This document shows, piece after piece, positions 1-64,000 of a DNA stretch of 64,000 bases. This DNA is from Paenibacillus sp. FSL H7-0357 (GTDB taxonomy: Bacteria; Bacillota; Bacilli; Paenibacillales; Paenibacillaceae), in contig NZ_CP009241.1 in assembly GCF_000758525.1 (NCBI RefSeq), positions 1,550,001-1,614,000 of the forward strand. The letters are read 5' to 3'. Both the position numbers and the translations under genes were made by a program. Below the pieces are notes generated by a model. That model was not told where the DNA came from and ran no database searches. It saw nothing but the letters and a program-made list of their open reading frames with translations. Positions within the stretch are counted from its first letter, which is position 1. Every line of letters starts with the position of its first letter.

Positions 1-45
1 ACTCAAGGGTCAACCATTGATCAAATGCTGATGGGGGATGAATGA
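1..45 (+). CDS. ilvB: Acetolactate synthase large subunit, C-terminal tail (partial)
   Basis: Only the last 14 codons are present. The frame starting at base 1 reads to a TGA at 43-45 that overlaps the ilvN start codon in an ATGA arrangement. Identity is inferred from position: the catalytic subunit of acetolactate synthase (pyruvate condensation, first common step of valine, leucine and isoleucine synthesis) normally lies directly upstream of the regulatory subunit. The fragment itself is too short to recognise by sequence. Confidence 0.65.
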   Translation, partial: TQGSTIDQMLMGDE

Positions 46-530
46 CAGTGATGAGACATACGATTGCTGTGCTTGTGAATGACCAGCCAGGTGTGCTGCA
101 GCGGGTTTCAGGGTTGTTCGGCCGCCGGGGGTTCAATATTGAGAGCATTACTGTGGGCCAATCCGAGGAGGTTGGATTATCCCGGATGGTTATTGTTACA
201 CTTGGTGACCAGCACACTCTGGAGCAGATTGAGAAGCAGCTCTACAAGCTGATTGATGTTATTAAGGTAGTGGATCTTGGCGCCAAACCGATGGTTGCCC
301 GTGAATTGGCGCTGATTAAGGTCAAAGCTGATCCGGCTGAACGTCCAGAAATTATGGGCGTAGTCGAAACCTTCCGTGCCTCTGTAGTCGATATCGGTAC
401 AACAAGCGTGTTGGTGCAGGTTGTGGGAGACACTCAGAAGATTGATGCAATGATTGAACTTCTCAAGCCATACGGCATCAAGGAGCTTTCCCGTACAGGA
501 GTTACAGCGATGATTCGCGGCAATGCCTAA
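42..530 (+). CDS. ilvN: Acetolactate synthase small (regulatory) subunit
   Basis: Regulatory subunit of acetohydroxyacid synthase; it binds the catalytic IlvB subunit and confers valine feedback control. The 162 residues match the family length. An N-terminal ACT domain (about residues 4-76) starts with the typical HTIAVLVNDQPGVLQRV stretch and contains the RRGFNIESITVG motif. A second ACT-like domain follows. The start at 42 overlaps the ilvB stop (translational coupling). An in-frame ATG at 51 is an equally plausible start, because the GGGGGA at 33-38 is better spaced for it. It is the second gene of an ilvB-ilvN-ilvC-leuA unit. Confidence 0.95.
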   Translation: MTVMRHTIAVLVNDQPGVLQRVSGLFGRRGFNIESITVGQSEEVGLSRMVIVTLGDQHTLEQIEKQLYKLIDVIKVVDLGAKPMVARELALIKVKADPAERPEIMGVVETFRASVVDIGTTSVLVQVVGDTQKIDAMIELLKPYGIKELSRTGVTAMIRGNA

Positions 531-599
531 TTGTCATAATTTACGGCTTTAACGGATTACTGCTGGTTTGCATTAATTTGATAAGATCATTTTGAATTT

Positions 600-700
600 C
601 CCCGCTAAAGAGCGGGGACTTGAGGAGCAGCCTGAATCTCAATCCGGATCACCACCGCGAGTTGGCGCTCTTGAAGTACCCGCTCTTTACGATGGGTCCC
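600..700 (+). promoter_or_regulatory. Long imperfect stem-loop in the ilvN-ilvC gap
   Basis: Bases 607-621 (AAAGAGCGGGGACTT) are complementary to 674-688 with one mismatch. After one mismatch the helix continues with 623-628 against 667-672, then 630-632 against 664-666. A competing short hairpin, CCCCGCT/AGCGGGG at 600-606/611-617, uses the same left arm. GGGAC at 615-619 can alternatively pair with GTCCC at 696-700, just before the ilvC ribosome binding site. No T-run follows, so it is not an ordinary terminator. It may be an mRNA processing or stability element, a translational switch, or a tiny MITE-like insertion. Confidence 0.5.
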
Positions 701-707
701 AAATTAA

Positions 708-1715
<1,008 letters not shown>

Positions 1716-1753
1716 GCTCATATACTTAAGATTATTGAAACTATAGTGCAATT

Positions 1754-1791
1754 CTCAGATGCGGCCGTAACTTTTGCGGGCCGCATTTGAG
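1754..1791 (+). promoter_or_regulatory. Strong intercistronic hairpin between ilvC and leuA
   Basis: A 13-bp stem (1754-1766 with 1779-1791, one G-T pair) encloses a 12-nt loop. Only GGGTTT follows, so efficient termination is doubtful. In the B. subtilis ilv-leu operon, processing of the message around ilvC and protection by secondary structure tune the relative mRNA levels. This hairpin could play a comparable role; that is inference. Confidence 0.5.
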
Positions 1792-1823
1792 GGTTTAAGC
1801 ACAATTTTCAGGAGGTGCTCAGC

Positions 1824-3365
1824 ATGCGGAAAATTTATGTGTTCGACACGACGCTGCGTGACGGAGAGCAGTCGCCGGGTGTGAACCTCAACACACGAGA
1901 GAAAGTCGAAATCGCTTACCAGCTGGAAAAGCTGGGCATTGACCGGATGGAGGCGGGATTCCCTGCGGCTTCACCGGGTGATCTGGCAGCGGTAAACGCA
2001 GTGGCAAAAGCCGTGAAGAATGTTACACTGATCGGTCTTTCCCGCTCCAGAGAGAGTGACATTGATGCGGTGAAAGAAGCGCTGAAGGGAGCGCAGGACC
2101 CCTGCATTCATATTTTTCTTGCCACGTCACCCATCCACCGCCAGCACAAGTTGCGCATGGATAAAGCACAGGTGCTGGAGACCGCGCAGTCCGCTATCCG
2201 CTATGCCAAGAAATATTTTTCCAAGCTGGAGTTTTCACTGGAAGATGCGGGGCGTACAGAGCGTGACTTCATGGCTGAGATGGTGGCTATGGCCATCCGT
2301 GAGGGTGCCAATGTAGTGAATATTCCTGATACGGTAGGTTATTTGAATCCTTCGGAATACGGGGCTATTTTCAAATTCCTGAAGGACAATGTACCGGACA
2401 TCGAGCGGGTTCAGCTTAGCGCCCACTGTCATAATGACCTGGGTATGGCTACTGCCAATACGCTTGCTGCGATCCAGAATGGTGCGGATCAAATCGAAGG
2501 CACAATCAACGGTATTGGTGAGCGTGCCGGAAATACGGCGATTGAAGAGGTCGCGCTGGCGCTGGAGACGCGCAGTGAGTTTTTTGATGCTAAAACTTCG
2601 CTGGTGCTGTCGGAAATTTCACGCACAAGCCGTCTGGTCAGCAAGCTGACCGGGATGGTGGTACCGGGTAACAAGGCGATTGTTGGTGCCAACGCCTTTG
2701 CCCATGAATCGGGTATTCATCAGGATGGCATGCTGAAGGAGAAGACTACCTACGAAATCATGACACCTGAGACCATCGGCCTCAAAGAGAGCAAGCTAGT
2801 GCTTGGCAAGCACTCTGGACGTCATGCCTTCCGCGATAAGCTTAGCGATCTGGGATACGATGTTTCTGAAGAAGAGTTGAACGTTGCCTTCGCAAGGTTC
2901 AAGGATCTTGCGGATAAGAAGAAGGAAGTGTCCGATGAGGACATTATGGCGCTGCTGGAAGAGAGGCTGATTGATACGCCGGAAATTTTCAGCCTGCAGA
3001 CTATTTACGTTACCTATGGTAATGAAGCTACGCCAACCGCCAAGGTGGTTATTAAAAGCCAGGAGGCGCAGCCGATTGTGGCGGTGGCCGAAGGCAACGG
3101 CTCGGTGGATGCGATTTATAATGCCATTGATCAGGCTACGGGTGAGGAAGTGACACTCGGAGATTATTCGATTAAAGCGGTCAGCCGGGGCAAAGACGCG
3201 CAGGGCGAGGTGCATGTCGTACTGTCGCAGGGTGAAGTGGCCGCACAGGGCCGCGGACTGAGCACGGATATTCTGGAAGCCAGTGCCAGAGCCTATTTGG
3301 ATGCGCTCAACAAGCTGCTGGAGAAACGCAAAACCTACACGCAGCGTGATCACGCCCAGCTGTAA
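1824..3365 (+). CDS. leuA: 2-isopropylmalate synthase
   Basis: First committed enzyme of leucine synthesis: acetyl-CoA plus 2-ketoisovalerate gives 2-isopropylmalate. The 513 residues match the long bacterial LeuA1 type. An N-terminal HMGL-like TIM barrel carries the TTLRDGEQSPG motif (near residue 9) and the metal ligands in AHCHNDLGMA. The linker has HESGIHQDG, and a C-terminal LeuA dimerisation/allosteric domain covers about residues 380-505 and allows leucine feedback. The start is ATG 1824 behind AGGAGGTG at 1810-1817; the GTG at 1815 lies inside that ribosome binding site. A terminator follows, so leuB is not in this transcript. Confidence 0.97.
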   Translation: MRKIYVFDTTLRDGEQSPGVNLNTREKVEIAYQLEKLGIDRMEAGFPAASPGDLAAVNAVAKAVKNVTLIGLSRSRESDIDAVKEALKGAQDPCIHIFLATSPIHRQHKLRMDKAQVLETAQSAIRYAKKYFSKLEFSLEDAGRTERDFMAEMVAMAIREGANVVNIPDTVGYLNPSEYGAIFKFLKDNVPDIERVQLSAHCHNDLGMATANTLAAIQNGADQIEGTINGIGERAGNTAIEEVALALETRSEFFDAKTSLVLSEISRTSRLVSKLTGMVVPGNKAIVGANAFAHESGIHQDGMLKEKTTYEIMTPETIGLKESKLVLGKHSGRHAFRDKLSDLGYDVSEEELNVAFARFKDLADKKKEVSDEDIMALLEERLIDTPEIFSLQTIYVTYGNEATPTAKVVIKSQEAQPIVAVAEGNGSVDAIYNAIDQATGEEVTLGDYSIKAVSRGKDAQGEVHVVLSQGEVAAQGRGLSTDILEASARAYLDALNKLLEKRKTYTQRDHAQL

Positions 3366-3398
3366 AGAAGTCCAGTGTCTCTAAACAAGTTCTTATCG

Positions 3399-3445
3399 AG
3401 CTGTCAGTACAGTGGAATAATGTCTGCTGTACCGGCAGCTTTTTT
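3399..3445 (+). terminator. Rho-independent terminator of ilvBNC-leuA
   Basis: AGCTG and GTACAG pair with CTGTAC and GCAGCT across a 14-nt loop, followed by six T residues. It ends the branched-chain transcript and faces the convergent response regulator. Confidence 0.8.
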
Positions 3446-3478
3446 GATTGCAAAAAAGGAAGGGGCATTCTAGAAGAT

Positions 3479-4612
3479 TCAGTGAATGTGCTGCTTCCAA
3501 TTATGATACCAGCGCTCAATATTTACGGGCAGCTCAATGCTGAGCTCCCTGTTCAGCAAATCCGTGAGGATGTTGTATTGCTCCTCTACCGCCGAACGTT
3601 CTCCTATGCGGTCATAGACCTTCATGAGGCCTAAATGGCCTTGCTCAAAATAAGGCTGCAGCTGTACAATCCGCTGATACACGGTCACCGCCTCCGGGAT
3701 TTTTCCGCAGCCGATATAGAACTCGGCCATCTCCATCGCATGATGCAGCCAAATGCTTCGCAGGCGCTGGCGTTCACTTTCTGCCCACAAATAATCATAG
3801 TCGGCCAAATAATCGCCCGAGTAAAAGCCAAACCAATACTGGTACTGCCCATAGTTGCCAGCATTTATCGGCTCAAGGGAGAGGATTCCTTTTTCCCATT
3901 CTGCACTGTCTACCAGCTTGCTTCCTGTTTCCAGCTTATAACCTTCCCCGCCGCTTAGATTGCTGATCCGCAGATCTGTCTTCCCTTGCTTTAGGCATTG
4001 ACGCACCTGATAAATAGTTGTATACAGATGGTTGGAAGCCTTCTTTAAACTGAAATCAGGCCACAGCAGATCAATCAGCGTGTCTTTACTGATGAAGCGG
4101 TTTCGGTGATGAAATAAATAGGCGAATAATTCCTGCCCCTTTGCGGTGCGCCAGCGGATGTCGTGCAGCTGCAGTCCGTTCCGTTCGAACCGGAGACATT
4201 GAAAACAACGGATCATTATTTCACTCCCGTTGTTTTCTTGCGGCTCCTGGTGCATTTTTTCCTCTACGCGCGAGAGGGTCTTTATCAGCCGTTCCCTTCG
4301 CACAGGCTTCAGAACATAGTCAAGGGCATGAAGCTCAAAGGCATCCACTGCATAGCTGTTATAAGCAGTCACAAAGACAATGCTCGTCCGGGGGCAGTGA
4401 ATTTGAATGATTTCTGCTGCCTGCAGTCCGTTTAATTCGGGCATATCGATGTCGAGAAAGATAACGTCAGGGTTCAGGTAAGCAGCTTCGCTGACGGCTT
4501 TCCTTGAATCTGTGAAGGTAGCTACAATCGCAACAGTCTCCAGCTCCTCCAGTATCATCTTCAAGTTCATGAGAGCAAGCCGCTCATCATCCACAAGCAC
4601 TGCGCGAATCAT
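3479..4612 (-). CDS. Response regulator with BTAD/SARP-type output domain
   Basis: Cytoplasmic transcriptional regulator of 377 residues. An N-terminal receiver domain (about 1-120) has the acidic pocket D8/D9 and phospho-acceptor D54 in FLDIDMPELNG, plus a conserved LKPVRR lysine. A middle winged-helix domain (about 145-225, TAKGQELFAYLFHHRNRFIS) is followed by a helical bacterial transcriptional activation domain with TPR-like repeats to the end. This architecture is known from Firmicute two-component regulators. No histidine kinase lies beside it, so it is an orphan here. The start ATG has GGCGGTGA upstream. Targets cannot be inferred. Confidence 0.85.
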   Translation of the reverse strand: MIRAVLVDDERLALMNLKMILEELETVAIVATFTDSRKAVSEAAYLNPDVIFLDIDMPELNGLQAAEIIQIHCPRTSIVFVTAYNSYAVDAFELHALDYVLKPVRRERLIKTLSRVEEKMHQEPQENNGSEIMIRCFQCLRFERNGLQLHDIRWRTAKGQELFAYLFHHRNRFISKDTLIDLLWPDFSLKKASNHLYTTIYQVRQCLKQGKTDLRISNLSGGEGYKLETGSKLVDSAEWEKGILSLEPINAGNYGQYQYWFGFYSGDYLADYDYLWAESERQRLRSIWLHHAMEMAEFYIGCGKIPEAVTVYQRIVQLQPYFEQGHLGLMKVYDRIGERSAVEEQYNILTDLLNRELSIELPVNIERWYHNWKQHIH

Positions 4613-4837
4613 TGAATCACCGCCAATTTACTATGAGTTTTTAGTTCGGGTTGTTAAGGCAATCCCTAGAATAAGTTTGCTTTTGCCATAATAATGAGGT
4701 GATTTCGACAAGAAAAGGCATTAATCCTTCAAAAAGGAATTTATCCTGTTGTAAGATATACATAATGGGCTTGAATGTCCACGACAAAAAAATTTAAAAA
4801 CGTTGCAGGGAACTCCGGTTGCCCGGCGTCTAACTTT

Positions 4838-5404
4838 ATGAAGCTGAAGGAGGGGAGAATACTGGAAGAGACGGAGTGGATTTCTGCTGTGCTAAGCGGC
4901 GAGCACCAAGCCTTTGGGCATCTGGTCAATCGTTATCAAGGCATGGTGTACAGAGTATGTATCAAAATTACGGGAGAAGCCGAGTCGGCCAAGGATATGG
5001 CCCAGGAAGTCTTCATAAAAGCCTACAAGGCACTTCCCTCCTTCAGGGGGCAGTCTTCATTCTCCACCTGGCTGTACCGGATTGCTTACCGGACCTGTCT
5101 CGACTGGAAACGGGCAAATGACAGGGAGTGGCGGCACCGCAGTATGGCGGATTACACGGAGAATGACTGGGTAACGACGCAAACACCTGAATCTGCGGTG
5201 CTGCGCAAGGAAGCCTCGCAGGAGCTGGACGAGAATTTGAACAACCTCACAGAACCGTACCGGTCGGTCGTGCAGTTGTATTATTTTCAGCGTCACTCCT
5301 ATCAGGAAATTGCTGATCAAAAAGGGATTTCAGTCAAAACAGTGGAATCGCAGCTCTACAGGGCCAGACAGATGATGCGTAAAAGCGGGGAGGAATGGCG
5401 ATGA
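4838..5404 (+). CDS. ECF-type RNA polymerase sigma factor
   Basis: SigW-like extracytoplasmic-function sigma factor. The sigma-70 region 2 (LVNRYQGMVYRVCIKITG, DMAQEVFIKAYKALPSF) is followed by region 4 with a helix-turn-helix near YQEIADQKGISVKTVESQL. The start is uncertain. The open frame reaches an ATG at 4775, and ATG 4838 is also in frame, but neither has a ribosome binding site. The only good one, AAGGAGGGG at 4847-4855, precedes a CTG at 4862, where the homologous part begins. The stop overlaps the anti-sigma start in an ATGA. It probably directs an envelope-stress regulon that includes its own operon. Confidence 0.9.
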   Translation: MKLKEGRILEETEWISAVLSGEHQAFGHLVNRYQGMVYRVCIKITGEAESAKDMAQEVFIKAYKALPSFRGQSSFSTWLYRIAYRTCLDWKRANDREWRHRSMADYTENDWVTTQTPESAVLRKEASQELDENLNNLTEPYRSVVQLYYFQRHSYQEIADQKGISVKTVESQLYRARQMMRKSGEEWR

Positions 5405-5856
5405 ATTGTGCAACAGTAAAAGAATGGATGCCACATTATATCGAAGGCTTGCTATCTCCAGAAGTGGAGCTGAATGTTCGTCTGCACATTGAATCTTGTC
5501 CCGACTGCGCGCAATGGCTGGAAGAAGCCAGAGGGCTGGCGGCACTGTGGAGCGAGATGGAGACGGGCGGTGAGCCGGTGGATCTTCCCGAGTATCCCGA
5601 TTTTACTGCTGATGTGATGTCACGTATTGAACAGCTTGAAACCGGGCGCAGAGAGCGTACCGTTAAATCGACTATGTCCAGACGCCGGACTGCACCGGGA
5701 ACCTCATGGATGCATTATGGACTTGCTGCTTGCTTAACCTTCCTGCTGCTGCAACTTGGAGTATTTGAGAATCTGGCTTATGGCATCAATGAAATTAACG
5801 GGCATATGTCAACTTCAGTCACTTCCTGGTTTAATGCTCAGGGAAGCGCTAAATAG
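5401..5856 (+). CDS. Anti-sigma factor with zinc-finger (zf-HC2-like) domain
   Basis: Membrane-anchored partner that should hold the upstream ECF sigma factor inactive. Residues about 3-45 form an anti-sigma zinc-binding domain: C near the start, then HIESCPDCAQWL, matching the HxxxCxxC motif. A single hydrophobic segment near residues 104-120 (HYGLAACLTFLLLQLGVF) anchors it, leaving a short extracytoplasmic tail of about 30 residues. The start is ATG 5401 (GGGGAGG at 5387-5393), overlapping the sigma stop; ATG 5395 is too close to the ribosome binding site. Regulated proteolysis would be the usual release route. Confidence 0.88.
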   Translation: MNCATVKEWMPHYIEGLLSPEVELNVRLHIESCPDCAQWLEEARGLAALWSEMETGGEPVDLPEYPDFTADVMSRIEQLETGRRERTVKSTMSRRRTAPGTSWMHYGLAACLTFLLLQLGVFENLAYGINEINGHMSTSVTSWFNAQGSAK

Positions 5857-5884
5857 AAAAATTAACACTAAAGGAGCATATTAG

Positions 5885-6382
5885 ATGATTAAAAAAAGAC
5901 GCTGGCTGACGTTTCTGCTCGCGATGGTTCCAGGGATTGGCCACTTATATCTGGGATTCAAAAAGTTGGGCCTTCAGTATATGATTGGAGCATCGCTCTG
6001 CATCATACTTATTCCTTCCATGCCGACGGTATTTCCATTCGCTCTCGCGGCCTTATGGTTCTACCAGCTGTTTGATGCGCTGCAGAAAGCGGCCTGGATG
6101 AAAGTATCCGCCGCTGAGCATGAGCGGATGATGTTTCATCCAGATAGTTTCGGAGCGCCGTGGACGATGGGGATGCCTGCGGCTCCAGATTATCCGCATG
6201 ACGATCTGAATCCGGTCTGGGTGGGGATCGGCTGTGTAGTAGTGGGTTTCTTGCTGCTGTTGATTACTGCTTTCCCATGGCTCTGGCACATTCTCACAGA
6301 TATGAACATCGGGGCAATTCTGCTGTCGCTTGGTTTAATCGGGTACGGGCTTAGTATGCTTAGAAAAAATCCTAAAGTATAG
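5885..6382 (+). CDS. Polytopic membrane protein, unknown function
   Basis: A 165-residue protein with an N-terminal basic patch (MIKKRRW), then a motif resembling small TM2-type membrane proteins (AMVPGIGHLYLGFKKLG, about residues 12-28). There are roughly four hydrophobic segments: about 7-20, 30-60, 115-135 and 140-155. A loop between the second and third rich in proline and aspartate may face one side of the membrane. It lies 28 bp after the anti-sigma gene and 19 bp before the DUF4097 gene, so it is probably part of the ECF operon. Function is not known. Confidence 0.75.
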   Translation: MIKKRRWLTFLLAMVPGIGHLYLGFKKLGLQYMIGASLCIILIPSMPTVFPFALAALWFYQLFDALQKAAWMKVSAAEHERMMFHPDSFGAPWTMGMPAAPDYPHDDLNPVWVGIGCVVVGFLLLLITAFPWLWHILTDMNIGAILLSLGLIGYGLSMLRKNPKV

Positions 6383-6401
6383 AGAAATGGGGAAATGATC
6401 C

Positions 6402-7490
6402 ATGGGGAGATGGAAAATCGGCAGTTTCACGGCCGCAATTGGCTGCATCGTGCTGGGTGTCATTATTGTACTTGCCCAATTTGATGTGGTAACGTATGAC
6501 GCACTGGGTTTTATCTGGCCTGCGTTGCTCATTCTGTTCGGCCTGGAAATGCTGCTCAGGCTTTTCATCAGATCAGAGGTTAAGAGCCGTGTCAGCGGTT
6601 GGGCAGTTGTCCTGATCATTGTGCTGGTCGCAGCCAGTGGAGCACAGACTGTGCTGACCGGCGGCTCAATAAGCCGCATTCTCGGCAAGACACAGTTGGC
6701 TCCGCTCAGCGGAACCGTGGAGGTAAAGCCGGAAATCAAGAAAATTAAGATTGAATTGCCGAACGGGAAGGTTAAGGTTCAAGGTGTGGAAGGCAGCACG
6801 CTTGATTATGAAGGCAGCCTGGAGCTTCCGGGTAAATCGGCAAGTGAAGCAGCAAGTGCGCTGGAAAAGAAGTGGAAGGTGACGACGGAAGGAGACACCC
6901 TAACTCTGGAGCTGGACGAAGAAACGACTTGGCTCGATATTCAAATCGGATTTAATTTCAAGGATCCGTACCTGAACGTCAATCTTCCTATGAATCTGGC
7001 TGTGGAGGTTGACACCGGCGATGGTTCAGTTGAGGCTTCAGACCTGAAGGCTGGCATTGAAATCGATACCAGCAACGGCACCCTGGATATTCATGATGTT
7101 GCCGGAGGTGTAGATGCCCACACGAGTAACGGCACGATGGTGATGAAGGAGGTCCAGGGGGAAGTGAAGCTTGTCAGTTCCAACGGAGCGATCACCCTGG
7201 GGAATATAGACGGCTCCTTAACGGCCAAGAGCAGCAACGGCAGGATTACCATTGACTCGGCGGCTACAGGCGACTGGGATCTCAAATCCAGCAACGGCAA
7301 AATTACCGCCAGCCTGCCGGCAGCAAGCGATGCAAAGATTACTGCCGACACCAGCAACGGTGCGCTGAAGGGGAATATCAATTGGCAGCGCGACGGCGAT
7401 AACCATGGAACCGCCGTACTTGGCAACGGAACTCATAAGGTATCTTTATCAACCAGCAACGGTGCAGTGACCGTGGATACGACTGAATAA
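6402..7490 (+). CDS. Membrane-anchored DUF4097 (beta-strand repeat) protein
   Basis: The 362 residues start with about three membrane segments (residues 8-30, 33-55, 65-85), similar to LiaI/LiaF-type N-termini. An extracytoplasmic domain follows with a repeated strand-turn unit containing Ser-Asn-Gly about every 18-20 residues (DTSNGTL, HTSNGTM, SSNGAI, SSNGRI, SSNGKI, TSNGAL, TSNGAV). This is typical of the DUF4097 putative adhesin fold, a predicted right-handed beta-helix. It is the last gene of the ECF sigma operon and is followed by a strong terminator. A role in envelope-stress sensing or surface structure is inferred from context only. Confidence 0.85.
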   Translation: MGRWKIGSFTAAIGCIVLGVIIVLAQFDVVTYDALGFIWPALLILFGLEMLLRLFIRSEVKSRVSGWAVVLIIVLVAASGAQTVLTGGSISRILGKTQLAPLSGTVEVKPEIKKIKIELPNGKVKVQGVEGSTLDYEGSLELPGKSASEAASALEKKWKVTTEGDTLTLELDEETTWLDIQIGFNFKDPYLNVNLPMNLAVEVDTGDGSVEASDLKAGIEIDTSNGTLDIHDVAGGVDAHTSNGTMVMKEVQGEVKLVSSNGAITLGNIDGSLTAKSSNGRITIDSAATGDWDLKSSNGKITASLPAASDAKITADTSNGALKGNINWQRDGDNHGTAVLGNGTHKVSLSTSNGAVTVDTTE

Positions 7491-7494
7491 CAAA

Positions 7495-7538
7495 AATAAG
7501 GAGCTGTTCCCCAGTAAGGGGGCAGCTCCTTATTGCTT
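7495..7538. terminator. Terminator between the ECF operon and aldo/keto reductase
   Basis: A 12-bp stem (7495-7506 with 7523-7534, AATAAGGAGCTG) plus an inner CCCC/GGGG helix. T-rich on the plus side (TTATTGCTTT) and A-rich on the other, so it may serve the convergent genes in both directions. Confidence 0.8.
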
Positions 7539-7612
7539 TATAAGATCAATAGAAGGACAGGGTTCTGCCGGTCTGCTTCTGCCGATTGGCTGAAGTTAAC
7601 GGCCCGCTGCGT

Positions 7613-8593
7613 CTACCAGGCGTAGGCTTTCGGGGCTTCCCCACCGGGTCCCGGGAAGATTTCATCCAGACGCTTCAGCACGGATTCCTCCAGCACAATC
7701 TCCAGGCAGCGCAGGGCGCTTTCGAACTGCTCTAGCGTCCGCGGCCCGATAATCGGCGCCGTTACGGCAGGGTTGGCCAGCAGCCAGGCCAGAGCGATAT
7801 TATCCTGTGGCTCCCCGAGCTCACGGCTTAAATCGGCAAAAGCCGTAAGCTGGCTCTTGTATTGCTCTACACGTTCAGAGTTGCCGCCGCTGCGGCTGCC
7901 CTCAATCTTCTTGAGCGCATTGCGGCCAAGAAGTCCGCCGTCGAGCGGGCTCCACGGAATAATGCCGAGGCCGAGATTCTTCGAGGCAGGCAGCACCTCA
8001 AGCTCAGGGAGACGGCAGGTCAGACTGTATTTATGCTGCTCCGATACGAGACCTAGGAAACCGCGGGCTTTCGCTTCCATCTGCGCCACGGCAATATCCC
8101 ATCCGGCAAAGTTACTGGAGCCGACATAGCCGATTTTGCCTTGGCTTACAGCGAGCTCAAATGCACCCCACAGCTCGCCCCAGGAAACCTTACGGTCGAT
8201 ATGGTGCATCTGGTACAACTCGATGTGATCGGTCTGCAGGCGCTGTAGTGAGCCTTCCAGATGGCGGCGGATAATATAGGAGGACAGGCCTGCTTCATCG
8301 TTGGGTCCGTCCAATTTGTCGCTCATTGCTCCGTAGACCTTGGTGGCCAGCACAACCTTTTCACGCCGGCCGCCGCCCTGCTTGAACCAGCGGCCGATGA
8401 TCGTCTCCGTCAGTCCGGAGTTTTCACCCCATCCATAAATGTTAGCGGTATCAAAAAAGTTGACCCCGGCATCCAGCGCAGCATCCATAATGCGGAAGGC
8501 TTCCTTCTCATCCGTAATCGGACCAAAGTTCATCGTTCCCAGACATAGGCGGCTGACCTTCAGACCGGACTTGCCAAGCTTCGTGTATTGCAC
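7613..8593 (-). CDS. Aldo/keto reductase
   Basis: NADPH-dependent oxidoreductase of 326 residues with a TIM-barrel fold. Visible are the N-terminal LGKSGLKVSRLCLGTMNFG, the catalytic Asp and Tyr in DTANIYGWGENS, the catalytic Lys in KVVLATKVYG, the His in YQMHHIDR, and a C-terminal cofactor region with APIIGPRTLEQFESAL. The closest general type is the YajO/YghZ-like AKR group. It starts at GTG 8593 with GGGAGTGG upstream. It is monocistronic, convergent with the ECF operon and divergent from the small secreted protein. The substrate is unknown. Confidence 0.93.
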   Translation of the reverse strand: MQYTKLGKSGLKVSRLCLGTMNFGPITDEKEAFRIMDAALDAGVNFFDTANIYGWGENSGLTETIIGRWFKQGGGRREKVVLATKVYGAMSDKLDGPNDEAGLSSYIIRRHLEGSLQRLQTDHIELYQMHHIDRKVSWGELWGAFELAVSQGKIGYVGSSNFAGWDIAVAQMEAKARGFLGLVSEQHKYSLTCRLPELEVLPASKNLGLGIIPWSPLDGGLLGRNALKKIEGSRSGGNSERVEQYKSQLTAFADLSRELGEPQDNIALAWLLANPAVTAPIIGPRTLEQFESALRCLEIVLEESVLKRLDEIFPGPGGEAPKAYAW

Positions 8594-8737
8594 TCCGCAA
8601 CCACTCCCTCAATCCATTTTGACGAACAACTGCATACTAATTGTAAACAACTTAAGAAACAAGAGCAAACACAGCAGCACTTGCAGAAATCAGTAAAAAA
8701 TATATATACAAATTTAACCATAATGGTAGAATGGAGA

Positions 8738-8757
8738 CAAGCGTATAAATACGCTTG
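8738..8757. promoter_or_regulatory. Palindrome upstream of the small secreted protein
   Basis: CAAGCGTATAAATACGCTTG is a near-perfect dyad (9-bp arms around AA). It lies just downstream of a possible -10 box (TAGAAT 8727-8732) and 12 bp before the ribosome binding site. It could be an operator or, in the transcript, a 5' stabilising hairpin with a TAAA loop. Confidence 0.5.
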
Positions 8758-8779
8758 CATTTTCTAAAGGAGGAAGATT

Positions 8780-9214
8780 ATGAGAAGAAAAGGCTTTTTA
8801 TCTGCTGTAGTCGCATTAGTAATGATGTTCAGTATGGTGTCTTCCGTTTTCGCTGTCTCTTCCACCGTTCTTATTCCCAACCTGGATTATTTTGTCCAGC
8901 ACAGCCTGAAAAATGATGATACAGTCACCTTCAAGTACAAAAATACTTCGAGTACAACGCAAACTGCAATTTTCAGAATTACCAACGTAGGTCCTTTGGA
9001 TACGGGAACCGACCAGGTAACGGGTAAATTTCAAGGCAGCTATTCTCTTGTTTATGCCAACGGACAAACAATAAACCTGGGAACGATTGGGGGTTCCAGC
9101 CTGTCCGGCGGACTCAACAATTATCTGGCTCCGAATGCCTCTCTGGTAGTCACCGTAAAGAACGCCAATGCCAATTCGCAGAATGCTTTTAAGATCAGAT
9201 TCGATAATCATTAA
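8780..9214 (+). CDS. Small secreted protein, unknown function
   Basis: A 144-residue protein with a clear signal peptide: MRRKGFLSAVVALVMMF, then a likely cleavage after VSSVFA near residue 25. The mature part of about 119 residues is rich in Thr, Ser, Asn and Gly and looks like all-beta structure. It has no Cys, no sortase motif and no repeats, so it is probably released or loosely wall-associated. The start at 8780 follows AAAGGAGG at 8766-8773, and its own terminator follows. The family was not recognised. Confidence 0.75.
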   Translation: MRRKGFLSAVVALVMMFSMVSSVFAVSSTVLIPNLDYFVQHSLKNDDTVTFKYKNTSSTTQTAIFRITNVGPLDTGTDQVTGKFQGSYSLVYANGQTINLGTIGGSSLSGGLNNYLAPNASLVVTVKNANANSQNAFKIRFDNH

Positions 9215-9237
9215 TCCATCAATGACAAGCTTGTGGT

Positions 9238-9285
9238 AAAAGGGCTCTCCGGTCAGACGCAAGAAGATGACTGGGGAGCCTTTTG
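9238..9285 (+). terminator. Terminator of the small secreted protein gene
   Basis: A 13-bp stem (9243-9255 with 9268-9280, two G-T pairs), flanked by AAAA on the left and TTTT on the right. Confidence 0.8.
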
Positions 9286-9449
9286 TGCGAACTTGTGGAT
9301 ACAGCACTTACTTCAAGTCTGGTTGACTTATAGGAGATACCTATCACTTCCATAGAATCTATATCTTTGTCCTTTTCCCGGCGGTATGATACAACAATAT
9401 TAAGAAGAACTATGTCTGCGCGCAGCAGGCAATCTAAGGAGTGACTGGA

Positions 9450-10532
9450 ATGAGCGAGGTTAAAAAAATTGCCGTAATTGCCGGGGACGGTATCGGACCT
9501 GAAGTTGTAGCTGAAGCTGAAAAAGTACTCAAGAAAGCGGAAGAGGTATTCGGGTACACCTTTGAAACTGAGCATGCGCTGTTCGGCGGCATTGCGATTG
9601 ATGAACGGGGAACCCCGCTGCCAGAAGATACACTGGAAATTTGCCGCAGTGCAGATGCAGTGCTGCTCGGAGCCGTCGGCGGACCGAAATGGGACAACAA
9701 TCCGAAGGAGCTGCGTCCGGAAACAGGATTGCTAGGTATCCGCAAAGCACTGGGGCTGTTCTCCAACCTGCGTCCGGCTGTTGTATTCGATTGCCTGAAG
9801 GATGCGTCAACGCTGAAACCGGAAGTGCTGGAAGGCACTGACCTCATGGTTGTGCGGGAACTGACGGGCGGCATTTATTTCGGAGAGAAGCTGCGCCGCC
9901 AAGGTGAGCATGGGGAAGAAGCTGTTGATACCTGCGTATATAACGTAACGGAAGTGGAACGTATTGTCCGCCAGGCCTTTGAAATTGCCGGTAAACGCCG
10001 AAATAAGCTGGCGAGTGTCGATAAAGCGAATGTTCTGGAAACATCCCGCTTATGGCGTGAGGTTGTGAACAGAATTGCTCCGGAATATCCGCAGGTGGAA
10101 TTGGAGCATGTGCTCGTGGACAACTGTGCAATGCAGCTGCTGCGCCGTCCTTCCAGCTTCGATGTAATTGTTACCGAGAACATGTTCGGAGATATCCTGA
10201 GTGATGAAGCGGCTATGCTGACCGGTTCCATCGGTATGCTGGCTTCAGCTTCACTGGGTGAGGGCAGCTATGGCCTGTATGAGCCGGTCCATGGCTCCGC
10301 GCCTGACATTGCCGGCCAAGGTCTGGCCAATCCTATCGCGACCATCCTGTCTCTTGCGCTGATGTTCCGCACGACCTTTGGCTACGAGGAGGCAGCAGCT
10401 GCAATTGAGACCGCTGTGGCTGAAGTGCTGGATGCAGGACACCGTACGAGCGATATTGCAGTAGACAAGAGCAAAGCGATCAGCACAACCGAAATGGGCG
10501 ATTTGATTGTTGCGGCGATCCGCAAAGCGTAA
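9450..10532 (+). CDS. leuB: 3-isopropylmalate dehydrogenase
   Basis: NAD-dependent oxidative decarboxylation of 3-isopropylmalate in leucine synthesis; a homodimer in the cytoplasm. The 360 residues match the family. Visible are [10 protein letters not shown] at the N-terminus, the [11 protein letters not shown] and [12 protein letters not shown] substrate region, and the Mg/substrate Asp residues in [19 protein letters not shown]. The adenine-binding segment is [15 protein letters not shown]. The start is ATG 9450 with AAGGAGTG at 9436-9443; the upstream GTG 9441 lies in that site. It is not joined to leuA, which ends 6 kb upstream behind a terminator, and leuC/leuD are not in the window. 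Confidence 0.97.
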
Positions 10533-10593
10533 GGTACCACAGCTTACCTCCTTTGACTCAGAAAAACAAAAAACTTCACAGAAAGTTGCTTAT

Positions 10594-10608
10594 TTATAAT
10601 AATTATAA
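10594..10608. promoter_or_regulatory. PerR box upstream of peroxiredoxin
   Basis: TTATAATAATTATAA matches the PerR consensus 7-1-7 inverted repeat (TTATAATnATTATAA) at every position. It sits 20 bp upstream of the -35 box of the peroxiredoxin promoter, so PerR, the metal-dependent peroxide sensor, should repress this gene until peroxide inactivates it. Confidence 0.88.
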
Positions 10609-10627
10609 AAAAGTAATGAATGTAATA

Positions 10628-10656
10628 TTGACTTTGATTTTGTACGATGATACCAT
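10628..10656 (+). promoter_or_regulatory. Sigma-A-like promoter of the peroxiredoxin gene
   Basis: TTGACT (10628-10633), a 17-bp spacer, then TACCAT (10651-10656) as a moderately weak -10. This leaves a 5' leader of about 120 nt before the start codon at 10781. Confidence 0.55.
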
Positions 10657-10780
10657 TTGGTCTATAGCAATAAGAAATTGACCAACCATCATAATTCAAG
10701 AAAAGCATATTGCGCCGGTTTCCTCACGGAGCTGTCACAAGTGGTTGTTTTTCTTACATAATCAAAGGAGGATTTAAGCA

Positions 10781-11320
10781 ATGGCAGAACGTTTGGTAGG
10801 TAAACCAGCCCCTGATTTCACTATGGAAACAGTAACGGGCGACGGTAAAGATTTTGGTAAGGTAAGCTTGTCCGACTATCGCGGCAAATGGCTTGTATTC
10901 TTCTTTTATCCGCTTGACTTCACTTTTGTGTGCCCGACAGAAATTACAGCATTGAGCGATGCTGCTGCTGATTTTGCAGCACTCGATACAGAAATTCTGG
11001 GTGTGAGCATCGACTCGATCCACAGCCACAAAGCATGGCTTACCACACCAAAAGATATGAATGGTCTTGGACAAGTCAACTTCCCGCTTGCTTCGGACAT
11101 TACGAAGAAAGTTGCCAGTGACTACGGCGTCCTGATCGAAGAAGAAGGCGTGGCGCTTCGTGGACTGTTCATCATCGATCCTGAAGGTGAATTGAAATAT
11201 CAAGTGGTTAACCACAATGATGTAGGCCGCAGCGTGGAAGAAACGCTTCGTGTTCTGCAAGCCTTGCAATCCGGCGGACTGTGCGCTATGAACTGGAAAC
11301 CAGGCGACAAGAACCTGTAA
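10781..11320 (+). CDS. Peroxiredoxin, typical 2-Cys AhpC/TSA family
   Basis: Thiol peroxidase that reduces H2O2 and organic peroxides in the cytoplasm. In its 179 residues the peroxidatic Cys51 lies in PLDFTFVCPTEI, and a resolving cysteine, Cys168, lies near the C-terminus in GGLCAMNWKPG. The arginine in EETLRVLQALQ completes the active site region. The start follows AAAGGAGG at 10765-10772. A consensus PerR box lies upstream, which fits a peroxide-stress gene. No ahpF is adjacent, so the electron donor (thioredoxin or a distant AhpF) is open. Confidence 0.95.
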   Translation: MAERLVGKPAPDFTMETVTGDGKDFGKVSLSDYRGKWLVFFFYPLDFTFVCPTEITALSDAAADFAALDTEILGVSIDSIHSHKAWLTTPKDMNGLGQVNFPLASDITKKVASDYGVLIEEEGVALRGLFIIDPEGELKYQVVNHNDVGRSVEETLRVLQALQSGGLCAMNWKPGDKNL

Positions 11321-11357
11321 GCCTATGTCTTTAAGCGTTCTTTGATATACTAATGAG

Positions 11358-11397
11358 AACCTCCTTGCGGGAGCAATTCCCGGAAAGGGGGTTTTTT
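11358..11397 (+). terminator. Terminator of peroxiredoxin gene
   Basis: AACCTCCTT pairs with AAGGGGGTT (one G-T pair) around an inner CGGGA/TCCCG helix, followed by a T-run at 11392-11397. Confidence 0.75.
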
Positions 11398-11542
11398 GCA
11401 ACAAAGAGCCCTCATTTAACGGTATTTCGTTTTAAAACGGGCGCAGAGGTTAATATATAGCCTGAAGGAGAGGAATCTCTCCACGCATCTTGTAATACAA
11501 TAATACCAAATCAATGGAACTTACCAAGGAGGGTGAACAAGT

Positions 11543-11950
11543 ATGAGCTTTTGCTGTGGAGCGAGTATGGTTGGAACTAAGGGAACCCTAAAACATTATC
11601 GCACGCAAGTCCATAATGTTCCCCTGCTTTTTTGTCCGGTATGCCACCGGGTAGAGGTGCATTACAAAGTCGAAAACGAGTATGAGATTCTGGCAGAGTA
11701 TGCTCATGGCGACGGGGTAACCGATGTTGATTTTCAGGACTATGTGATGGAAGACGAGGAAGCGATCTTCGAAAACGTCATTAATGTGGAGAGTGAAGAT
11801 CCTCTCGCCATTGTGCGGAATCAGATCGATATGGCGCTTGACCTGCTGGCTGTTGCCAAGCAGATCGAAGATACCAAATGGGAACGTGAGCTTAAGAAGC
11901 GCCTGGCCGTAATGAGCCAGCGGCGCCATCGCTTGCAGCAGAAAGCATAA
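11543..11950 (+). CDS. Cys-containing small protein, possible zinc ribbon (YgiT-like)
   Basis: A 135-residue hypothetical protein. It has four N-terminal cysteines: CC near residues 4-5 and a CPVC pair in FCPVCHRVEVH near residue 31. These could bind zinc as in YgiT-type fingers. The middle is acidic (DYVMEDEEAIFENV), and the C-terminal third is helical and basic (KKRLAVMSQRRHRLQQKA). The start follows AAGGAGGGTG at 11526-11535. It has its own strong terminator. Function is unknown; a toxin-antitoxin partner, the usual context of YgiT, is absent. Confidence 0.8.
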   Translation: MSFCCGASMVGTKGTLKHYRTQVHNVPLLFCPVCHRVEVHYKVENEYEILAEYAHGDGVTDVDFQDYVMEDEEAIFENVINVESEDPLAIVRNQIDMALDLLAVAKQIEDTKWERELKKRLAVMSQRRHRLQQKA

Positions 11951-11996
11951 GGTCACCAAGAATACGATGGGATAGCCCTGGAATATTTCATTACGG

Positions 11997-12026
11997 AAGC
12001 CTTCGCGGCAGCGAAGGCTTTTTTTT
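11997..12026 (+). terminator. Terminator after the small Cys protein
   Basis: A perfect 10-bp stem AAGCCTTCGC/GCGAAGGCTT with GGCA loop, followed by eight T residues. Confidence 0.92.
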
Positions 12027-12319
12027 GTAGTATTCCTTAATAATGGACAACCTTTGGTACGGAAAAAGAGCGGAATTTTGTTTTGGATCGATATTTAATG
12101 TGTCTTAAGAATCATTTTAGAAATATTTTTAGGATTCGACAGTTTCTCCGATTGCGTTGTCTTCTTCTCTTGGATATGATTGGAATATAGTTGAAACGGT
12201 TGGATAATATAATACGATTTCCGAATGTTCTGGCGGCTTCGTCATATACTCAAATACATAGTAATTTGATGTCGCTTAAGCGTCTTCGTCAAATGCAGTA
12301 AAAGGGGGAACTTCGTATC
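12027..12319 (+). other. AT-rich non-coding region before the sensor kinase
   Basis: No gene is seen in about 290 bp. A possible -10 TATAAT lies near 12207-12212. A dyad at 12264-12294 (ATTTGA and TCAAAT arms) flanks a CGCTTAAGCG palindrome at 12273-12282, and the octamer CTTCGTCA occurs twice. This is probably the kinase promoter; no confident -35 box or named operator was found. Confidence 0.4.
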
Positions 12320-13423
12320 GTGATAAGCCAATATCAAGAAAGCTTGCTTTTACCGGCAAGAACGTTTCAATCCGGATCAATGGACACTACATATGAGGAT
12401 GTTCTGGAGCACGTTGACAGTGGGATATTACTTTTTGATGAAGAGGGAGTTCTAACTTTTGTTAATAAACAAATGTATGGCATGCTTGAACTGAACCGCC
12501 ATTCTCTATTGGGCTGCACGATGGCCCATCTGTTATCCCACATCCAGCTCGGCCGCTTTAAGAAGAAGCAGGTACTGCGGAGTTATCGGGAGATGGTGCA
12601 AAAGGGGAAGCAGAGCTATGAATTCGTAGATGAATACGGCCGTTACTGGCGGGTTTCATTATGCTGCGGAGAGCAAATGAAGGGCAGTTATTTGTTTACG
12701 GTCAAAGAAATCTCCGATTACAAGCTGATTGAGCAAACTGCTTACCAGAATGACAGCCTGGCTATGCTGGGCAAGCTGTCTGCTTCCATCGCCCATGAGA
12801 TTCGTAATCCGCTCACAGCGATCCGCGGATTTATTCAATTGCTGCATCCTCATCTGCATCAACTGGGCAAAGAAGAATACGGCAGAATTATACTGGCTGA
12901 AATTGACCGCGCCAATGACATTATTCATGAATTCCTGACTTCTTCCAAACCTTCGGTCCCGCAGGTCAGCATGATTCCTGTATCGGCATTACTTAAAGAG
13001 GTTGTCCTGCTTACAGAGAGCGAAGCCTTGATGAAAGGCTGCCAGATTAATCTCCACCCGCTACATGGCGATATGATCATCTCCGGCGATGTCAAGCAAA
13101 TGAAGCAGGTGGTGCTGAATATGATTAGAAATGCAATGGAAGCGATTACAGAACGAGATGATGACCAAATTGGAAAGATTGAGGTAGGGGCACGCCGGGA
13201 AGGGGCGGAGGTCCGTATCTTTATTTCCGACAATGGCAAAGGGATGGATATCTTAACACTGGACAGGTTGTTCAACCCTTTCTTTACGACGAAGGAAAAC
13301 GGGACGGGGCTTGGGCTGTCCGTAAGTGACAGGATCATTAAGAATCATGGCGGCTGCATCTCTGTCAGCAGCAGACTCAACGAAGGCACCCGGTTTGTCA
13401 TTTCTTTGCCGCTTATTCAGTAA
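12320..13423 (+). CDS. PAS-domain sensor histidine kinase (sporulation Kin-like)
   Basis: Cytoplasmic kinase of 367 residues without membrane segments. A PAS domain occupies about residues 25-130 (HVDSGILLFDEEGVLTFVN). A HisKA dimerisation domain follows, with the phosphorylated His159 in SASIAHEIRNPLTAIRGF. The HATPase_c domain has the N box (MIRNAMEAI), G1 (DNGKGMD), F box (FFTT) and G2 (GTGLGLSV). The arrangement resembles KinB/KinE-type kinases feeding the sporulation phosphorelay, and no partner regulator is adjacent. It starts at GTG 12320 behind AAAAGGGGG. The phosphorelay role is inferred. Confidence 0.9.
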   Translation: MISQYQESLLLPARTFQSGSMDTTYEDVLEHVDSGILLFDEEGVLTFVNKQMYGMLELNRHSLLGCTMAHLLSHIQLGRFKKKQVLRSYREMVQKGKQSYEFVDEYGRYWRVSLCCGEQMKGSYLFTVKEISDYKLIEQTAYQNDSLAMLGKLSASIAHEIRNPLTAIRGFIQLLHPHLHQLGKEEYGRIILAEIDRANDIIHEFLTSSKPSVPQVSMIPVSALLKEVVLLTESEALMKGCQINLHPLHGDMIISGDVKQMKQVVLNMIRNAMEAITERDDDQIGKIEVGARREGAEVRIFISDNGKGMDILTLDRLFNPFFTTKENGTGLGLSVSDRIIKNHGGCISVSSRLNEGTRFVISLPLIQ

Positions 13424-13479
13424 AAGGGGGTTCTGGGCGGATTTTTGGACAATACTGAGTTATACTTAATAAGCGAAAG

Positions 13480-13527
13480 AGGCTGATTCCTGCATTGCAC
13501 AGCTTAGTGCAGGAATCAGCCTTTCTG
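13480..13527 (+). terminator. Terminator of the sensor kinase gene
   Basis: A perfect 15-bp stem AGGCTGATTCCTGCA (13480-13494) with 13508-13522, then TTCTGCGTT. Confidence 0.85.
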
Positions 13528-13574
13528 CGTTATTAGCCTGATTATTAAAATGGAAGATGATTGGAGGGGTTCTA

Positions 13575-15080
13575 TTGAATATTGAATGGAGCTGCGGTGG
13601 TTCAATAGCTGCCATTAAGGGCGATGTTCTTTGCTATATAGTCTCACAAACTGAAATTGAGGCGGGTAGTCTTGCAACAGAGTGGAAGGAACGAATGGAT
13701 CCGCTGGTCAAAGCCGGGCTTTTTACGGGCAAGCTGAATCAGACCTATACACTGCCTGCTGGGGAGGCATTTGAAATTCCTGTCATTCTGCTGGCGGGGA
13801 GCGGCAGCGGAGATTTGGATGCAGAGGAGATCAGGGTGCTGGCGGCCCAAGTATCCCGGGCTGCATTACGGCTGAAGGCGGCAACACTCGTGATCCAGTT
13901 ACCTGCCGGCTTAAAGGTGAAAGAGCCGGAAATGACTGCTCAGGCGCTTACAGAGGGCTTTGTACTGGGGGCGTACCGGCGCAAACATTATAAGCAGGAG
14001 CAGCCTCCGTTTTCAGGGTTGACCTCCATTACATTCCATAGTGAGCTTAAGGTGGAAGAAGCTGAGGGGAATAGCTGGAGTCAGGGGATCAAGCGGGGGC
14101 TGGCCTTTGGCGAAGCAACCAATTTGGCCCGGGACCTAACTAACCTTCCCGGCAATCAGCTGACACCGTCTGCGCTTGCGGCCGCGGCGATTGATGTGGC
14201 TGAACGTTATGGATTTCCTGCTGAAGTGCTGGATGAACGGGAGATTGAACAGAAGGGCATGGGAGGCTTGCTTGCTGTCGGCAAAGGCAGCATTCATCCG
14301 CCGCGGATGATCGTCATTCGTTATCAGGGAACAAACGAGTGGAAGGACGTCGTGGGAATTGTCGGCAAGGGCATCACTTTCGATACCGGCGGCATCTCAC
14401 TGAAGAGAGCACCAGGCATGGAAGAGATGATCAGCGATATGGGCGGTGCGGCAGCCGTGCTTGGGGTCACAGAGGCGCTGGGCAGGTTGCGCCCGAAGCT
14501 CAATGCCGTAATAGTTATTCCTTCTGCCGAAAATATGCCTTCAGCCAGTGCTTTTAAGCCAGGTGATGTTGTGACCTCTCTCAGTGGAAGAACCATTGAA
14601 GTGCTAAATACCGATGCCGAAGGCCGGATAGTACTGGGAGACGGACTTACCTATGCCCGGGAGTGGGGAGCGGAACGGTTTATAGACGTAGCTACCCTCA
14701 CAGGGGCTGTGTTGTCCATACTGGGGGATGTTGCCACAGCAGCCGTTACCAATGACCAGACCTTTATGCAGGAGCTCCTGGAGGCTTCCAGGTTGTCCGG
14801 GGAGAAGATATGGCAGCTGCCGGTGTATCCCGAGTTCCGTGAGATGCTGAAAAGCGAGGTCGCGGATGTCCGCAATGCTGCCGGGAGATTCGGGGGGGCT
14901 ACAACAGCCGGATTATTTATCGGCGAGTTCGCTGAAGGCCTGCCCTGGATTCACTTGGACATTGCCGGAACGGCATTCCTCTCCAGGGAGCGGGGGGTTA
15001 ATCCCAAAGGTGCCACGGGTGTAATGGTCCGGACGTTGCTGGAATATCTGCTGGGAATAAGTCAGCAGCCCCATTCCTAG
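13575..15080 (+). CDS. pepA: Leucyl aminopeptidase, M17 family
   Basis: Cytosolic dizinc aminopeptidase that removes N-terminal residues from peptides; hexameric in the family. An N-terminal macro-like domain (about residues 1-170) precedes a catalytic domain with GKGITFDTGGISLK and the signature NTDAEGRIVLGDGL, whose Asp and Glu bind metal. The total length is about 501 residues, as expected. TTG 13575 is chosen because GGAGGGG lies at 13563-13569; the in-frame ATG 13557 has no ribosome binding site. Monocistronic, with a terminator on each side. Confidence 0.93.
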   Translation: MNIEWSCGGSIAAIKGDVLCYIVSQTEIEAGSLATEWKERMDPLVKAGLFTGKLNQTYTLPAGEAFEIPVILLAGSGSGDLDAEEIRVLAAQVSRAALRLKAATLVIQLPAGLKVKEPEMTAQALTEGFVLGAYRRKHYKQEQPPFSGLTSITFHSELKVEEAEGNSWSQGIKRGLAFGEATNLARDLTNLPGNQLTPSALAAAAIDVAERYGFPAEVLDEREIEQKGMGGLLAVGKGSIHPPRMIVIRYQGTNEWKDVVGIVGKGITFDTGGISLKRAPGMEEMISDMGGAAAVLGVTEALGRLRPKLNAVIVIPSAENMPSASAFKPGDVVTSLSGRTIEVLNTDAEGRIVLGDGLTYAREWGAERFIDVATLTGAVLSILGDVATAAVTNDQTFMQELLEASRLSGEKIWQLPVYPEFREMLKSEVADVRNAAGRFGGATTAGLFIGEFAEGLPWIHLDIAGTAFLSRERGVNPKGATGVMVRTLLEYLLGISQQPHS

Positions 15081-15099
15081 AGGATGATCTCATCAAACA

Positions 15100-15142
15100 A
15101 AAAGCCGTAAAACTCCATCATACGGAGCTTTACGGCTTTTCC
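15100..15142. terminator. Bidirectional terminator after pepA
   Basis: AAAAGCCGTAAA (15100-15111) pairs with 15129-15140, with an inner CTCC/GGAG helix. It is flanked by an A-run and a T-run, so it can stop pepA and the convergent 48-aa gene. Confidence 0.85.
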
Positions 15143-15171
15143 AATGCTGATCATTCATCCGGCAGAGCGGC

Positions 15172-15318
15172 CTATACGGTTCTGCTGGATTTTTTGGCTT
15201 TTACTTGAGAAGTAAAGGACTGTATACCGTTCATGATTTTGTCACGGGTATTTTTATTTTTCAGTAAATAGGCTGCTCCCAATGCTACCGTGGTAAATAA
15301 CGTTTTTTTGGTGTTCAT
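15172..15318 (-). CDS. Small basic protein, 48 residues
   Basis: A short gene read on the minus strand: start codon at 15316-15318, stop at 15172-15174, with a GGAGGAAT ribosome binding site just upstream (15322-15328). The protein begins MNTKKTLFTTVALGAAYLLK and ends with basic and serine residues. Residues 6-19 form a short hydrophobic helix that could insert into the membrane; the rest is amphipathic and basic (KNKNTRDKIMNGIQSF). It lies in the feo orientation but has its own signals. It somewhat resembles short YtxH-like or membrane-associated peptides; function is unknown. Confidence 0.65.
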   Translation of the reverse strand: MNTKKTLFTTVALGAAYLLKNKNTRDKIMNGIQSFTSQVKAKKSSRTV

Positions 15319-15428
15319 GGTTATTCCTCCTTGGGTATTGGTCTTCGTTGCAGTTGCTTATAACAAACATACCCGTATGACGGGGAATTCAAACCCGTAT
15401 ATTTCTTCCTGTCCGTCCGTGCTTACGG

Positions 15429-15611
15429 TTAAAGCTTGTTATTGGCTGCTCCTCCACCGCAGGAGAACGGAGAGTCCAGGGATGCTGCCGAGCAGGTTTT
15501 TCCCTTGTCACAGCCAGCACAAGCCCCCTGTTTGCCCTTTTGAACATGCCGGTAAATCATCCAGCCGGAGTAACCAAACACAGCCGCTATAATTAAAATA
15601 TTTATTATCAT
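15429..15611 (-). CDS. FeoB-associated Cys-rich membrane protein
   Basis: A 60-residue protein starting MIINILIIAAVFGYSGWMIY, one N-terminal membrane helix. A short cytosolic tail follows with cysteine pairs (ACAGCDKGKTC, then FSCGGG). This matches the small FeoB-associated Cys-rich family (PF12669), which accompanies FeoB in many Firmicutes and may work like FeoC. ATG 15611 is chosen (GCGGGG upstream) over the TTG six bases earlier. It is the last gene of feoA-feoB-this, 43 bp after feoB. Confidence 0.85.
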   Translation of the reverse strand: MIINILIIAAVFGYSGWMIYRHVQKGKQGACAGCDKGKTCSAASLDSPFSCGGGAANNKL

Positions 15612-15654
15612 TGCCAAGCCCCGCTTTCATCAAGAAATCTGTTTGTTGCAGATT

Positions 15655-17667
15655 CTACGACCATCCCAATAAACGTCCGCCCTGGAAAATAACCAGAGAT
15701 ACGATATATGCCAGTACGAGGGAGTAGCCCATGGAGAAGAAGGTCCACTTCCAGGACGCTGTTTCCTTCTTAATAACCCCTACAGTAGCCAGACAAGGAA
15801 TATACAACAGGATAAAGGCCATGAAGCTGATTGAGCTTAGCGGAGTAAAGACTTGGGAAATTTGTCCTTCCAGTCCAGCAGCATCCGGAGCATGATAAAT
15901 GATGTTCATGGTAGATACTACGACCTCTTTGGCCAGGAATCCGGGTACAAGCGTTGAGCCTGCCTGCCAGGTCCCAAAGCCAAGCGGGGATAGCAGTGGT
16001 GCAATCATTCCCCCGAATTTTGCCAGGAAACTGTGATCCATTTCAACGTTGAATCCGCCAGGACCTGCGTAAGACATCAGCCAAATAATTACCGAGCCGG
16101 CGAGGATAATAGTTCCCGCCTTGCGCAGAAAGCCCTTGCCCTTCTCCCAGGTACTGCGGCCAAGCGCTTTGAGCTGCGGCATCCGGTAAGGAGGAAGTTC
16201 GATAATAAAGATGGACGATTCATTCTTAAACAGATGTTTGGAGAACAGCTTACATAGGATTAGGGCAAATACGACACCCATAACATACATTGCCAGTACG
16301 GCAGTGGCCTGCTGGGCCGGAAAGAAAACCGCTGCAAACAGCAGGTATACCGGAAGTCTTGCTGAGCAGGACATGAGCGGCATCAGCAGTGTGGTCAGCA
16401 TACGGTCTTTGGGCTGTTCAATACTGCGCGCAGCCATAATGGCCGGCACATTGCAGCCGAAGCCGATAATGAACGGGATGAAGGCTTTGCCGTTAAGACC
16501 CATCCGCTCCATCGTGCTGTCCATCAACAGGCAGACACGCGCCATGTAACCGGAGTCCTCGAGGAAGGAGATCATCAGGAACAGGATGAAGATCTGTGGA
16601 ACGAAAACAACTACACCACCAACACCGCCGATAATACCGTCTACAATAAGCGCATGCGTGAAGCCGGAAGCTCCAATCGTTTGAAGCAGGGAAGTGGCGC
16701 CTTCACTGATCGGACCGGAAATCCATCCGTCTACAATATCCGATAAAGGTCCGCCTACCCAGTCAAAGGTTGTTTTGAACATCGCGTACATAAAGGCGAT
16801 AAACAGAGGTAATCCCAAGAAACGGTGTGTCAAAATGGAGTCGAGTCTTTCCGTCAGATTATGCGGTTTCTGTGCTGTTGTATCCATCGCCGCCAGACAT
16901 ACGGCACGAATATAATCCATACGGATTGAACGAATCCATTGCGGAAGGGTCAACGCCAGCTTCTTGTTCTGTAGTTCGCTTTGACAGTTGTCGCAAATCA
17001 TCAGCAGGCGGTCCGTATTTACACGTTTCTTGAGCAGTTCAAGGACGACAGGATTTTGTTCCATCAGTTGGAGCGCGACCCAGCGGCGGTTTGGTAAACC
17101 CGGGGTATGCTGTAATTCCTGCTCAATCGAAGAAATGGCCGCTTCAGCCAATACACCATAATCAAGTTTGAAGTTGACCGGGGGAATTGTCGTTCTTTTC
17201 TCCAGAACACTGAGCACTTGTCCGCTTCCTTTGCCGGTTCTGGCGATCAGGGGCAGCACGGTAATGCCGAGACGCTCTTGCAATATTTCATGATCTACAA
17301 CAATGCCCCGTGCTTTGGCGACGTCGATCATATTCAGACCGAGCACGGTAGGTTTGCCGTATTCCAGCAATTGCAGGGTAAGCAGTAGGTTCCGTTCCAG
17401 CTGGGAGGCATCCACAATATTGATCAGGGCCTCTGGCGATTCATCGATCAGGTATTGGGCAGCTACCCCCTCATCCCGGGAGAGCGGATGCAGCGAATAG
17501 ATTCCGGGCAGGTCGATCAGCTTTCCTGCACCGTTTTTCAGGCTGCCGACTTTTTTCTCCACGGTTACACCGGCCCAGTTCCCTACATATTCATAGGAAG
17601 AAGTAAGTGTATTAAAAAGTGAGGTTTTCCCTGTATTGGGATTTCCCAAAAGTGCTATTGAACTCAT
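15655..17667 (-). CDS. feoB: Ferrous iron transporter B
   Basis: Inner-membrane Fe(II) uptake protein with an N-terminal GTPase. Of 670 residues, about 1-165 form the G domain (P-loop GNPNTGKTSLFN, switch region WAGVTVEKK, DLPGIYSL, NMID). A helical GDI-like domain with NCQSELQNKK follows, then the membrane part with the Gate repeats including SCSARLPVYLLFAAVFF and IMAARSIEQPKDR. It overlaps the feoA stop by 4 bp, and a Fur box lies before feoA. Expression should rise under iron limitation, mainly under low oxygen. Confidence 0.97.
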   Translation of the reverse strand: MSSIALLGNPNTGKTSLFNTLTSSYEYVGNWAGVTVEKKVGSLKNGAGKLIDLPGIYSLHPLSRDEGVAAQYLIDESPEALINIVDASQLERNLLLTLQLLEYGKPTVLGLNMIDVAKARGIVVDHEILQERLGITVLPLIARTGKGSGQVLSVLEKRTTIPPVNFKLDYGVLAEAAISSIEQELQHTPGLPNRRWVALQLMEQNPVVLELLKKRVNTDRLLMICDNCQSELQNKKLALTLPQWIRSIRMDYIRAVCLAAMDTTAQKPHNLTERLDSILTHRFLGLPLFIAFMYAMFKTTFDWVGGPLSDIVDGWISGPISEGATSLLQTIGASGFTHALIVDGIIGGVGGVVVFVPQIFILFLMISFLEDSGYMARVCLLMDSTMERMGLNGKAFIPFIIGFGCNVPAIMAARSIEQPKDRMLTTLLMPLMSCSARLPVYLLFAAVFFPAQQATAVLAMYVMGVVFALILCKLFSKHLFKNESSIFIIELPPYRMPQLKALGRSTWEKGKGFLRKAGTIILAGSVIIWLMSYAGPGGFNVEMDHSFLAKFGGMIAPLLSPLGFGTWQAGSTLVPGFLAKEVVVSTMNIIYHAPDAAGLEGQISQVFTPLSSISFMAFILLYIPCLATVGVIKKETASWKWTFFSMGYSLVLAYIVSLVIFQGGRLLGWS

Positions 17668-17906
17668 GATACATTCACCTCAATGCGGGAGGCTTCCTTC
17701 CGCCGAATGGCAAATAGCTGGCCGTTGCACTCCAGAGTAACAGGCCCCCAGAAAGGTCCTTTTCCCTTGAGCCGGATATTAACGCCTTCGGACACCCCTA
17801 GATCAGCCAGACGGCGCCGTAATATGGGGTTCATTCCTTCTATTTTATGGATGGAGCCTGTAGAGCCCGGTTGTAAACGCAGTAAGGAGCAGGATGTAGA
17901 AGCCAT
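17664..17906 (-). CDS. feoA: Ferrous iron transport protein A
   Basis: An 80-residue cytoplasmic SH3-like protein that helps FeoB. Features include LLRLQPGSTGSIHKIEG, then RRLADLGVSEGVNIRLKGKGPF and an end at LFAIRRKEASRIEVNV, all as in the FeoA family. It is the first gene of the feo operon, and its stop overlaps the feoB start (ATGA). The start at 17906 has a CGGAGGGATAG region upstream, within 25 bp of the Fur box. Confidence 0.93.
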   Translation of the reverse strand: MASTSCSLLRLQPGSTGSIHKIEGMNPILRRRLADLGVSEGVNIRLKGKGPFWGPVTLECNGQLFAIRRKEASRIEVNVS

Positions 17907-17928
17907 TTTCTATCCCTCCGAGAGAGAC

Positions 17929-17943
17929 TGATAATCAATCTCA
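17929..17943. promoter_or_regulatory. Fur box upstream of feoAB
   Basis: TGATAATCAATCTCA matches the Fur 7-1-7 consensus (TGATAATnATTATCA) at 12 of 14 defined positions. It lies 22 bp upstream of the feoA start, where bound Fur would block transcription under iron-replete conditions. Confidence 0.75.
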
Positions 17944-18147
17944 TTCATTTTCTTGTACTGTAGCATTTCGCATAGAGATTTACTGTGATATATGTCATTG
18001 TCACGTTGTTGTGAAAAAGGATATGAAAGAAACCTGGAATTTTCTTTACAACTTCTTCTTCACTAAAGTATGATTGTACGATAATGATTGCATAGTAAGT
18101 CTATGGTGGCGGCAATAATGAAGGATATGTGGAAGGGAGAACAAATA

Positions 18148-19107
18148 GTGAAGAGTAATCAGAGTAAAATTGTAGATTGCACCATTCGTGACGGAGGACT
18201 GGTGAACAACTGGGATTTTAGTGTTGAATTTGTGCAGAATCTGTACGCCGGATTGAACGAGGCCGGTGTTGAGTATATGGAAATCGGATATAAAAATTCG
18301 CCGAAGCTGCTTAAGGGAGCGGAGGGAGCAGGCCCGTGGCGTTTTCTGAACGATGATTTCCTGCGCAAGGTCATCCCGCAAAAGGGGAACACCAAACTTT
18401 CCGCGCTTGTAGATATCGGCCGCGTGGATGTTAATGATATTCTGCCGCGCAGTGAGAGCATGCTGGATCTCATCCGTGTAGCCTGCTATAGCAAGGATGT
18501 GGACAAGGCCTTGCAGCTGGTGCAGACCTTCCATGATCTTGGGTATGAGACAACGATCAATATTATGGCTTTGTCGAATGTGATGGAGAATGAGCTGCTG
18601 GAGGCATTTGAACAAATCCGCGAGAGCGTGGTTGACGTTGTATATATTGTAGATTCTTACGGTAGCCTGGATCATAATGATATTCATTATCTGGTGGAAA
18701 AGTTCAGAACGCATTTGCCGAATAAACGTTTGGGCGTACATACCCACAACAATCTGCAATTGGCCTTCTCCAATACTCTTATTGCATCCGAGAAGGGTGT
18801 AGAACTGCTTGATGCTTCCTGTTACGGCATGGGCCGCGCCGCAGGCAACTGCCCGACCGAGCTGCTGGTTACCCATCTGAAAAATACAAAATATACGCTG
18901 CGGCCTGTTCTGGATATCGTTGAGCGGTTGATGATTCCTCTGCGCGAGAAGGAAGAATGGGGATATATTATTCCTTACATGATCACCGGAACACTGGATG
19001 AACATCCGCGCTCTGCAATGGCGCTGCGTTCTTCGGAAGACAAAGATAAGGCTGTAGAATTTTATGACAAGCTTACAACTCCTGAGGTGAACTTCGGAGA
19101 TAAATAA
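18148..19107 (+). CDS. Aldolase catalytic domain protein (DRE-TIM metallolyase family)
   Basis: A 319-residue TIM-barrel protein related to HMG-CoA lyase, LeuA and 4-hydroxy-2-oxovalerate aldolase. The DRE motif appears as DCTIRDGGLVNNWDF near the N-terminus and the metal-binding HxH as GVHTHNNLQ. GMGRAAGNCPTELL is the usual barrel-closing loop. There is no LeuA-type regulatory domain. GTG 18148 is chosen because GAAGGGAGA at 18132-18140 precedes it; an upstream TTG 18088 extends the frame without support. The substrate is unknown. It stands alone between feo and a c-di-GMP gene. Confidence 0.85.
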   Translation: MKSNQSKIVDCTIRDGGLVNNWDFSVEFVQNLYAGLNEAGVEYMEIGYKNSPKLLKGAEGAGPWRFLNDDFLRKVIPQKGNTKLSALVDIGRVDVNDILPRSESMLDLIRVACYSKDVDKALQLVQTFHDLGYETTINIMALSNVMENELLEAFEQIRESVVDVVYIVDSYGSLDHNDIHYLVEKFRTHLPNKRLGVHTHNNLQLAFSNTLIASEKGVELLDASCYGMGRAAGNCPTELLVTHLKNTKYTLRPVLDIVERLMIPLREKEEWGYIIPYMITGTLDEHPRSAMALRSSEDKDKAVEFYDKLTTPEVNFGDK

Positions 19108-19121
19108 TTGACTACATGCAG

Positions 19122-19157
19122 AAGCACTGACCTCTACGCCAGGGGAAGGTGCTTTTT
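19122..19157 (+). terminator. Terminator after the aldolase-like gene
   Basis: AAGCAC pairs with GTGCTT, with an inner ACCTC/AGGGG helix, and a T-run of six follows. Confidence 0.75.
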
Positions 19158-19287
19158 TGCTGTTTTTTCTTTTTATAATGCAGAAAGCTGAATGTAACTT
19201 TATGGGGTAGCCAAGCCGATATTTATACATAGGACTTAATATATCCGTATATTTTAAAATAGATATCATTTCAGACGCGAGGGACTT

Positions 19288-21414
19288 ATGAGACAAGAAG
19301 AGAGAAAGACCATTCAAGCGGCTATAGTAGGAGCTGTGCTGTTCCTTCTAATTCAGATTTTTCGTACACCGCTCAGTAATATTGAGAATCAGAATTGGCT
19401 TTCGGCCCTCTATCTTATGATTGGCTGTTGCAATATTGCTTTTGGTTTCGCAATTTTTGCTCAGGGCTGGCTGTTTTTCTCCGATAAATTATCCAAGGCA
19501 AGACTTTACACCTCTGCTTTATTTTTTGGAGTATGTATTTTTGATTTCTTACACACGTTAAGCTTTGCAGGTATTCCCGGGATTTCTTCGTATATTACTT
19601 CAGAACAATCGCTTTGGCTGCTCACCTTCTCCCGTTTGGCAAGTGCACTTGGAATCCTAGTTATTTTTAGCAGAGAGGACCAGCCGGTATCTGTTAGAGG
19701 CAAGAAGAAGGTCTTCAGTGTTGCTGTTTTGCTGATTGTGCTCTCTTTGGGGGGAGTAATCTTTAGCCACTCTATTGCCGCGGAACAGTGGGGTTATTCA
19801 TGGATTAACACACTAAAGCATGTTGTGGATATGGCCGTGCTTTTTGTTTATCTGCTTGGAGTAGCTATTATCGTGTACCCGGGCAAAATTGAAAAATCGG
19901 CGTCATTGCTCATTATTATCCGTGCGCTGATCTTCTTCGCCATGGGCCAGGTCTTTTTTATGAATCTGTTCAGTATCGGCGAGATGGATTATCTCTTTGG
20001 AATGCTTAGCAGCGGAGTAGCCTATTACCTTTTGCTTACCGGCGTCTACCGGCTGACAATTGAAGAGCCTTTTCATGAGAACCAACAGGCGGAAGCGCGG
20101 ATCAATTATTTGGCGTATCATGATGAATTAACAGGACTGCCGAATAGAAGGTGTCTGATGCAGCGCACCGAAGAAATCGTTCAACGCGGTGAAAAAGACA
20201 AGACTCAGGGGTTCTCAGCGTTTTTGATTATGAATATCAACCACTTTAAGAACATCAATGATTCTCTTGGCCATTACGCAGGGGACCTGCTGCTGCAGAT
20301 GGTTGCAGAGCGCATAGGAAATGAAGTGAAGTCAAACGAAGAAATGTACAGCATGGGTGGCGATGAGTTCGCTTTTCTGATGACAGACCGCACCGGTGTG
20401 GAAAACTGTCTGGTCCGGGCGACAGAGCTTTTGCGGTTATTCGAAACACCGGTAAAGCTGGAGTCGGGAGAATATCACATTTCACTAAGTCTCGGAATGA
20501 GCATTTACCCTGGAGACGGGGATACAGCAGAAGAACTGATTCAGAACGCAGATACCGCTGTTCATAATGCTAAAGAACAGGGCGTAGAAATCCGCCGCTA
20601 CATCCCGGCCATGCAGATGAAGGCCAAGGAACGCTTCAAGCTGGAGAATGATCTGCGCAGAGCGCTTGAACGTAATGAGTTCTATCTCGTCTATCAGCCG
20701 CAGGTGCAGCTGGATACCGAAGAAATTGTCGGGATGGAAGCACTGCTGCGCTGGGATCATCCCAAGCGCGGACTTGTTTCGCCAATCGATTTCATTCCGA
20801 TTGCTGAAGAGAGCGGGCTGATTGTTCCAATCGGTGAATGGGTCCTTAGAACGGCCTGCCTCCAGAACAAACAGTGGCAGACAGCAGGGTACCGGCCGAT
20901 ATGTGTCTCGATCAACTTGTCCATGCGTCAGTTTCTTCAACCGAACCTGGACGGCAAAATTGCTGCCATTTTGCAGGAGATCGGGCTTGATCCTTGTTAT
21001 GTTGATCTGGAAATTACCGAAAGCATGACTCTCGACAAAGAAACTGCCTTTGATCAGCTTAACCGTCTGAAACGGCTGGGGCTGTTCATCAGCATAGATG
21101 ATTTCGGTACAGGCTATAGCTCGCTGCACTACCTGAAGAATATGCCGATCGACCGGCTTAAGATCGACCGGTCCTTTGTTTCAGAAGTTATGGAAGACAG
21201 CAACAACGCAGCGATTGTATCGACGATCACATCCATGGCGCATCACCTGAAGCTGAAGGTAACCGCTGAGGGTGTCGAGAACAAGGAGCAGCTGCAATTT
21301 TTACGCCAGCAGCATTGTCATGAGGCGCAAGGCTTCCTTTTCAGCAAGCCTGTCAAGGCGGCTGAATTTGAACAGGCTTTCCTCACGCCCTTAGTTGTAT
21401 CGCCGTCTTCGTAG
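19288..21414 (+). CDS. Membrane GGDEF-EAL protein, probable c-di-GMP phosphodiesterase
   Basis: A 708-residue protein with an N-terminal sensor of about seven membrane helices (residues 10-265, MASE3-like), then GGDEF (about 275-430) and EAL (about 445-690). The EAL domain looks complete: EAL at 484-486, SINLSMRQF, LEITES, IDDFGTGYSSL, RLKIDRSF, AEGVEN. The GGDEF domain keeps GGDEF at 357-361, but the usual DxDxFK metal motif reads NINHFK (residues 316-321), and no RxxD inhibitory site is evident. Cyclase activity is therefore doubtful and phosphodiesterase activity likely. Monocistronic. Confidence 0.9.
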   Translation: MRQEERKTIQAAIVGAVLFLLIQIFRTPLSNIENQNWLSALYLMIGCCNIAFGFAIFAQGWLFFSDKLSKARLYTSALFFGVCIFDFLHTLSFAGIPGISSYITSEQSLWLLTFSRLASALGILVIFSREDQPVSVRGKKKVFSVAVLLIVLSLGGVIFSHSIAAEQWGYSWINTLKHVVDMAVLFVYLLGVAIIVYPGKIEKSASLLIIIRALIFFAMGQVFFMNLFSIGEMDYLFGMLSSGVAYYLLLTGVYRLTIEEPFHENQQAEARINYLAYHDELTGLPNRRCLMQRTEEIVQRGEKDKTQGFSAFLIMNINHFKNINDSLGHYAGDLLLQMVAERIGNEVKSNEEMYSMGGDEFAFLMTDRTGVENCLVRATELLRLFETPVKLESGEYHISLSLGMSIYPGDGDTAEELIQNADTAVHNAKEQGVEIRRYIPAMQMKAKERFKLENDLRRALERNEFYLVYQPQVQLDTEEIVGMEALLRWDHPKRGLVSPIDFIPIAEESGLIVPIGEWVLRTACLQNKQWQTAGYRPICVSINLSMRQFLQPNLDGKIAAILQEIGLDPCYVDLEITESMTLDKETAFDQLNRLKRLGLFISIDDFGTGYSSLHYLKNMPIDRLKIDRSFVSEVMEDSNNAAIVSTITSMAHHLKLKVTAEGVENKEQLQFLRQQHCHEAQGFLFSKPVKAAEFEQAFLTPLVVSPSS

Positions 21415-21435
21415 CAATTCCGTGAGCCGATAGGG

Positions 21436-21464
21436 TTGCATTTTATTCATAGGAATGATACAAT
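21436..21464 (+). promoter_or_regulatory. Sigma-A promoter of tRNA-Gly
   Basis: TTGCAT (21436-21441), 17-bp spacer, TACAAT (21459-21464). The mature tRNA begins 23 bp further on. Confidence 0.75.
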
Positions 21465-21487
21465 ACTTTTTGTCTTCACTTTGCATT

Positions 21488-21561
21488 GCGGGTGTAGTTC
21501 AATGGTAGAACTTCAGCCTTCCAAGCTGATAGCGTGGGTTCGATTCCCATCACCCGCTCCA
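21488..21561 (+). tRNA. tRNA-Gly (anticodon UCC)
   Basis: A complete cloverleaf: acceptor GCGGGTG with CACCCGC, D arm with AGTTCAATGGTAGAACT, anticodon stem TCAGC/GCTGA with loop CTTCCAA (anticodon TCC at 21520-21522), T arm GTGGG/CCCAT region with TTCGATT loop. The CCA end is encoded (21559-21561). It is a single tRNA with its own promoter and terminator. Confidence 0.97.
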
Positions 21562-21579
21562 TACACTTAACTTCGAAAT

Positions 21580-21603
21580 CCTTGTCATGCAAGGGTTTTT
21601 TAT
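21580..21603 (+). terminator. Terminator of tRNA-Gly
   Basis: CCTTG (21580-21584) and CAAGG (21590-21594) form a hairpin, followed by GTTTTTTATTTT. Confidence 0.8.
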
Positions 21604-21656
21604 TTTGAGCAGCGGGTTGGGATTGTTCTACTTAATGGCTATTAAAGAATCAGAAA

Positions 21657-21702
21657 AAAAGGCCGGATTTCCCTCAATAACGGGAAATCCGGCCTTTTTA
21701 GA
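21657..21702. terminator. Strong terminator of the M20 dipeptidase gene
   Basis: A perfect 17-bp stem (21657-21673 with 21682-21698) with an 8-nt loop. The minus-strand reading ends in a run of seven T, which fits termination of the leftward dipeptidase gene; it could also stop rightward transcription. Confidence 0.9.
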
Positions 21703-21734
21703 TAAGCAACTCTCAGCGGAGAATGGCTTCTTGT

Positions 21735-23090
21735 TTAAACTGTCTTCAGGAACTCGACAATCGTAAGCAGTCCCTTATCGAAATTCTCCAGATTGAAATG
21801 TTCATCCGGGGCGTGCAGGTTTTCGTCATCCAGTCCAAAGCCCATCAGAACAACCGGTGCTTTGAGGATACGTGAGAAACTCTCCATGATTGGAATGGAT
21901 CCGCCGTCTTTGGTGAAGAGTGCACGAGTGCCGTATACCTTTCCAAAAGCGTCTGCTGCAGTCTGCAGAATTGGATTCGACGGGTCGATGTTGAAGGCAC
22001 GCGCTTTTTCCATTTGTTTCACATGCAGTTTCGCTCCGGCTTGGATATTCGCTTTCAGATGAGCTTCAACAACATCCAGAATATGCTGCGGATCCTGGTC
22101 GCCGACAAGGCGGCAGGTGATCTTGGCATGGGCTTCCTTAGGGATGACCGTCTTGCTGCCTTCACCCTGGAAACCGCCGTAAACCCCATTAAGTTCAAGG
22201 GTTGGACGGGCGCCGACACGCTCTACAAAACTGTAGCCTTCTTCGCCGTACAGCTGTTCAAGGCCGAGGGCTTCTCTGATCTTCTCTTCATTCACACCCT
22301 GTTTGGCGAACTCCTCACGCAGCAGAGGAGAAAGCTCAGGGACGCCATCGTAAAAACCATCGACGGCAACACGGCCGTTGCTATCATGCAGCGAGCTTAG
22401 CAGGGAAACGAGCGCATGCAGCGCATTTGGCACACCGCCGCCGTAGGAGCCGGAATGCAGGTCTGTCAATGCGGTGTTTACGCTGACTTCAAGTGAGCAC
22501 AATCCACGCAGCCCGGTGCAGATGGCAGGGCGTCCGCGTTCCAGCAGGGCTGTATCCGAGACAAGCACGGCATCCGCAGCCAGTTTGTCTTTGCTTGCTT
22601 CCAGGAATGGCGGCAGATTCACGCTGCCGATTTCTTCCTCGCCTTCAATGCACAGCTTGATATTGACCGGCAAGGTGCCTTCCTGCTTAAGAATGGCTTC
22701 GATCGCTTTGATGTGCATGAAGACCTGGCCCTTATCGTCTGTTGCTCCGCGTGCGTACAGCTTGCCGTCACGGATTTCCGGTTCAAACGGCGGGGTTGTC
22801 CACAAATGAAGCGGATCCACCGGCTGGACATCATAGTGGCCGTATACCAGAATGGTCGGCTTGCCCGGCGCGTGAAGATAATCGGCATAGATTACTGGAT
22901 GGCCCGCAGTGGGATGGATTTCGATATTCTCCAGCCCGGCGCGCTTCAGTGTGTCCATCAGCCAATGTGCGGCTGAATTGACGTCTTCCTTGTGCACGGA
23001 CAGGGCGGAAATGCTGGGAATGGCCAGCCATTCCTTCAATTCAGCAAGCTGAGCTTCACGCTCAGTCTGAAAATAAGTTTCATAAGACAT
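21735..23090 (-). CDS. M20 family dipeptidase
   Basis: Cytosolic dizinc peptidase of about 451 residues (PepV/CNDP-like). Visible are the first metal motif GHYDVQPVDP, the bridging Asp in GATDDKGQ, the catalytic and metal glutamates in IEGEEEIGS, a dimerisation lid domain, and the late His in ENLHAPDE. The start is set at the ATG at 23090 (MSYETYFQTERE), with AAGGAGGT upstream at 23101-23108. An in-frame extension to 23138 lacks support. It hydrolyses small peptides; specificity is not predictable. Confidence 0.92.
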   Translation of the reverse strand: MSYETYFQTEREAQLAELKEWLAIPSISALSVHKEDVNSAAHWLMDTLKRAGLENIEIHPTAGHPVIYADYLHAPGKPTILVYGHYDVQPVDPLHLWTTPPFEPEIRDGKLYARGATDDKGQVFMHIKAIEAILKQEGTLPVNIKLCIEGEEEIGSVNLPPFLEASKDKLAADAVLVSDTALLERGRPAICTGLRGLCSLEVSVNTALTDLHSGSYGGGVPNALHALVSLLSSLHDSNGRVAVDGFYDGVPELSPLLREEFAKQGVNEEKIREALGLEQLYGEEGYSFVERVGARPTLELNGVYGGFQGEGSKTVIPKEAHAKITCRLVGDQDPQHILDVVEAHLKANIQAGAKLHVKQMEKARAFNIDPSNPILQTAADAFGKVYGTRALFTKDGGSIPIMESFSRILKAPVVLMGFGLDDENLHAPDEHFNLENFDKGLLTIVEFLKTV

Positions 23091-23138
23091 AGTGATATGT
23101 ACCTCCTTGGAGTTCGCTGCGCAAAACAGGCAGTACAA

Positions 23139-23161
23139 GCCCTGAGCCTAGAGCTCAGGGC
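23139..23161. repeat. Perfect hairpin upstream of the dipeptidase gene
   Basis: GCCCTGAGC and GCTCAGGGC (9-bp stem, 5-nt loop) lie between the end of the broken SDR gene and the dipeptidase start. No T-run follows on either strand, so a terminator role is only weakly supported. Confidence 0.4.
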
Positions 23162-23247
23162 AATGCACCGCCGTCATGGTTTGGCAGTGTAATGCTTCCA
23201 TTATACTGGAGAACTCACTATGGATCAAAATGGATTGGTGAAATGGC

Positions 23248-23929
23248 TTACCAGATAATTGTGGCCGGAGTGACGCCTTGCGGGAAGGTATCCTCGGCTT
23301 GTGACTTGCTGGTGTATAAATCATACCATGCATCAGCGATAAGACCCGGGTCTGTAGCTGTACCTGGCTTAATGAATACACCCAGCGCTAAGTGAGCGAC
23401 ATAAATCCCTTGAGGAGCAAGGTCGGTGTGCAGGTTGTTGGCATAGTTGTGCAGCCCGCTTAGCGCAATACCGATATTGCCCATCATCGGTATGGGATAG
23501 AGGGAAGAGAGGCCGGTTGTGAACAGGATAGCCCCGTCTTGCATGGCCAGCATTTCCGGCAAGACCTGCTCCACACTGCGGATAGCGCCTACTACCAGTG
23601 CCTGGAACGCATCAAGTGCATTTTCTTCAGTAACCTGTGACGCCGGAGTCGGCGGATAATTGCCGCTGGTTGGACTGAATTCCAGCACGTCGATGAAGCC
23701 ATACTTTTCTTTGATTCCCTGGAAAGCGGCAGTCAATTGTTCTTTATTGTAAAGATCAGCAGGGAAGGCGGTCGCTTCGATGCCCCAGCCCCTTTAATTC
23801 GTCCGCCAGATGATTTAACTTGTCCGCATTGCGGGAAATTAAAGCGACTTGAAAACCGTTTGTACCAAATTTCTTGGCAATGGAGAGTCCGAGTCCCGGA
23901 CCTGCCCCTACGATAGCGATTGTTTTCAC
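23248..23929 (-). pseudogene. Short-chain dehydrogenase/reductase, frameshifted
   Basis: Reading from GTG 23929, the N-terminal Rossmann motif is clear (IAIVGAGPGLGLSIAKKFG), then the frame ends after ADELKGLG. Removing one base from the C-run at 23783-23786 (a G-run on the coding strand) restores a continuous SDR protein of about 227 residues through 23248. The segment normally holding the YxxxK catalytic pair reads GNIGIALSG, so even the repaired protein is atypical. It is divergent from the HxlR regulator. Either a true frameshift or a homopolymer sequencing error. Confidence 0.8.
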
Positions 23930-24043
23930 TTGATATCAGTTCCCTTCCGGTTGTTGATTACTAACAGTAACCATGATAAACTTAGTTGGCTTGTGCAGCA
24001 AGAAGGCACTATTATATGCTCAAGTTACATGGAGGTAACCATA

Positions 24044-24499
24044 ATGGATCGATTATTGACTCAGCAAGACGGTCAGCTGCCGATGCTTGAGGACTGCACC
24101 ATAGCCCGGCAGATTCTGGACCGGGTTGGAGATAAGTGGAGTGTGCTGATTATCGTGAATTTAGGTGTGGAATCTTTGCGGTTCAAGGAGCTGCAGCGGC
24201 GCTCGGGCGGAATTTCGCAGCGTATGCTCACCCAAACGCTCCGCCATCTGGAGCGGGACGGAATAGTCTGGCGCAAAGCGACGCCTACCGTGCCTCTGAC
24301 CGTTGAATATGGTCTTACAGCTTTGGGCGAGTCCTTGCTGGAACCGCTGACCGCCCTTGTTGAATGGGTTAACGGAAATCGTGAAGAAATCGCCGGGGCG
24401 AGGATCAGCTATGACAACGGGCCTACCGGTGCCGATACAGCAGAATTTCTAAATGAAACAGAAGCCCCGCCAGCAGCGGGAGCGATAGGAGCGGAATAA
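24044..24499 (+). CDS. HxlR family transcriptional regulator
   Basis: A DNA-binding protein of 151 residues with a winged helix (about residues 20-105). It contains the family hallmark sequence around GDKWSVLIIVNLG, then SGGISQRMLTQTLRHLERDGIV and a wing ending at YGLTALG. A Cys in MLEDCTIARQIL (residue 19) sits where HxlR/HypR-type members carry a redox or aldehyde-sensing cysteine. ATG 24044 is preceded by GGAGGT. Divergent orientation suggests it controls the adjacent, now broken SDR gene. A poorly conserved tail of about 30 residues follows. Confidence 0.9.
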   Translation: MDRLLTQQDGQLPMLEDCTIARQILDRVGDKWSVLIIVNLGVESLRFKELQRRSGGISQRMLTQTLRHLERDGIVWRKATPTVPLTVEYGLTALGESLLEPLTALVEWVNGNREEIAGARISYDNGPTGADTAEFLNETEAPPAAGAIGAE

Positions 24500-24500
24500 C

Positions 24501-25496
24501 GTGTCATTGAATTCATATACAGATCTGAAAGAAGAAGCAAACATGCCTAATAAGGGCGGTAATCCCGCGTATATCTATACTTACGCATGCTCGGAGGACG
24601 AGATTTCTTTATGCGGAATGGAGCTGCGCTGCCTGTTTGGCCGGGAGATTCCGCCTGCCATTTTTGCAAGTGAGATTGAAGCGGATGTCAGCCGCAGCCC
24701 TTTTATTAAGGAACGGATTGACGTGATGTACGGGGGGGACAGCCTACAGGAAATTTATAAGCAGACCGAGCAGGTGGAGTTGAACGGCAAAACCTTCAAG
24801 GTGATTTTTGTGAAAACCAATGATTTGTCCCCTGCGGATAAAATAGAGTATGATGAACGCAGAATTATTGAGCGGGAGATCGGCCTGCGGATTGAGGGAG
24901 AAGCGGATGTGAACCATCCGGAGCTAGTATACGGTATAGTAACGCTAGGCGGCCGCTGGTACTTCGGGGCTTATCACAAGAACAAGGCAACCTGGTTCCG
25001 GCAGATGAAAAAACCGCGCAGCTATTCCATTGCGCTCAGCACAAGAGTGGCCCGTGCGGCTGTCAATATGGCGGTCCCAACTCCGGCAGGCGTCAAAGTC
25101 ATTGATCCTTGCTGCGGCATCGGGACAGTAATGGTAGAGGCACTATCGATGGGCATCAATATCGTTGGCCGTGATATCAATCCCTTTATTGCGGCGGGAG
25201 CGCGGACGAATATTGCCCATTTCGGCTTCGAGGCTGAAGTGGCGCTGGGAGATATTGCAGACATTAAGGAACATTATGACACAGCCATCGTGGACATGCC
25301 TTACAATCTATATTCCAGCATTACCCCTGAGGAACAGTATGCCATACTCGTGAACGCCCGCCGGATTGCAGATAGGGTTGTCATCGTGGCTATCGAAGCG
25401 ATGGATGGGATGATAGAGACAGCAGGATTTGAAATTATCGACCGCTGTGTTGCTAAAAAGGGGATGTTCTCCCGTCATTTAATGCTATGCCAATAA
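24501..25496 (+). CDS. TRM11/UPF0020-type RNA methyltransferase
   Basis: A 331-residue SAM-dependent methyltransferase. The N-terminal part resembles a THUMP-like or ferredoxin-like RNA-binding region. The catalytic domain has motif I as VIDPCCGIGTVMVEA and motif IV as DMPYNLY, like the D/NPPY of N-methyltransferases acting on guanine or adenine. It starts at GTG 24501, two bases after the regulator stop, with AGGAG at 24488-24492; ATG 24543 is an alternative. The target, probably tRNA or rRNA, is inferred from the family. Confidence 0.82.
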   Translation: MSLNSYTDLKEEANMPNKGGNPAYIYTYACSEDEISLCGMELRCLFGREIPPAIFASEIEADVSRSPFIKERIDVMYGGDSLQEIYKQTEQVELNGKTFKVIFVKTNDLSPADKIEYDERRIIEREIGLRIEGEADVNHPELVYGIVTLGGRWYFGAYHKNKATWFRQMKKPRSYSIALSTRVARAAVNMAVPTPAGVKVIDPCCGIGTVMVEALSMGINIVGRDINPFIAAGARTNIAHFGFEAEVALGDIADIKEHYDTAIVDMPYNLYSSITPEEQYAILVNARRIADRVVIVAIEAMDGMIETAGFEIIDRCVAKKGMFSRHLMLCQ

Positions 25497-25530
25497 TCCT
25501 TTTCGATATGTTAATGGAGGCGATAAAACT

Positions 25531-26148
25531 ATGGAACAGAAATGGTTAACTTGGGCGAAGGAGATTCAGGGAATTGCCCAGACAGGTCTTACCTACGCCA
25601 AAGACGTGTACGACATCGAACGTTATGAAGCACTGCGTGAGCTGAGCGTGGACATTCTGGCGAATTATACGTTTGAGAGCAAGGAGCGGATCCGGCTCTC
25701 TTTTGCAGGTGAAGGCGGGTACAGCACACCGAAGGTAGATGTGCGCGGCGTTATTTTCCGTGAGGGGAAAATTCTGCTGGTCCGCGAGAAGCTGGACGGC
25801 AATTGGGCGCTTCCCGGCGGCTGGGCCGATATTGGACTGTCTCCGATTGAGGTAGTCGTTAAGGAAATCTCCGAGGAATCGGGTTTTCAGGCGGAAGCAG
25901 TCCGTCTGCTGGCCGTGCTGGATAAGAAATTCCATAATCATCCCCCGGAGCCTTATCATGTCTACAAAATGTTTATCCTGTGCAAGATTGTCGGCGGGGA
26001 GGCAGCGGAAGGCGTGGAGACCAGCGAGGTGGATTTTTTCGCTGAAGATAAGCTGCCTGAGCTGTCCGTGGAGCGGAATACGGCAGAGCAGCTGCGAACA
26101 ATGTTTCAATTCTTGAATGATCCGCAGAAGCCGGTAATTTTGGACTAG
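25531..26148 (+). CDS. Nudix hydrolase with N-terminal Nudix_N_2-like domain
   Basis: A 205-residue pyrophosphohydrolase acting on nucleoside diphosphates linked to another group. An N-terminal helical domain (about 1-60, LTWAKEIQGIAQTGLTYAK) precedes the Nudix fold. The Nudix box is intact apart from a conservative K for R: GGWADIGLSPIEVVVKEISE followed by ESGF. It starts at ATG 25531 behind ATGGAGGCG. It is probably cotranscribed with the methyltransferase (34-bp gap). The substrate is unknown; members with this N-terminal domain are often assigned to ADP-ribose or sugar nucleotides. Confidence 0.88.
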   Translation: MEQKWLTWAKEIQGIAQTGLTYAKDVYDIERYEALRELSVDILANYTFESKERIRLSFAGEGGYSTPKVDVRGVIFREGKILLVREKLDGNWALPGGWADIGLSPIEVVVKEISEESGFQAEAVRLLAVLDKKFHNHPPEPYHVYKMFILCKIVGGEAAEGVETSEVDFFAEDKLPELSVERNTAEQLRTMFQFLNDPQKPVILD

Positions 26149-26351
26149 TTAATTGCATATAATGTACGAAATAGATAAAATATAAGTTTTAATTGAGACA
26201 AAAATTGGTTAATATTAATTATGTAAGCCTTTGCATAGAAGGACCGCTGAGCCTTTGTATCTAAAAAAATATTTGGAAACACAACTTTTTGGGTCAGGCG
26301 GTCTACATTTTTTCCTCTACTGTGTCGATAAGAAATTTAGGAGGGGATCGC

Positions 26352-26504
26352 ATGGAACAAGAAGAGTTAAGACTTCCGCTAACGCAGGAGAATGCAACAC
26401 GTCCTGCAGAAGGTAATATTGCTACCGGACTGGTCTGGGGCATTCTGATTAGCATTCCTTTATGGATCTCGGTGGTTGGCTGGATCATGGGGATCTGGCA
26501 CTAA
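26352..26504 (+). CDS. Small single-pass membrane protein, 50 residues
   Basis: It starts at ATG 26352 with AGGAGGGG at 26339-26346. Residues 1-22 are polar and acidic (EQEELRLPLTQENATRPAEG). Residues 23-48 form one membrane helix (GLVWGILISIPLWISVVGWI) with a short HIS/Trp-rich end. It has its own AT-rich upstream region and a terminator. Function is unknown; such peptides often associate with larger membrane complexes. Confidence 0.75.
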   Translation: MEQEELRLPLTQENATRPAEGNIATGLVWGILISIPLWISVVGWIMGIWH

Positions 26505-26551
26505 ACCTTAATCCTAAGGATTCAACTTACACTAATTGTAACTATACAATG

Positions 26552-26588
26552 AAGGCTGTCTCTTCGTCATGAGGAAGCGGCCTTTTTT
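26552..26588 (+). terminator. Terminator after the 50-aa membrane protein
   Basis: An imperfect hairpin (AAGGC and CTCTTC against GAGGAAG and GGCCTT) followed by six T residues. Confidence 0.65.
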
Positions 26589-26649
26589 AATGGATCAGAA
26601 CTTATTTCAACTTCGGGACGATACAAGGGTGTATACATAAGCAATGAAC

Positions 26650-26696
26650 AAAAAATGGCTGTGCCTCCTTAACATAAGGAAGGCCAGCCATTTTTG
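26650..26696 (-). terminator. Terminator of the ASCH-domain gene
   Basis: AAAAATGGCTG pairs with CAGCCATTTTT with an inner CCTCCTT/AAGGAAGG helix; T-run on the minus strand. Confidence 0.8.
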
Positions 26697-26708
26697 AAAA
26701 TATAAGAA

Positions 26709-27182
26709 TTACTGGGGCTGTCTGATATCGACAATCTGAAAATTCTCGCAGACCACCTTCATCTGAAGATCGAAGGGTTTGTCATAGGCTTTGCGTTCCC
26801 TCGTAAAATACAGCTCATGATTGTAGCGCCATGATTCCAGGCTGCGGTCATCCTCGCCTTCGGAATAGGCAAACTCCGCAGTTACCTTGTCAAAAGGAAT
26901 GACTTCTACCTTTATAGTTTCGATGATTGCCCGTGGTTCGCCGCTGGCATCCAGAAGGATGGAATGGCCGTGGGCAAAGGGCTGGGTGAGTCCGCGGATT
27001 TCGTTCAAATCAAAATCGGAGGCGGTTCCTGTCTTAATTCCTTTCAGCACCAGCTCAAGCAATTCGTTGGCAAGCCGGTGATTGTCGCCGAAGGACCACG
27101 CGCTGTCATACAGTTCTGCAGCTTCGGGATGGGCTTTAATATAAGTACTCCAATAGGCCTCCACGGCCGGAGTGTCTGTCAT
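26709..27182 (-). CDS. ASCH domain-containing protein
   Basis: A 157-residue cytoplasmic protein with an ASCH (PUA-related) fold, predicted to bind RNA or a nucleotide. Typical features: AWSFGDNHRLANELLELV, the GxKxxT-like LKGIKTGTASDFD, then SGEPRAIIETIKVEVIPFD, EFAYSEGEDDRSLESWRYNH and the closing VVCENFQIVDI. ATG 27182 is chosen because AAGGTGA precedes it with normal spacing; GTG 27191 is part of that stretch. It lies 34 bp after the ABC-F gene in the same direction and may be cotranscribed. Confidence 0.85.
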   Translation of the reverse strand: MTDTPAVEAYWSTYIKAHPEAAELYDSAWSFGDNHRLANELLELVLKGIKTGTASDFDLNEIRGLTQPFAHGHSILLDASGEPRAIIETIKVEVIPFDKVTAEFAYSEGEDDRSLESWRYNHELYFTRERKAYDKPFDLQMKVVCENFQIVDIRQPQ

Positions 27183-27216
27183 GGTTATCACCTTGCTTTC
27201 TCTATGTTTAAGGATG

Positions 27217-29232
27217 TTATTGGTGTGTCTCTGCTTCGCTCAACCAGGACGCATAGAGGTCATCCAGCTTCTCCTGTGCGGCATCTCTAGTATGCTGAAG
27301 CTCAGCCAGTTTTTCCGCATCGCTGGCGATAACGGGATTCAGCATCTCAGCATCAATAAGGCCTAATAGCGCCTCCGCTGCGGCTATTTCCTGCTCCCAG
27401 GAGATACTGGAGCGCTGCTTGCGGGAATCGGTGGAACGTTCAGGTTTGGACGACCCGCTTTTTGCCGGGAGGCCAGATCGTGAACCCGCAGCCTCAGCTA
27501 TTTCAGCAGGGACTTTGGATTTAAGCGATGTATCCGGCTTCGGCACTTGTTTGCCGCCTTGGTCGCTCATTTCGGTTTGCAGACTTGCAGCGGCAGCCTT
27601 TTCAGCCTGCTTTTCCTTATAATATTCGTAATTTCCGGAGAAGGAGGTGAAGCGGCCTTGATCAATCGCCCAGAGCTTGCCGAAGCAGCGGTTAATGAAA
27701 TAACGGTCATGGGAAACAGCCAGCACCGTGCCGGGAAATTCCTCCAGCGCTTCTTCCAGTGCTTCTCGGGAATCAATATCCAGATGGTTGGTCGGCTCAT
27801 CCAGAATGAGCAGATTTGGACGGCGGTGCATCAGTATCGCGAAACGCAGCCGTGTCCATTCGCCTCCAGAGAGATTGGTGATGTCCTTGAACACATCGCT
27901 GCCGTAGAACAGGAACCGGGCAAGCTGCCCGCGGGCTTCGCCTTCCTCAAGCCCGGCCTCCTCACGAAAATAGCGCAGCACTGATTGTCCGCCGCCCTCC
28001 GGCACTGCCTCCTGGGCAAGATAACCAACGACAGCCCTTGATCCAAGGGTGCAGCTTCCGCTATCCGGGGACTCCTGGCCGAGTATCATCCGCAGCAGCG
28101 TACTCTTGCCCGCGCCATTGCCGCCGATTAGTGCGGTAGTCTCGCCATATCGCAGGATGTCACTGGCCTCTGAGAACAGCCTGCGGTTACCGTAACCTTT
28201 GGTGATCCGGTCGAGGATGACGACCTGGTTGCCGGTCCGGTCATCCTGCTGCAGCTGCAAATCCATCGATTTGCGCTCCAAAATTGGACGTTTGACCTTG
28301 ACCATCCGGTCCAGCGCCTTCTGCATGGAGGCCGCCCGGCGGTGGAACGAAGGGTTCGGCGGATTGGAACGGTTGCCCCATTCAATCAGCCGTTTGATGC
28401 TCTCCTGCATCTGCTTGATTTTCTTCTGCTGTTCCTGGTAATCGGCGAACTGCTGAAGTAGACGGGCTTCTTTCTCCACTTGGTATCCGCTGTAATTCGT
28501 GTGATATGTGATGGCTTCGCCATCTTCAATCTCGATGACCTTCTTCACTACGGCATCCAGGAAATAGCGGTCATGAGAGATTGCAAGGACTGTGCCGTCA
28601 TAAGTCTGGAGGAACTGCTCCAGCCATTCTATGGCCTCCATATCCAGATGGTTGGTCGGCTCATCCAGCAGCAGGATATCGGGACGGCGCAGCAGCAGCT
28701 CGGCGAGGCCGACCTTTGTCTTCTCCCCTCCGGAGAGGGAAGCGAACCGGCGGTCGTATTGCCCGGTTCCGATTCCAAGGCCTGCCGCTACACGCTGGAT
28801 TGAGGCTTCAATCTCATAACCTCCGGCTGCTTCGAACTTCTCCTGCAGACTGCCGTATTCCTTGAGCAGCCTGTTCCAGTCCTGTTCGTCCGTTCCGGCG
28901 TTCAGCCCGGACATTTCCTGCTCCAGTTCCCGCAGGCGCTGCTGCCACTCCAGGGGTTTCGCGAAGCTGCGCTGGAGCACGGCATATACCGTCTCGTCGC
29001 CGTCCGCTTCCTGGATCTGTGAGAGCAGTCCGATGATGCTGTTTCTGCGGATGGAGATTTGCCCTTGATCGGGGCGTTCTTCACTGCTCAGCAGGCGGAA
29101 GAGGGTGGTTTTGCCGCAGCCGTTGCGGCCGATCAGGCCGATTTTCTCGCCTTGGCGGATATCGAAGGTGATATCGCTCAGCACAAGCTGGGCACCGTGG
29201 TATTTTTGTACGTTTTGACATGAAATGATCAT
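27217..29232 (-). CDS. ABC-F family ATPase (ribosome-associated)
   Basis: A cytosolic protein of 671 residues with two ABC domains and no membrane segments. Domain 1 has Walker A GRNGCGKTT, signature LSGGEKTK and Walker B ILLLDEPTNHLD. The interdomain linker (about 235-325) is the P-site tRNA interaction region of the family. Domain 2 has GGNGAGKST, LSGGEWTR and LLILDEPTNHLD. A charged, Ser/Lys-rich C-terminal extension (about 540-671) ends in a predicted coiled coil. Members act on the ribosomal E site as translation factors or as antibiotic-protection proteins; sequence alone does not decide which. Confidence 0.92.
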   Translation of the reverse strand: MIISCQNVQKYHGAQLVLSDITFDIRQGEKIGLIGRNGCGKTTLFRLLSSEERPDQGQISIRRNSIIGLLSQIQEADGDETVYAVLQRSFAKPLEWQQRLRELEQEMSGLNAGTDEQDWNRLLKEYGSLQEKFEAAGGYEIEASIQRVAAGLGIGTGQYDRRFASLSGGEKTKVGLAELLLRRPDILLLDEPTNHLDMEAIEWLEQFLQTYDGTVLAISHDRYFLDAVVKKVIEIEDGEAITYHTNYSGYQVEKEARLLQQFADYQEQQKKIKQMQESIKRLIEWGNRSNPPNPSFHRRAASMQKALDRMVKVKRPILERKSMDLQLQQDDRTGNQVVILDRITKGYGNRRLFSEASDILRYGETTALIGGNGAGKSTLLRMILGQESPDSGSCTLGSRAVVGYLAQEAVPEGGGQSVLRYFREEAGLEEGEARGQLARFLFYGSDVFKDITNLSGGEWTRLRFAILMHRRPNLLILDEPTNHLDIDSREALEEALEEFPGTVLAVSHDRYFINRCFGKLWAIDQGRFTSFSGNYEYYKEKQAEKAAAASLQTEMSDQGGKQVPKPDTSLKSKVPAEIAEAAGSRSGLPAKSGSSKPERSTDSRKQRSSISWEQEIAAAEALLGLIDAEMLNPVIASDAEKLAELQHTRDAAQEKLDDLYASWLSEAETHQ

Positions 29233-29309
29233 AGGTATTCTCCTTTTAAGAATGCCCTGTCTCCGCTGTCTTTCAAAGGGGATGCCTCCAGGAGGACATC
29301 ATGAAACAA

Positions 29310-29345
29310 AAACAGACCGCAGGGAAATTTCCCTGCGGCCTGTTT
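29310..29345 (-). terminator. Terminator of the 55-aa minus-strand gene
   Basis: A 16-bp near-perfect stem (AAACAGACCGCAGGGA with TCCCTGCGGCCTGTTT, one mismatch) followed on the minus strand by TTTTTGTTT. Confidence 0.8.
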
Positions 29346-29355
29346 GTTCTCCGGT

Positions 29356-29523
29356 TTATGAGATCCGTTGAAGTGTAGGCAGGAAAGGCATTTCACAATT
29401 GTGTAGTGTTATTAAATTCTTGTAAATGGACAGACTTCTCCCGTTGTCGGCATTTACATGAACGATGCCAGCCATAGCGATAGGCAGCCGGCTAATAACA
29501 CTGTTGGTCCAATTGCGATCCAT
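29356..29523 (-). CDS. Small protein of 55 residues, unknown
   Basis: Minus-strand ORF with start at 29521-29523, stop at 29356-29358, AAGGAGGTG ribosome binding site seven bases before the ATG, and a sigma-A-like promoter (TTGCTA, 17 bp, TAAACT). A strong terminator follows directly. The peptide starts MDRNWTNSVISRLPIAMAGI and has no clear membrane segment, one Cys and mixed charge. The complete set of expression signals around a short ORF argues for a real transcript. The ORF could alternatively be a leader peptide or a dual-function RNA. No homologue was recognised. Confidence 0.55.
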   Translation of the reverse strand: MDRNWTNSVISRLPIAMAGIVHVNADNGRSLSIYKNLITLHNCEMPFLPTLQRIS

Positions 29524-29557
29524 TCCTCTACACCTCCTTCGATACAAATTTAACAGT

Positions 29558-29586
29558 AGTTTACCTAATATTCGCAATAATAGCAA
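29558..29586 (-). promoter_or_regulatory. Promoter of the 55-aa minus-strand gene
   Basis: On the minus strand TTGCTA (29586-29581), 17-bp spacer, TAAACT (29563-29558). It lies 35 bp upstream of the start codon. Confidence 0.6.
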
Positions 29587-29691
29587 TAGAAAAAAAGCGG
29601 AATGAACCACAGCATATAATTGGAATTGCACAATAGGATGTTATATGGCTGAGGCAGCTCACCAAATCAGCAACAGGAAAGAGGAACAGTG

Positions 29692-30069
29692 ATGGCACTT
29701 TTTAATGGACTGCTGGGCAATGCAACGCAGGTTGATCTGGCGGCAGTGCAGCGTGAATACGCGCGGATTTTGACCCCCCATGAAAAAATTGAGCGGGCCT
29801 ACAAGCTGATCAGGGATATGTTCATTTTTACGGACAAGCGGCTGATTCTCGTTGACAAGCAGGGGATCACCGGCAAAAAAACGCAATATCACTCCATTCC
29901 CTACCAAAACATCTCCCATTATTCGGTGGAGACGGCGGGGCACTTTGATCTGGATGCAGAGCTGTGTCTTTATGTATCCGGCAGCTCACTGCCGCTGAAG
30001 AAGACGTTCAATAAATCCGTCAATATCTATGAGGTTCAGTCGGTGCTTTCGCAGTACATTTTGAAATAG
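29692..30069 (+). CDS. PH domain-containing protein (bPH_1, DUF1696-like)
   Basis: A 125-residue bacterial pleckstrin-homology fold protein. It contains NATQVDLAAVQREYARIL, RAYKLIRDMFIFTDKRLILVD and YHSIPYQNISHYSVETAGHF, the pattern of the YvbH/PF08000 group. Members are cytosolic and oligomerise; their ligand is unclear. The start is ATG 29692, with AGAGGAAC upstream. A TATAAT at 29613-29618 could be its -10 box. It is convergent with the chromate transporter genes, and no terminator is obvious in the 22-bp gap. Confidence 0.85.
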   Translation: MALFNGLLGNATQVDLAAVQREYARILTPHEKIERAYKLIRDMFIFTDKRLILVDKQGITGKKTQYHSIPYQNISHYSVETAGHFDLDAELCLYVSGSSLPLKKTFNKSVNIYEVQSVLSQYILK

Positions 30070-30091
30070 GAGGTCCTTGCGGCAGCCGCCG

Positions 30092-30631
30092 CTAGACTGT
30101 ATACCGGAGTACCAGCCCTCCATAAGCAAAAGCGGCAAGAATCACGAGTGCGGGATGCAGCTTCAGCCGCTTCATAGCCCAAAAGGCAATTGCGGCAATG
30201 ATCAGCGTCTGCCAGATGCCGATAACGTCCGCTGGACCTTTGGCCATTTTGAAAGTCAGGACGGCCATCATCATGGCAATCACCGGCTGTACAAGCAAGG
30301 TCATTCCTTTAACGACGGGCGACTGCTTGTATTTCTGCATCACGCCGAGCAGGATGATCAGTGCGGCAGCGGAGGGCAGAACCGTAGCAGCGAGAGCAGC
30401 GCTCAGTCCCAACCAGCCATAGACGTCATAGCCGACGTAAGCGGCGATTTTGGTCGCAATCGGTCCGGGCAGAGCGTTGCCGAGCGCCAGCATATTGGAG
30501 AATTCTTCATCGTTCAGCCATCCGTAATGCGGCACGATCTCTTCGTACATGAGCGGAATGGAGGAAGGGCCGCCGCCGTAGCCCAGCAGATTGGCCATAA
30601 AAAAGCCGTAAATCAGTTTGAGCCATTCCAT
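30092..30631 (-). CDS. Chromate transporter, half-size CHR subunit 2
   Basis: A 179-residue membrane protein with about six helices, half of a CHR-family transporter. The conserved N-terminal signature LGYGGGPSSIPLM and NALPGPIATKIAAYVGY are visible. Short-chain CHR proteins work as pairs with antiparallel topology to export chromate. The gene starts at 30631 and shares that base with the upstream partner's stop codon, so the pair is translationally coupled. Chromate or another oxyanion may be the substrate. Confidence 0.9.
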   Translation of the reverse strand: MEWLKLIYGFFMANLLGYGGGPSSIPLMYEEIVPHYGWLNDEEFSNMLALGNALPGPIATKIAAYVGYDVYGWLGLSAALAATVLPSAAALIILLGVMQKYKQSPVVKGMTLLVQPVIAMMMAVLTFKMAKGPADVIGIWQTLIIAAIAFWAMKRLKLHPALVILAAFAYGGLVLRYTV

Positions 30632-31209
30632 TAGGCGGTTCCTCCTTTATTTTTCTTTGCCAGTATCCGGTAATGAACCGTTCCATAGCCAAGAAAAAGT
30701 ACGATCACGATGGCAGGATGCAGGTGAAGCCCCTCAAGCAGTACCAGTGCCAGCAGCAGGAAAGCAGCCCCGATCCATTTCCCCAATCCTTTGAACGCTT
30801 TTTGCGCGAACTCGTAAGCCATCATTCCCAGCATCACTGCAATCACGGGAGAGACAGCAGCAATCATGCCTGCCACTACCTTGGAGCCGCTTAAATAATT
30901 CACCGCGGATAACAGGGCAATCATCGCAATACAGCTAGGCAGAATATGCGCCAGTACGGAAAGCAGCGCACCTTTTACCCCTTTGAGCTTGTAGCCGAGA
31001 TATGCCGCCATCTTGGTGGCGATGGGCCCGGGCAAGGCATTTGCGATGGCCAGCGTCTCCCCGAATTCATCATCACTCAGCCAGGAATAGCGGGTTACGG
31101 CATCATGCCGGATCAGTGGAATTACGGAGGGGCCCCCGCCATAGCCGAGAATTCCCGTCCTGAACATCGCGGCTGCTATCTGTACATATTCGTTACTGAT
31201 GGATTTCAC
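30631..31209 (-). CDS. Chromate transporter, half-size CHR subunit 1
   Basis: A 192-residue CHR-family membrane protein, first gene of the pair. Its N-terminal signature is TGILGYGGGPSVIPLIRHD and the second motif is NALPGPIATKMAAYLGYKL. It is about 45 percent similar by eye to its neighbour, consistent with ancient duplication. It starts at GTG 31209 with GGAGGAAT six bases upstream. No chrB-type regulator is present. Confidence 0.9.
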   Translation of the reverse strand: MKSISNEYVQIAAAMFRTGILGYGGGPSVIPLIRHDAVTRYSWLSDDEFGETLAIANALPGPIATKMAAYLGYKLKGVKGALLSVLAHILPSCIAMIALLSAVNYLSGSKVVAGMIAAVSPVIAVMLGMMAYEFAQKAFKGLGKWIGAAFLLLALVLLEGLHLHPAIVIVLFLGYGTVHYRILAKKNKGGTA

Positions 31210-31433
31210 GGGATTCCTCCTCCGGGATAAACGGATTTTAGCTTTTTTGTGCCCATTCTATATCAATTTGTATGACTGCAACTACAGGATAGGGTGTATT
31301 TCGATTAATCTTTGTGCACCGTTCACAAAATAATGCCGGGGAATTTGAGTTTGTGCGTAACCGATTGACAGGGGTTTTTGATCTGCTGTTAAATGGCACT
31401 AACTTGATTGACATGGGAATGGAGCTGGGAGTC

Positions 31434-33011
31434 ATGACAATAGGGCCGGTAATCGGTACGAAAACGATGGTGGTCAGTCCCCATTATCTGGCCTCTGCCG
31501 CCGGAGCGCGTATTTTGCAGCGCGGCGGCAATGCCTTTGACGCTGCGGTAGCGGTCAGCGCCACGCTTGCGGTGGTCTATCCGCATATGACGGGCCTTGG
31601 CGGCGATGCTTTTTGGTTGACCTACAGCGCCGGTGAAGGGCGCGTCCGGGCCTACAACGGCAGCGGACGATCCGGCTACGGCGTCCGCAGGGACTGCTAT
31701 GCCGGGGAAAGTGCCATTCCCCGGCGGGGTGTGCGCAGCGCCATTACGGTGCCCGGAATGGCGGACAGCTGGGAGGCGGTCCAGCGCCAGTATGGCCGCC
31801 TGACCCTGGCGGAGGTGCTGGAGCCGGGAATCGGCTACGCCACCGATGGGTTTCCGCTGTCGCCGGATCAGCACGGCAACAGCATACTGGCGGGAGCCGC
31901 GCTGTCCCCCGGCGCGGCGGCGGTGTATCTGCCCGGCGGCAAGGTTCCGAGGGCCGGCGGGAAGTTTGTGCAGAAGCAGCTGGCCCGGACGCTGCGGACG
32001 CTGGCGGCGGGAGGGCGTGATGCTTTTTACAAGGGCGGGATCGCAGAGGAGATAAGCAAGGATATGCTGGCTTCCGGGGGATATCTCACCCGTGATGATT
32101 TTGCCGACCATCAGGGCAATTGGGTGGAGCCGATCTCCACGGATTACCACGGGCATCAGGTGTATCAGGTGCCGCCGAATTCGCAGGGCTTCACTGCGCT
32201 GATGGCGCTGAACATACTGGAGCGGTTTAATCTCGCAGAGATTGAGCATGGGTCCTTCGAGTACTATCATCTGCTGGTTGAAGCGCTGAAGCTGAGCTTC
32301 AGGGACCGGGATCAGGTGCTGACTGATCCTGAATTCAGCTCGATTCCGCTGGAGCGGCTATTGGATAAGCAGTATGCCATGGAGCTGGCAGATTCCATTT
32401 CGCTCCGCCGGGCGGCTGCGCTTGGCAGTGAGCCGGTTGGCCGGGATACGGCTTATGCCGCTGTAGTTGACGGGGAGGGGAATGCCGTCTCGTTTATCCA
32501 AAGCCTGTATTTTGAATTCGGTTCGGGAAGGGTCGCCGGGGATACAGGGATTCTGCTGCAGAATAGAGGCTCCTTCTTCTCGCTGGACCCTTCGCATATC
32601 AATACGCTTGAACCGCATAAGCGCACGTTCCACACGCTGATGCCGGCCATGGCCTGCCAAGACGGCAAGCCGGCCATTCTCTACGGCACGCAAGGCGGGG
32701 AAGGGCAACCGCAGACGCAGAGTCTGCTGCTGACACGGATGCTGCATTATGGCATGAATCCGCAGGAGGCGGTGAATGCGCCGCGGTTCGTCTGGGGCAG
32801 AACCTGGGGGGAACCGACCCAGGAACTGAAGGTGGAGAAGCGGGTAGCTCCGCAAGTGCTCGAAGAGCTGGCCGGGGCCGGTCATCTGGTCCGCCAAGCC
32901 GCAGACTATGACGGAATCATGGGGCATGCCCATGCGATTGCCATAGATGGCAACGGCTTCCGCAGCGGCGGCACTGATCCTCGCTGCGACGGAGCAGCCA
33001 TCGGCTGGTAG
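31434..33011 (+). CDS. Gamma-glutamyltransferase family protein (YwrD-like)
   Basis: An Ntn-hydrolase-type enzyme of about 525 residues, normally self-cleaved into two subunits. The large-subunit motifs are ILQRGGNAFDAAVAVSATLA and MTGLGGDAFWL. The nucleophilic Thr is expected in GRDTAYAAVVDGEGNAVSF, where self-processing occurs. The small subunit has YGTQGGEGQPQTQSLL. No signal peptide is seen, so it is probably cytosolic, unlike secreted Ggt. ATG 31434 is preceded by GGAG at 31421-31424; the longer frame from 31314 lacks support. It is paired with the amidase 64 bp downstream; the true substrate may not be glutathione. Confidence 0.88.
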   Translation: MTIGPVIGTKTMVVSPHYLASAAGARILQRGGNAFDAAVAVSATLAVVYPHMTGLGGDAFWLTYSAGEGRVRAYNGSGRSGYGVRRDCYAGESAIPRRGVRSAITVPGMADSWEAVQRQYGRLTLAEVLEPGIGYATDGFPLSPDQHGNSILAGAALSPGAAAVYLPGGKVPRAGGKFVQKQLARTLRTLAAGGRDAFYKGGIAEEISKDMLASGGYLTRDDFADHQGNWVEPISTDYHGHQVYQVPPNSQGFTALMALNILERFNLAEIEHGSFEYYHLLVEALKLSFRDRDQVLTDPEFSSIPLERLLDKQYAMELADSISLRRAAALGSEPVGRDTAYAAVVDGEGNAVSFIQSLYFEFGSGRVAGDTGILLQNRGSFFSLDPSHINTLEPHKRTFHTLMPAMACQDGKPAILYGTQGGEGQPQTQSLLLTRMLHYGMNPQEAVNAPRFVWGRTWGEPTQELKVEKRVAPQVLEELAGAGHLVRQAADYDGIMGHAHAIAIDGNGFRSGGTDPRCDGAAIGW

Positions 33012-33075
33012 AGCAGCCAACAAGTAAGAGTAAACAATGAAGCTCCCCGGACAGTCCGGGAGGAGGAGGGAAGAG

Positions 33076-34290
33076 ATGGTCCTTAATAACCGTTTCGGCG
33101 CATATATTGACCCGGAGCTGGAGGTGCCGAACCTTGTGAGTGGCAAGCTGAATGGGCTGAGCTTCGCCGTTAAGGATGTGTTCGCGGTCTCCGGGCACCG
33201 CTCTTCCGCAGGCAATCCGCATTGGCTGCGCAGTCATGAGCCTTCATCGGCACATGCCGCAGCCGTATTGAAATTGCTGCAGTCGGGTGCCTCCTTGCGC
33301 GGTGCCGCCCATACCGATGAGCTGATGTACAGCCTGGGCGGGGAGAATTATCATTACGGCACGCCGGTCAACCCGCGTGCGGAGGGGCGTATTCCCGGAG
33401 GCTCCTCCAGCGGCTCGGCGGTGGCCGTAGCCTCCGGAAGCGTGGACTTTGCCTTGGGAACCGATACAGGCGGGTCCATCCGTGTTCCTTCGGCGTACTG
33501 CGGCGTTTACGGCTTCCGCCCGACCCACGGGGTGGTGGAGATAGACGGGGTAATCCCGCTGGCACCGGGTTTTGATACCGTGGGCTGGATCGCAGACAGC
33601 GCCGGAATGCTGCTGCAGGTAGGCGAGGTTCTGCTCGGGAGAGTGGAAGGCGGAGCGGGAGAACCGGAGGATTCCTCCGGGAAGAGTAATGTCCTGCAGC
33701 AAATGGCCAAGCTGTTCATCGGCATGGATGGCTGGGCCTTGGCTGGGCCGGAGAGTTCGGCCAGCCTGAAGCAAGGCTTGGATCTTCTCCAGGCAGGAGT
33801 CGGGCAAACGCTGGAGACTGAAGTTTCGCCGGAAGGATTAACAAACTGGATGGATGTGTTCCGCGAGCTGCAGGGTGCTGAAATTTGGGCAACCCACGGA
33901 GCCTGGATCGAGCGGGAGCAGCCGGTTTTTGGGCCTGACATTGCTGCCCGCTTCGCTTGGGCGGCAAGTGTGGCCGGGCAGGATCACAGTTGGGCGCAGT
34001 CCCAACGTGACGATATAACGGCCCGGCTGCGTCATTTGCTTGGGGAGGACGGATGTCTCGTCATCCCTACCGTGCCTGGACCCGCCCCGCTGCGCGGCGG
34101 GGACCTGCGGCAGCTGGAACTGAACCGCAGCGGGGCGATGATGCTCAGCTGCATTGCCGGGCTGGCAGGATTGCCGCAGGTAACGCTGCCTGTGGCGGGT
34201 CCCGGCGGGCTGCCGCTGGGATTGTCCGTGATCGGCGGATATGGACAGGATCTCCGCCTGCTCTCATGGGTCCGGCGGTTATGGCAATAA
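33076..34290 (+). CDS. Amidase (amidase signature family)
   Basis: A Ser-cisSer-Lys hydrolase of about 404 residues. The catalytic Lys lies in SFAVKDVFAVSG, the cis-Ser in GGSSSGSAVAVASG, and the nucleophilic Ser in LGTDTGGSIRVPSA. Similar short amidases act on small amides, including ureido compounds and amino-acid amides. ATG 33076 follows GGAGGAGGG at 33062-33070. It forms a two-gene unit with the gamma-glutamyltransferase-like gene. Being next to the purine cluster, across the IS element, it may act on a nitrogen compound from that pathway; this is inference. Confidence 0.9.
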   Translation: MVLNNRFGAYIDPELEVPNLVSGKLNGLSFAVKDVFAVSGHRSSAGNPHWLRSHEPSSAHAAAVLKLLQSGASLRGAAHTDELMYSLGGENYHYGTPVNPRAEGRIPGGSSSGSAVAVASGSVDFALGTDTGGSIRVPSAYCGVYGFRPTHGVVEIDGVIPLAPGFDTVGWIADSAGMLLQVGEVLLGRVEGGAGEPEDSSGKSNVLQQMAKLFIGMDGWALAGPESSASLKQGLDLLQAGVGQTLETEVSPEGLTNWMDVFRELQGAEIWATHGAWIEREQPVFGPDIAARFAWAASVAGQDHSWAQSQRDDITARLRHLLGEDGCLVIPTVPGPAPLRGGDLRQLELNRSGAMMLSCIAGLAGLPQVTLPVAGPGGLPLGLSVIGGYGQDLRLLSWVRRLWQ

Positions 34291-34307
34291 GCGCATGGGA
34301 ACATAGA

Positions 34308-34347
34308 ACTTCCGGCTCCGCTGTTGGCGGAGAGCGGGAGTTTTTTT
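34308..34347 (+). terminator. Terminator of the amidase gene
   Basis: GCTCCGC pairs with GCGGAGAGC region and ACTTCC with GGGAGT, followed by seven T residues. Confidence 0.8.
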
Positions 34348-34494
34348 GCAAATATAAGCGTACTATGTCAACAAGCTAAAACTGACTATAAAAGCAACTC
34401 AAACACACCTAACTCTTTGTTTTCCAAAAAATAGTTAGCAACTGACGAAGAGCGATGGACAGAACCGGAAGGTCTCGAACTTGAAAGGAAATAG

Positions 34495-34640
34495 CCTCGT
34501 GTTCAATCCTGTTATGCAATCTGGCTGAGTGCAGATCGAGATCTAACGTACAATTCGCATTAACAGGACGAGGTGGATAAGGCTTATTTACGAGGTCTGG
34601 GCCTCTAGAATTTAATCCGATCTTCCCTCAGTCCCAGACC
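34495..34640 (-). ncRNA. Candidate IS110 bridge RNA region (two structured lobes)
   Basis: Lobe 1: 34594-34601 (GGTCTGGG) pairs perfectly with 34633-34640, enclosing a 31-nt loop. Lobe 2: 34495-34500 (CCTCGT) pairs with 34568-34573, and 34508-34517 (CCTGTTATGC) with 34557-34567 with one bulged base; a 7-nt bulge lies between the helices, and a 39-nt loop caps it. Two stem-loops with large loops beside an IS110 transposase match the layout of bridge RNAs, whose target- and donor-binding loops guide recombination. Location after the transposase fits the IS1111-like group. The precise ends and guide sequences are not assigned. Confidence 0.5.
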
Positions 34641-34666
34641 CACCGGTTCAGTCATTTCAGGCTTGT

Positions 34667-36040
34667 TCAGGCAACATCCAGCGTAATGAAACAGCTAAAA
34701 CGGAGCTTCTTATTGATCTCCTTGGCAAACGGACAAGAGGGCTTGGTGGAGAGAAAGGGCTTCTTGTCACGTAGCATCGCAAATGCAATTTTCAGCATCT
34801 TATTCCCCATAGCTACAAAAATGGAGCGAGGATGCTTCCCGCGGCTCTTTAACCGCTCGTAAAACGGTTTGAGATCCGGGTTATGCAGGCAGAGGCTTCG
34901 ACCGGCTAAGTAGGCAACATAGCGCAAATGAGAGTTCCCTTGCTTGGAAATTTTTCCATAAGATCCGGCACTTCCGCCCGTTTGCTTAACGACGGGATTC
35001 GTTCCTGCTTTCTTAATCAACTGTCCGGCATGAGTGTAATGGGACACATCGCCAATCTCAGCGTAGAGCTCGGCTGCAGTGGAAACGCCAAGGCCTGGAA
35101 CGGTAAGTAAAACCCGCCCGTCGGTCTGAAGCAAAAGGGCTTCGATCTCCTGCTCAAGCGTATCGATCTTAGCGTCAAAGGCGCGAAGATCCTGCAGCTT
35201 CATTCGCAGCAGAAGGAGTTCGGGACGAAGCGTTTGTTCGTCAGATGAGAGCGACTCCGCAGCCACCAGAAGGAGCTTGCGAATCGCAGCGACTCGAAGC
35301 TTCAGGTTATGCTGGATGGACAACCTCCGGAGTCCCGTTTCCCCCAGCTTACAAATCGCAGCAGGATGTGGATAGTGCTCCATGAAGAAAAGGGAGGCCT
35401 TTCCCCAAAAGTTGCTAAACACCTTGATTTTCCGAGCCCGCCCATTCTGATGGTCGGCATAGCCCTGAAATTCGCGCCAAACGATGTCCATGAGTGTTCG
35501 GATTTCCATCCGCAGAGTGGAGCGTTTGCGGATCTCCGAGCGTCTGGCCCGGGTGAGAACATGCAACTGCCGTTGAAGGCCCTCGGCCAAACGAAACTCG
35601 GTGGCTTTATTGCTCTTCAGCGCATGAGCGATAGCGACTAGATCGAGGTCATCGGTTTTACACCAGTTCAGCGCACTTGCCCGCTCTTCGAAAGTCGTAT
35701 ACGCGTTGAGAATCTGGACGAGGTAGCCTTGCTTGGCCATTTCTCTAACGATATCTTCATAGTAATGGCCAGTAGCTTCAATTCCTAAAAACAGGCGTAC
35801 GGCCCCAGTGGAGGCCACCGCTTGTTCGATGGCATGGTATAGAGTCTGCATGCCGGATTGATTGACGGAAAAGAAAAAGGGTTTTGCAAGGATGTCGCCG
35901 AAATAATTGCAGATCAGGGCTTTTTGGTGGAGTTTGGCCGCATCGATAGCAACGATGAGGACCTGCTCCAGGTTAACACCCCGTAGTTGTTGACTGAACT
36001 TGGTTCCCTTTAAGCCTTGAATGTGTAGGGATTTCCCCAT
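34667..36040 (-). CDS. IS110 family transposase
   Basis: A DEDD recombinase of 457 residues. An N-terminal RuvC-like domain has Asp33 in VAIDAAK, Glu in LGIEATGHYYED and the Asp pair in WCKTDDLDLVAIA. A long coiled-coil middle follows. The C-terminal Tnp domain has LTVPGLGVSTAAELYAEIGD and YGKISKQGNSHLR. Where many relatives show Q-S-G before that block, this protein reads K-Q-T-G-G-S, so the position of the catalytic serine needs alignment. The start is ATG at 36040 with AGGAGGTTG upstream. The frame is intact, so the element may be active. Confidence 0.93.
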   Translation of the reverse strand: MGKSLHIQGLKGTKFSQQLRGVNLEQVLIVAIDAAKLHQKALICNYFGDILAKPFFFSVNQSGMQTLYHAIEQAVASTGAVRLFLGIEATGHYYEDIVREMAKQGYLVQILNAYTTFEERASALNWCKTDDLDLVAIAHALKSNKATEFRLAEGLQRQLHVLTRARRSEIRKRSTLRMEIRTLMDIVWREFQGYADHQNGRARKIKVFSNFWGKASLFFMEHYPHPAAICKLGETGLRRLSIQHNLKLRVAAIRKLLLVAAESLSSDEQTLRPELLLLRMKLQDLRAFDAKIDTLEQEIEALLLQTDGRVLLTVPGLGVSTAAELYAEIGDVSHYTHAGQLIKKAGTNPVVKQTGGSAGSYGKISKQGNSHLRYVAYLAGRSLCLHNPDLKPFYERLKSRGKHPRSIFVAMGNKMLKIAFAMLRDKKPFLSTKPSCPFAKEINKKLRFSCFITLDVA

Positions 36041-36154
36041 GCGACTTCAACCTCCTGTGGTAGGGTAGGTACGATTGAAGCTCTTTGTCAGGTGCTTCTT
36101 TCTTCGATAGTCGCTGGGGATTTTCCTTTTCTACAAGGATTATATATTACGCCA

Positions 36155-36245
36155 GAATTTATATGCTTCACGCTATAAATTATCCTTCTATTTCTCGCTG
36201 AAACGGATACCGTCCTTTTGAGGACGGCGAAGCCGTTTCCACTTG
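36155..36245 (+). repeat. Dispersed intergenic repeat, copy A (91 bp)
   Basis: Nearly identical to 54539-54628: seven or so differences including one 1-bp indel. It holds two hairpins. The first is AATTTATA/TATAAATT with a 10-nt loop. The second is AAACGG/CCGTTT enclosing CCGTCC/GGACGG. Copy A abuts the IS110 element. The form is that of a REP/MITE-like or small-RNA-like repetitive unit. Confidence 0.85.
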
Positions 36246-36434
36246 TATGCGTATTGGACAATAAATGATTTAGGTGTATTCTCTGCAACTATTGGAGCTA
36301 ATTCAGCCGGAAACCAGAGAATAGATGTAGTCTGTACAATTAAAAACAGTGAATTTGAGACTTTCGGCTAAAATCAGCTCAAATAGATGTACGGAATACA
36401 ATTAAAGGCTGCGTGACGGGAGAAATTCACTACT
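36246..36434 (+). other. Non-coding region with degenerate TGTA...CAATTA motifs
   Basis: No gene is seen. TGTAGTCTGTACAATTA (from about 36325) and TGTACGGAATACAATTA (from about 36388) resemble TGTACAGAGTGCAATTA inside both tandem units that follow. Thus four related motifs occur over about 230 bp, at intervals of roughly 62, 52 and 111 bp. Significance unknown. Confidence 0.5.
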
Positions 36435-36655
36435 TAACTGTACAGAGTGCAATTATCGAACGTTGAGGAGCCGAAGGGCAGTCAGCTGCTGCAAATCTCA
36501 TGGTTGCCGTACCCCTGCTGATGCGTTAAAACGCATAATACACAGTAACTGTACAGAGTGCAATTATCAAACGTTGAGGAGCCGAAGGGCAGTCAGCTGC
36601 TGCAAATCTCATGGTTGCCGTACCCCTGCTGATGCGATAAACGCATAATACACAG
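36435..36655 (+). repeat. Tandem duplication of a 110/111-bp unit
   Basis: Unit 1 is 36435-36545 and unit 2 is 36546-36655. They differ at only a few positions (TATCGAA against TATCAAA; GCGTTAAAACGC against GCGATAAACGC). Each contains a hairpin around TGCGTT/AACGCA (perfect in unit 1) near its end. No coding frame with a ribosome binding site crosses the units. It may be an amplified element of the dispersed type or a structured RNA. Confidence 0.85.
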
Positions 36656-36785
36656 GCTGCTTTTCCATGATTTTGCAGACGGTCCATAAGCAATAGTTAA
36701 AACTTTGCGATTTGTGTTATGTTTTATTACATATAAAATCTAAATTTTCACTTTTATCTTTCCATAACGGTTCATTTTATTTATA

Positions 36786-36804
36786 ATGTTACATAAAGTA
36801 ACAT
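36786..36804. promoter_or_regulatory. Palindrome upstream of pucR, candidate operator
   Basis: ATGTTACATAAAGTAACAT is a perfect 7-5-7 inverted repeat 46 bp before the pucR start, in very AT-rich DNA. Autoregulation by PucR or control by a global nitrogen regulator is possible. A weaker related string (ATGTTATATAAATTTACGT) occurs before the BMP lipoprotein gene near 40273. Confidence 0.45.
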
Positions 36805-36849
36805 AAATACGAAATTCATTATATATGAACTTGTATAAGGAGGGGTGGC

Positions 36850-38427
36850 ATGCATCTTACGGTTGAAGAAGCGTTGTCCATTTATCCTTTATCCGAAGCC
36901 AGACTGATTGCCGGCTCCAAGGGGAAACACCGGATTATCAAGTCGATTAATGTGATGGATGCCCCTGATATCTCAGATTGGATCAAAGAAGGAGAAATGC
37001 TGCTTACAACAGCTTATCTGATCAAGGATAGTCCCCAGGATGCCTCTGCACTGCTGCAGACGCTGAACCGCCGCGGCTCCGCCGGCCTTGGCATCAAGCT
37101 GGGCCGTTTCTGGGATGCTGTTCCGGAGAAGCTCGTAGCTGAAGCGGAAACGCTGAACTTTCCGCTGATCGAGCTGCCGTTCCAATTTACGTTCTCGGAC
37201 CAGATGAACGGCCTGTTTCGCGCCGAGCTGTCGCGCAGCACAAGCGTGCTGCAGAGCATGATGGAGAAGCAACGGAAGCTGATGCGGTTTGCGCTCCGCT
37301 CGGGACGTTGCGGTCCGTTATTTGACTCCGTATCCGAGGTGATCGGTTACCCGCTGGCGGTCATCAGTGCCCGGGGCGACGCCATTTACAACAATGCGGA
37401 GTATTCAGCGGCGTTACTGCTGGAGGGCTGGCCTTGGCAGAACCGCAATGGGCGCTTCCGCATCGGTGACAAGGTTGGTTTCCGTATCCCGCTGCTGCAA
37501 GGGGAGAAATGCACAGGTTATCTTTTATATTGTTCTATTGATCCTCTGCTGCTGCCTGTGGAAGAAAGCCTGTTTGTTCAAGGAGCTGAACTGATTTCTT
37601 ATCATATTCATGCGGGTTATGAGGACTATTTCGAGCATGCTGAGCACCGGGAGTTCAGTGGACTGCTGCGCCGTTGCCTGAGCGGCGGATTGTCGTGTAA
37701 CGATCTGTCCCAGGCTGCCGCCAGGCTGGAGGTGACGCTGCTGCAATCCCCTTTCCAGCTGCTGCTAACCGATACGGCCGCCACCGGGGAATCCAGACAA
37801 GGCGAATTGCTCCGCCTTAAGGAAGAGTTCATCGAGCATCCGGTACTGAGGGAAATGAAAGCTATTCATGTCGTTGTGGATGAAGGTCTGCTCTCGCTGT
37901 ATCCTGCGGGTCAGCACAGTCCCGATCAGTTCCGTGAGCTGATCAATGATTGTTTTCATAATCTCAAGTTCGGCAAGGGTTATTATCCGCAGGCAGCTGT
38001 GAGCAGCACCAAGGTTAAGCCGGAAGGTCTGAAGGAAGCTTTTGCAGAGGTCAAGGAATGTATGGGCATGGTGAAGCACTGGGGTGCGCACGGAAATGTG
38101 GTGCATTACAGACAGCTTGAACTGAATCTTCTGCTGAGTCAGATACCGGCAGAAACGATGGAGAAATATTGCAATGGCAGCCTGCGCGGACTGCTGAGCC
38201 GGGAGCCGGAATATATCAAGGAAATGCTGCACACGCTGGAGGTCTATTTGGACAATGACGGCCATGTAAATGAGACAGCCAAAAAGCTGTTTATTCACCG
38301 CAATACCGCAACCTACCGGATCGAGAAGCTCAGCGAGCTGCTGGATGTCGATTTCAAGAAGATCAATGATTTGATGAGGCTGAAGCTGGTATTCCTGTTC
38401 CGCAAAATGCTGGAGCGCGAAACCTGA
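36850..38427 (+). CDS. pucR: PucR family purine catabolism regulator
   Basis: A 525-residue transcription regulator. The N-terminal PucR ligand-binding domain (about 3-125, LTVEEALSIYPLSEARLIAG and EMLLTTAYLIKD) is followed by a GGDEF-like/CdaR middle region. A C-terminal helix-turn-helix (about 465-520) contains NETAKKLFIHRNTATYRIEK and LDVDFKKINDLMRLKL. In B. subtilis PucR activates purine degradation genes with allantoin-type effectors, and this gene stands at the head of the same kind of cluster. It starts at ATG 36850 with AAGGAGGGG at 36838-36846. Confidence 0.93.
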   Translation: MHLTVEEALSIYPLSEARLIAGSKGKHRIIKSINVMDAPDISDWIKEGEMLLTTAYLIKDSPQDASALLQTLNRRGSAGLGIKLGRFWDAVPEKLVAEAETLNFPLIELPFQFTFSDQMNGLFRAELSRSTSVLQSMMEKQRKLMRFALRSGRCGPLFDSVSEVIGYPLAVISARGDAIYNNAEYSAALLLEGWPWQNRNGRFRIGDKVGFRIPLLQGEKCTGYLLYCSIDPLLLPVEESLFVQGAELISYHIHAGYEDYFEHAEHREFSGLLRRCLSGGLSCNDLSQAAARLEVTLLQSPFQLLLTDTAATGESRQGELLRLKEEFIEHPVLREMKAIHVVVDEGLLSLYPAGQHSPDQFRELINDCFHNLKFGKGYYPQAAVSSTKVKPEGLKEAFAEVKECMGMVKHWGAHGNVVHYRQLELNLLLSQIPAETMEKYCNGSLRGLLSREPEYIKEMLHTLEVYLDNDGHVNETAKKLFIHRNTATYRIEKLSELLDVDFKKINDLMRLKLVFLFRKMLERET

Positions 38428-38502
38428 GCGGCTGTTGCGAAATGTATGGCACAAGAGCCGCCACCCTGAACGGGCGGAATTACGGAGGAGGGAGCAAGCT
38501 AT

Positions 38503-39642
38503 ATGAGTACACATGATATTGTACTGCACATCCACGACAATGCTGCCCCTGCGGTGCTTGCAACCCTGATTGGGGTGGAAGGTCATTCTTACCGGAAACC
38601 GGGAGCGGCTATGCTGTTTTTTGCAGGAGGAACACTGGGGAGTCTTAGTCCGGGTTGCCTGGAGAGCGATCTGGAGCTTCGTACGCAGGAGGTTTGGGAT
38701 CGCTGCCTTCCGGAACTGGTGGAGTATGACATGCTGTCTCCCGATGATTTTTCCTGGGGGGAGGCTGTCGGCTGCGGCGGCAAAATCAAAGTGATTCTTG
38801 AACCGGTTCGTGGAGAGCTGCGCCGGCTATTGGAAGAAGTATATGTGCGGATGGCCGCAGGTGAGAGCCTGATGCTTCTTCGTGAAGCTGCCGCCGTTGC
38901 AGGATACCGGTATACTGTCGAAACTTTCGGCGCTGAACAACAATCTTTTTCTAATCAGAGAAGTGCAGGGGGGAGCTGTCTGGTGAAAAAAGTGCGGAGT
39001 CCGCTTCCCGGAACATCGGCAGCAGCCGGTCCGTCGCTCGAACTCTTCAACACTCTATTCGTGCCGAAGCCACGGCTTGTTATCTTTGGCGGTGGACTGG
39101 ATTCCCGTCCCGTGGCGGACCTTGCGGCAAAATCCGGATTTCGGATTGCCGTCGCCGACTGGCGGGAAGGCAGCCTGCAGCATGAATTTCCCGGTGCCGA
39201 ACGGGTGATTTGTTCCCCGTCCGAGGCAGCAGCCCGTCTTAGGATAACCCCTGAGGATTATGTGCTGATCTGCAGCCATCAATCCCAGCGCGACCGGCAG
39301 TTTCTGGAAAGTCTTCTGCCGGTGTCTCCGCGTTATATCGGAATCATCGGCTCCAAGGCCCGGATTGCGCTGCTGCTGGAGGGGCTGGAGCCGCCTGCAT
39401 CGCTGCACGCCCCTGTAGGGCTGTCTATCGGCGCGGAAGGGCCGGAGGAAATTGCAGTCAGCATTGTGGCCGAGATTATTCAAATCAGAAGGGCAGGCTC
39501 GCGTGAGCTGCCGAAAGGAGTGGAGAGCGTTGAAAGTAGCCGGTATCTATCTGGCAGCAGGGCAGAGCAGACGAATGGGAGTATCCAAGGTGTCGCTTCA
39601 GCTATCGCAAGAGGTGTCACTCGGGAGCGTCGCGCTCAGTGA
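38503..39642 (+). CDS. pucA: XdhC/CoxI family molybdenum cofactor maturation protein
   Basis: A 379-residue factor that binds molybdenum cofactor, supports its sulfuration and inserts it into xanthine dehydrogenase. The N-terminal XdhC_CoxI domain (about 15-80) has GSLSPGCLESDL and the GEAVGCGGKIKVILEP motif. The C-terminal Rossmann domain (about 195-335) has LVIFGGGLDSRPVADLAAK and IGIIGSKARI. About 40 extra C-terminal residues overlap pucB in another frame by 113 bp. It starts at ATG 38503 after GGAGGAGGGAG. Confidence 0.92.
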   Translation: MSTHDIVLHIHDNAAPAVLATLIGVEGHSYRKPGAAMLFFAGGTLGSLSPGCLESDLELRTQEVWDRCLPELVEYDMLSPDDFSWGEAVGCGGKIKVILEPVRGELRRLLEEVYVRMAAGESLMLLREAAAVAGYRYTVETFGAEQQSFSNQRSAGGSCLVKKVRSPLPGTSAAAGPSLELFNTLFVPKPRLVIFGGGLDSRPVADLAAKSGFRIAVADWREGSLQHEFPGAERVICSPSEAAARLRITPEDYVLICSHQSQRDRQFLESLLPVSPRYIGIIGSKARIALLLEGLEPPASLHAPVGLSIGAEGPEEIAVSIVAEIIQIRRAGSRELPKGVESVESSRYLSGSRAEQTNGSIQGVASAIARGVTRERRAQ

Positions 39643-40150
39643 ACTGGACCGCTGTGCCCTTTCCCCGTTAATCGTTGTCGTGCGGGCCGATGATGACCTC
39701 AAATGGCTGCCTCCAGCCGGTGAGCGGAGCACTAGGCGTACGGAAACCTGCCTGACCGCCCACTTGGGCTTATCCTTTTCCCTGCGCTGCGGGTTGAATG
39801 CGATCCTGCCTATGCAGCCTGATGCCGCTATCGTGGCTTTGGCTGACCAGCCGTTTATTACTGCGTCTTTGGTGAACCGGCTGATAGACACTTATGAGCG
39901 GAATCCGGGGCTGGACTATGTAGCCAGCACCCATGAAGGTCTGGCCATGCCGCCGGCGCTCTTTTCCAAAGAGATGTTCACGGTGCTCCAGGGACTGGAC
40001 GGCGACAAAGGTGCGGCAGGGATTTTGCGCTCGCCCGATTATAAGGGAATGATGCTGGAGACGGATTCCGCCCATTGCTTTATGGATGCTGACACAGAAA
40101 TGGATTTTGGGGAGATCCGCAAGGAATGGAGCCTTAGGAGTGGAAGCTGA
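39530..40150 (+). CDS. pucB: MobA-like nucleotidyltransferase (PucB type)
   Basis: A 206-residue NTP transferase likely to make the cytosine-dinucleotide or related form of molybdenum cofactor for xanthine dehydrogenase. The P-loop-like signature is IYLAAGQSRRMGVSK. The acidic metal site region is AAIVALADQPFITASL and the downstream pattern is MPPALFSKEMFTVLQGLDGD KGAAG. It starts at TTG 39530, chosen because AAAGGAG at 39514-39520 precedes it. The frame is open to 39452 but without a start signal. The start lies inside pucA, so the two are coupled. Confidence 0.88.
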   Translation: MKVAGIYLAAGQSRRMGVSKVSLQLSQEVSLGSVALSELDRCALSPLIVVVRADDDLKWLPPAGERSTRRTETCLTAHLGLSFSLRCGLNAILPMQPDAAIVALADQPFITASLVNRLIDTYERNPGLDYVASTHEGLAMPPALFSKEMFTVLQGLDGDKGAAGILRSPDYKGMMLETDSAHCFMDADTEMDFGEIRKEWSLRSGS

Positions 40151-40367
40151 CATGGTTTGAGCGGTTTATAGATATATGTTAGAAACAATCACATATTTCA
40201 AGCTTATCCAGCCCCTTTATAGTGCGTAAAGCACAAAAAAAGCTAAACATCTTATAAAATAGCACAAACGTATGTTATATAAATTTACGTAACCTTCAGG
40301 TCTCAGTATAGTAGAGATACATTAATGGCTGCGGTCATTAGGAGAGATTTCCTGGAGGAGGAGAGTT

Positions 40368-41531
40368 ATGAAAAGAAGGGGTCAGGGATTTACTTTCAGC
40401 TTCGTGTTAATGTTCCTCATGGCGTTAGTCCTGGCAGGCTGCGGAAGCAACAACAATGCGGCTTCAAATGCAACAGAAGCACCGGCGGCAACCAATGCGG
40501 GTACAACATCAGAGGCGGCAACAACAGAGCCGGCAGCAGAGAAGCCGACGGTTGCTTTTGTCTATATCGGGCCTCCGGGTGACGGCGGTTATACGTATCA
40601 GCATGATCAAGGCCGTTTGTACATGGAGAAAGAGCTCGGCATTAAAGCGGACTTCGTAGAGAATGTTCCGGAAAGTGCCGATGCAGAACGTATCATCACG
40701 GAGCTAGCACAGTCCCATGACATCGTATTTACTACAAGTTTTGGATATATGGACTTCACACTGAGTGTAGCGGGCAAGTTCCCCAATGTGAAATTCCTCC
40801 ATGCCTCCGGCTACAAAACAGCAGAGAACATGGGCACTTACTTCGGAAAAAATTATCAAGCGAGTTATCTGAGCGGTATCGCGGCAGGCAAAATGACCAA
40901 GAACAATCATCTTGGCTACGTAGGAGCTTTTCCGATCAGTGAAGTTATCTATAATCTTAATGCATTCACGCTGGGAGCACAGAGTGTCAACCCGGACATT
41001 AAGGTGGATGTAGTGTGGACGAATACTTGGTATGACCCGGCAACCGAACGCCAGGCGGCGATCAGTCTTCTGGATAAAGGCGCGGATGTGCTGCTGGCGT
41101 ATCAGGATTCTCCGGCCACATTGCAGGCGGCCAAAGAACGTGGTGCGTTTGCCGGAGGCAATGACTCCGATATGAGTAAGTACGCACCGGACAATTATTT
41201 GACCAACCCTGTATGGAACTGGGGTCCTTACTACGTGAAGGCTGTCCAGTCAGTAATGGACGGAACGTGGAAGAGCGAGCAATACTCCGGGGATATGGCG
41301 GACGGCATGGTAGAGCTTGCGCCGTTTGGCAACAAGGTTCCTGAGGATGTGAAGCAGCTGGTGGAAGCTGCCAAAGCCAAGATCATCAGCGGCGAACTGG
41401 ATGTGTTCACAGGACCGATCTCCGATAACAAAGGCAATGTTGTGGTTCAGGAAGGCCAAAAGCTGACGCTTGAGGAAGTCCTCTCCATGGAATGGCTGGC
41501 CAAAGGCGTAATAGGCACGATCTCGAAATAA
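40368..41531 (+). CDS. BMP family lipoprotein, ABC importer substrate-binding protein
   Basis: An extracytoplasmic binding protein of 387 residues. It has a signal peptide with lipobox LAGC (lipidated Cys25), a Ala/Thr-rich linker to about residue 60, then a BMP/Med domain (VAFVYIGPPGDGGYTYQHDQ, GYVGAFPISEVIYNLNAFTL, GNDSDMSKYAPDNYLT). In B. subtilis the homologous NupN binds guanosine and related nucleosides. Here, in a purine-degradation cluster, purines, nucleosides or their ureide products are likely. It starts at ATG 40368 with GGAGGAGGAG. A hairpin separates it from the ATPase gene. Confidence 0.92.
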   Translation: MKRRGQGFTFSFVLMFLMALVLAGCGSNNNAASNATEAPAATNAGTTSEAATTEPAAEKPTVAFVYIGPPGDGGYTYQHDQGRLYMEKELGIKADFVENVPESADAERIITELAQSHDIVFTTSFGYMDFTLSVAGKFPNVKFLHASGYKTAENMGTYFGKNYQASYLSGIAAGKMTKNNHLGYVGAFPISEVIYNLNAFTLGAQSVNPDIKVDVVWTNTWYDPATERQAAISLLDKGADVLLAYQDSPATLQAAKERGAFAGGNDSDMSKYAPDNYLTNPVWNWGPYYVKAVQSVMDGTWKSEQYSGDMADGMVELAPFGNKVPEDVKQLVEAAKAKIISGELDVFTGPISDNKGNVVVQEGQKLTLEEVLSMEWLAKGVIGTISK

Positions 41532-41566
41532 TTCGTTTTCTACAATTGCATACAGTATGGCCTTAT

Positions 41567-41605
41567 GGGTGGGGCGGGTTCCGGGAAGGGGAATCTTCCC
41601 CACCC
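41567..41605 (+). promoter_or_regulatory. Intercistronic hairpin after the BMP lipoprotein gene
   Basis: GGGTGGGG (41567-41574) pairs perfectly with CCCCACCC (41598-41605) around a 23-nt loop. There is no T-run. Such hairpins between binding protein and ATPase genes commonly stabilise the upstream message and raise binding-protein output. Confidence 0.55.
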
Positions 41606-41638
41606 GTCCTACAAGTATAAGGAAAGGAGCGTCCCATA

Positions 41639-43171
41639 ATGCAGAATCATTCAGTTGAAATGCGCGGAATTGTGAAGAGGTTCGGAGCTGTAACGGCAAG
41701 CGATCAAGTCGATTTTTCGGCAAATGCGGGTGAAATTCATGCGTTGCTTGGTGAGAACGGAGCAGGGAAAAGCACGGTCATGAGCATGCTGTCAGGGGTA
41801 TACCGGGCGGATGAAGGCGAACTTTTCATTCACGGTAAACTGGCCAAAATCCGTTCCCCCAAGGATGCAGCATCCCTCGGCGTAGGCATGGTATTTCAAA
41901 ATTTCAGACTGGTGCAAAGTCTCACGGCAGCAGAGAACATCGTGCTTGGCGAAAAGTCGTCTTTCTGGCGTGGAAGCAAATGGATGAAAAATAAGCATTT
42001 GGAGATTGAGGCGCTGGCTGAGCGTTTCGGGCTGAAGTTTCCGGTAGACTGCCCGATCTGGCAGCTGTCTGTCGGTGAACAGCAACGTGTGGAAATCGTC
42101 AAAACGCTGTACCGCGGCGCGGATATCATCATTCTGGATGAGCCAACCTCCGTGTTAACCCCGGGTGAGGCGGAGCAGCTGTTCGAAACGCTGAAGGTAA
42201 TGAAGCAGGCGGGGAAGACGGTGATCATGACCACACATAAAATGAAGGAAGTTATGGCTTCTTCCGACCGTATTTCCGTTATGCGCAAAGGGAAAATGAT
42301 CGCTACGCTGAACACGGCGCAGACAGATGAACTGGAGCTGGCCCGGCTGATGGTGGGCCGGGAGGTTACGATCAGCCGCCAGGAGCGGGAAGTTACCCAA
42401 GGTGAGGCTCTGCTGGTTGTGCGGAATTTGGACGTCGCTGCCGATCACGGCCGTAAAGCGCTGGACGGTTTGTCCCTGACTGTAAATGAAGGGGAGATCG
42501 TAGGAGTCGCAGGTGTTGCCGGCAATGGACAAAAGGAGCTGGCGGAAGTACTTACGGGGCTTAGGACTTGGCGGAGCGGCGAGATTATATTTGACGGCAG
42601 TCCGGTAAAAGCGGCTTCGGTGCGGGGCGCAATTGATTCGGGAATATCTCATGTGCCGGAGAACCGGATGAAGAGCGGCCTTGCCGGACGGCTGGGCTCA
42701 GTGGACAATCTGCTGTTCAAGTCCTACCGCAGTGAAGAGCACTCCAAACTCGGCTTTCTGAAGGCGGCGAAGAACCGTTCCTGGTCGCGGGAGCTGGTTG
42801 AGCGCTTCAATGTGAAAACTCCCGAGCTGGATACGCCAGTCCAGCAAATGTCGGGCGGCAATCAGCAGAAGCTGCTGTTTGCCCGGGAGGTCAGCCACAA
42901 CCCTAAGCTGATGGTGGCGGTTCACCCGACGCAAGGTCTGGATGTGGGCGCGACAGCCGGTGTCCATGAACTGCTGATGGAGCTGCGCGGCTCAGGCAGC
43001 GGAGTGCTGCTCATCTCGGAGGATCTGGATGAACTGCTGCAATTATCCGACCGGATATTGGTGATTTATAACGGTTCGATCATTGGGGAAAGTGACCATG
43101 AGACTGCAGATAGAGAGAGAATTGGCTTGCTGATGGCGGGGATTCAGAATAGGGAGGAGAGCGCCGTATGA
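41639..43171 (+). CDS. ABC transporter ATP-binding protein, nucleoside/purine type
   Basis: A 510-residue protein with two fused ABC domains, as in the sugar/nucleoside importers (NupO/RbsA-like). Domain 1 has Walker A GENGAGKST, signature LSVGEQQRVE and Walker B IIILDEPTSVL. Domain 2 keeps VAGVAGNGQKELAEVL in place of a canonical Walker A, as usual for this family, plus signature MSGGNQQK and a degenerate Walker B MVAVHPTQGLD. It energises uptake with the two following permeases. The start at 41639 follows AAGGAGCG, and its stop overlaps the permease start by 4 bp. Confidence 0.95.
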   Translation: MQNHSVEMRGIVKRFGAVTASDQVDFSANAGEIHALLGENGAGKSTVMSMLSGVYRADEGELFIHGKLAKIRSPKDAASLGVGMVFQNFRLVQSLTAAENIVLGEKSSFWRGSKWMKNKHLEIEALAERFGLKFPVDCPIWQLSVGEQQRVEIVKTLYRGADIIILDEPTSVLTPGEAEQLFETLKVMKQAGKTVIMTTHKMKEVMASSDRISVMRKGKMIATLNTAQTDELELARLMVGREVTISRQEREVTQGEALLVVRNLDVAADHGRKALDGLSLTVNEGEIVGVAGVAGNGQKELAEVLTGLRTWRSGEIIFDGSPVKAASVRGAIDSGISHVPENRMKSGLAGRLGSVDNLLFKSYRSEEHSKLGFLKAAKNRSWSRELVERFNVKTPELDTPVQQMSGGNQQKLLFAREVSHNPKLMVAVHPTQGLDVGATAGVHELLMELRGSGSGVLLISEDLDELLQLSDRILVIYNGSIIGESDHETADRERIGLLMAGIQNREESAV

Positions 43172-44283
43172 GTCCGAAGAATATAAGCAATGCTGCAGTG
43201 CTTGATCCTGTTCCGGCCAAACCGGGCAACCGGTCCAAGCTGCGGCTGGAGTATGATTCAAGCCGAACCCGCTCTCCGTGGTGGACTCCCGTTCTGTCTG
43301 TCATTCTGGCCCTGCTGCTCTGCGCGGTGTTTATTGCCGCCAACGGTATGAGTCCCGTGGTCGTATACGAGAAGATGTTCCGCGGTGCTTTTGGCACCTC
43401 TTACGGTCTTACCGAAACGATGGTTAAAGCCATTCCACTGCTGCTCTGCGGACTCGGCATTGCTGTAGCCTACCGGATTTCCGTCTGGAACATCGGCGCG
43501 GAAGGACAATTGACGGTCGGAGCGATGGCTGCTACGGCAGTGACGATTTATTTTCCTGATCTGCCTTCGTTCTGGTCCATTTCCCTGATGTTAGTGTTCG
43601 GCACTGCCGCAGGTGCGCTCTGGGGACTGATGACGGCAATTCCGCGGACGCATTTCGGGGTCAATGAGCTGATTACATCCCTGATGCTGAACTACGTAGC
43701 CCTGCTTGCCCTTGATTATGTGGTATTCGGGCCCTGGAAAGATCCGAAGGGCTTTAACTTCCCGGGCTCTCCGATGTTTACCGCCGCCCAGTCCCTGCCG
43801 GTTCTCGGTACCACAAGGCTGCACATTGGGCTGATCTTCGGCCTTGTCGCTGTGGCTATCTATTATCTGATGATTAAGTTTACCCGCTGGGGTTATGAGC
43901 TGCGGCTGATTGGTGCCAATCCGACGGCTGCCCGTTATGCAGGTATCCATATCAAACGCCATATTATTGTCGTAATGCTGATTAGCGGCGGTCTTGCCGG
44001 AATTGCCGGAATGGCGGAGGTTTCCGGAGTTACGCATAAGCTGATGCAGGGGATTTCTCCGGGTTACGGATACACTGCGATCATTGTCGCCTGGCTTGCC
44101 AAGCTGAATCCGCTCGGACTGATTGTCACTTCGATTCTGTTCGGCGGCCTGATTGTCGGCGGCTATAGTGTGCAGACCATCGGACTGCCTTCGTCCATTT
44201 CGGAAATGCTGCAGGGCTCGATCCTGTTCTTCCTGATTGCAGGGGATATGATTCACCGTTTCCGCTTCCGCCGGAGCGCATAG
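43168..44283 (+). CDS. ABC transporter permease, nucleoside/purine type (subunit 1)
   Basis: A 371-residue membrane protein of the BPD_transp_2 family (NupP-like). It has a polar N-terminal 45 residues, then about eight to nine helices, with the conserved GIAVAYRISVWNIGAEGQL segment and the cytoplasmic coupling region LRLIGANPTAARYAGIHIKR. Overlapping start (ATGA) with the ATPase gene indicates coupled translation. It partners the second permease 30 bp downstream to form the channel. Confidence 0.93.
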   Translation: MSPKNISNAAVLDPVPAKPGNRSKLRLEYDSSRTRSPWWTPVLSVILALLLCAVFIAANGMSPVVVYEKMFRGAFGTSYGLTETMVKAIPLLLCGLGIAVAYRISVWNIGAEGQLTVGAMAATAVTIYFPDLPSFWSISLMLVFGTAAGALWGLMTAIPRTHFGVNELITSLMLNYVALLALDYVVFGPWKDPKGFNFPGSPMFTAAQSLPVLGTTRLHIGLIFGLVAVAIYYLMIKFTRWGYELRLIGANPTAARYAGIHIKRHIIVVMLISGGLAGIAGMAEVSGVTHKLMQGISPGYGYTAIIVAWLAKLNPLGLIVTSILFGGLIVGGYSVQTIGLPSSISEMLQGSILFFLIAGDMIHRFRFRRSA

Positions 44284-44313
44284 CTGTTTCTGCTGAGAGA
44301 AGGGAGTTAAGCC

Positions 44314-45243
44314 ATGGATTTCACTACACAGTTATTAATAGCCGCCATTTCCGCCGGAACGCCGCTGCTGCTGGCTACACTAGGAGGCATCCTGAATGAG
44401 CGTGCAGGGATTATCCAGCTTGGCGCTGAAGGGCTGATGCTGATGGGGGCGGTAACCACCTGCATCATCTACATCCGCAGCGGCAGCCTGCTGCTGGCCC
44501 TGCTCGCAGCGGTGGCCGTCACCGCCTTGCTAGGCCTGGTGCATTCGTTTCTCACCGTCACACTCCGGGCGAACCAGACGATGTCCGGCCTGGCCATGAC
44601 CTTGTTCGGCAGCGGGCTCAGCGCCTATCTGGGCAAGTCCATCAGCGGATTGCCGCTGCCGGGAACTTCGCCGAAGCTGGATCTAGGCTGGGTCAAGTCA
44701 GTCCCGGTGATAGGAGATCTCTTCGGCAGGTTGGATTACCTGACCTGGTTCAGTCTGTTGCTCGTTCTGGTGCTGCATCTGCTGATTCACCATACCTCCT
44801 GGGGACTGCATTTACGTGCGGTCGGGGACAGTCCGGCCACGGCGGATGTTATGGGGATCCGCGTGCAGCTGATCCGCTACAGCTACGTGACAGCCGGTGC
44901 GGCATTGATCGGCCTTGCGGGTGCGGATATGGTGCTGGCATACGCGCCAACCTGGAATGAAGGCCTCACGGCAGGACGCGGCTGGATTGCCGTCGGGCTG
45001 GTGATCTTCGCCAGATGGAATCCGCTGCGTGCCCTCTTTTGCGCTTATTTCTTTGGTGCACTGGATTCGCTCGGTTTCCGCCTTCAGCTGCTCGGCAGTG
45101 CAATTCCGCCTTATTTCCTTAAGATGATTCCGTACGTCGTAACGATTCTCGTGCTGATGTACCTCGGTTACCGCAACCGCAACAAACCATCCGGCACGCC
45201 GGAGTCACTGGGTACACCTTATATCCGCGAGCAGCGTTTTTGA
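44314..45243 (+). CDS. ABC transporter permease, nucleoside/purine type (subunit 2)
   Basis: A 309-residue membrane protein (NupQ-like) with about eight helices. Family segments: TPLLLATLGGILNERAGIIQ, LGAEGLMLMGAV, and the coupling helix region HLRAVGDSPATADVMGIRV. It ends with basic cytoplasmic residues. Start at ATG 44314 behind AGAAGGGAG. It is the last of the four importer genes; pucC follows 76 bp later. Confidence 0.93.
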   Translation: MDFTTQLLIAAISAGTPLLLATLGGILNERAGIIQLGAEGLMLMGAVTTCIIYIRSGSLLLALLAAVAVTALLGLVHSFLTVTLRANQTMSGLAMTLFGSGLSAYLGKSISGLPLPGTSPKLDLGWVKSVPVIGDLFGRLDYLTWFSLLLVLVLHLLIHHTSWGLHLRAVGDSPATADVMGIRVQLIRYSYVTAGAALIGLAGADMVLAYAPTWNEGLTAGRGWIAVGLVIFARWNPLRALFCAYFFGALDSLGFRLQLLGSAIPPYFLKMIPYVVTILVLMYLGYRNRNKPSGTPESLGTPYIREQRF

Positions 45244-45319
45244 CGCAGCGGCGGTGATTGAATCAGCGAGATGAATATAATGCATGGAAGAAATGCCAAC
45301 TGGTGAGGAGGCGGAAGTG

Positions 45320-46228
45320 ATGGGAGCTATATGGAGTGAAAAGCCGGCTCCCCCGGCAGTGCATCAGCCCCGCAGCCTGCAGGAGGCATGGGAGCTGAAG
45401 ACGATATTAGGCGAAGGAGCCGTATATGTATCCGGCGGAACGCTGCTGCGGACGCAATGGGAAGAGGGGACGGCTCCTCTGCCGCAGCAGATGATCGATT
45501 TACGGAATATCGCCGGGATGGGTGAAATCGGACTCGCCGAAGATTATTTAACCATAGGTTCTCTGGTTTCGCTGTCGCAATGCCGCGGGAACCTGGATTT
45601 GCGGGAGATCACTCCGGCGGTGCAGGAGGCGGCGCGCAACATCGCCGCACCCGCAGTGCGCAATCTGGCTACACTTGGCGGCAATATATCTTCCGGTTAT
45701 GGAGATATTCTCCCGGCGCTGCTGGTTTACGATGCCGAAGTGGCCTCCTTTGACGGCAAATTCCTTTCGGTGCAGCCTGTCGAAGCCTGGCTGAAACGCC
45801 GCTGGAGCGGAGAGAAGCCGGCAGCTGAACTTCTTGCCGGGATCCGCTTTCCTTCGGCAGGCTATGAACACGAGGAGTGGAGTAAGCTGGAGATCTTTCG
45901 CAAGGTGGGGCGGCGGGATGCCTTTACAGCCTCGCTCGTTACCATAGCTGTTGCGGCAACTTTCGATGCCGCAGGCCGCAGCTTGAATGGTGTCCGCATT
46001 GCAGCAGGCGGAGGTACCGGCAGACCACAGCGGCTTCCGGCGGCTGAAGCGGTTCTGGAGGGTGCTGTCTACAGCGACAGTCTGATGGCTGCAGTGTACG
46101 AGGCGGTGGAGAGCAGCTTTGACTCATATAGCGATCCTTTTGCCACCGAAGCCTATAAGCGGAAAACCGCGGGCAATCTCATCGTTTCTGAATTGTGGAA
46201 GGGCTTGAATGCAGGCGGAGGAAAGTAA
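45320..46228 (+). CDS. pucC: Xanthine dehydrogenase FAD-binding subunit
   Basis: A 302-residue flavoprotein subunit of the molybdenum hydroxylase. The FAD_binding_5 domain (about 15-180) has VYVSGGTLLRTQWEEG, the pattern RNIAAPAVRNLATLGGNISSG and a CO_deh_flav_C domain after about residue 190. It transfers electrons from the iron-sulfur subunit to NAD or another acceptor. ATG 45320 is chosen because GAGGAGG at 45306-45312 precedes it; ATG 45284 has no ribosome binding site. It acts with pucD and pucE to oxidise hypoxanthine and xanthine to urate. Confidence 0.93.
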   Translation: MGAIWSEKPAPPAVHQPRSLQEAWELKTILGEGAVYVSGGTLLRTQWEEGTAPLPQQMIDLRNIAGMGEIGLAEDYLTIGSLVSLSQCRGNLDLREITPAVQEAARNIAAPAVRNLATLGGNISSGYGDILPALLVYDAEVASFDGKFLSVQPVEAWLKRRWSGEKPAAELLAGIRFPSAGYEHEEWSKLEIFRKVGRRDAFTASLVTIAVAATFDAAGRSLNGVRIAAGGGTGRPQRLPAAEAVLEGAVYSDSLMAAVYEAVESSFDSYSDPFATEAYKRKTAGNLIVSELWKGLNAGGGK

Positions 46229-46264
46229 ACGTTATAGAAAATTAGGTGGATTGGGGTGAGGGGA

Positions 46265-48586
46265 ATGCTGCTGAACAAGGAAGCCAGCGGAAGCCGCTGG
46301 CGTACACGGCCCGACGGGCAGGGGAAAGTATCCGGCAAGCTGCAGTATTTAACCGACATGAGCGCCGAAGGGATGCTGACCGGACGGGTGCTGCGCAGCC
46401 ATCAGGCCCATGCCCGCATTCTGTCTATCCGCACGGCAAAGGCACTTGAGGTTCCTGGAGTACATGCGGTCATTACCCATGAGGATGTGCCCGGGCTGAA
46501 CGGCTTCGGCATTGCTCTGCCGCATCAGCCAGTATTCTGCAGCGACCGGGTGCGTTATACCGGCGACGCGATTGCTGCTGTAGCTGCGGACAGCGATGAA
46601 ATTGCCGAATATGCGCTTTCGCTGATTGAAGTAGACTATGAGCTGCTGCCGCTGCTGGAGGATGCTGAGGAAGCCATGAAGCCCGAGGCGATCCTGCTGC
46701 ATGAAGAGGGTAATGTGCTTCATCATACGGAATACCGCAAGGGCGAACCGGCAGCGGCGTTCGCAGGCTGTGCCCATGTTGTGGAAGAGACCTACTGGAC
46801 GCCGCGCCAGATGCATACGTACATGGAGACCGAAGGCGGATTGTTTATCCCGGAGTCAAACGGAAGGCTTACGGTCTACTCAGCAACACAGCATGGTCTG
46901 ATGGACCGCAGGCAGCTGTCGCGGATACTGAATCTCCCGGAGGAGGATATCCGGGTCATTTCCAGTCCGATCGGCGGTTCGTTCGGCGGCAAAGACGAGT
47001 TGAATGTCCAGCCGTATGGAGCGCTGCTCGCACTGCGGACCCGGCGTCCGGTCCGGCTGCATAATTCCCGCGCGGAATCGGTGCGCGCCGGGCTGAAGCG
47101 CCATCCCATGAAGATTACAATGAAGACCGGCTGCGACAGCGAGGGGATGATCATGGCCCATCAGGTGCGGATTATTTCTGATACCGGGGCCTATGCGACA
47201 CTGGGGGCGGAAGTGCTGAATTTTGCCACAGAGCATGTGGTAGGTCCCTATCAGATCCGCCATGTGGAGGTGGAGGGCTTTGCGGTATATACGAACAATG
47301 GTGTATCCGGTGAATTTCGCGGCTTTGGCGGCAATCAGGCGATCTTTGCCCTGGAAGGGCAGGTAGACCGTCTCGCTGAACGGCTGAATCTGGATCCGTG
47401 GGAGCTGCGCCGCCGGAACTTGCGGCGCTACGGCGATCCAGGGCCGCTTGGGCAGGAGATCGCCCAGACGCACGGGGCGATGCAGGTGTGGGAGGCGCTG
47501 GCGGCATCTCCGCTGATGCAGGAAGCGGAGTTGCCTCATACTGGAGCTGATGATTCAGAGGCTCCAGGTACTCCGGCTGCGATGCCGAAGGAGCCGTGGA
47601 TTGTGACCGGAACCGGCGCGGCGATCGCCATGCACGGCGCAGGTCTCGGTTACGGTATTCCCGATCCGGGAGGCGGACGGCTGTCGCTGACACTGGACGG
47701 CAAGATCGAGGCGGTCTTCGGCTACGAGGAGTTCGGCCAAGGGCTGATAGCGACAATGGAGCAGATGCTGATCGAGCAGTACGGATTTGCCGCAGATGAC
47801 CTTAGGATCGTCATTGGCGATACGGATGTAGTGCCGGACAGCGGCTCCAGCACTGCTTCCCGCTCCACAAGCATGATGTGGATGGCGCTGAAGCGGCTGC
47901 ATCCGGATTTTACAGCCCGGCTGCTGGAAGCCGCAGCGGCCAGGACGGGAGCAGCGGTTGAAGGCTTGAAGCCCGGCCCCGGAGGAATCCGGCATAAGGA
48001 TGGCGGGCTGCTGCTGTCCTATACGGAGCTTGCGCGCAGCATCACAGAGCCGATTGTCTGTGAGACAGTGTTCAAATATCCGACCACCAAGCTGGAACGG
48101 GTGGGTGCCCATTTTCTGTACACGTATTCCGCCATCGCGGTTAAGGTGGAGATCAATCTGCTGACCGGACGGGTCCGCGTGACCGATCAGTATCATGCGG
48201 TAGCGGCAGGTCCCGTTGCCAATCCGCAAGGCTATCTGGGACAGATTGAAGGCGGCAGCAGTATGGCCATCGGCTTTACATTAACGGAAGATGCGGTAAT
48301 GGCTGGCGGCAGCTATGTAACGAAGAACATGGATACGTATCTGGTTCCTACGATTGTCGATATGAACGGCAGCATCCAGGTGCAGCCGATTGAAGATTTA
48401 CCGGAGCATGATACTTACGGCCCCCGCGGCATTGGGGAAGTCGGTTCGGTCAATCTGGCCCCCGCAGTCGCTTCTGCTGTATTCCAGGCGGTTCGCAAAC
48501 GGGTCAACCGGCTGCCGATCGAGCCCGAATGGCTGCAGGCTACGCCGTTTATTCCGCAGAAGGCGGTGAAGACGCATGTCGGATAA
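46265..48586 (+). CDS. pucD: Xanthine dehydrogenase molybdopterin-binding subunit
   Basis: Catalytic subunit of about 773 residues. An N-terminal a/b hammerhead domain (KVSGKLQYLTDM, about 25-130) precedes the large MoCo domain. Molybdopterin contacts are seen in IGGSFGGKDELN, EFRGFGGNQAIFALE and GSSTASRSTSMM. The catalytic glutamate is expected in GPRGIGEVGSVNLAPAV near the C-terminus. It hydroxylates purines at the Mo centre. The start is ATG 46265 or GTG 46256; both are near the G-rich AGGTGGATTGGGG. It overlaps pucE by 11 bp. Confidence 0.95.
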   Translation: MLLNKEASGSRWRTRPDGQGKVSGKLQYLTDMSAEGMLTGRVLRSHQAHARILSIRTAKALEVPGVHAVITHEDVPGLNGFGIALPHQPVFCSDRVRYTGDAIAAVAADSDEIAEYALSLIEVDYELLPLLEDAEEAMKPEAILLHEEGNVLHHTEYRKGEPAAAFAGCAHVVEETYWTPRQMHTYMETEGGLFIPESNGRLTVYSATQHGLMDRRQLSRILNLPEEDIRVISSPIGGSFGGKDELNVQPYGALLALRTRRPVRLHNSRAESVRAGLKRHPMKITMKTGCDSEGMIMAHQVRIISDTGAYATLGAEVLNFATEHVVGPYQIRHVEVEGFAVYTNNGVSGEFRGFGGNQAIFALEGQVDRLAERLNLDPWELRRRNLRRYGDPGPLGQEIAQTHGAMQVWEALAASPLMQEAELPHTGADDSEAPGTPAAMPKEPWIVTGTGAAIAMHGAGLGYGIPDPGGGRLSLTLDGKIEAVFGYEEFGQGLIATMEQMLIEQYGFAADDLRIVIGDTDVVPDSGSSTASRSTSMMWMALKRLHPDFTARLLEAAAARTGAAVEGLKPGPGGIRHKDGGLLLSYTELARSITEPIVCETVFKYPTTKLERVGAHFLYTYSAIAVKVEINLLTGRVRVTDQYHAVAAGPVANPQGYLGQIEGGSSMAIGFTLTEDAVMAGGSYVTKNMDTYLVPTIVDMNGSIQVQPIEDLPEHDTYGPRGIGEVGSVNLAPAVASAVFQAVRKRVNRLPIEPEWLQATPFIPQKAVKTHVG

Positions 48587-49124
48587 CTACGAATTGGACA
48601 TCAAGGATAGTCAACCTGGACTTGCGCCACAACAGGCAGCGAGGGATAGCGGGGCGGGGTTCACATTGAACTGCATCATCAACGGCCAAGCGGTATCTAA
48701 GGAGGTTCCGCCGTCCCGCCGGCTGCTGAGTATTCTGCGCGAGGATTTGGAGCTTACCGGAACCAAAAGATCCTGCGAAATTGGCCGCTGCGGAGCCTGC
48801 ATGGTTCTGATCGACGGCCGGCCGGTCAACTCTTGCCTGACGATGGCTTATCAATGCGAGGGAGCGGAGATTACAACTATTGAAGGACTCAGCGAAGCGG
48901 GGCTGCATCCTGTGCAGCGGGCTTTTCTGGAAGAGGGAGGATTTCAGTGCGGCTACTGCACACCGGGGATGGTGATCTCGGTAGTCGCCCTGCTGGAGGA
49001 GAATCCGTCGCCTTCGCAGGAGGAAGTGGAAGAAGCGCTGTCGGGGAATATTTGCCGCTGCACCGGTTATGGCGGGATCTTGCGTGCAGTAAACAAAGCG
49101 ATAGAAAGCGGGGCGGACCGATGA
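48576..49124 (+). CDS. pucE: Xanthine dehydrogenase iron-sulfur subunit
   Basis: A 182-residue protein with two [2Fe-2S] clusters. A plant-ferredoxin-type N-terminal cluster is bound by CEIGRCGACMVLIDGRPVN plus a later Cys. The C-terminal helical cluster is bound by CGYCTPGMV and CRCTGYGG. An extra polar stretch of about 30 residues precedes the ferredoxin fold. It carries electrons from the Mo centre to FAD. The start overlaps the end of pucD and its stop overlaps the next start (ATGA), so the operon is tightly coupled. Confidence 0.95.
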   Translation: MSDNYELDIKDSQPGLAPQQAARDSGAGFTLNCIINGQAVSKEVPPSRRLLSILREDLELTGTKRSCEIGRCGACMVLIDGRPVNSCLTMAYQCEGAEITTIEGLSEAGLHPVQRAFLEEGGFQCGYCTPGMVISVVALLEENPSPSQEEVEEALSGNICRCTGYGGILRAVNKAIESGADR

Positions 49125-49642
49125 CTGTGCCGGATGATTTTTTAACGCTGGATAAGATTAATGGGCTAGGTAAAGAGGAATTCGTGAGAACCCTTGGAGG
49201 GATATTTGAGCATTCACCCTGGGTGGCGGAGGGGACTTACGGGCACATTCCTTTTCAGTCCGTGGAACAGCTGCACGGTGTCATGCTGGAAACGGCGCGA
49301 AGTGCGGAGCGAAGCCGGATTGAGGAGCTGCTGAGGTCCCATCCGGATCTGGCCACGCGGCTGCAGGTCACGCCGCTGTCGGCGGCAGAACAGCAGGGGG
49401 CAGGTCTGGATCAGCTGACGCCTGCTGAGTTCGAGCGTTTGACCGGGTTGAATACGGCGTATACGGAGAAGTTTCATTTCCCTTTTATTCTCGCTGTACG
49501 CGGCAAAAACAAGGATGACATTATCAAAGCGATCGGGGAACGGGTCAACCGTTCATTGGCGGAGGAATGGGAGCAGGCGCTCTATGAAATCGGCAAAATC
49601 ACCAGCTTCCGGCTCCGCGATCTGATAACGAAAGAAAAATGA
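49121..49642 (+). CDS. uraD: 2-oxo-4-hydroxy-4-carboxy-5-ureidoimidazoline decarboxylase
   Basis: OHCU decarboxylase, the last step from urate to S-allantoin. The 173 residues match a free-standing UraD; in B. subtilis this domain is fused to uricase in PucL. Visible are the catalytic-region pattern LRSHPDLATRL (His) and EKFHFPFILAVRGK (substrate-binding Phe-His-Phe-Pro). ATG 49121 overlaps the pucE stop. No uricase domain follows in frame; the gene stops at 49642 before an unrelated ORF. Confidence 0.93.
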   Translation: MTVPDDFLTLDKINGLGKEEFVRTLGGIFEHSPWVAEGTYGHIPFQSVEQLHGVMLETARSAERSRIEELLRSHPDLATRLQVTPLSAAEQQGAGLDQLTPAEFERLTGLNTAYTEKFHFPFILAVRGKNKDDIIKAIGERVNRSLAEEWEQALYEIGKITSFRLRDLITKEK

Positions 49643-49713
49643 TGCATTTAAAACGATGCAGCTAAAACTGAAACAATGCTGCATTCACTACACAACCCGC
49701 AGGAGGGATCACC

Positions 49714-50040
49714 ATGCCGGAACGGATGAAGGTACACGCCAAAAGACGGCAGAATGAGCAATTGGATGAGCAACTGAACAGACCACTGAACGGACATTGG
49801 ATTAAACATCGGATTGAACTAATAAAGCATGGAACGAAAGGTTCCAATAACTTCAACTTTGAAAATTCAACGGAAAAAGCTTGGCAGTGGGCTGGCATCC
49901 GTGTGATGGATATATCTCTCTTGCTGAAGTCAGGTTGGAAGGACGGGGGCCGGTGCATGCTCCGCAGGATATATCTGCGGGATGGACTGCCATGCCGGAT
50001 TATAGTTAGTACCGTGGTTCCCGGAGGGATTCCGGCATGA
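49714..50040 (+). CDS. Unrecognised 108-residue protein in the uricase position
   Basis: It starts at ATG 49714 behind AGGAGGGAT (49701-49709), and its stop overlaps the HIU hydrolase start (ATGA), so it is likely translated. The protein is basic, with RRQNEQLDEQLNRPLNGHW near the N-terminus, FNFENSTEKAWQWAG in the middle and a GWKDGGRC stretch. It has no membrane segment. I recognise no family and see no uricase motif in this or other frames. Its place between the OHCU decarboxylase and HIU hydrolase genes suggests a link to urate oxidation, but only by context. Confidence 0.6.
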   Translation: MPERMKVHAKRRQNEQLDEQLNRPLNGHWIKHRIELIKHGTKGSNNFNFENSTEKAWQWAGIRVMDISLLLKSGWKDGGRCMLRRIYLRDGLPCRIIVSTVVPGGIPA

Positions 50041-50426
50041 GCGGGCGGCTGACTACCCACGTTCTCGACCTGTCCGGGGGCATCCCTGCTGCCGGCATGG
50101 CACTTCAGCTATGGAGGCTGGAAGACGGGGCAGCTTCACTGCTGCGCGAAGCCGTAACGAATGCCGATGGCAGATTGGACGCTCCGCTGCTGGAAGGTGC
50201 AGAACTGGCAGCCGGCAGCTATGAGCTGCTGTTTATGGCCGGAGATTATTTCCGCAGCAGCGGTTTGCTGTTTGAAGCCTCCGGAGAAGGGAACAGTGCT
50301 GATGGAGCCGCCCCTTTCTTTCTCGAACAAATCCCGATCCGCTTCAATATAACTGATCCGTCCGCCCATTATCATGTTCCGCTGCTGGTAGCTCCCGGAG
50401 GGTACAGCACGTACCGGGGAAGCTAA
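50037..50426 (+). CDS. uraH: 5-hydroxyisourate hydrolase (transthyretin-related)
   Basis: Hydrolyses 5-hydroxyisourate to OHCU. The 129-residue transthyretin-like fold keeps the signature N-terminal His in LTTHVLDLSGGIPAAGM and the C-terminal active-site tetrapeptide Tyr-Arg-Gly-Ser at the very end. An insertion of about ten residues (GEGNSADGAA) lengthens the middle loop. The family forms a tetramer. Its presence shows that 5-hydroxyisourate is expected in the cell, so some urate-oxidising activity must exist. Confidence 0.95.
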   Translation: MSGRLTTHVLDLSGGIPAAGMALQLWRLEDGAASLLREAVTNADGRLDAPLLEGAELAAGSYELLFMAGDYFRSSGLLFEASGEGNSADGAAPFFLEQIPIRFNITDPSAHYHVPLLVAPGGYSTYRGS

Positions 50427-50465
50427 TGAAATCATAAAGATCAGATGACCGGAGGTGACCGATTC

Positions 50466-51860
50466 ATGGAAGTAACCTATGAGCTTATCATCAAAAATGG
50501 AGATGTAGTGCTCCCCGGGGAAGTGCTTAAGCTGGATATCGGGGTGAAGGACGGTAAGATCGCTGCCCTCGGCAAGCAGCTTGCGGAAGGAGCGGATACC
50601 CGCATCCTTGATGCGGAAGGGCTATATGTGCTGCCGGGCATGATTGACATGCATGTCCACTTTAATGAACCGGCACTGGGCCATTGGGAAGGCTTCCGTA
50701 CCGGTTCGGCGGCGCTGGCGGCAGGAGGCATCACCTGTTATGCAGATATGCCGCTGAACGGCAACCCGCCAACGGTCAATCAAGCCGCGCTGCAGCTCAA
50801 GGCAGAAGCCGCATCTGGGAACTCTGCAGTGGATTATGTGCTGTGGGGCGGACTCGTTCCCGGCAATCTGGAAGATTTGGAGCAGCTGGCGGCAGCCGGG
50901 GTTACAGGCTTTAAGGCCTTTATCTCCAACCCCGGCGGTGAAGGGGAGGGGAGATTCCGCGAGGTGGACGATGATACCCTGTACCAAGGGATGAAGAAAA
51001 TTGCTGCGCTCGGCGGCATTCTTGCACTGCATGCAGAGAGCGAGGAGTTGACGGCGGTGTTGTCGGCCGACGCCCTGCGCAGCGGGCGGACCGGAGCGCG
51101 CGATTTTGCCGCTTCCCGCCCGGCGGAAGCTGAGCTGGAGGCGGTTGCCAGAGCGCTGCTATACAGTGAGCGAACCGGCTGCCGGCTGCACTTCGTGCAT
51201 ATCAGCACTTCTGCCGCGATTGAAATGATTCATGCTGCCAAGCTGCGCGGCCTTGATGTTACTGCGGAAACCTGCCCCCACTATCTCATCCTGAGTGAGG
51301 ATAACATGGAGGAACTGGGACCGCTGGCCAAATGTGCACCCCCGCTGCGCAGCCTGGAGGAACAAGAACGCTTGTGGAAGGTACTCGCAGACGGTAAAAT
51401 CGATCTCATCGCCTCGGACCATTCGCCTTGTCCGACAGAGCTTAAGCTTGCTCCCGGATTGTCTTTTTTTGAAGCGTGGGGCGGTATTTCCGGCGCACAG
51501 AGCAGCCTGGAGCTGATGTTCCACGAAGGAGTGAATGTGCGTGGACTGCCAGTTACGCAGATTTCTGCGCTGCTGTCAGGACTTCCGGCGCGGCGATTCG
51601 GGCTGGATCACCGTAAAGGCTCGATCGCACCCGGGCTGGATGCCGATCTGGTACTGCTGAATCCGGATCACTCCTATACCTTGGCGGCAGAAGATCTGTT
51701 ATACCGTCATAAACATAGTCCTTATACCGGAATGACCTTGTCCTGCAAGGTAATGGCAACGCTCAGCCGGGGTACGGTTGTCTACAACGCGGAACAAGGT
51801 GTGGTGGCCGAAGGCGGCGGGGAATGGCTGCGGACCTATGAAGGGCAGCCCTCTATATGA
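50466..51860 (+). CDS. allB: Allantoinase
   Basis: Cyclic amidohydrolase opening allantoin to allantoate (PucH/AllB). About 464 residues with the metal-binding HxH in GMIDMHVHFNEP, the carboxylated Lys in TGFKAFISNPGG, His ligands in LHFVHISTSAA and the catalytic Asp in IASDHSPC. An N-terminal beta-sandwich includes LIIKNGDVVLPGE. ATG 50466 is chosen because GGAGGTGA at 50451-50458 precedes it. The stop overlaps the allC start by 4 bp. Confidence 0.95.
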   Translation: MEVTYELIIKNGDVVLPGEVLKLDIGVKDGKIAALGKQLAEGADTRILDAEGLYVLPGMIDMHVHFNEPALGHWEGFRTGSAALAAGGITCYADMPLNGNPPTVNQAALQLKAEAASGNSAVDYVLWGGLVPGNLEDLEQLAAAGVTGFKAFISNPGGEGEGRFREVDDDTLYQGMKKIAALGGILALHAESEELTAVLSADALRSGRTGARDFAASRPAEAELEAVARALLYSERTGCRLHFVHISTSAAIEMIHAAKLRGLDVTAETCPHYLILSEDNMEELGPLAKCAPPLRSLEEQERLWKVLADGKIDLIASDHSPCPTELKLAPGLSFFEAWGGISGAQSSLELMFHEGVNVRGLPVTQISALLSGLPARRFGLDHRKGSIAPGLDADLVLLNPDHSYTLAAEDLLYRHKHSPYTGMTLSCKVMATLSRGTVVYNAEQGVVAEGGGEWLRTYEGQPSI

Positions 51861-53152
51861 ATACGCCGCTGATTCAGGCACCGGCCCGGGAGATGCTGCT
51901 GCTGCTGGAGGGGCTTGCTGCTTTCAGCGCCCCCGGACCCGGGGTTACCAGGCTGCTGTACACACCGGAATGGCTTCAGGCCCAGCAGTTTCTGCAGGAG
52001 CGGATGGCCGGGATGGGCCTGGCGGTCAGGACAGACAGGGTGGGGAATGTTTATGGACGGCTCGGCGGATCACAACCGGACAGTAAAGTGATATTAACCG
52101 GATCTCATATTGATACGGTTCTGAACGGCGGCAAATATGACGGCGCTTATGGAATAGCCGCCGCCATGACGGCTCTGAATTATTTGCAGCAGACCTTCGG
52201 GCAGCCGCTGCGGACCCTGGAGGTTGTATCCTTCAGCGAAGAAGAAGGCAGCAGGTTTCCCTTGACCTTCTGGGGCTCGGGCCATGTTACGGGCCTGTAT
52301 GATGGAAGCGAAGCTGAGACTGCCGCCGATTCAGAGGGTGTAACGATAAAATCAGCGATGGAAGCCTGCGGTTTAAGCTCGGAGCACCCGCTAGGAGATC
52401 TCCGGGATCTCGGAGATCATAAAGCTGTTGCGGCAGGACAAACGGCAGCCAGAACAGATATCGGCGCTTTTGTCGAATTGCATATTGAACAGGGGATTGT
52501 GCTGGAACAATCCGCGCTGCAGATTGGGGTCGTGCAGGCCATCGCCGGCCAGAGGCGCTTTACCGTTAAGGTCGGCGGAACTGCCAATCATGCAGGCACA
52601 ACACCGATGCTGCACCGGAGGGATGCGCTTGCCGGTGCAGCGGAAATGCTGCTGGAGCTGGAACGCTTTGCGGTGGAAGCCGGAGATCCGCTGGTAGCCA
52701 CTTCAGGCAGGCTTGAGGTTTACCCTGGCACACCCAATGTTATTCCGGGGGACGTGCAGTTTACACTGGACATCCGCCACAGTGAGGCGAAAAGGCTGGA
52801 GAGCTTCTGCTCTGGAGTGATGGCCGGATTTGAGGACATTGCAGCCAGGCGGGGACTAGCGCTGGAAGTGGTCAGGACGTTGTCCACAGCGCCTGCGCCT
52901 ATGGATCAAGGCCTGAGCAGGACGCTGGAACAGATCTGCCTGAGTCAGGGGAAAACCTTCCGCACCATGATCAGCGGAGCAGGACATGATGCCCAGCTGT
53001 TTGCGTCCGGATGCCGGACAGCCATGATTTTTGTGCCCAGCCGGGCGGGAATCAGCCATTCCCCGGATGAATACTCGTCGCCGGAGGAGCTGGCAGCCGG
53101 GCTGGATGTCTTAACAGCTATGTTATATGAATTAGCCTATAAAGAGAGCTGA
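51857..53152 (+). CDS. allC: Allantoate amidohydrolase
   Basis: An M20-family dimetal hydrolase (PucF/AllC) that converts allantoate to ureidoglycine, CO2 and ammonia. The 431 residues show the first metal motif GSHIDTVLNGGKYDGAYG, the metal/catalytic glutamates in SFSEEEGSRFPLTFWGSG, the HIEQG ligand region ELHIEQGIVLEQ and the lid-domain contact ANHAGTTPM. The late His lies in ISHSPDEYSSPEE. Mn is the usual metal. Coupled to allB through ATGA. Confidence 0.93.
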   Translation: MNTPLIQAPAREMLLLLEGLAAFSAPGPGVTRLLYTPEWLQAQQFLQERMAGMGLAVRTDRVGNVYGRLGGSQPDSKVILTGSHIDTVLNGGKYDGAYGIAAAMTALNYLQQTFGQPLRTLEVVSFSEEEGSRFPLTFWGSGHVTGLYDGSEAETAADSEGVTIKSAMEACGLSSEHPLGDLRDLGDHKAVAAGQTAARTDIGAFVELHIEQGIVLEQSALQIGVVQAIAGQRRFTVKVGGTANHAGTTPMLHRRDALAGAAEMLLELERFAVEAGDPLVATSGRLEVYPGTPNVIPGDVQFTLDIRHSEAKRLESFCSGVMAGFEDIAARRGLALEVVRTLSTAPAPMDQGLSRTLEQICLSQGKTFRTMISGAGHDAQLFASGCRTAMIFVPSRAGISHSPDEYSSPEELAAGLDVLTAMLYELAYKES

Positions 53153-53174
53153 GTTAGCCTAGGGAGAGATGATT

Positions 53175-54407
53175 ATGAAGCGGTACGAAGATTTGTCGCC
53201 GTCTCTGCGGTGCATTATGACCCCGGGTCCGGTGGAAGTCGATCCGCGAGTGCTGCGGGCCATGTCTTTTCCGGTATTGGGACAGTTCGATCCCGAATTT
53301 ACGGGTATTATGAATGAAACGATGGAGATGCTGCGGGAACTGTTCGTTACGGACAATCAATGGGCTTTCCCTGTGGACGGCACTTCACGCTCCGGAATCG
53401 AAGCGGCAATGGTCAGTTTGATTGCTCCGGGGGACCGGGTGCTGATCCCGATTTTTGGCCGCTTCGGCCATTTGCTGCATGAAATCGCCGAACGCTGCGG
53501 GGCAGAGGTGCTGACGCTTGAGAAGGAATGGGGTTGCGTGTTTGACCCCGAGGAAGTGATTGCAGCCATGAAGAGCTTCAAGCCTGATATCGTAGCAATC
53601 GTACATGGAGAGACCTCCACGGGACGTGTGCAGCCGCTGGCCGGCATCGGGCGGGCCTGCCGTGAGCAGGATGCCCTGCTGATTGTGGATGCGGTGGCGA
53701 CGATCGGAGGTGTGCCCGTGGAGACGGATGCCTGGATGCTGGATGCCGTGATCGGCGGCACGCAGAAATGCCTGTCCATTCCTTCGGGCATGGCCCCGGT
53801 TACGTACAATGCACGGGCGGAGGCCAAGCTCCTGAAGCGCAAGCGGGTGGAGCGTGGCCTGAGGACCGGTGAGGTCCAGACTGAAGCGCTGGATTTTGTG
53901 CGCAGCAATTATTTTGACCTGGGAATGCTTCAGGATTACTGGAGCCCCCAGCGGCTGAATCATCATACAGAGATGACCTCCATGCTTTATGCGCTGCGCG
54001 AAGGGCTGCGGCTGGTGCTTGAGGAAGGGCTGGAGGCCCGGCATGCCCGGCATGCGCTGCATGAAGAGGCGCTAGTAGCCGGACTTACGGCAATGGGGCT
54101 GAAGCTGTACGGAGATCCGCAGAGCAAACTGACGGTGGTGACCTGTGTGCTGATTCCGGAGGGCGTTGACGGGGAAGCCGTGCGGACAATGCTGCTGGAA
54201 CGCTTCGGCATTGAGATTGCCAGTTCTTTCGGGCCGTTAAAAGGGCGGATCTGGCGCATCGGTACGATGGGCTTCAGCTGCCGGGAGAATAATGTGCTGC
54301 GCCTGCTCGGTGCGCTGGAGGGGGCGCTGCTGCGGCATGGGCATACTGTTCCCGCCGGGCTTGGCGTTCAGGCGGCACTTGACGTATATGATGCAAAAGT
54401 AAGATAA
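53175..54407 (+). CDS. pucG: Ureidoglycine-glyoxylate aminotransferase (PucG type)
   Basis: A class V PLP aminotransferase of 410 residues. In B. subtilis PucG transfers the amino group of ureidoglycine to glyoxylate, giving oxalurate and glycine. Features include TPGPVEVDPRVL at the N-terminus, the substrate/PLP loop in VDGTSRSGIEAAM, VHGETSTGRVQPL, the Asp stacking with PLP in LLIVDAVATIGG and the PLP-binding Lys in GGTQKCLSIPSG. ATG 53175 has AGGGAGA at 53161-53167 well spaced; ATG 53169 is too close. A terminator follows. Confidence 0.9.
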   Translation: MKRYEDLSPSLRCIMTPGPVEVDPRVLRAMSFPVLGQFDPEFTGIMNETMEMLRELFVTDNQWAFPVDGTSRSGIEAAMVSLIAPGDRVLIPIFGRFGHLLHEIAERCGAEVLTLEKEWGCVFDPEEVIAAMKSFKPDIVAIVHGETSTGRVQPLAGIGRACREQDALLIVDAVATIGGVPVETDAWMLDAVIGGTQKCLSIPSGMAPVTYNARAEAKLLKRKRVERGLRTGEVQTEALDFVRSNYFDLGMLQDYWSPQRLNHHTEMTSMLYALREGLRLVLEEGLEARHARHALHEEALVAGLTAMGLKLYGDPQSKLTVVTCVLIPEGVDGEAVRTMLLERFGIEIASSFGPLKGRIWRIGTMGFSCRENNVLRLLGALEGALLRHGHTVPAGLGVQAALDVYDAKVR

Positions 54408-54486
54408 TCGGTTGAACACTGCAGCCGGTCGAGTGTAGGAAACAGGTGCTGTCCGGATGAAACGGACGGCCCGCGCTTTAACCAAG

Positions 54487-54529
54487 AAACGGCTTGCGTC
54501 CTGCAAAGGGCAGTAAGGCCGTTTTTCTT
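54487..54529 (+). terminator. Terminator of the puc operon after pucG
   Basis: AAACGGC pairs with GCCGTTT region (AGGCCGTTTTT) around an inner CTGC/GCAG hairpin, with a short T-run (TTTTTCTT). Confidence 0.7.
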
Positions 54530-54538
54530 AAAATATAT

Positions 54539-54628
54539 GAATTTATATGCTTCTCGCTATAAATTATCCTTCTATTTCTCGCATAAACGGATACCGTCCT
54601 TTTGAAGACGGCGAGCCGTTTCCACTTG
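54539..54628 (+). repeat. Dispersed intergenic repeat, copy B (90 bp)
   Basis: The second copy of the element at 36155-36245, same orientation, between pucG and ade. Both hairpins are conserved: AATTTATA/TATAAATT with a 10-nt loop, and AAACGG/CCGTTT enclosing a CCGTC/GACGG helix. Stem sequence is better conserved than the loop and linker, which suggests selection on structure or recent spread. Confidence 0.85.
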
Positions 54629-54705
54629 ATATACAAGGTCATAGTTGTTTAACGCTGTAACTCAGTTTGTAGTTATGTGCAAGATATCGGAGGGGAGTGG
54701 AAGTC

Positions 54706-56511
54706 ATGACTTATATTAGAAAACCTTTGGCGGATTGTGTACCTGAGCTTGTGGCTACAGCCCGCGGCGATCAGCCGGCATCTTTGGTAATAACCGGCGG
54801 GAAGCTGGTCAATGTAATCTCCGGTGAAATTCTGGAGGGAATGTCTGTTGCGGTACAGGGGGGACGCATCGCCTATGTCGGCAAGGATGTTTCGCACACG
54901 ATAGGAGCAGGCACGCAGGTCATTGATGCAGCCGGCAGATATATCGCTCCGGGACTGCTTGACGGACATTGTCATATTGAGAGCACACAGCTGACAGCAA
55001 CGGAATTTGCCCGTGCGGTCCTGCCGCTCGGGACAACTGGCGGGTTCTTCGACGCGCATGAGATTGCCAATGTGTTCGGACTGAAGGGCATCAAGCTGAT
55101 GCTGGATGAGATGCGCGGCACACCGCTTGCCGCTTATATGCAGGTAGCGTCCTGTGTGCCTTCGGCGGGAGCTGAATTCGAAACAACCGGCGCTTCTATC
55201 GGACCGGAGGAAGTGGCGGAGGCTTATACCTGGGGGCCGGATGTCATTGCCCTCGGTGAGGTGATGAACTTTCCGGGCGTAGTCTACGGCGATGAGAAAA
55301 TGCTCGGCGAGATCCAGGCTACACTGCGGGCCGGCAGATACGTGGATGGGCATTTTACCTGGCCGTCCAGTGACTGGAGACTACCGGTCTATGCGGCAGC
55401 GGGTGTAACCGGTGACCATGAGTGTGTTACCGCAGAAGATGTGATCGAGCGTGTCCGTCTGGGGATGTATGCCAAAATGCGCCGCGGTTCCGCCTGGCAT
55501 GATGTGGCGAAGACGATCACAGCGCATACCGAACACGGGCTGGAGACGCGCCGTATGATGCTCGTTACCGATGACCGCAGCTCGGAATCACTGCGGGATG
55601 AAGGACATATGGACTTTGTGGTGCGCCATGCCATTTCCCAGGGTGTGAAGCCTGTCACTGCCTTCCAGATGGCAACGATCAATACCGCCGAGCGCTTCGG
55701 GGTAGCCCGCGATATCGGCTCAATTACTCCGGGCTCCTGCGCAGATATTATTTTGCTGGACGGGAATTTGGCCGATGTCAACGTCGTTATGACCATTGCC
55801 GCAGGTGTGGTCGTGGCCGAGAATGGTATCATGACGGCCTCGCTGCCGGCATTCACCTACCCGCAGGAAGTGCTGGCGTCCGTTCATTTGCCGCAGCTTC
55901 CGGTTCCTGATGATTTTATTATCCATGCTCCCGTGGAGTCAGGCAGTGTTGCTGTCCGGGTCATTAAGGTCATCGAGAACCATGTGGAGACCGGTGAACT
56001 CATTGTGCAGCGTCCCGTGAAGGACGGCAAGCTGCAGGTGGGAGACGGCCTATGCAAAATCGCTGTATTCGAACGGCATAAAGGAACCGGCAACAAATCG
56101 GTCGGGCTTGTGGAGGGGATTGGCTTCCATGAACCGGCGGCAATCGCCATGACCGTTGCCCACGACAGCCACAATGTGCTGATCATCGGCAACGATGATG
56201 AACTGATGGCCAAGGCCGCCCGGGCTGTAGCAGAAGCGCAGGGCGGAGTGGCTGTAATTACCGGCGGCGGCACGACCTTGTTCCCGCTTGCGATTGCCGG
56301 ACTTATGTCCGCAGAACCGTTTGAGACCGCAGCCGCCCAGTCCGCTGCTATCAGCAAAGCTCTGTACGATGCAGGCTGCACACTGAATTATGCTTTTATG
56401 ACGCTGTCACTGCTTGCGCTTGCGGTAATTCCGACCTTGCGCATTTCGGATAAAGGACTGGTACGCATCTCTCCGGAAGAGGGAATCCAGCTGGTAACAT
56501 TATTTTGCTAA
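54706..56511 (+). CDS. ade: Adenine deaminase
   Basis: Deaminates adenine to hypoxanthine, feeding xanthine dehydrogenase. About 601 residues of the amidohydrolase-type AdeC family, with metal motif LLDGHCHIESTQL, GTTGGFFDAHEIANVFG, the HxxH-like VDGHFTW, and MLVTDDRSSE. The C-terminal family-specific domain has GLVEGIGFHEPAAIAMTVAHD and ALAVIPTLRISDKGLV. The start is ATG 54706 with GGAGGGGA at 54689-54696; GTG 54697 is rejected. It lies 298 bp after pucG, beyond a terminator and the repeat, so it has its own promoter or depends on readthrough. Confidence 0.95.
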   Translation: MTYIRKPLADCVPELVATARGDQPASLVITGGKLVNVISGEILEGMSVAVQGGRIAYVGKDVSHTIGAGTQVIDAAGRYIAPGLLDGHCHIESTQLTATEFARAVLPLGTTGGFFDAHEIANVFGLKGIKLMLDEMRGTPLAAYMQVASCVPSAGAEFETTGASIGPEEVAEAYTWGPDVIALGEVMNFPGVVYGDEKMLGEIQATLRAGRYVDGHFTWPSSDWRLPVYAAAGVTGDHECVTAEDVIERVRLGMYAKMRRGSAWHDVAKTITAHTEHGLETRRMMLVTDDRSSESLRDEGHMDFVVRHAISQGVKPVTAFQMATINTAERFGVARDIGSITPGSCADIILLDGNLADVNVVMTIAAGVVVAENGIMTASLPAFTYPQEVLASVHLPQLPVPDDFIIHAPVESGSVAVRVIKVIENHVETGELIVQRPVKDGKLQVGDGLCKIAVFERHKGTGNKSVGLVEGIGFHEPAAIAMTVAHDSHNVLIIGNDDELMAKAARAVAEAQGGVAVITGGGTTLFPLAIAGLMSAEPFETAAAQSAAISKALYDAGCTLNYAFMTLSLLALAVIPTLRISDKGLVRISPEEGIQLVTLFC

Positions 56512-56564
56512 GGCGGTCTTAATCTTACAGTGACAAGTTTGAATTAAATAGAATCCGCTCTACT

Positions 56565-56610
56565 AAATGGGGTGTCTCTTAGTCTGAATGCAGACAGAGA
56601 CACCCCATTT
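56565..56610. repeat. Perfect 14-bp inverted repeat after ade
   Basis: AAATGGGGTGTCTC (56565-56578) and its complement at 56597-56610 enclose an 18-nt loop. The right arm is followed by CGCTATG rather than a T-run. It may be a weak ade terminator or a remnant of an inserted element; it overlaps the start of the small ORF below. Confidence 0.65.
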
Positions 56611-56838
56611 CGCTATGAAATTGGTCCTTATATGGCGGCGTGGCAATATGAGGGGAAGCCCTTTTTTGAGTCGGAAGTCGCAGGGGAAAGGTATTTTCTT
56701 AGATTTGAGGGCATATATTTAACCATTTCATCACATATTGAAACTATTTATTATAAAATTTTAATGAAAAACATTAACAAAATAATGAAAATAGACGATA
56801 ATACCTATAAATTAATTAAAATTATTGCCAAATCGTGA
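56572..56838 (+). CDS. Doubtful small ORF, AT-rich 3' half
   Basis: An 88-codon frame whose only upstream start (GTG 56572) lies inside the left arm of a perfect inverted repeat and lacks a ribosome binding site; ATG 56632 also lacks one. The first half has normal composition, the second is very AT-rich and codes for mostly Ile, Lys, Asn and Tyr (YKILMKNINKIMKIDDNTY). It may be a decayed gene end or chance ORF. No family recognised. Confidence 0.25.
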   Translation: MSLSLNADRDTPFRYEIGPYMAAWQYEGKPFFESEVAGERYFLRFEGIYLTISSHIETIYYKILMKNINKIMKIDDNTYKLIKIIAKS

Positions 56839-56889
56839 TTATCAGACAAAATGACTGAAAGTTCAAATATATGGAACGGGGTGGATGAG

Positions 56890-57342
56890 ATGATCAAATT
56901 AGAAACGCAGGACATCGTGAATATTACTATAAAGCAAATTGCCGGTATTTTTAAAATGGAGCCGCTTGAGTTGAGATTTGTGAATGATTTTCAAGGAGAA
57001 CAATATCTCTTAACGAATGACAAGCTGCATCTCAACAACCAGCATTACTGGGCAAAAGTTATGGAATGTGTTTTCGACAATCATGTCAGACCGGTTCTGA
57101 TGTGTGAAGTGCTCTACTTCCTGCGCAATGAATTTCTGGAGAGTGACATCAAGCTCAGCTTCTCCTACGATTTTGCCGAAGGTGCAGACGGAGCGGCAAC
57201 GGTATCTGCGGAAGTCAGCTTTAATGATTCACCGGAACTGCAGCCGGGAGAAATTGCCGAACTGATTGATTTTGCACTGTCCCTCCAGGACAAACAATGG
57301 TTTGAGGAACTGACCTCCAAATACAAACAACTGACTGCATGA
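56890..57342 (+). CDS. IDEAL domain-containing protein
   Basis: About 150 residues. The C-terminal segment (ELIDFALSLQDKQWFEELTS) matches the IDEAL domain pattern (I-D-x-A-L, then D and F-x-x-L), a short helical module seen in Bacillales proteins such as YpiB and ComK-related factors. The upstream part (residues 1-110) is mixed alpha/beta with a conserved-looking HYWAKVMECVFDNH stretch and no membrane segments. ATG 56890 is preceded by GGGGTGG; ATG 56851 lacks a ribosome binding site. Function is unknown; IDEAL domains mediate protein interactions. Confidence 0.8.
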   Translation: MIKLETQDIVNITIKQIAGIFKMEPLELRFVNDFQGEQYLLTNDKLHLNNQHYWAKVMECVFDNHVRPVLMCEVLYFLRNEFLESDIKLSFSYDFAEGADGAATVSAEVSFNDSPELQPGEIAELIDFALSLQDKQWFEELTSKYKQLTA

Positions 57343-57374
57343 GATTGGTGTACAGTTCTATCATACCCGCATTT

Positions 57375-57424
57375 AATAAGCCGCCCTGTCCGCAGTGTTC
57401 ATCTGCGCAAGGGGCGGCTTATTT
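57375..57424. terminator. Bidirectional terminator between the IDEAL gene and hemH
   Basis: AATAAGCCGCCC (57375-57386) pairs with GGGCGGCTTATT, with an inner CGCAG/CTGCG helix; T-rich on both strands. Confidence 0.85.
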
Positions 57425-57463
57425 CTTTGATAGATACTATATTTACTTATGGGTTCAAATGCA

Positions 57464-58492
57464 CTATAAAACAGCTTCCTTCAGCCAGCCTTGAGCATTC
57501 TCACTGACGCTTTGTGCCAGAAAGTCCAGCCAGTCTTCACTGTCGTTCAAACAGGGGGCGGCAAGGAAGGAGTCTGCTTGTCCACCTCCGGCAGCAAATT
57601 GCTCTCTTCCTTCCACAGCAAGCTCATGCAATGTTTCCAGGCAATCGGTCACAAGTCCGGGCGAAAAAATCATCGGCCGCTGAATCCCGCGTCCGGCCAG
57701 CCCCTTCAGGACTTCCTCTGTAGATGGCCCAATCCATTCCTCGCGGCCAAAACGGGATTGAAATGAGATTTGCCAATCCCCGGACGCCCAATTCATCGCT
57801 TCTGCGAGCAGGCGGGCCGTTTCCAGACACTGCTCCGGGTAGGGGTCTCCGGTCTCTGCATATCTGCTGGGAATCCCGTGAAAGGTCAGCACGAAGTAAT
57901 CCGGTTTGGTGTTTATTTTACGTAGTTCCCGCAGTAAAAGCTCTTTCATGGCAAGGATATACCCCGGTGCATTATAGTAGGCTTCCATAAACCGGAGTGC
58001 GGGTACAAAACGTTTGGATACCGGTCCGGCAGCGCTGCGGCGCCCCAGAGCGGCAAAGCAGGCGGCGTCGTAGACGGATGCTGTGGTAGTAGAAGAATAT
58101 TGCGGAAACAAGGGGGCCACGATGATCCGGGTCACTCCGGAGGACTCCAGTCTGGCAAATGCCTGTTCCATGCCGGGCTCACTGTAGGCAAGACCCAGTT
58201 CCACCTGATAACGGCTGCCGAGCAGCTTTTGCAGTCCGGCCACCTGGGCCTGTGAATGAAGCAGCAGTGGGGAACCTTCCTTGAGCCAGATTTCGCTGTA
58301 GAGCTTGGCAGACCGGTGTGGCCTTACCCGTAAAATAATTCCGCGCAGCAGCGGCTGCCACAGCAGAGGGGGATAATCAATGATCCGGCGGTCGGAGAGG
58401 AACCTCCGCAGATAAGGGCGTACCGACTTGGCGGTGGGGGCGTCAGGTGTTCCGATTTGGGCGAGAATGACGCCGATAGAGGGCTGATTCAA
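57464..58492 (-). CDS. hemH: Ferrochelatase, proteobacterial-type
   Basis: Inserts Fe(II) into a porphyrin. Of 342 residues, the catalytic His lies in LTFHGIPSRYAETGDPYPEQ, then SFQSRFGREEWIGPSTEEVL, and the acidic partner Glu in SPGLVTDCLETLHELAVEG, ending APCLNDSEDWL. These motifs are those of proteobacterial protoporphyrin ferrochelatases. Typical Firmicute enzymes (CpfC) have the S-A-H-S-L-P motif and use coproporphyrin III, so this gene may have come by transfer or define a second ferrochelatase. The start has a GGAGCG-type site. It is monocistronic and divergent from the FMN-binding protein gene. Confidence 0.92.
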   Translation of the reverse strand: MNQPSIGVILAQIGTPDAPTAKSVRPYLRRFLSDRRIIDYPPLLWQPLLRGIILRVRPHRSAKLYSEIWLKEGSPLLLHSQAQVAGLQKLLGSRYQVELGLAYSEPGMEQAFARLESSGVTRIIVAPLFPQYSSTTTASVYDAACFAALGRRSAAGPVSKRFVPALRFMEAYYNAPGYILAMKELLLRELRKINTKPDYFVLTFHGIPSRYAETGDPYPEQCLETARLLAEAMNWASGDWQISFQSRFGREEWIGPSTEEVLKGLAGRGIQRPMIFSPGLVTDCLETLHELAVEGREQFAAGGGQADSFLAAPCLNDSEDWLDFLAQSVSENAQGWLKEAVL

Positions 58493-58754
58493 CGTAGTGA
58501 ACGCTCCTTTACATTAACATGACATCGTTATAAAGTATCATAATCCTCTTTGTAAGTACAATACAGGACATCACATTATTATCATATGACGGAGTAAATG
58601 GGAGTATTTGAGAGATAAAAAATTTATTGAATTAAAATAAAATGAAAATAGTGATGTTTCTAATAGGGTGTGTGATTTTATGTACAGAGAAGCCAAGCTT
58701 TGATTTGATACCATCAAGCCAGAAATTGCCTCTAGCAGACATGAACTAATAAAT
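58493..58754 (+). other. AT-rich non-coding spacer between hemH and the FMN-binding gene
   Basis: No gene is seen. It is AT-rich in 58610-58650 and probably holds the hemH promoter on the minus strand. It leads to the redox-type operators that start at 58755. Confidence 0.5.
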
Positions 58755-58768
58755 GTGAATTAATTCAC
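58755..58768. promoter_or_regulatory. Rex/FNR-type palindrome, site 1
   Basis: GTGAATTAATTCAC is a perfect 14-bp palindrome, preceded by AT. The GTGAA-n4-TTCAC core is that of Rex operators (redox sensor of NADH/NAD), and TGTGA-n6-TCAC also fits the FNR/CRP half-site pattern. It lies about 215 bp upstream of the FMN-binding protein start. Confidence 0.65.
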
Positions 58769-58776
58769 CTATCTAT

Positions 58777-58790
58777 GTGAATTGTTTCAC
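58777..58790. promoter_or_regulatory. Rex/FNR-type palindrome, site 2
   Basis: GTGAATTGTTTCAC keeps both half-sites GTGAA and TTCAC. Its centre is exactly 22 bp from that of site 1, about two helical turns, so dimers would bind on the same face. This supports functional, possibly cooperative, redox regulation. Confidence 0.65.
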
Positions 58791-58980
58791 CTTTTGAATG
58801 GGATATTCGTAAGAGCTCTTCTATGGTGCATGGGATAGCTAACGGGAGGACGGGAAAGGGGGGATGACCTCTTAGGAGGAAGCAGGATCTTCTTCTTAAG
58901 AAGGGATGAGAGACGGCCAAACGGAAGATCAGCTGTAAAGTGCTACATACTACTGGGGATATGGTAAAGGAGAATACTCA
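58791..58980 (+). other. Long 5' leader of the FMN-binding protein gene
   Basis: About 190 bp between the operators and the start codon. The region is purine-rich with short palindromes (CTTCTTAAGAAG at about 58893-58904) and several G-runs. A possible -10 (GATATTCG region near 58803-58810) follows site 2. No known riboswitch class could be matched by eye. The ribosome binding site is AAAGGAGAA close to the TTG start. Confidence 0.4.
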
Positions 58981-61281
58981 TTGAAAAAACTGATTTCTTT
59001 GACTGTAAGCGCAGCCTTGTTGCTTGCGCCAATCGCTTACACAATTAATGCACCTGCACTGAATTTGAAGGTGGATGCGGTTTCTGCCGCTTCGGAAGAA
59101 GCAACGGCTAAACCGGAAGCAACACCAAAGGCAACAGCCAAACCGGCTGCAACGCCCAAAGCGACTGAAAAACCAGCAGCAACAAAGAAACCGGCTGCAA
59201 CGCCCAAAGCGACTGCGAAGCCAGCTGCAACAGCGAAGCCAGCTGCAACAGCCAAACCAGCTACAACAGCTAAGCCAGCTGCAACGGCTAAACCAGCTGC
59301 AACAGCTAAACCAGCTACCACGGCTAAACCGACTGCAACAGCTAAACCAGCTGCAACAGTTAAACCGGCCGCTACTGCTAAGCCTGTAACGGTTCAACAA
59401 GATGTGTATCAAGACGGGGTATATGTAGCTTACGGCGATGCTTACTCCAAAGGTACCGAAGGCGCGAAAGTAACGATTAAAGACGGCAAAATCGCTTCCA
59501 TTGATCTGCTGAGAACATCTCCGAAGCTGATCGACAGAAATGTCCGTGAGAATTACAGCGGCCTCTGGGCGGCATATGGTCTGATGAAAGACAGACTGCT
59601 CGGCAAGACAAGAGTTGGAGCTGCTGCAGTGGATGCTGTTTCCGGTGCAACCCGCTCCAGCAACGGCTGGAAATTGTCGGTAGACAGAGCTTTTGAAAGA
59701 GCGCTGAAAGTAAAACCGGCTGACGCCACTTATTTCGAAGGCGACATCATGGGTATTGACCCTCAAGGTAAATATGCGGTATTTGCAACCTACGATGCCA
59801 CCAAGCTGACTGCGGTTAAACTGTACCCGCTGACAACAAGCGGAGATTTCGCGGATGAAAAAACCTACACTGCAGAGCAAACTGCAGCGATTGCGGCAAT
59901 CACGTCTGTACTGCTCGCAAACGGTTCGTCCGCACAACCTGTAGCCGGATTTGAAGCTGACTCCAAAGCTGCAATCCAGGCATTCTGGGATGCAGAGCAG
60001 AACGCCCTCATCAATAACACTTCCGCTTATGTTGACGGATTCTACTCTTCCTACGGTACTGCAAGAAGCGTAGGCGTGGAAAGAGCCGATATCGTTATCC
60101 GCAACGGCAAGCTGGTAGATGTGAAGCTGTACAGACTGGGTTCCAATCTGGTAGATAGAGGCACAACTGCTTATGCAGAAGTTGTAAAAGCAAATGCACC
60201 AATGACAGCCAAATTGCTTGCCAACGGTTCTTATTTGGCCAATTATGATGAAAAGGTAGACGGTATTTCCGGCGCTACCGAAAGCAGCCATGGCTGGAAC
60301 CAAGCTGTAGAAAGAGCTTTCGAGAAGGCGCTGAAAGTTCCTGCAGAAGGCAAATATTTTGAAGGCAAATTCGCCGGCGTAGACAACCAGAACAAAGTCC
60401 TGCTGCTGGTCGACATTGCTGCCGACAAAGTAAGCGGCATTAAAGTAAGCCTCTTTGCAGCTGACGGCAAAATTATTGCCGATGACAAGCTGACACCTGA
60501 ACAAAAAACTGTAGTCGGACTGCTGACTGCAGGTTTGCTTGAACAAGGCGTGGATTTGACGGATGTTCCGGGTCAAGAAGTTTTGTCCAAAGCGGCAAAA
60601 GCAGCTCTGACAGACGCTTTGACCAATGCTTCCAAAGTACAAGGCACTTATAAAGACGGCACTTTCACCGCTTTCGGTGATGCTTATGATAAAGGAACCA
60701 ACAGAGCAGATGTAACTCTGCGCAACGGCAAGATTGTGAATGTTGCTCTTTCCCGTGTAGGTATGAATATGGTGGATTTAGGTAAAGCGGCTTATGCTGA
60801 AGTTCAAAAAGCAATTCCGCAGCTGACTACCAGCTTCCTTGCTGCAGGAACAAGAGAAGGTGTACAATCGGTAGATGCCATCTCCGGCGCTACAAGCAGC
60901 AGCAATGCACTGAAAGCTGCTGTAGACAGAGCTTACGGTAAAGCTGAAGTTGTAGAAACCGACAAAGCAGCTTACTTTGATGGAATTTTCATTGGAGCAA
61001 GTGCCGACAAATCCGTCAATGTTATGGTTACTGTCAAAAATAACATTCCTGTGTTGATGCTGGTCTATTATCTCGACGGTGCCGGAAAAGTGAAGACCCC
61101 ATATCTATTAACACCGGCTGAGCTTGCGGTGAAGACAGAAATTGAGTCCACTTCCAGCACGAATGGCCTGCATAAATACGGATACCGTCCGGCAGCCTTC
61201 GGAGCCAATGATGCTGAGAAGGATGTTTCCGCCAAAGCAGTAGAAGCAATCAAAGCTGCGCTGGAAGCAGCAGGCAAATAA
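58981..61281 (+). CDS. Secreted protein with three FMN-binding modules (PplA-like)
   Basis: A 766-residue protein. The signal peptide (MKKLISLTVSAALLLAPIAY) has no lipobox. Residues about 41-138 form an Ala-Thr-Lys-Pro repeat linker. Three similar modules of about 205 residues follow, each with an FMN_bind (PF04205) domain carrying a flavinylation-type motif: VSGATRSS (Thr224), ISGATESS (Thr433) and ISGATSSS (Thr638). Each is followed by a YF(E/D)G-starting sub-domain without that motif. ApbE-type enzymes attach FMN to such Thr residues. Listeria PplA, a related surface flavoprotein, serves extracellular electron transfer. An equivalent role here is inferred. TTG start behind AAAGGAGAA. Confidence 0.88.
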   Translation: MKKLISLTVSAALLLAPIAYTINAPALNLKVDAVSAASEEATAKPEATPKATAKPAATPKATEKPAATKKPAATPKATAKPAATAKPAATAKPATTAKPAATAKPAATAKPATTAKPTATAKPAATVKPAATAKPVTVQQDVYQDGVYVAYGDAYSKGTEGAKVTIKDGKIASIDLLRTSPKLIDRNVRENYSGLWAAYGLMKDRLLGKTRVGAAAVDAVSGATRSSNGWKLSVDRAFERALKVKPADATYFEGDIMGIDPQGKYAVFATYDATKLTAVKLYPLTTSGDFADEKTYTAEQTAAIAAITSVLLANGSSAQPVAGFEADSKAAIQAFWDAEQNALINNTSAYVDGFYSSYGTARSVGVERADIVIRNGKLVDVKLYRLGSNLVDRGTTAYAEVVKANAPMTAKLLANGSYLANYDEKVDGISGATESSHGWNQAVERAFEKALKVPAEGKYFEGKFAGVDNQNKVLLLVDIAADKVSGIKVSLFAADGKIIADDKLTPEQKTVVGLLTAGLLEQGVDLTDVPGQEVLSKAAKAALTDALTNASKVQGTYKDGTFTAFGDAYDKGTNRADVTLRNGKIVNVALSRVGMNMVDLGKAAYAEVQKAIPQLTTSFLAAGTREGVQSVDAISGATSSSNALKAAVDRAYGKAEVVETDKAAYFDGIFIGASADKSVNVMVTVKNNIPVLMLVYYLDGAGKVKTPYLLTPAELAVKTEIESTSSTNGLHKYGYRPAAFGANDAEKDVSAKAVEAIKAALEAAGK
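59100..59390 (+). repeat. Minisatellite encoding the Ala-Thr-Lys-Pro linker
   Basis: Degenerate 18-bp units (GCAACAGCTAAACCAGCT-like) repeat about 16 times and encode alternating TAKPAA blocks. The array creates spurious long antisense frames. It encodes an extended, wall-spanning linker and is a likely site of length variation by slippage. Confidence 0.85.
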
Positions 61282-61460
61282 TACAGCAACGTCTATGAGG
61301 AGGTTATTCAGGCCCTGTAAATGGCTCTGGATAGCCTCTTTTTATGCTGTAAGCAAAGGCTATTGACCGGCTTGGTACAAGCCCGGGCATAATTATGAAT
61401 CGTTATCGTATAGTAATTTAAAGGGATTTCGAAGGTGAATGTCAAAAGTTTAATATACAC

Positions 61461-61480
61461 AGCAGGATATAATACCTGCT
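61461..61480. promoter_or_regulatory. Dyad overlapping a -10 box upstream of yhaM
   Basis: AGCAGGATATAATACCTGCT has 6-bp inverted arms (AGCAGG/CCTGCT) around a TATAAT (61468-61473). As DNA it looks like an operator overlapping a promoter; no regulator can be named, and the -35 region is weak. Confidence 0.4.
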
Positions 61481-61499
61481 AGTAATGGGAGGCTCCAAC

Positions 61500-62456
61500 A
61501 TGACACTAATTAAACAGCTATCTCCGCAGGACGAATTTGTCGGGTTCTATCTGTTACGGGAGCTGACGCTCAAACAGACAAACGGTACTCCTCCAAAGGA
61601 TTATTTTGATATTGTACTCGGTGATTCAAGCGGTCAGATAACAGCTAAATATTGGGATGTCAGCACAACTGATAAAGAAACCTTTTTCCCTATGGCGCTG
61701 GTGAAGGTGCGCGGCATAGCACATACCTATCGTGAGAAGCTGCAGGTCAAGATTACCAAGATCAGACTGGCCAATGAGACGGACGGTGTATCGCTCACTG
61801 ATTTTATCCGGTCTGCGCCAATCCGTCCCGTTGATCTTATCCATACGATTAAAGGGGTGATGAGCAGCATTGCCGATCAGGAGATTTCCGCAATCGTCTC
61901 CTTCTGTGTCGGTAAGGTGGAAGAGAAGCTGATGCATTATCCCGCAGCCAAGACCTATCACCATGCTTATTTTGCCGGACTTGCCTATCATATGGTGCGG
62001 ATGCTGGAGATTGGTGATTTTCTCTGCAAACAGCGTCCGTTCCTGAACCCTGATCTGATGAAGGCGGGGATCATTCTGCATGATATCGCCAAGCCGGAGG
62101 AGATGATTTCCCAGTTTGGCATTGTGTCGGATTACAGTGTGCAGGGGAAGCTGATCGGCCATATCTCGATGGCGTCGAACTGGATTACCGAGGCCGCGAT
62201 TCGTTTGGGTTTTACTCTGGATTCGGAAAAGGTTATCGCGCTGCAGCATTTGGTCTTATCCCATCATAATCTAGGCGAATGGGGAAGCCCTGTTCAGCCG
62301 CAAACGGCGGAAGCGGTGGCGCTGCATCATATCGATGCGATGGATGCCAAGCTGCAGATGGTGGAGGATGCGCTGGATACGACCCCGGAAACAGAAGAAT
62401 GGACACCGTTTATCCGCGGACTGGAGAACAAGGCGGTTTACCGGTCGAAAATCTAG
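61500..62456 (+). CDS. yhaM: 3'-5' exoribonuclease YhaM
   Basis: Metal-dependent 3'-5' exonuclease acting on short RNA and DNA; a cytosolic multimer. The 318 residues match B. subtilis YhaM. An N-terminal OB-fold (about 10-95, DYFDIVLGDSSGQITAKYWD) is followed by an HD domain with His in TYHHAYFAGLAYHM, the HD pair in IILHDIAKPEE, and a second His in LQHLVLSHHNLGEWGSP. It ends in a conserved helical tail (YRSKI). ATG 61500 is preceded by GGGAGG at 61488-61493. A strong terminator follows. Confidence 0.95.
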   Translation: MTLIKQLSPQDEFVGFYLLRELTLKQTNGTPPKDYFDIVLGDSSGQITAKYWDVSTTDKETFFPMALVKVRGIAHTYREKLQVKITKIRLANETDGVSLTDFIRSAPIRPVDLIHTIKGVMSSIADQEISAIVSFCVGKVEEKLMHYPAAKTYHHAYFAGLAYHMVRMLEIGDFLCKQRPFLNPDLMKAGIILHDIAKPEEMISQFGIVSDYSVQGKLIGHISMASNWITEAAIRLGFTLDSEKVIALQHLVLSHHNLGEWGSPVQPQTAEAVALHHIDAMDAKLQMVEDALDTTPETEEWTPFIRGLENKAVYRSKI

Positions 62457-62473
62457 AATCGTCAAAAAAACGC

Positions 62474-62519
62474 AAAGAGCAGGTCTTCTTGAGTAACAGA
62501 GAAGACCTGCTCTTTATTT
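62474..62519. terminator. Terminator between yhaM and the exonuclease gene
   Basis: A perfect 16-bp stem AAAGAGCAGGTCTTCT (62474-62489) with 62500-62515, followed by ATTTTGAT; A-rich on the opposite side. Confidence 0.9.
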
Positions 62520-62546
62520 TGATCCACAGCGGGTTGCCGGGCTGTC

Positions 62547-63203
62547 TCAGAACTGCTGCTCAAAAGGTGCTGCAGGGAGCAGTGGAACCCGTTTTTTGCC
62601 GGGTTTCTTTGCTGCTTTTTTGGGTGGTGATTTAAAAGGAGTATATCCGCCCGAATACATCGTTCCGGCTTTATAGCCTTGACTGTCCGCGAGCAGCAGC
62701 GGTTCGAATTGCTGCTGCTGTTCCATCAGCTTCAATAAGATAATAGCCGCAGCCCGGGCATCATCGAGTGCGTCATGATGCTTCAGGCGGATACCGAAAT
62801 GCTGTGAGATTACATTCAATTTATGGGAAGGCAACTCCTGGAGCATTTTTTTTCCCAGCAGATAGGTGCACATATATTGAAAATTCGGGTAGCTGGTCCC
62901 TGAGGCGTCCAGACAATAACGCAGCACGCTCATATCGAAGGCGGCATTATGCGCCACGACGATTTCGCCTTGCAGCAGCGGTTCGAGCAAGGGCCACAGC
63001 TCAGCAAAAGTAGGCTGCCCCTGGACCATTGAGGGCGTGATCCCGTGAATAGCAATGTTCATCCCGTCAAACCGCTGGCGCGGGTCAATCAGCCAGACAT
63101 GCTCGGCTGTAATAACACCTTCTCTAACCTGGACAAGACCCAGGGAGCAGGCGCTGGAGCGGCTGGAATTCGCCGTCTCAAAGTCAATTGCTGTAAAGTT
63201 CAT
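62547..63203 (-). CDS. DEDD 3'-5' exonuclease (DnaQ/PolC epsilon-like)
   Basis: A 218-residue exonuclease. ExoI motif FTAIDFETANSSR, ExoII VVAHNAAFDMSVLRY and ExoIII KHHDALDDARAAA give the acidic metal ligands and the His of the DEDDh type. A basic, proline-rich C-terminal tail (about 185-218, PPKKAAKKPGKKR) may contact nucleic acid or a partner. The start is ATG at 63203; a longer frame to 63275 has no ribosome binding site. Probably a repair or RNA/DNA trimming nuclease rather than the replicative proofreader. Confidence 0.9.
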   Translation of the reverse strand: MNFTAIDFETANSSRSSACSLGLVQVREGVITAEHVWLIDPRQRFDGMNIAIHGITPSMVQGQPTFAELWPLLEPLLQGEIVVAHNAAFDMSVLRYCLDASGTSYPNFQYMCTYLLGKKMLQELPSHKLNVISQHFGIRLKHHDALDDARAAAIILLKLMEQQQQFEPLLLADSQGYKAGTMYSGGYTPFKSPPKKAAKKPGKKRVPLLPAAPFEQQF

Positions 63204-63355
63204 TTGGTAAAGCCCCTTATCTATCAGGTATATCATTAATACTAAAGTAGTGAGGGGGTAAATACAATCTAGCAATTTTACAAAACCTTGTGAGTATGAT
63301 ATTCCTTATATATGAAAAATTGGAAGAGTACATCGAGGGATGAGGAGATGAGGCT

Positions 63356-64000
63356 ATGCAGCAGCTGCTAAAGGGTCAAAAGGTAGATGTAACAAAAGGG
63401 AAAAACGTAAATGAGCTTACATTATCCTTCGGATGGTCAACCGCTAATCAAGAGATGGGAATAGATGCCGCTGCATTTTTGTTGTCGGAGCGGGGACGCT
63501 GCGAACGTGATGAGGACTTTATTTTCTATGGAAATCCGGTATCACAGGATGGAGCCGTAACACACACAGTCTTGAAGCAGGGAGATAAGGAAAGTCTCTC
63601 GGTTTCATTGTCCCGTCTGCCGCAGCAGGTTGCCCGGATCGCCTTGACATTGACTATCTATGAAGGCGAACAGCTGAATCACCGCATGAAAGATGTATCC
63701 GGCCTTTATCTGAAGCTCCAGGATCGTCAGAGCGGCGAGGAACTGCTCCGTTTTGAGTATGGCTCTGATTTATCCGATGAGACAGCGATCGTAGCAGGAG
63801 AATTATACCGCCATAACGGGGAGTGGAAGTTTAACGCCATCGGCAGCGGTTTTAATGGAGGCTTGGCTGCACTATGCGTCAATTTTGGACTTGAAGTGGA
63901 AGAGGTAGGTTCTGCGGAGGTTGCTGCTGCAGCTGAAGTGCTGGCACCGCTTGAACCGCCTTCACCAACGCCGCCGCCAGCACCAGCCGAGCCGTCCACA
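63356..64000 (+). CDS. TerD family protein (partial, cut by the window end)
   Basis: ATG 63356 with GAGGAGATGAGG just upstream; the frame stays open to the last base (215 codons). The N-terminal half is a TerD/tellurium-resistance fold: QQLLKGQKVDVTKGKN, LTLSFGWSTANQ, DAAAFLLSERG and DFIFYGNPVSQDGAV, later YGSDLSDETAIVAGELYRHN and GEWKFNAIGSGFNGGL. After about residue 185 it becomes Ala/Glu then Pro-rich (PPSPTPPPAP), a linker to a further domain outside the window. TerD proteins bind calcium and act in stress responses. Confidence 0.88.
   Translation, partial: MQQLLKGQKVDVTKGKNVNELTLSFGWSTANQEMGIDAAAFLLSERGRCERDEDFIFYGNPVSQDGAVTHTVLKQGDKESLSVSLSRLPQQVARIALTLTIYEGEQLNHRMKDVSGLYLKLQDRQSGEELLRFEYGSDLSDETAIVAGELYRHNGEWKFNAIGSGFNGGLAALCVNFGLEVEEVGSAEVAAAAEVLAPLEPPSPTPPPAPAEPST

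Follow-up and report, generated by a model that had tools for sequence, protein, structure and literature searches.

The gene at 58981..61281 (+ strand) of the window, the whole analysed stretch of 64,000 nucleotides from Paenibacillus sp. FSL H7-0357, encoded a secreted protein of 766 amino acids with three FMN_bind domains. This triple FMN_bind protein probably carries three covalently attached flavins, yellow cofactors that carry electrons, in one six-domain body. It was interpreted as an electron carrier at the level of the cell wall that is flavinylated by the enzyme ApbE1, a reading to which we assign a probability of roughly 0.6. An electron-export role supported by a gene set dispersed over the genome is favoured to a similar degree. 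The protein may be a component, so far given little attention, of the electron-export machinery of Paenibacillus-type soil bacteria.

Domain organisation and predicted fold

The open reading frame started with TTG, and its coordinates include the stop codon. A ribosome-binding site, AAAGGAG, was read from the sequence at 58966..58972 (+), 8 bases ahead of the start. Residues 1-36 (58981..59088) formed a predicted signal peptide, recognised by eye from two Lys residues, a hydrophobic core and a cleavage site between VSA and A. An Ala/Thr/Lys/Pro linker comprised residues 41-140 (59101..59400), with a net charge of about +16 at pH 7, and preceded a body of 626 residues. With no Cys among its 766 residues, the protein cannot carry a lipobox, and LPxTG-like motifs were likewise absent. 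Residues 37-766 have a calculated mass of 76 kDa. The original prediction had described the signal peptide, the linker and the lack of both lipobox and sortase motif, and agreed with our analysis in all these points. Homologues had similar N-termini, and the length of the linker varied among them. An antisense open reading frame of 554 amino acids overlapped the gene at window positions 58978-60642 (minus); it is probably an effect of the codon usage of the gene and its repetitive linker.

The body was divided into three FMN_bind subdomains, F1 to F3, alternating with three partner subdomains, P1 to P3, all on the + strand. F1 (residues 141-246, 59401..59718, with boundaries set by us) and F2 (residues 346-453, 60016..60339) were assigned by profile match and model, and F3 (residues 547-656, 60619..60948) additionally by structural matches. 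The predicted flavinylation sites were Thr224 (codon 59650..59652) in the motif DAVSGAT, Thr433 (60277..60279) in DGISGAT and Thr638 (60892..60894) in DAISGAT, spaced by 209 and 205 residues. All three motifs corresponded exactly to D-x-x-[S/T]-G-A-[S/T], the ApbE target motif given in the part of PMC12052999 available to us. Shuffling the body 20,000 times gave 0.009 motifs on average and never as many as three. In the Pfam scan, PF04205 (FMN_bind) matched the whole protein with 74 bits (cut-off 22), and the profile search of the genome returned three stretches with 35.2, 30.1 and 28.9 bits.

In the structure model and in comparison with the PDB, the motif-bearing domains adopted the FMN_bind fold. 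P1 (residues 247-345, 59719..60015) lacked the motif and took the same fold when residues 245-345 were modelled alone, in agreement with its PDB matches. P2 (residues 454-546, 60340..60618) and the C-terminal P3 (residues 657-766, 60949..61278) probably share this fold, judging by homology to P1 (hhalign 99% and 96%) and to each other (99%) and by the same order of strands and helices in the whole-body model. In that model, all six subdomains formed one rigid body (pLDDT 94.9, pTM 0.92). Three SGAT modules at exactly these threonines, their FMN_bind identity and a motif-less partner beside each had thus been predicted correctly: the motifs were canonical, and both profile and fold placed the modules in FMN_bind.

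Multi-flavinylated proteins have been surveyed before. The available parts of two surveys report 2081 multi-FMN proteins across 1530 genomes, the highest number of predicted sites in one protein being 13 (PMC8238504), and forms described as beads on a string, circularly permuted, a three-petaled flower with PF07833 or arranged on a coiled-coil core (PMC11334425); both call the role of such proteins unclear. The triple FMN_bind protein falls under the definition of PMC8238504, more than one FMN-binding domain and an extracytosolic location, the latter deduced from the signal peptide assigned by eye. It shares several FMN_bind domains and the extracytosolic location with the surveyed proteins, which are common in Gram-positives according to these sources (PMC8238504, PMC11334425). 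It differs from the three-petaled flower in having no PF07833 match, and from beads on a string in its predicted fixed domain packing. Proteins with three and four flavins, SaFMN3 from Streptomyces azureus and CbFMN4, have been purified (PMC10339131). They likewise hold several motif-bearing FMN_bind domains in one protein, and their single domains were among the best structural matches. Within SaFMN3 and within CbFMN4, the accessible text reports domain identities above 80% and flexible linkers between the domains (PMC10339131), whereas F1 to F3 were 42-48% identical to each other, alternated with degenerate domains and were predicted to be rigid. Degenerate domains in alternation are not described in the accounts of PMC8238504, PMC11334425 and PMC10339131, as far as available. 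The word Paenibacillus is absent from the main text of PMC8238504, and its supplementary files may list a member.

The original prediction had called a triple-flavin carrier an unusual architecture. Three flavins in one protein are, however, already known. According to the model, the unusual and new feature is that flavinylatable FMN_bind domains alternate with degenerate ones within a single rigid unit. NqrC and RnfG, membrane-anchored subunits of ion-pumping complexes, carry the same motif in an FMN_bind domain and gave weak profile matches to the triple FMN_bind protein. PplA of Listeria monocytogenes is likewise an FMN_bind protein, and an ApbE-type enzyme flavinylates it for extracellular electron transfer, as presented in the consulted part of PMC12052999. 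At about 300 amino acids, however, the lipoprotein PplA is shorter than the protein described here, which has 766 residues, no Cys and three sites and scored only weakly against the PplA model NF041941, with 32.1 bits, far under the cut-off of 325 bits.

Conserved target motifs and the ApbE enzymes

A protein search with residues 141-766 yielded 66 relatives, whose source names, where given and telling, were Paenibacillus, Fontibacillus and compost metagenome. Sites were counted in 58 of them, leaving out six shorter than 600 amino acids and two distant ones (P0065, P0066). Site 1 was Thr in all 58 homologues, site 2 was Thr in 56 and Ser in two, and site 3 was Thr in 56, Ser in one and a gap in one. 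Asp six residues ahead of the Thr was present in 58, 58 and 57 homologues, respectively, and the first Ser of SGAT was replaced by Ala in 5, 14 and 4. The three ApbE target motifs were nearly invariant across these full-length proteins. Among 100 genomes of the genus, 58 (own included) held a near-full-length match; any match at E 0.001 was found in 68, some weak ones falling on the linker.

The genome encoded two ApbE genes, detected by profile search and both outside the window. ApbE1 (1512334-1513497, minus) was located 95 kb upstream of the triple-FMN gene; it showed an N-terminal hydrophobic or membrane segment by eye and had no FMN_bind neighbour. ApbE2, near 7001164, was without an evident signal and adjoined an FMN_bind protein of 135 aa whose N-terminus bears a hydrophobic segment; these two and a flavodoxin/ferredoxin-type protein formed one cluster (L009:7815-10052, minus). 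Besides the triple FMN_bind protein, two further FMN_bind proteins were present in the genome. A 662-aa protein with a lipobox-like start and FMN_bind and FAD_binding_2 domains (L008:7581-9569, minus) resembled extracellular fumarate-type reductases.

ApbE1 orthologs, defined by a match of at least 600 bits or, in G044, by two pieces, were present in 65 of the 100 genomes. They accompanied the triple-FMN gene in 58/58 genomes and occurred in 7/42 genomes without it (Fisher 2.5e-20, a statistic that ignores phylogeny). In seven of the gene-bearing genomes the FMN_bind matches numbered exactly three, all within the triple-FMN open reading frame, and PF02424 gave a single ApbE. In these seven, ApbE1 and the triple FMN_bind protein were the only recognised pair. 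The other 51 gene-bearing genomes carried further FMN_bind matches. Since six of the seven genomes with ApbE1 but without the gene also had other FMN_bind matches, ApbE1 is not tied to the triple FMN_bind protein alone. Genome content thus speaks strongly for ApbE1 as the enzyme responsible for the modification, and attachment of FMN to the triple FMN_bind protein by ApbE1 is likely.

The protein might also be unflavinylated, or only partly flavinylated, in the cell and serve as a structural wall protein that keeps the motif for non-covalent flavin binding. Ser instead of Thr at site 2 (2/58) and site 3 (1/58) and the Ala replacements of the first Ser would fit such a use. The opposite is suggested by the conservation of the sites, each of which is Thr or Ser in 57 of the 58 homologues, with a gap at site 3 in the remaining one, by the constant company of ApbE1 and by the lack of any other FMN_bind match in all seven three-match genomes examined, and we regard this explanation as very improbable.

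Genomic neighbours and the unlinked electron-export locus

The neighbours of the triple-FMN gene were identified by Pfam. Of 30 loci, 27 had a divergent ferrochelatase gene (57464..58492, minus, in the window) and 29 a downstream gene for an OB-fold/HD protein (61485..62456, +), which we take to be YhaM-like; both counts used flanks of 1.5 kb and included our own locus. Among eight proteins scanned with Pfam at window positions 53169-64000, no electron-transfer genes were found next to the triple-FMN gene. The ferrochelatase neighbourhood is not a redox operon.

The ferrochelatase raised the question of iron. As a secreted reductase or an electron buffer, the flavinylated protein could use its FMNs to reduce ferric iron near the cell for ferrous uptake, and flavinylation genes colocalize with iron transporter genes in other bacteria, according to the part of PMC8238504 at hand. 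Yet the eight scanned proteins (53169-64000) included no iron transporter, and the ferrochelatase gene, conserved as it is, was divergent and not found within 1.5 kb in 3/30 loci. A function in iron assimilation is considered unlikely. Reduced wall FMNs might instead consume oxygen, thereby protecting the cell or generating peroxide. Reduced flavins react with oxygen in general, which counts against this reading, and no peroxide-handling gene was among the eight neighbouring proteins scanned. The use of dioxygen by reduced SaFMN3, reported in the available text of PMC10339131, speaks for it; overall, an oxygen-related flavoprotein is quite improbable.

The original prediction had noted no adjacent ApbE or Ndh2/EetAB genes and proposed a search of the genome for apbE and eet/fmn genes. 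Its statement was valid within the window but not genome-wide: in addition to the two ApbE genes, EetB with ECF components, an EetA-like and an Ndh2-like gene were found, all of them, like ApbE1, unlinked. They belonged to a Listeria-like electron-export locus 1.07 Mb from the triple-FMN gene (G000, 523.9-537.2 kb). PF07456 (EetB family) had one match in the genome. The order was EetA-like NusG_II, EetB, two ECF ATPases and ECF-T, with genes for a prenyltransferase of the UbiA type, a polyprenyl synthase, a Pyr_redox_2 protein of 626 aa (Ndh2-like) and a PplA-like lipoprotein of 302 aa within the next 13 kb. EetA (for NusG_II), Ndh2 and the prenyl genes were named by position, after their presumed counterparts in the Listeria locus. 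The Pyr_redox_2 protein had a long C-terminal extension and reached no NCBIfam cut-off. In this genome, apbE sits outside the eet locus.

For comparison, the locus was examined in ten more genomes that carry the triple-FMN gene: the seven three-match genomes and three picked ones. All nine genes were present in nine of them, the last gene overrunning the fetched stretch in one, and a contig end cut the locus in G025. EetB was detected in 86 of the 100 genomes, and every one of these was among the 89 whose ApbE match exceeded 100 bits. Three of these 89 lacked an EetB match (G022, G081, G093), and all 11 genomes with no or a weaker ApbE match were without EetB. Genomes with the triple-FMN gene held EetB in 56 of 58 cases, the exceptions being G081 and G093. 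Of 24 gene-less genomes that had EetB together with another ApbE, 15 showed the two matches 651-776 bp apart, and in nine they were not close. From this distribution, the FAD exporter and ApbE belong together in the genus, even where they are unlinked. Nine genomes had ApbE adjoining EetB but no FMN_bind match at E 0.001 (G013, G023, G024 with L047, G032, G033, G052, G061, G065 and G069). NQR2_RnfD_RnfE and DUF4405 gave no match in the profile search of our own genome, which leaves other electron donors possible.

The PplA-like lipoprotein of the locus (L053:6254-7162; G000 536253-537161, minus) carried two SGVS motifs instead of SGAT and scored 74.3 bits against NF041941 (cut-off 325). Among the 120 homologues listed out of 761, 76 were 270-330 amino acids long, query included. 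In these 76, SGVS accounted for 130 of 154 motif instances, a lipobox was present in 76/76 and any [S/T]GA[S/T] in two. In Listeria, FmnB modifies a threonine of PplA; changing Ala to Val in the motif decreased flavinylation to about 50%, and changing Thr to Ser decreased it by 10-55%, as stated in the part of PMC12052999 seen. A covalent flavin on SGVS of the lipoprotein is therefore possible but unsure. As the locus lipoprotein carries SGVS, the triple FMN_bind protein is, by motif sequence, the most canonical ApbE target known to us in the seven three-match genomes. A closer PplA relative was encoded in a gene-bearing genome (G049; L048:7593-8492, minus), a lipoprotein with two SGAT motifs and 218.6 bits to NF041941.

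Proposed electron route and relatives with other domain arrangements

In the proposed mechanism, the triple FMN_bind protein would be secreted, and on the outer side of the membrane ApbE1 would transfer FMN from FAD to its Thr224, Thr433 and Thr638. The FAD would be brought to ApbE1 by the EetB/ECF exporter; in Listeria, EetB and FmnA are essential for flavin export for flavinylation, according to the available part of PMC9973259. The product would be a soluble or loosely wall-bound carrier, a rigid body in which three degenerate FMN_bind domains keep three FMNs apart. With its cationic tail, the carrier might be tethered in, or reach across, the anionic cell wall. Electrons would enter from a membrane Ndh2/quinone route, perhaps through the PplA-like lipoprotein, and would leave to acceptors located in the wall or beyond it. 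The electron route and the supply of FAD by EetB were inferred by analogy with the Listeria system; retention in the wall and the final acceptor are guesses.

A further, doubtful idea concerns the history of the system. In one Paenibacillus branch, the covalent-flavin role of PplA might have moved to the rigid six-domain protein, whose three empty domains would act as spacers that fix the three FMNs into a short flavin wire through the wall. The lipoprotein of the locus would have drifted to SGVS and would no longer carry the usual covalent flavin. If real, the fixed geometry would make the protein a naturally occurring, flavin-based analogue of multi-haem wires, with measurable cofactor spacing. 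The seven genomes with one ApbE and one FMN_bind-matching protein provide a clean case, with a separate EetB/Ndh2-like locus that can be deleted alone.

Among ten further sequences compared, partner-type domains were strong in just one relative. Other arrangements were also observed. P0194 (741 aa), another of the ten and a distant multi-FMN protein, held five F-type FMN_bind domains with three motifs, its motif-less domains being of the F type. P0191 from Clostridium polyendosporum (1203 aa) combined a Fer4_5 part with eight FMN_bind-type domains and P0192 (1076 aa) combined a Fer4_5 part with seven, each domain with a motif.
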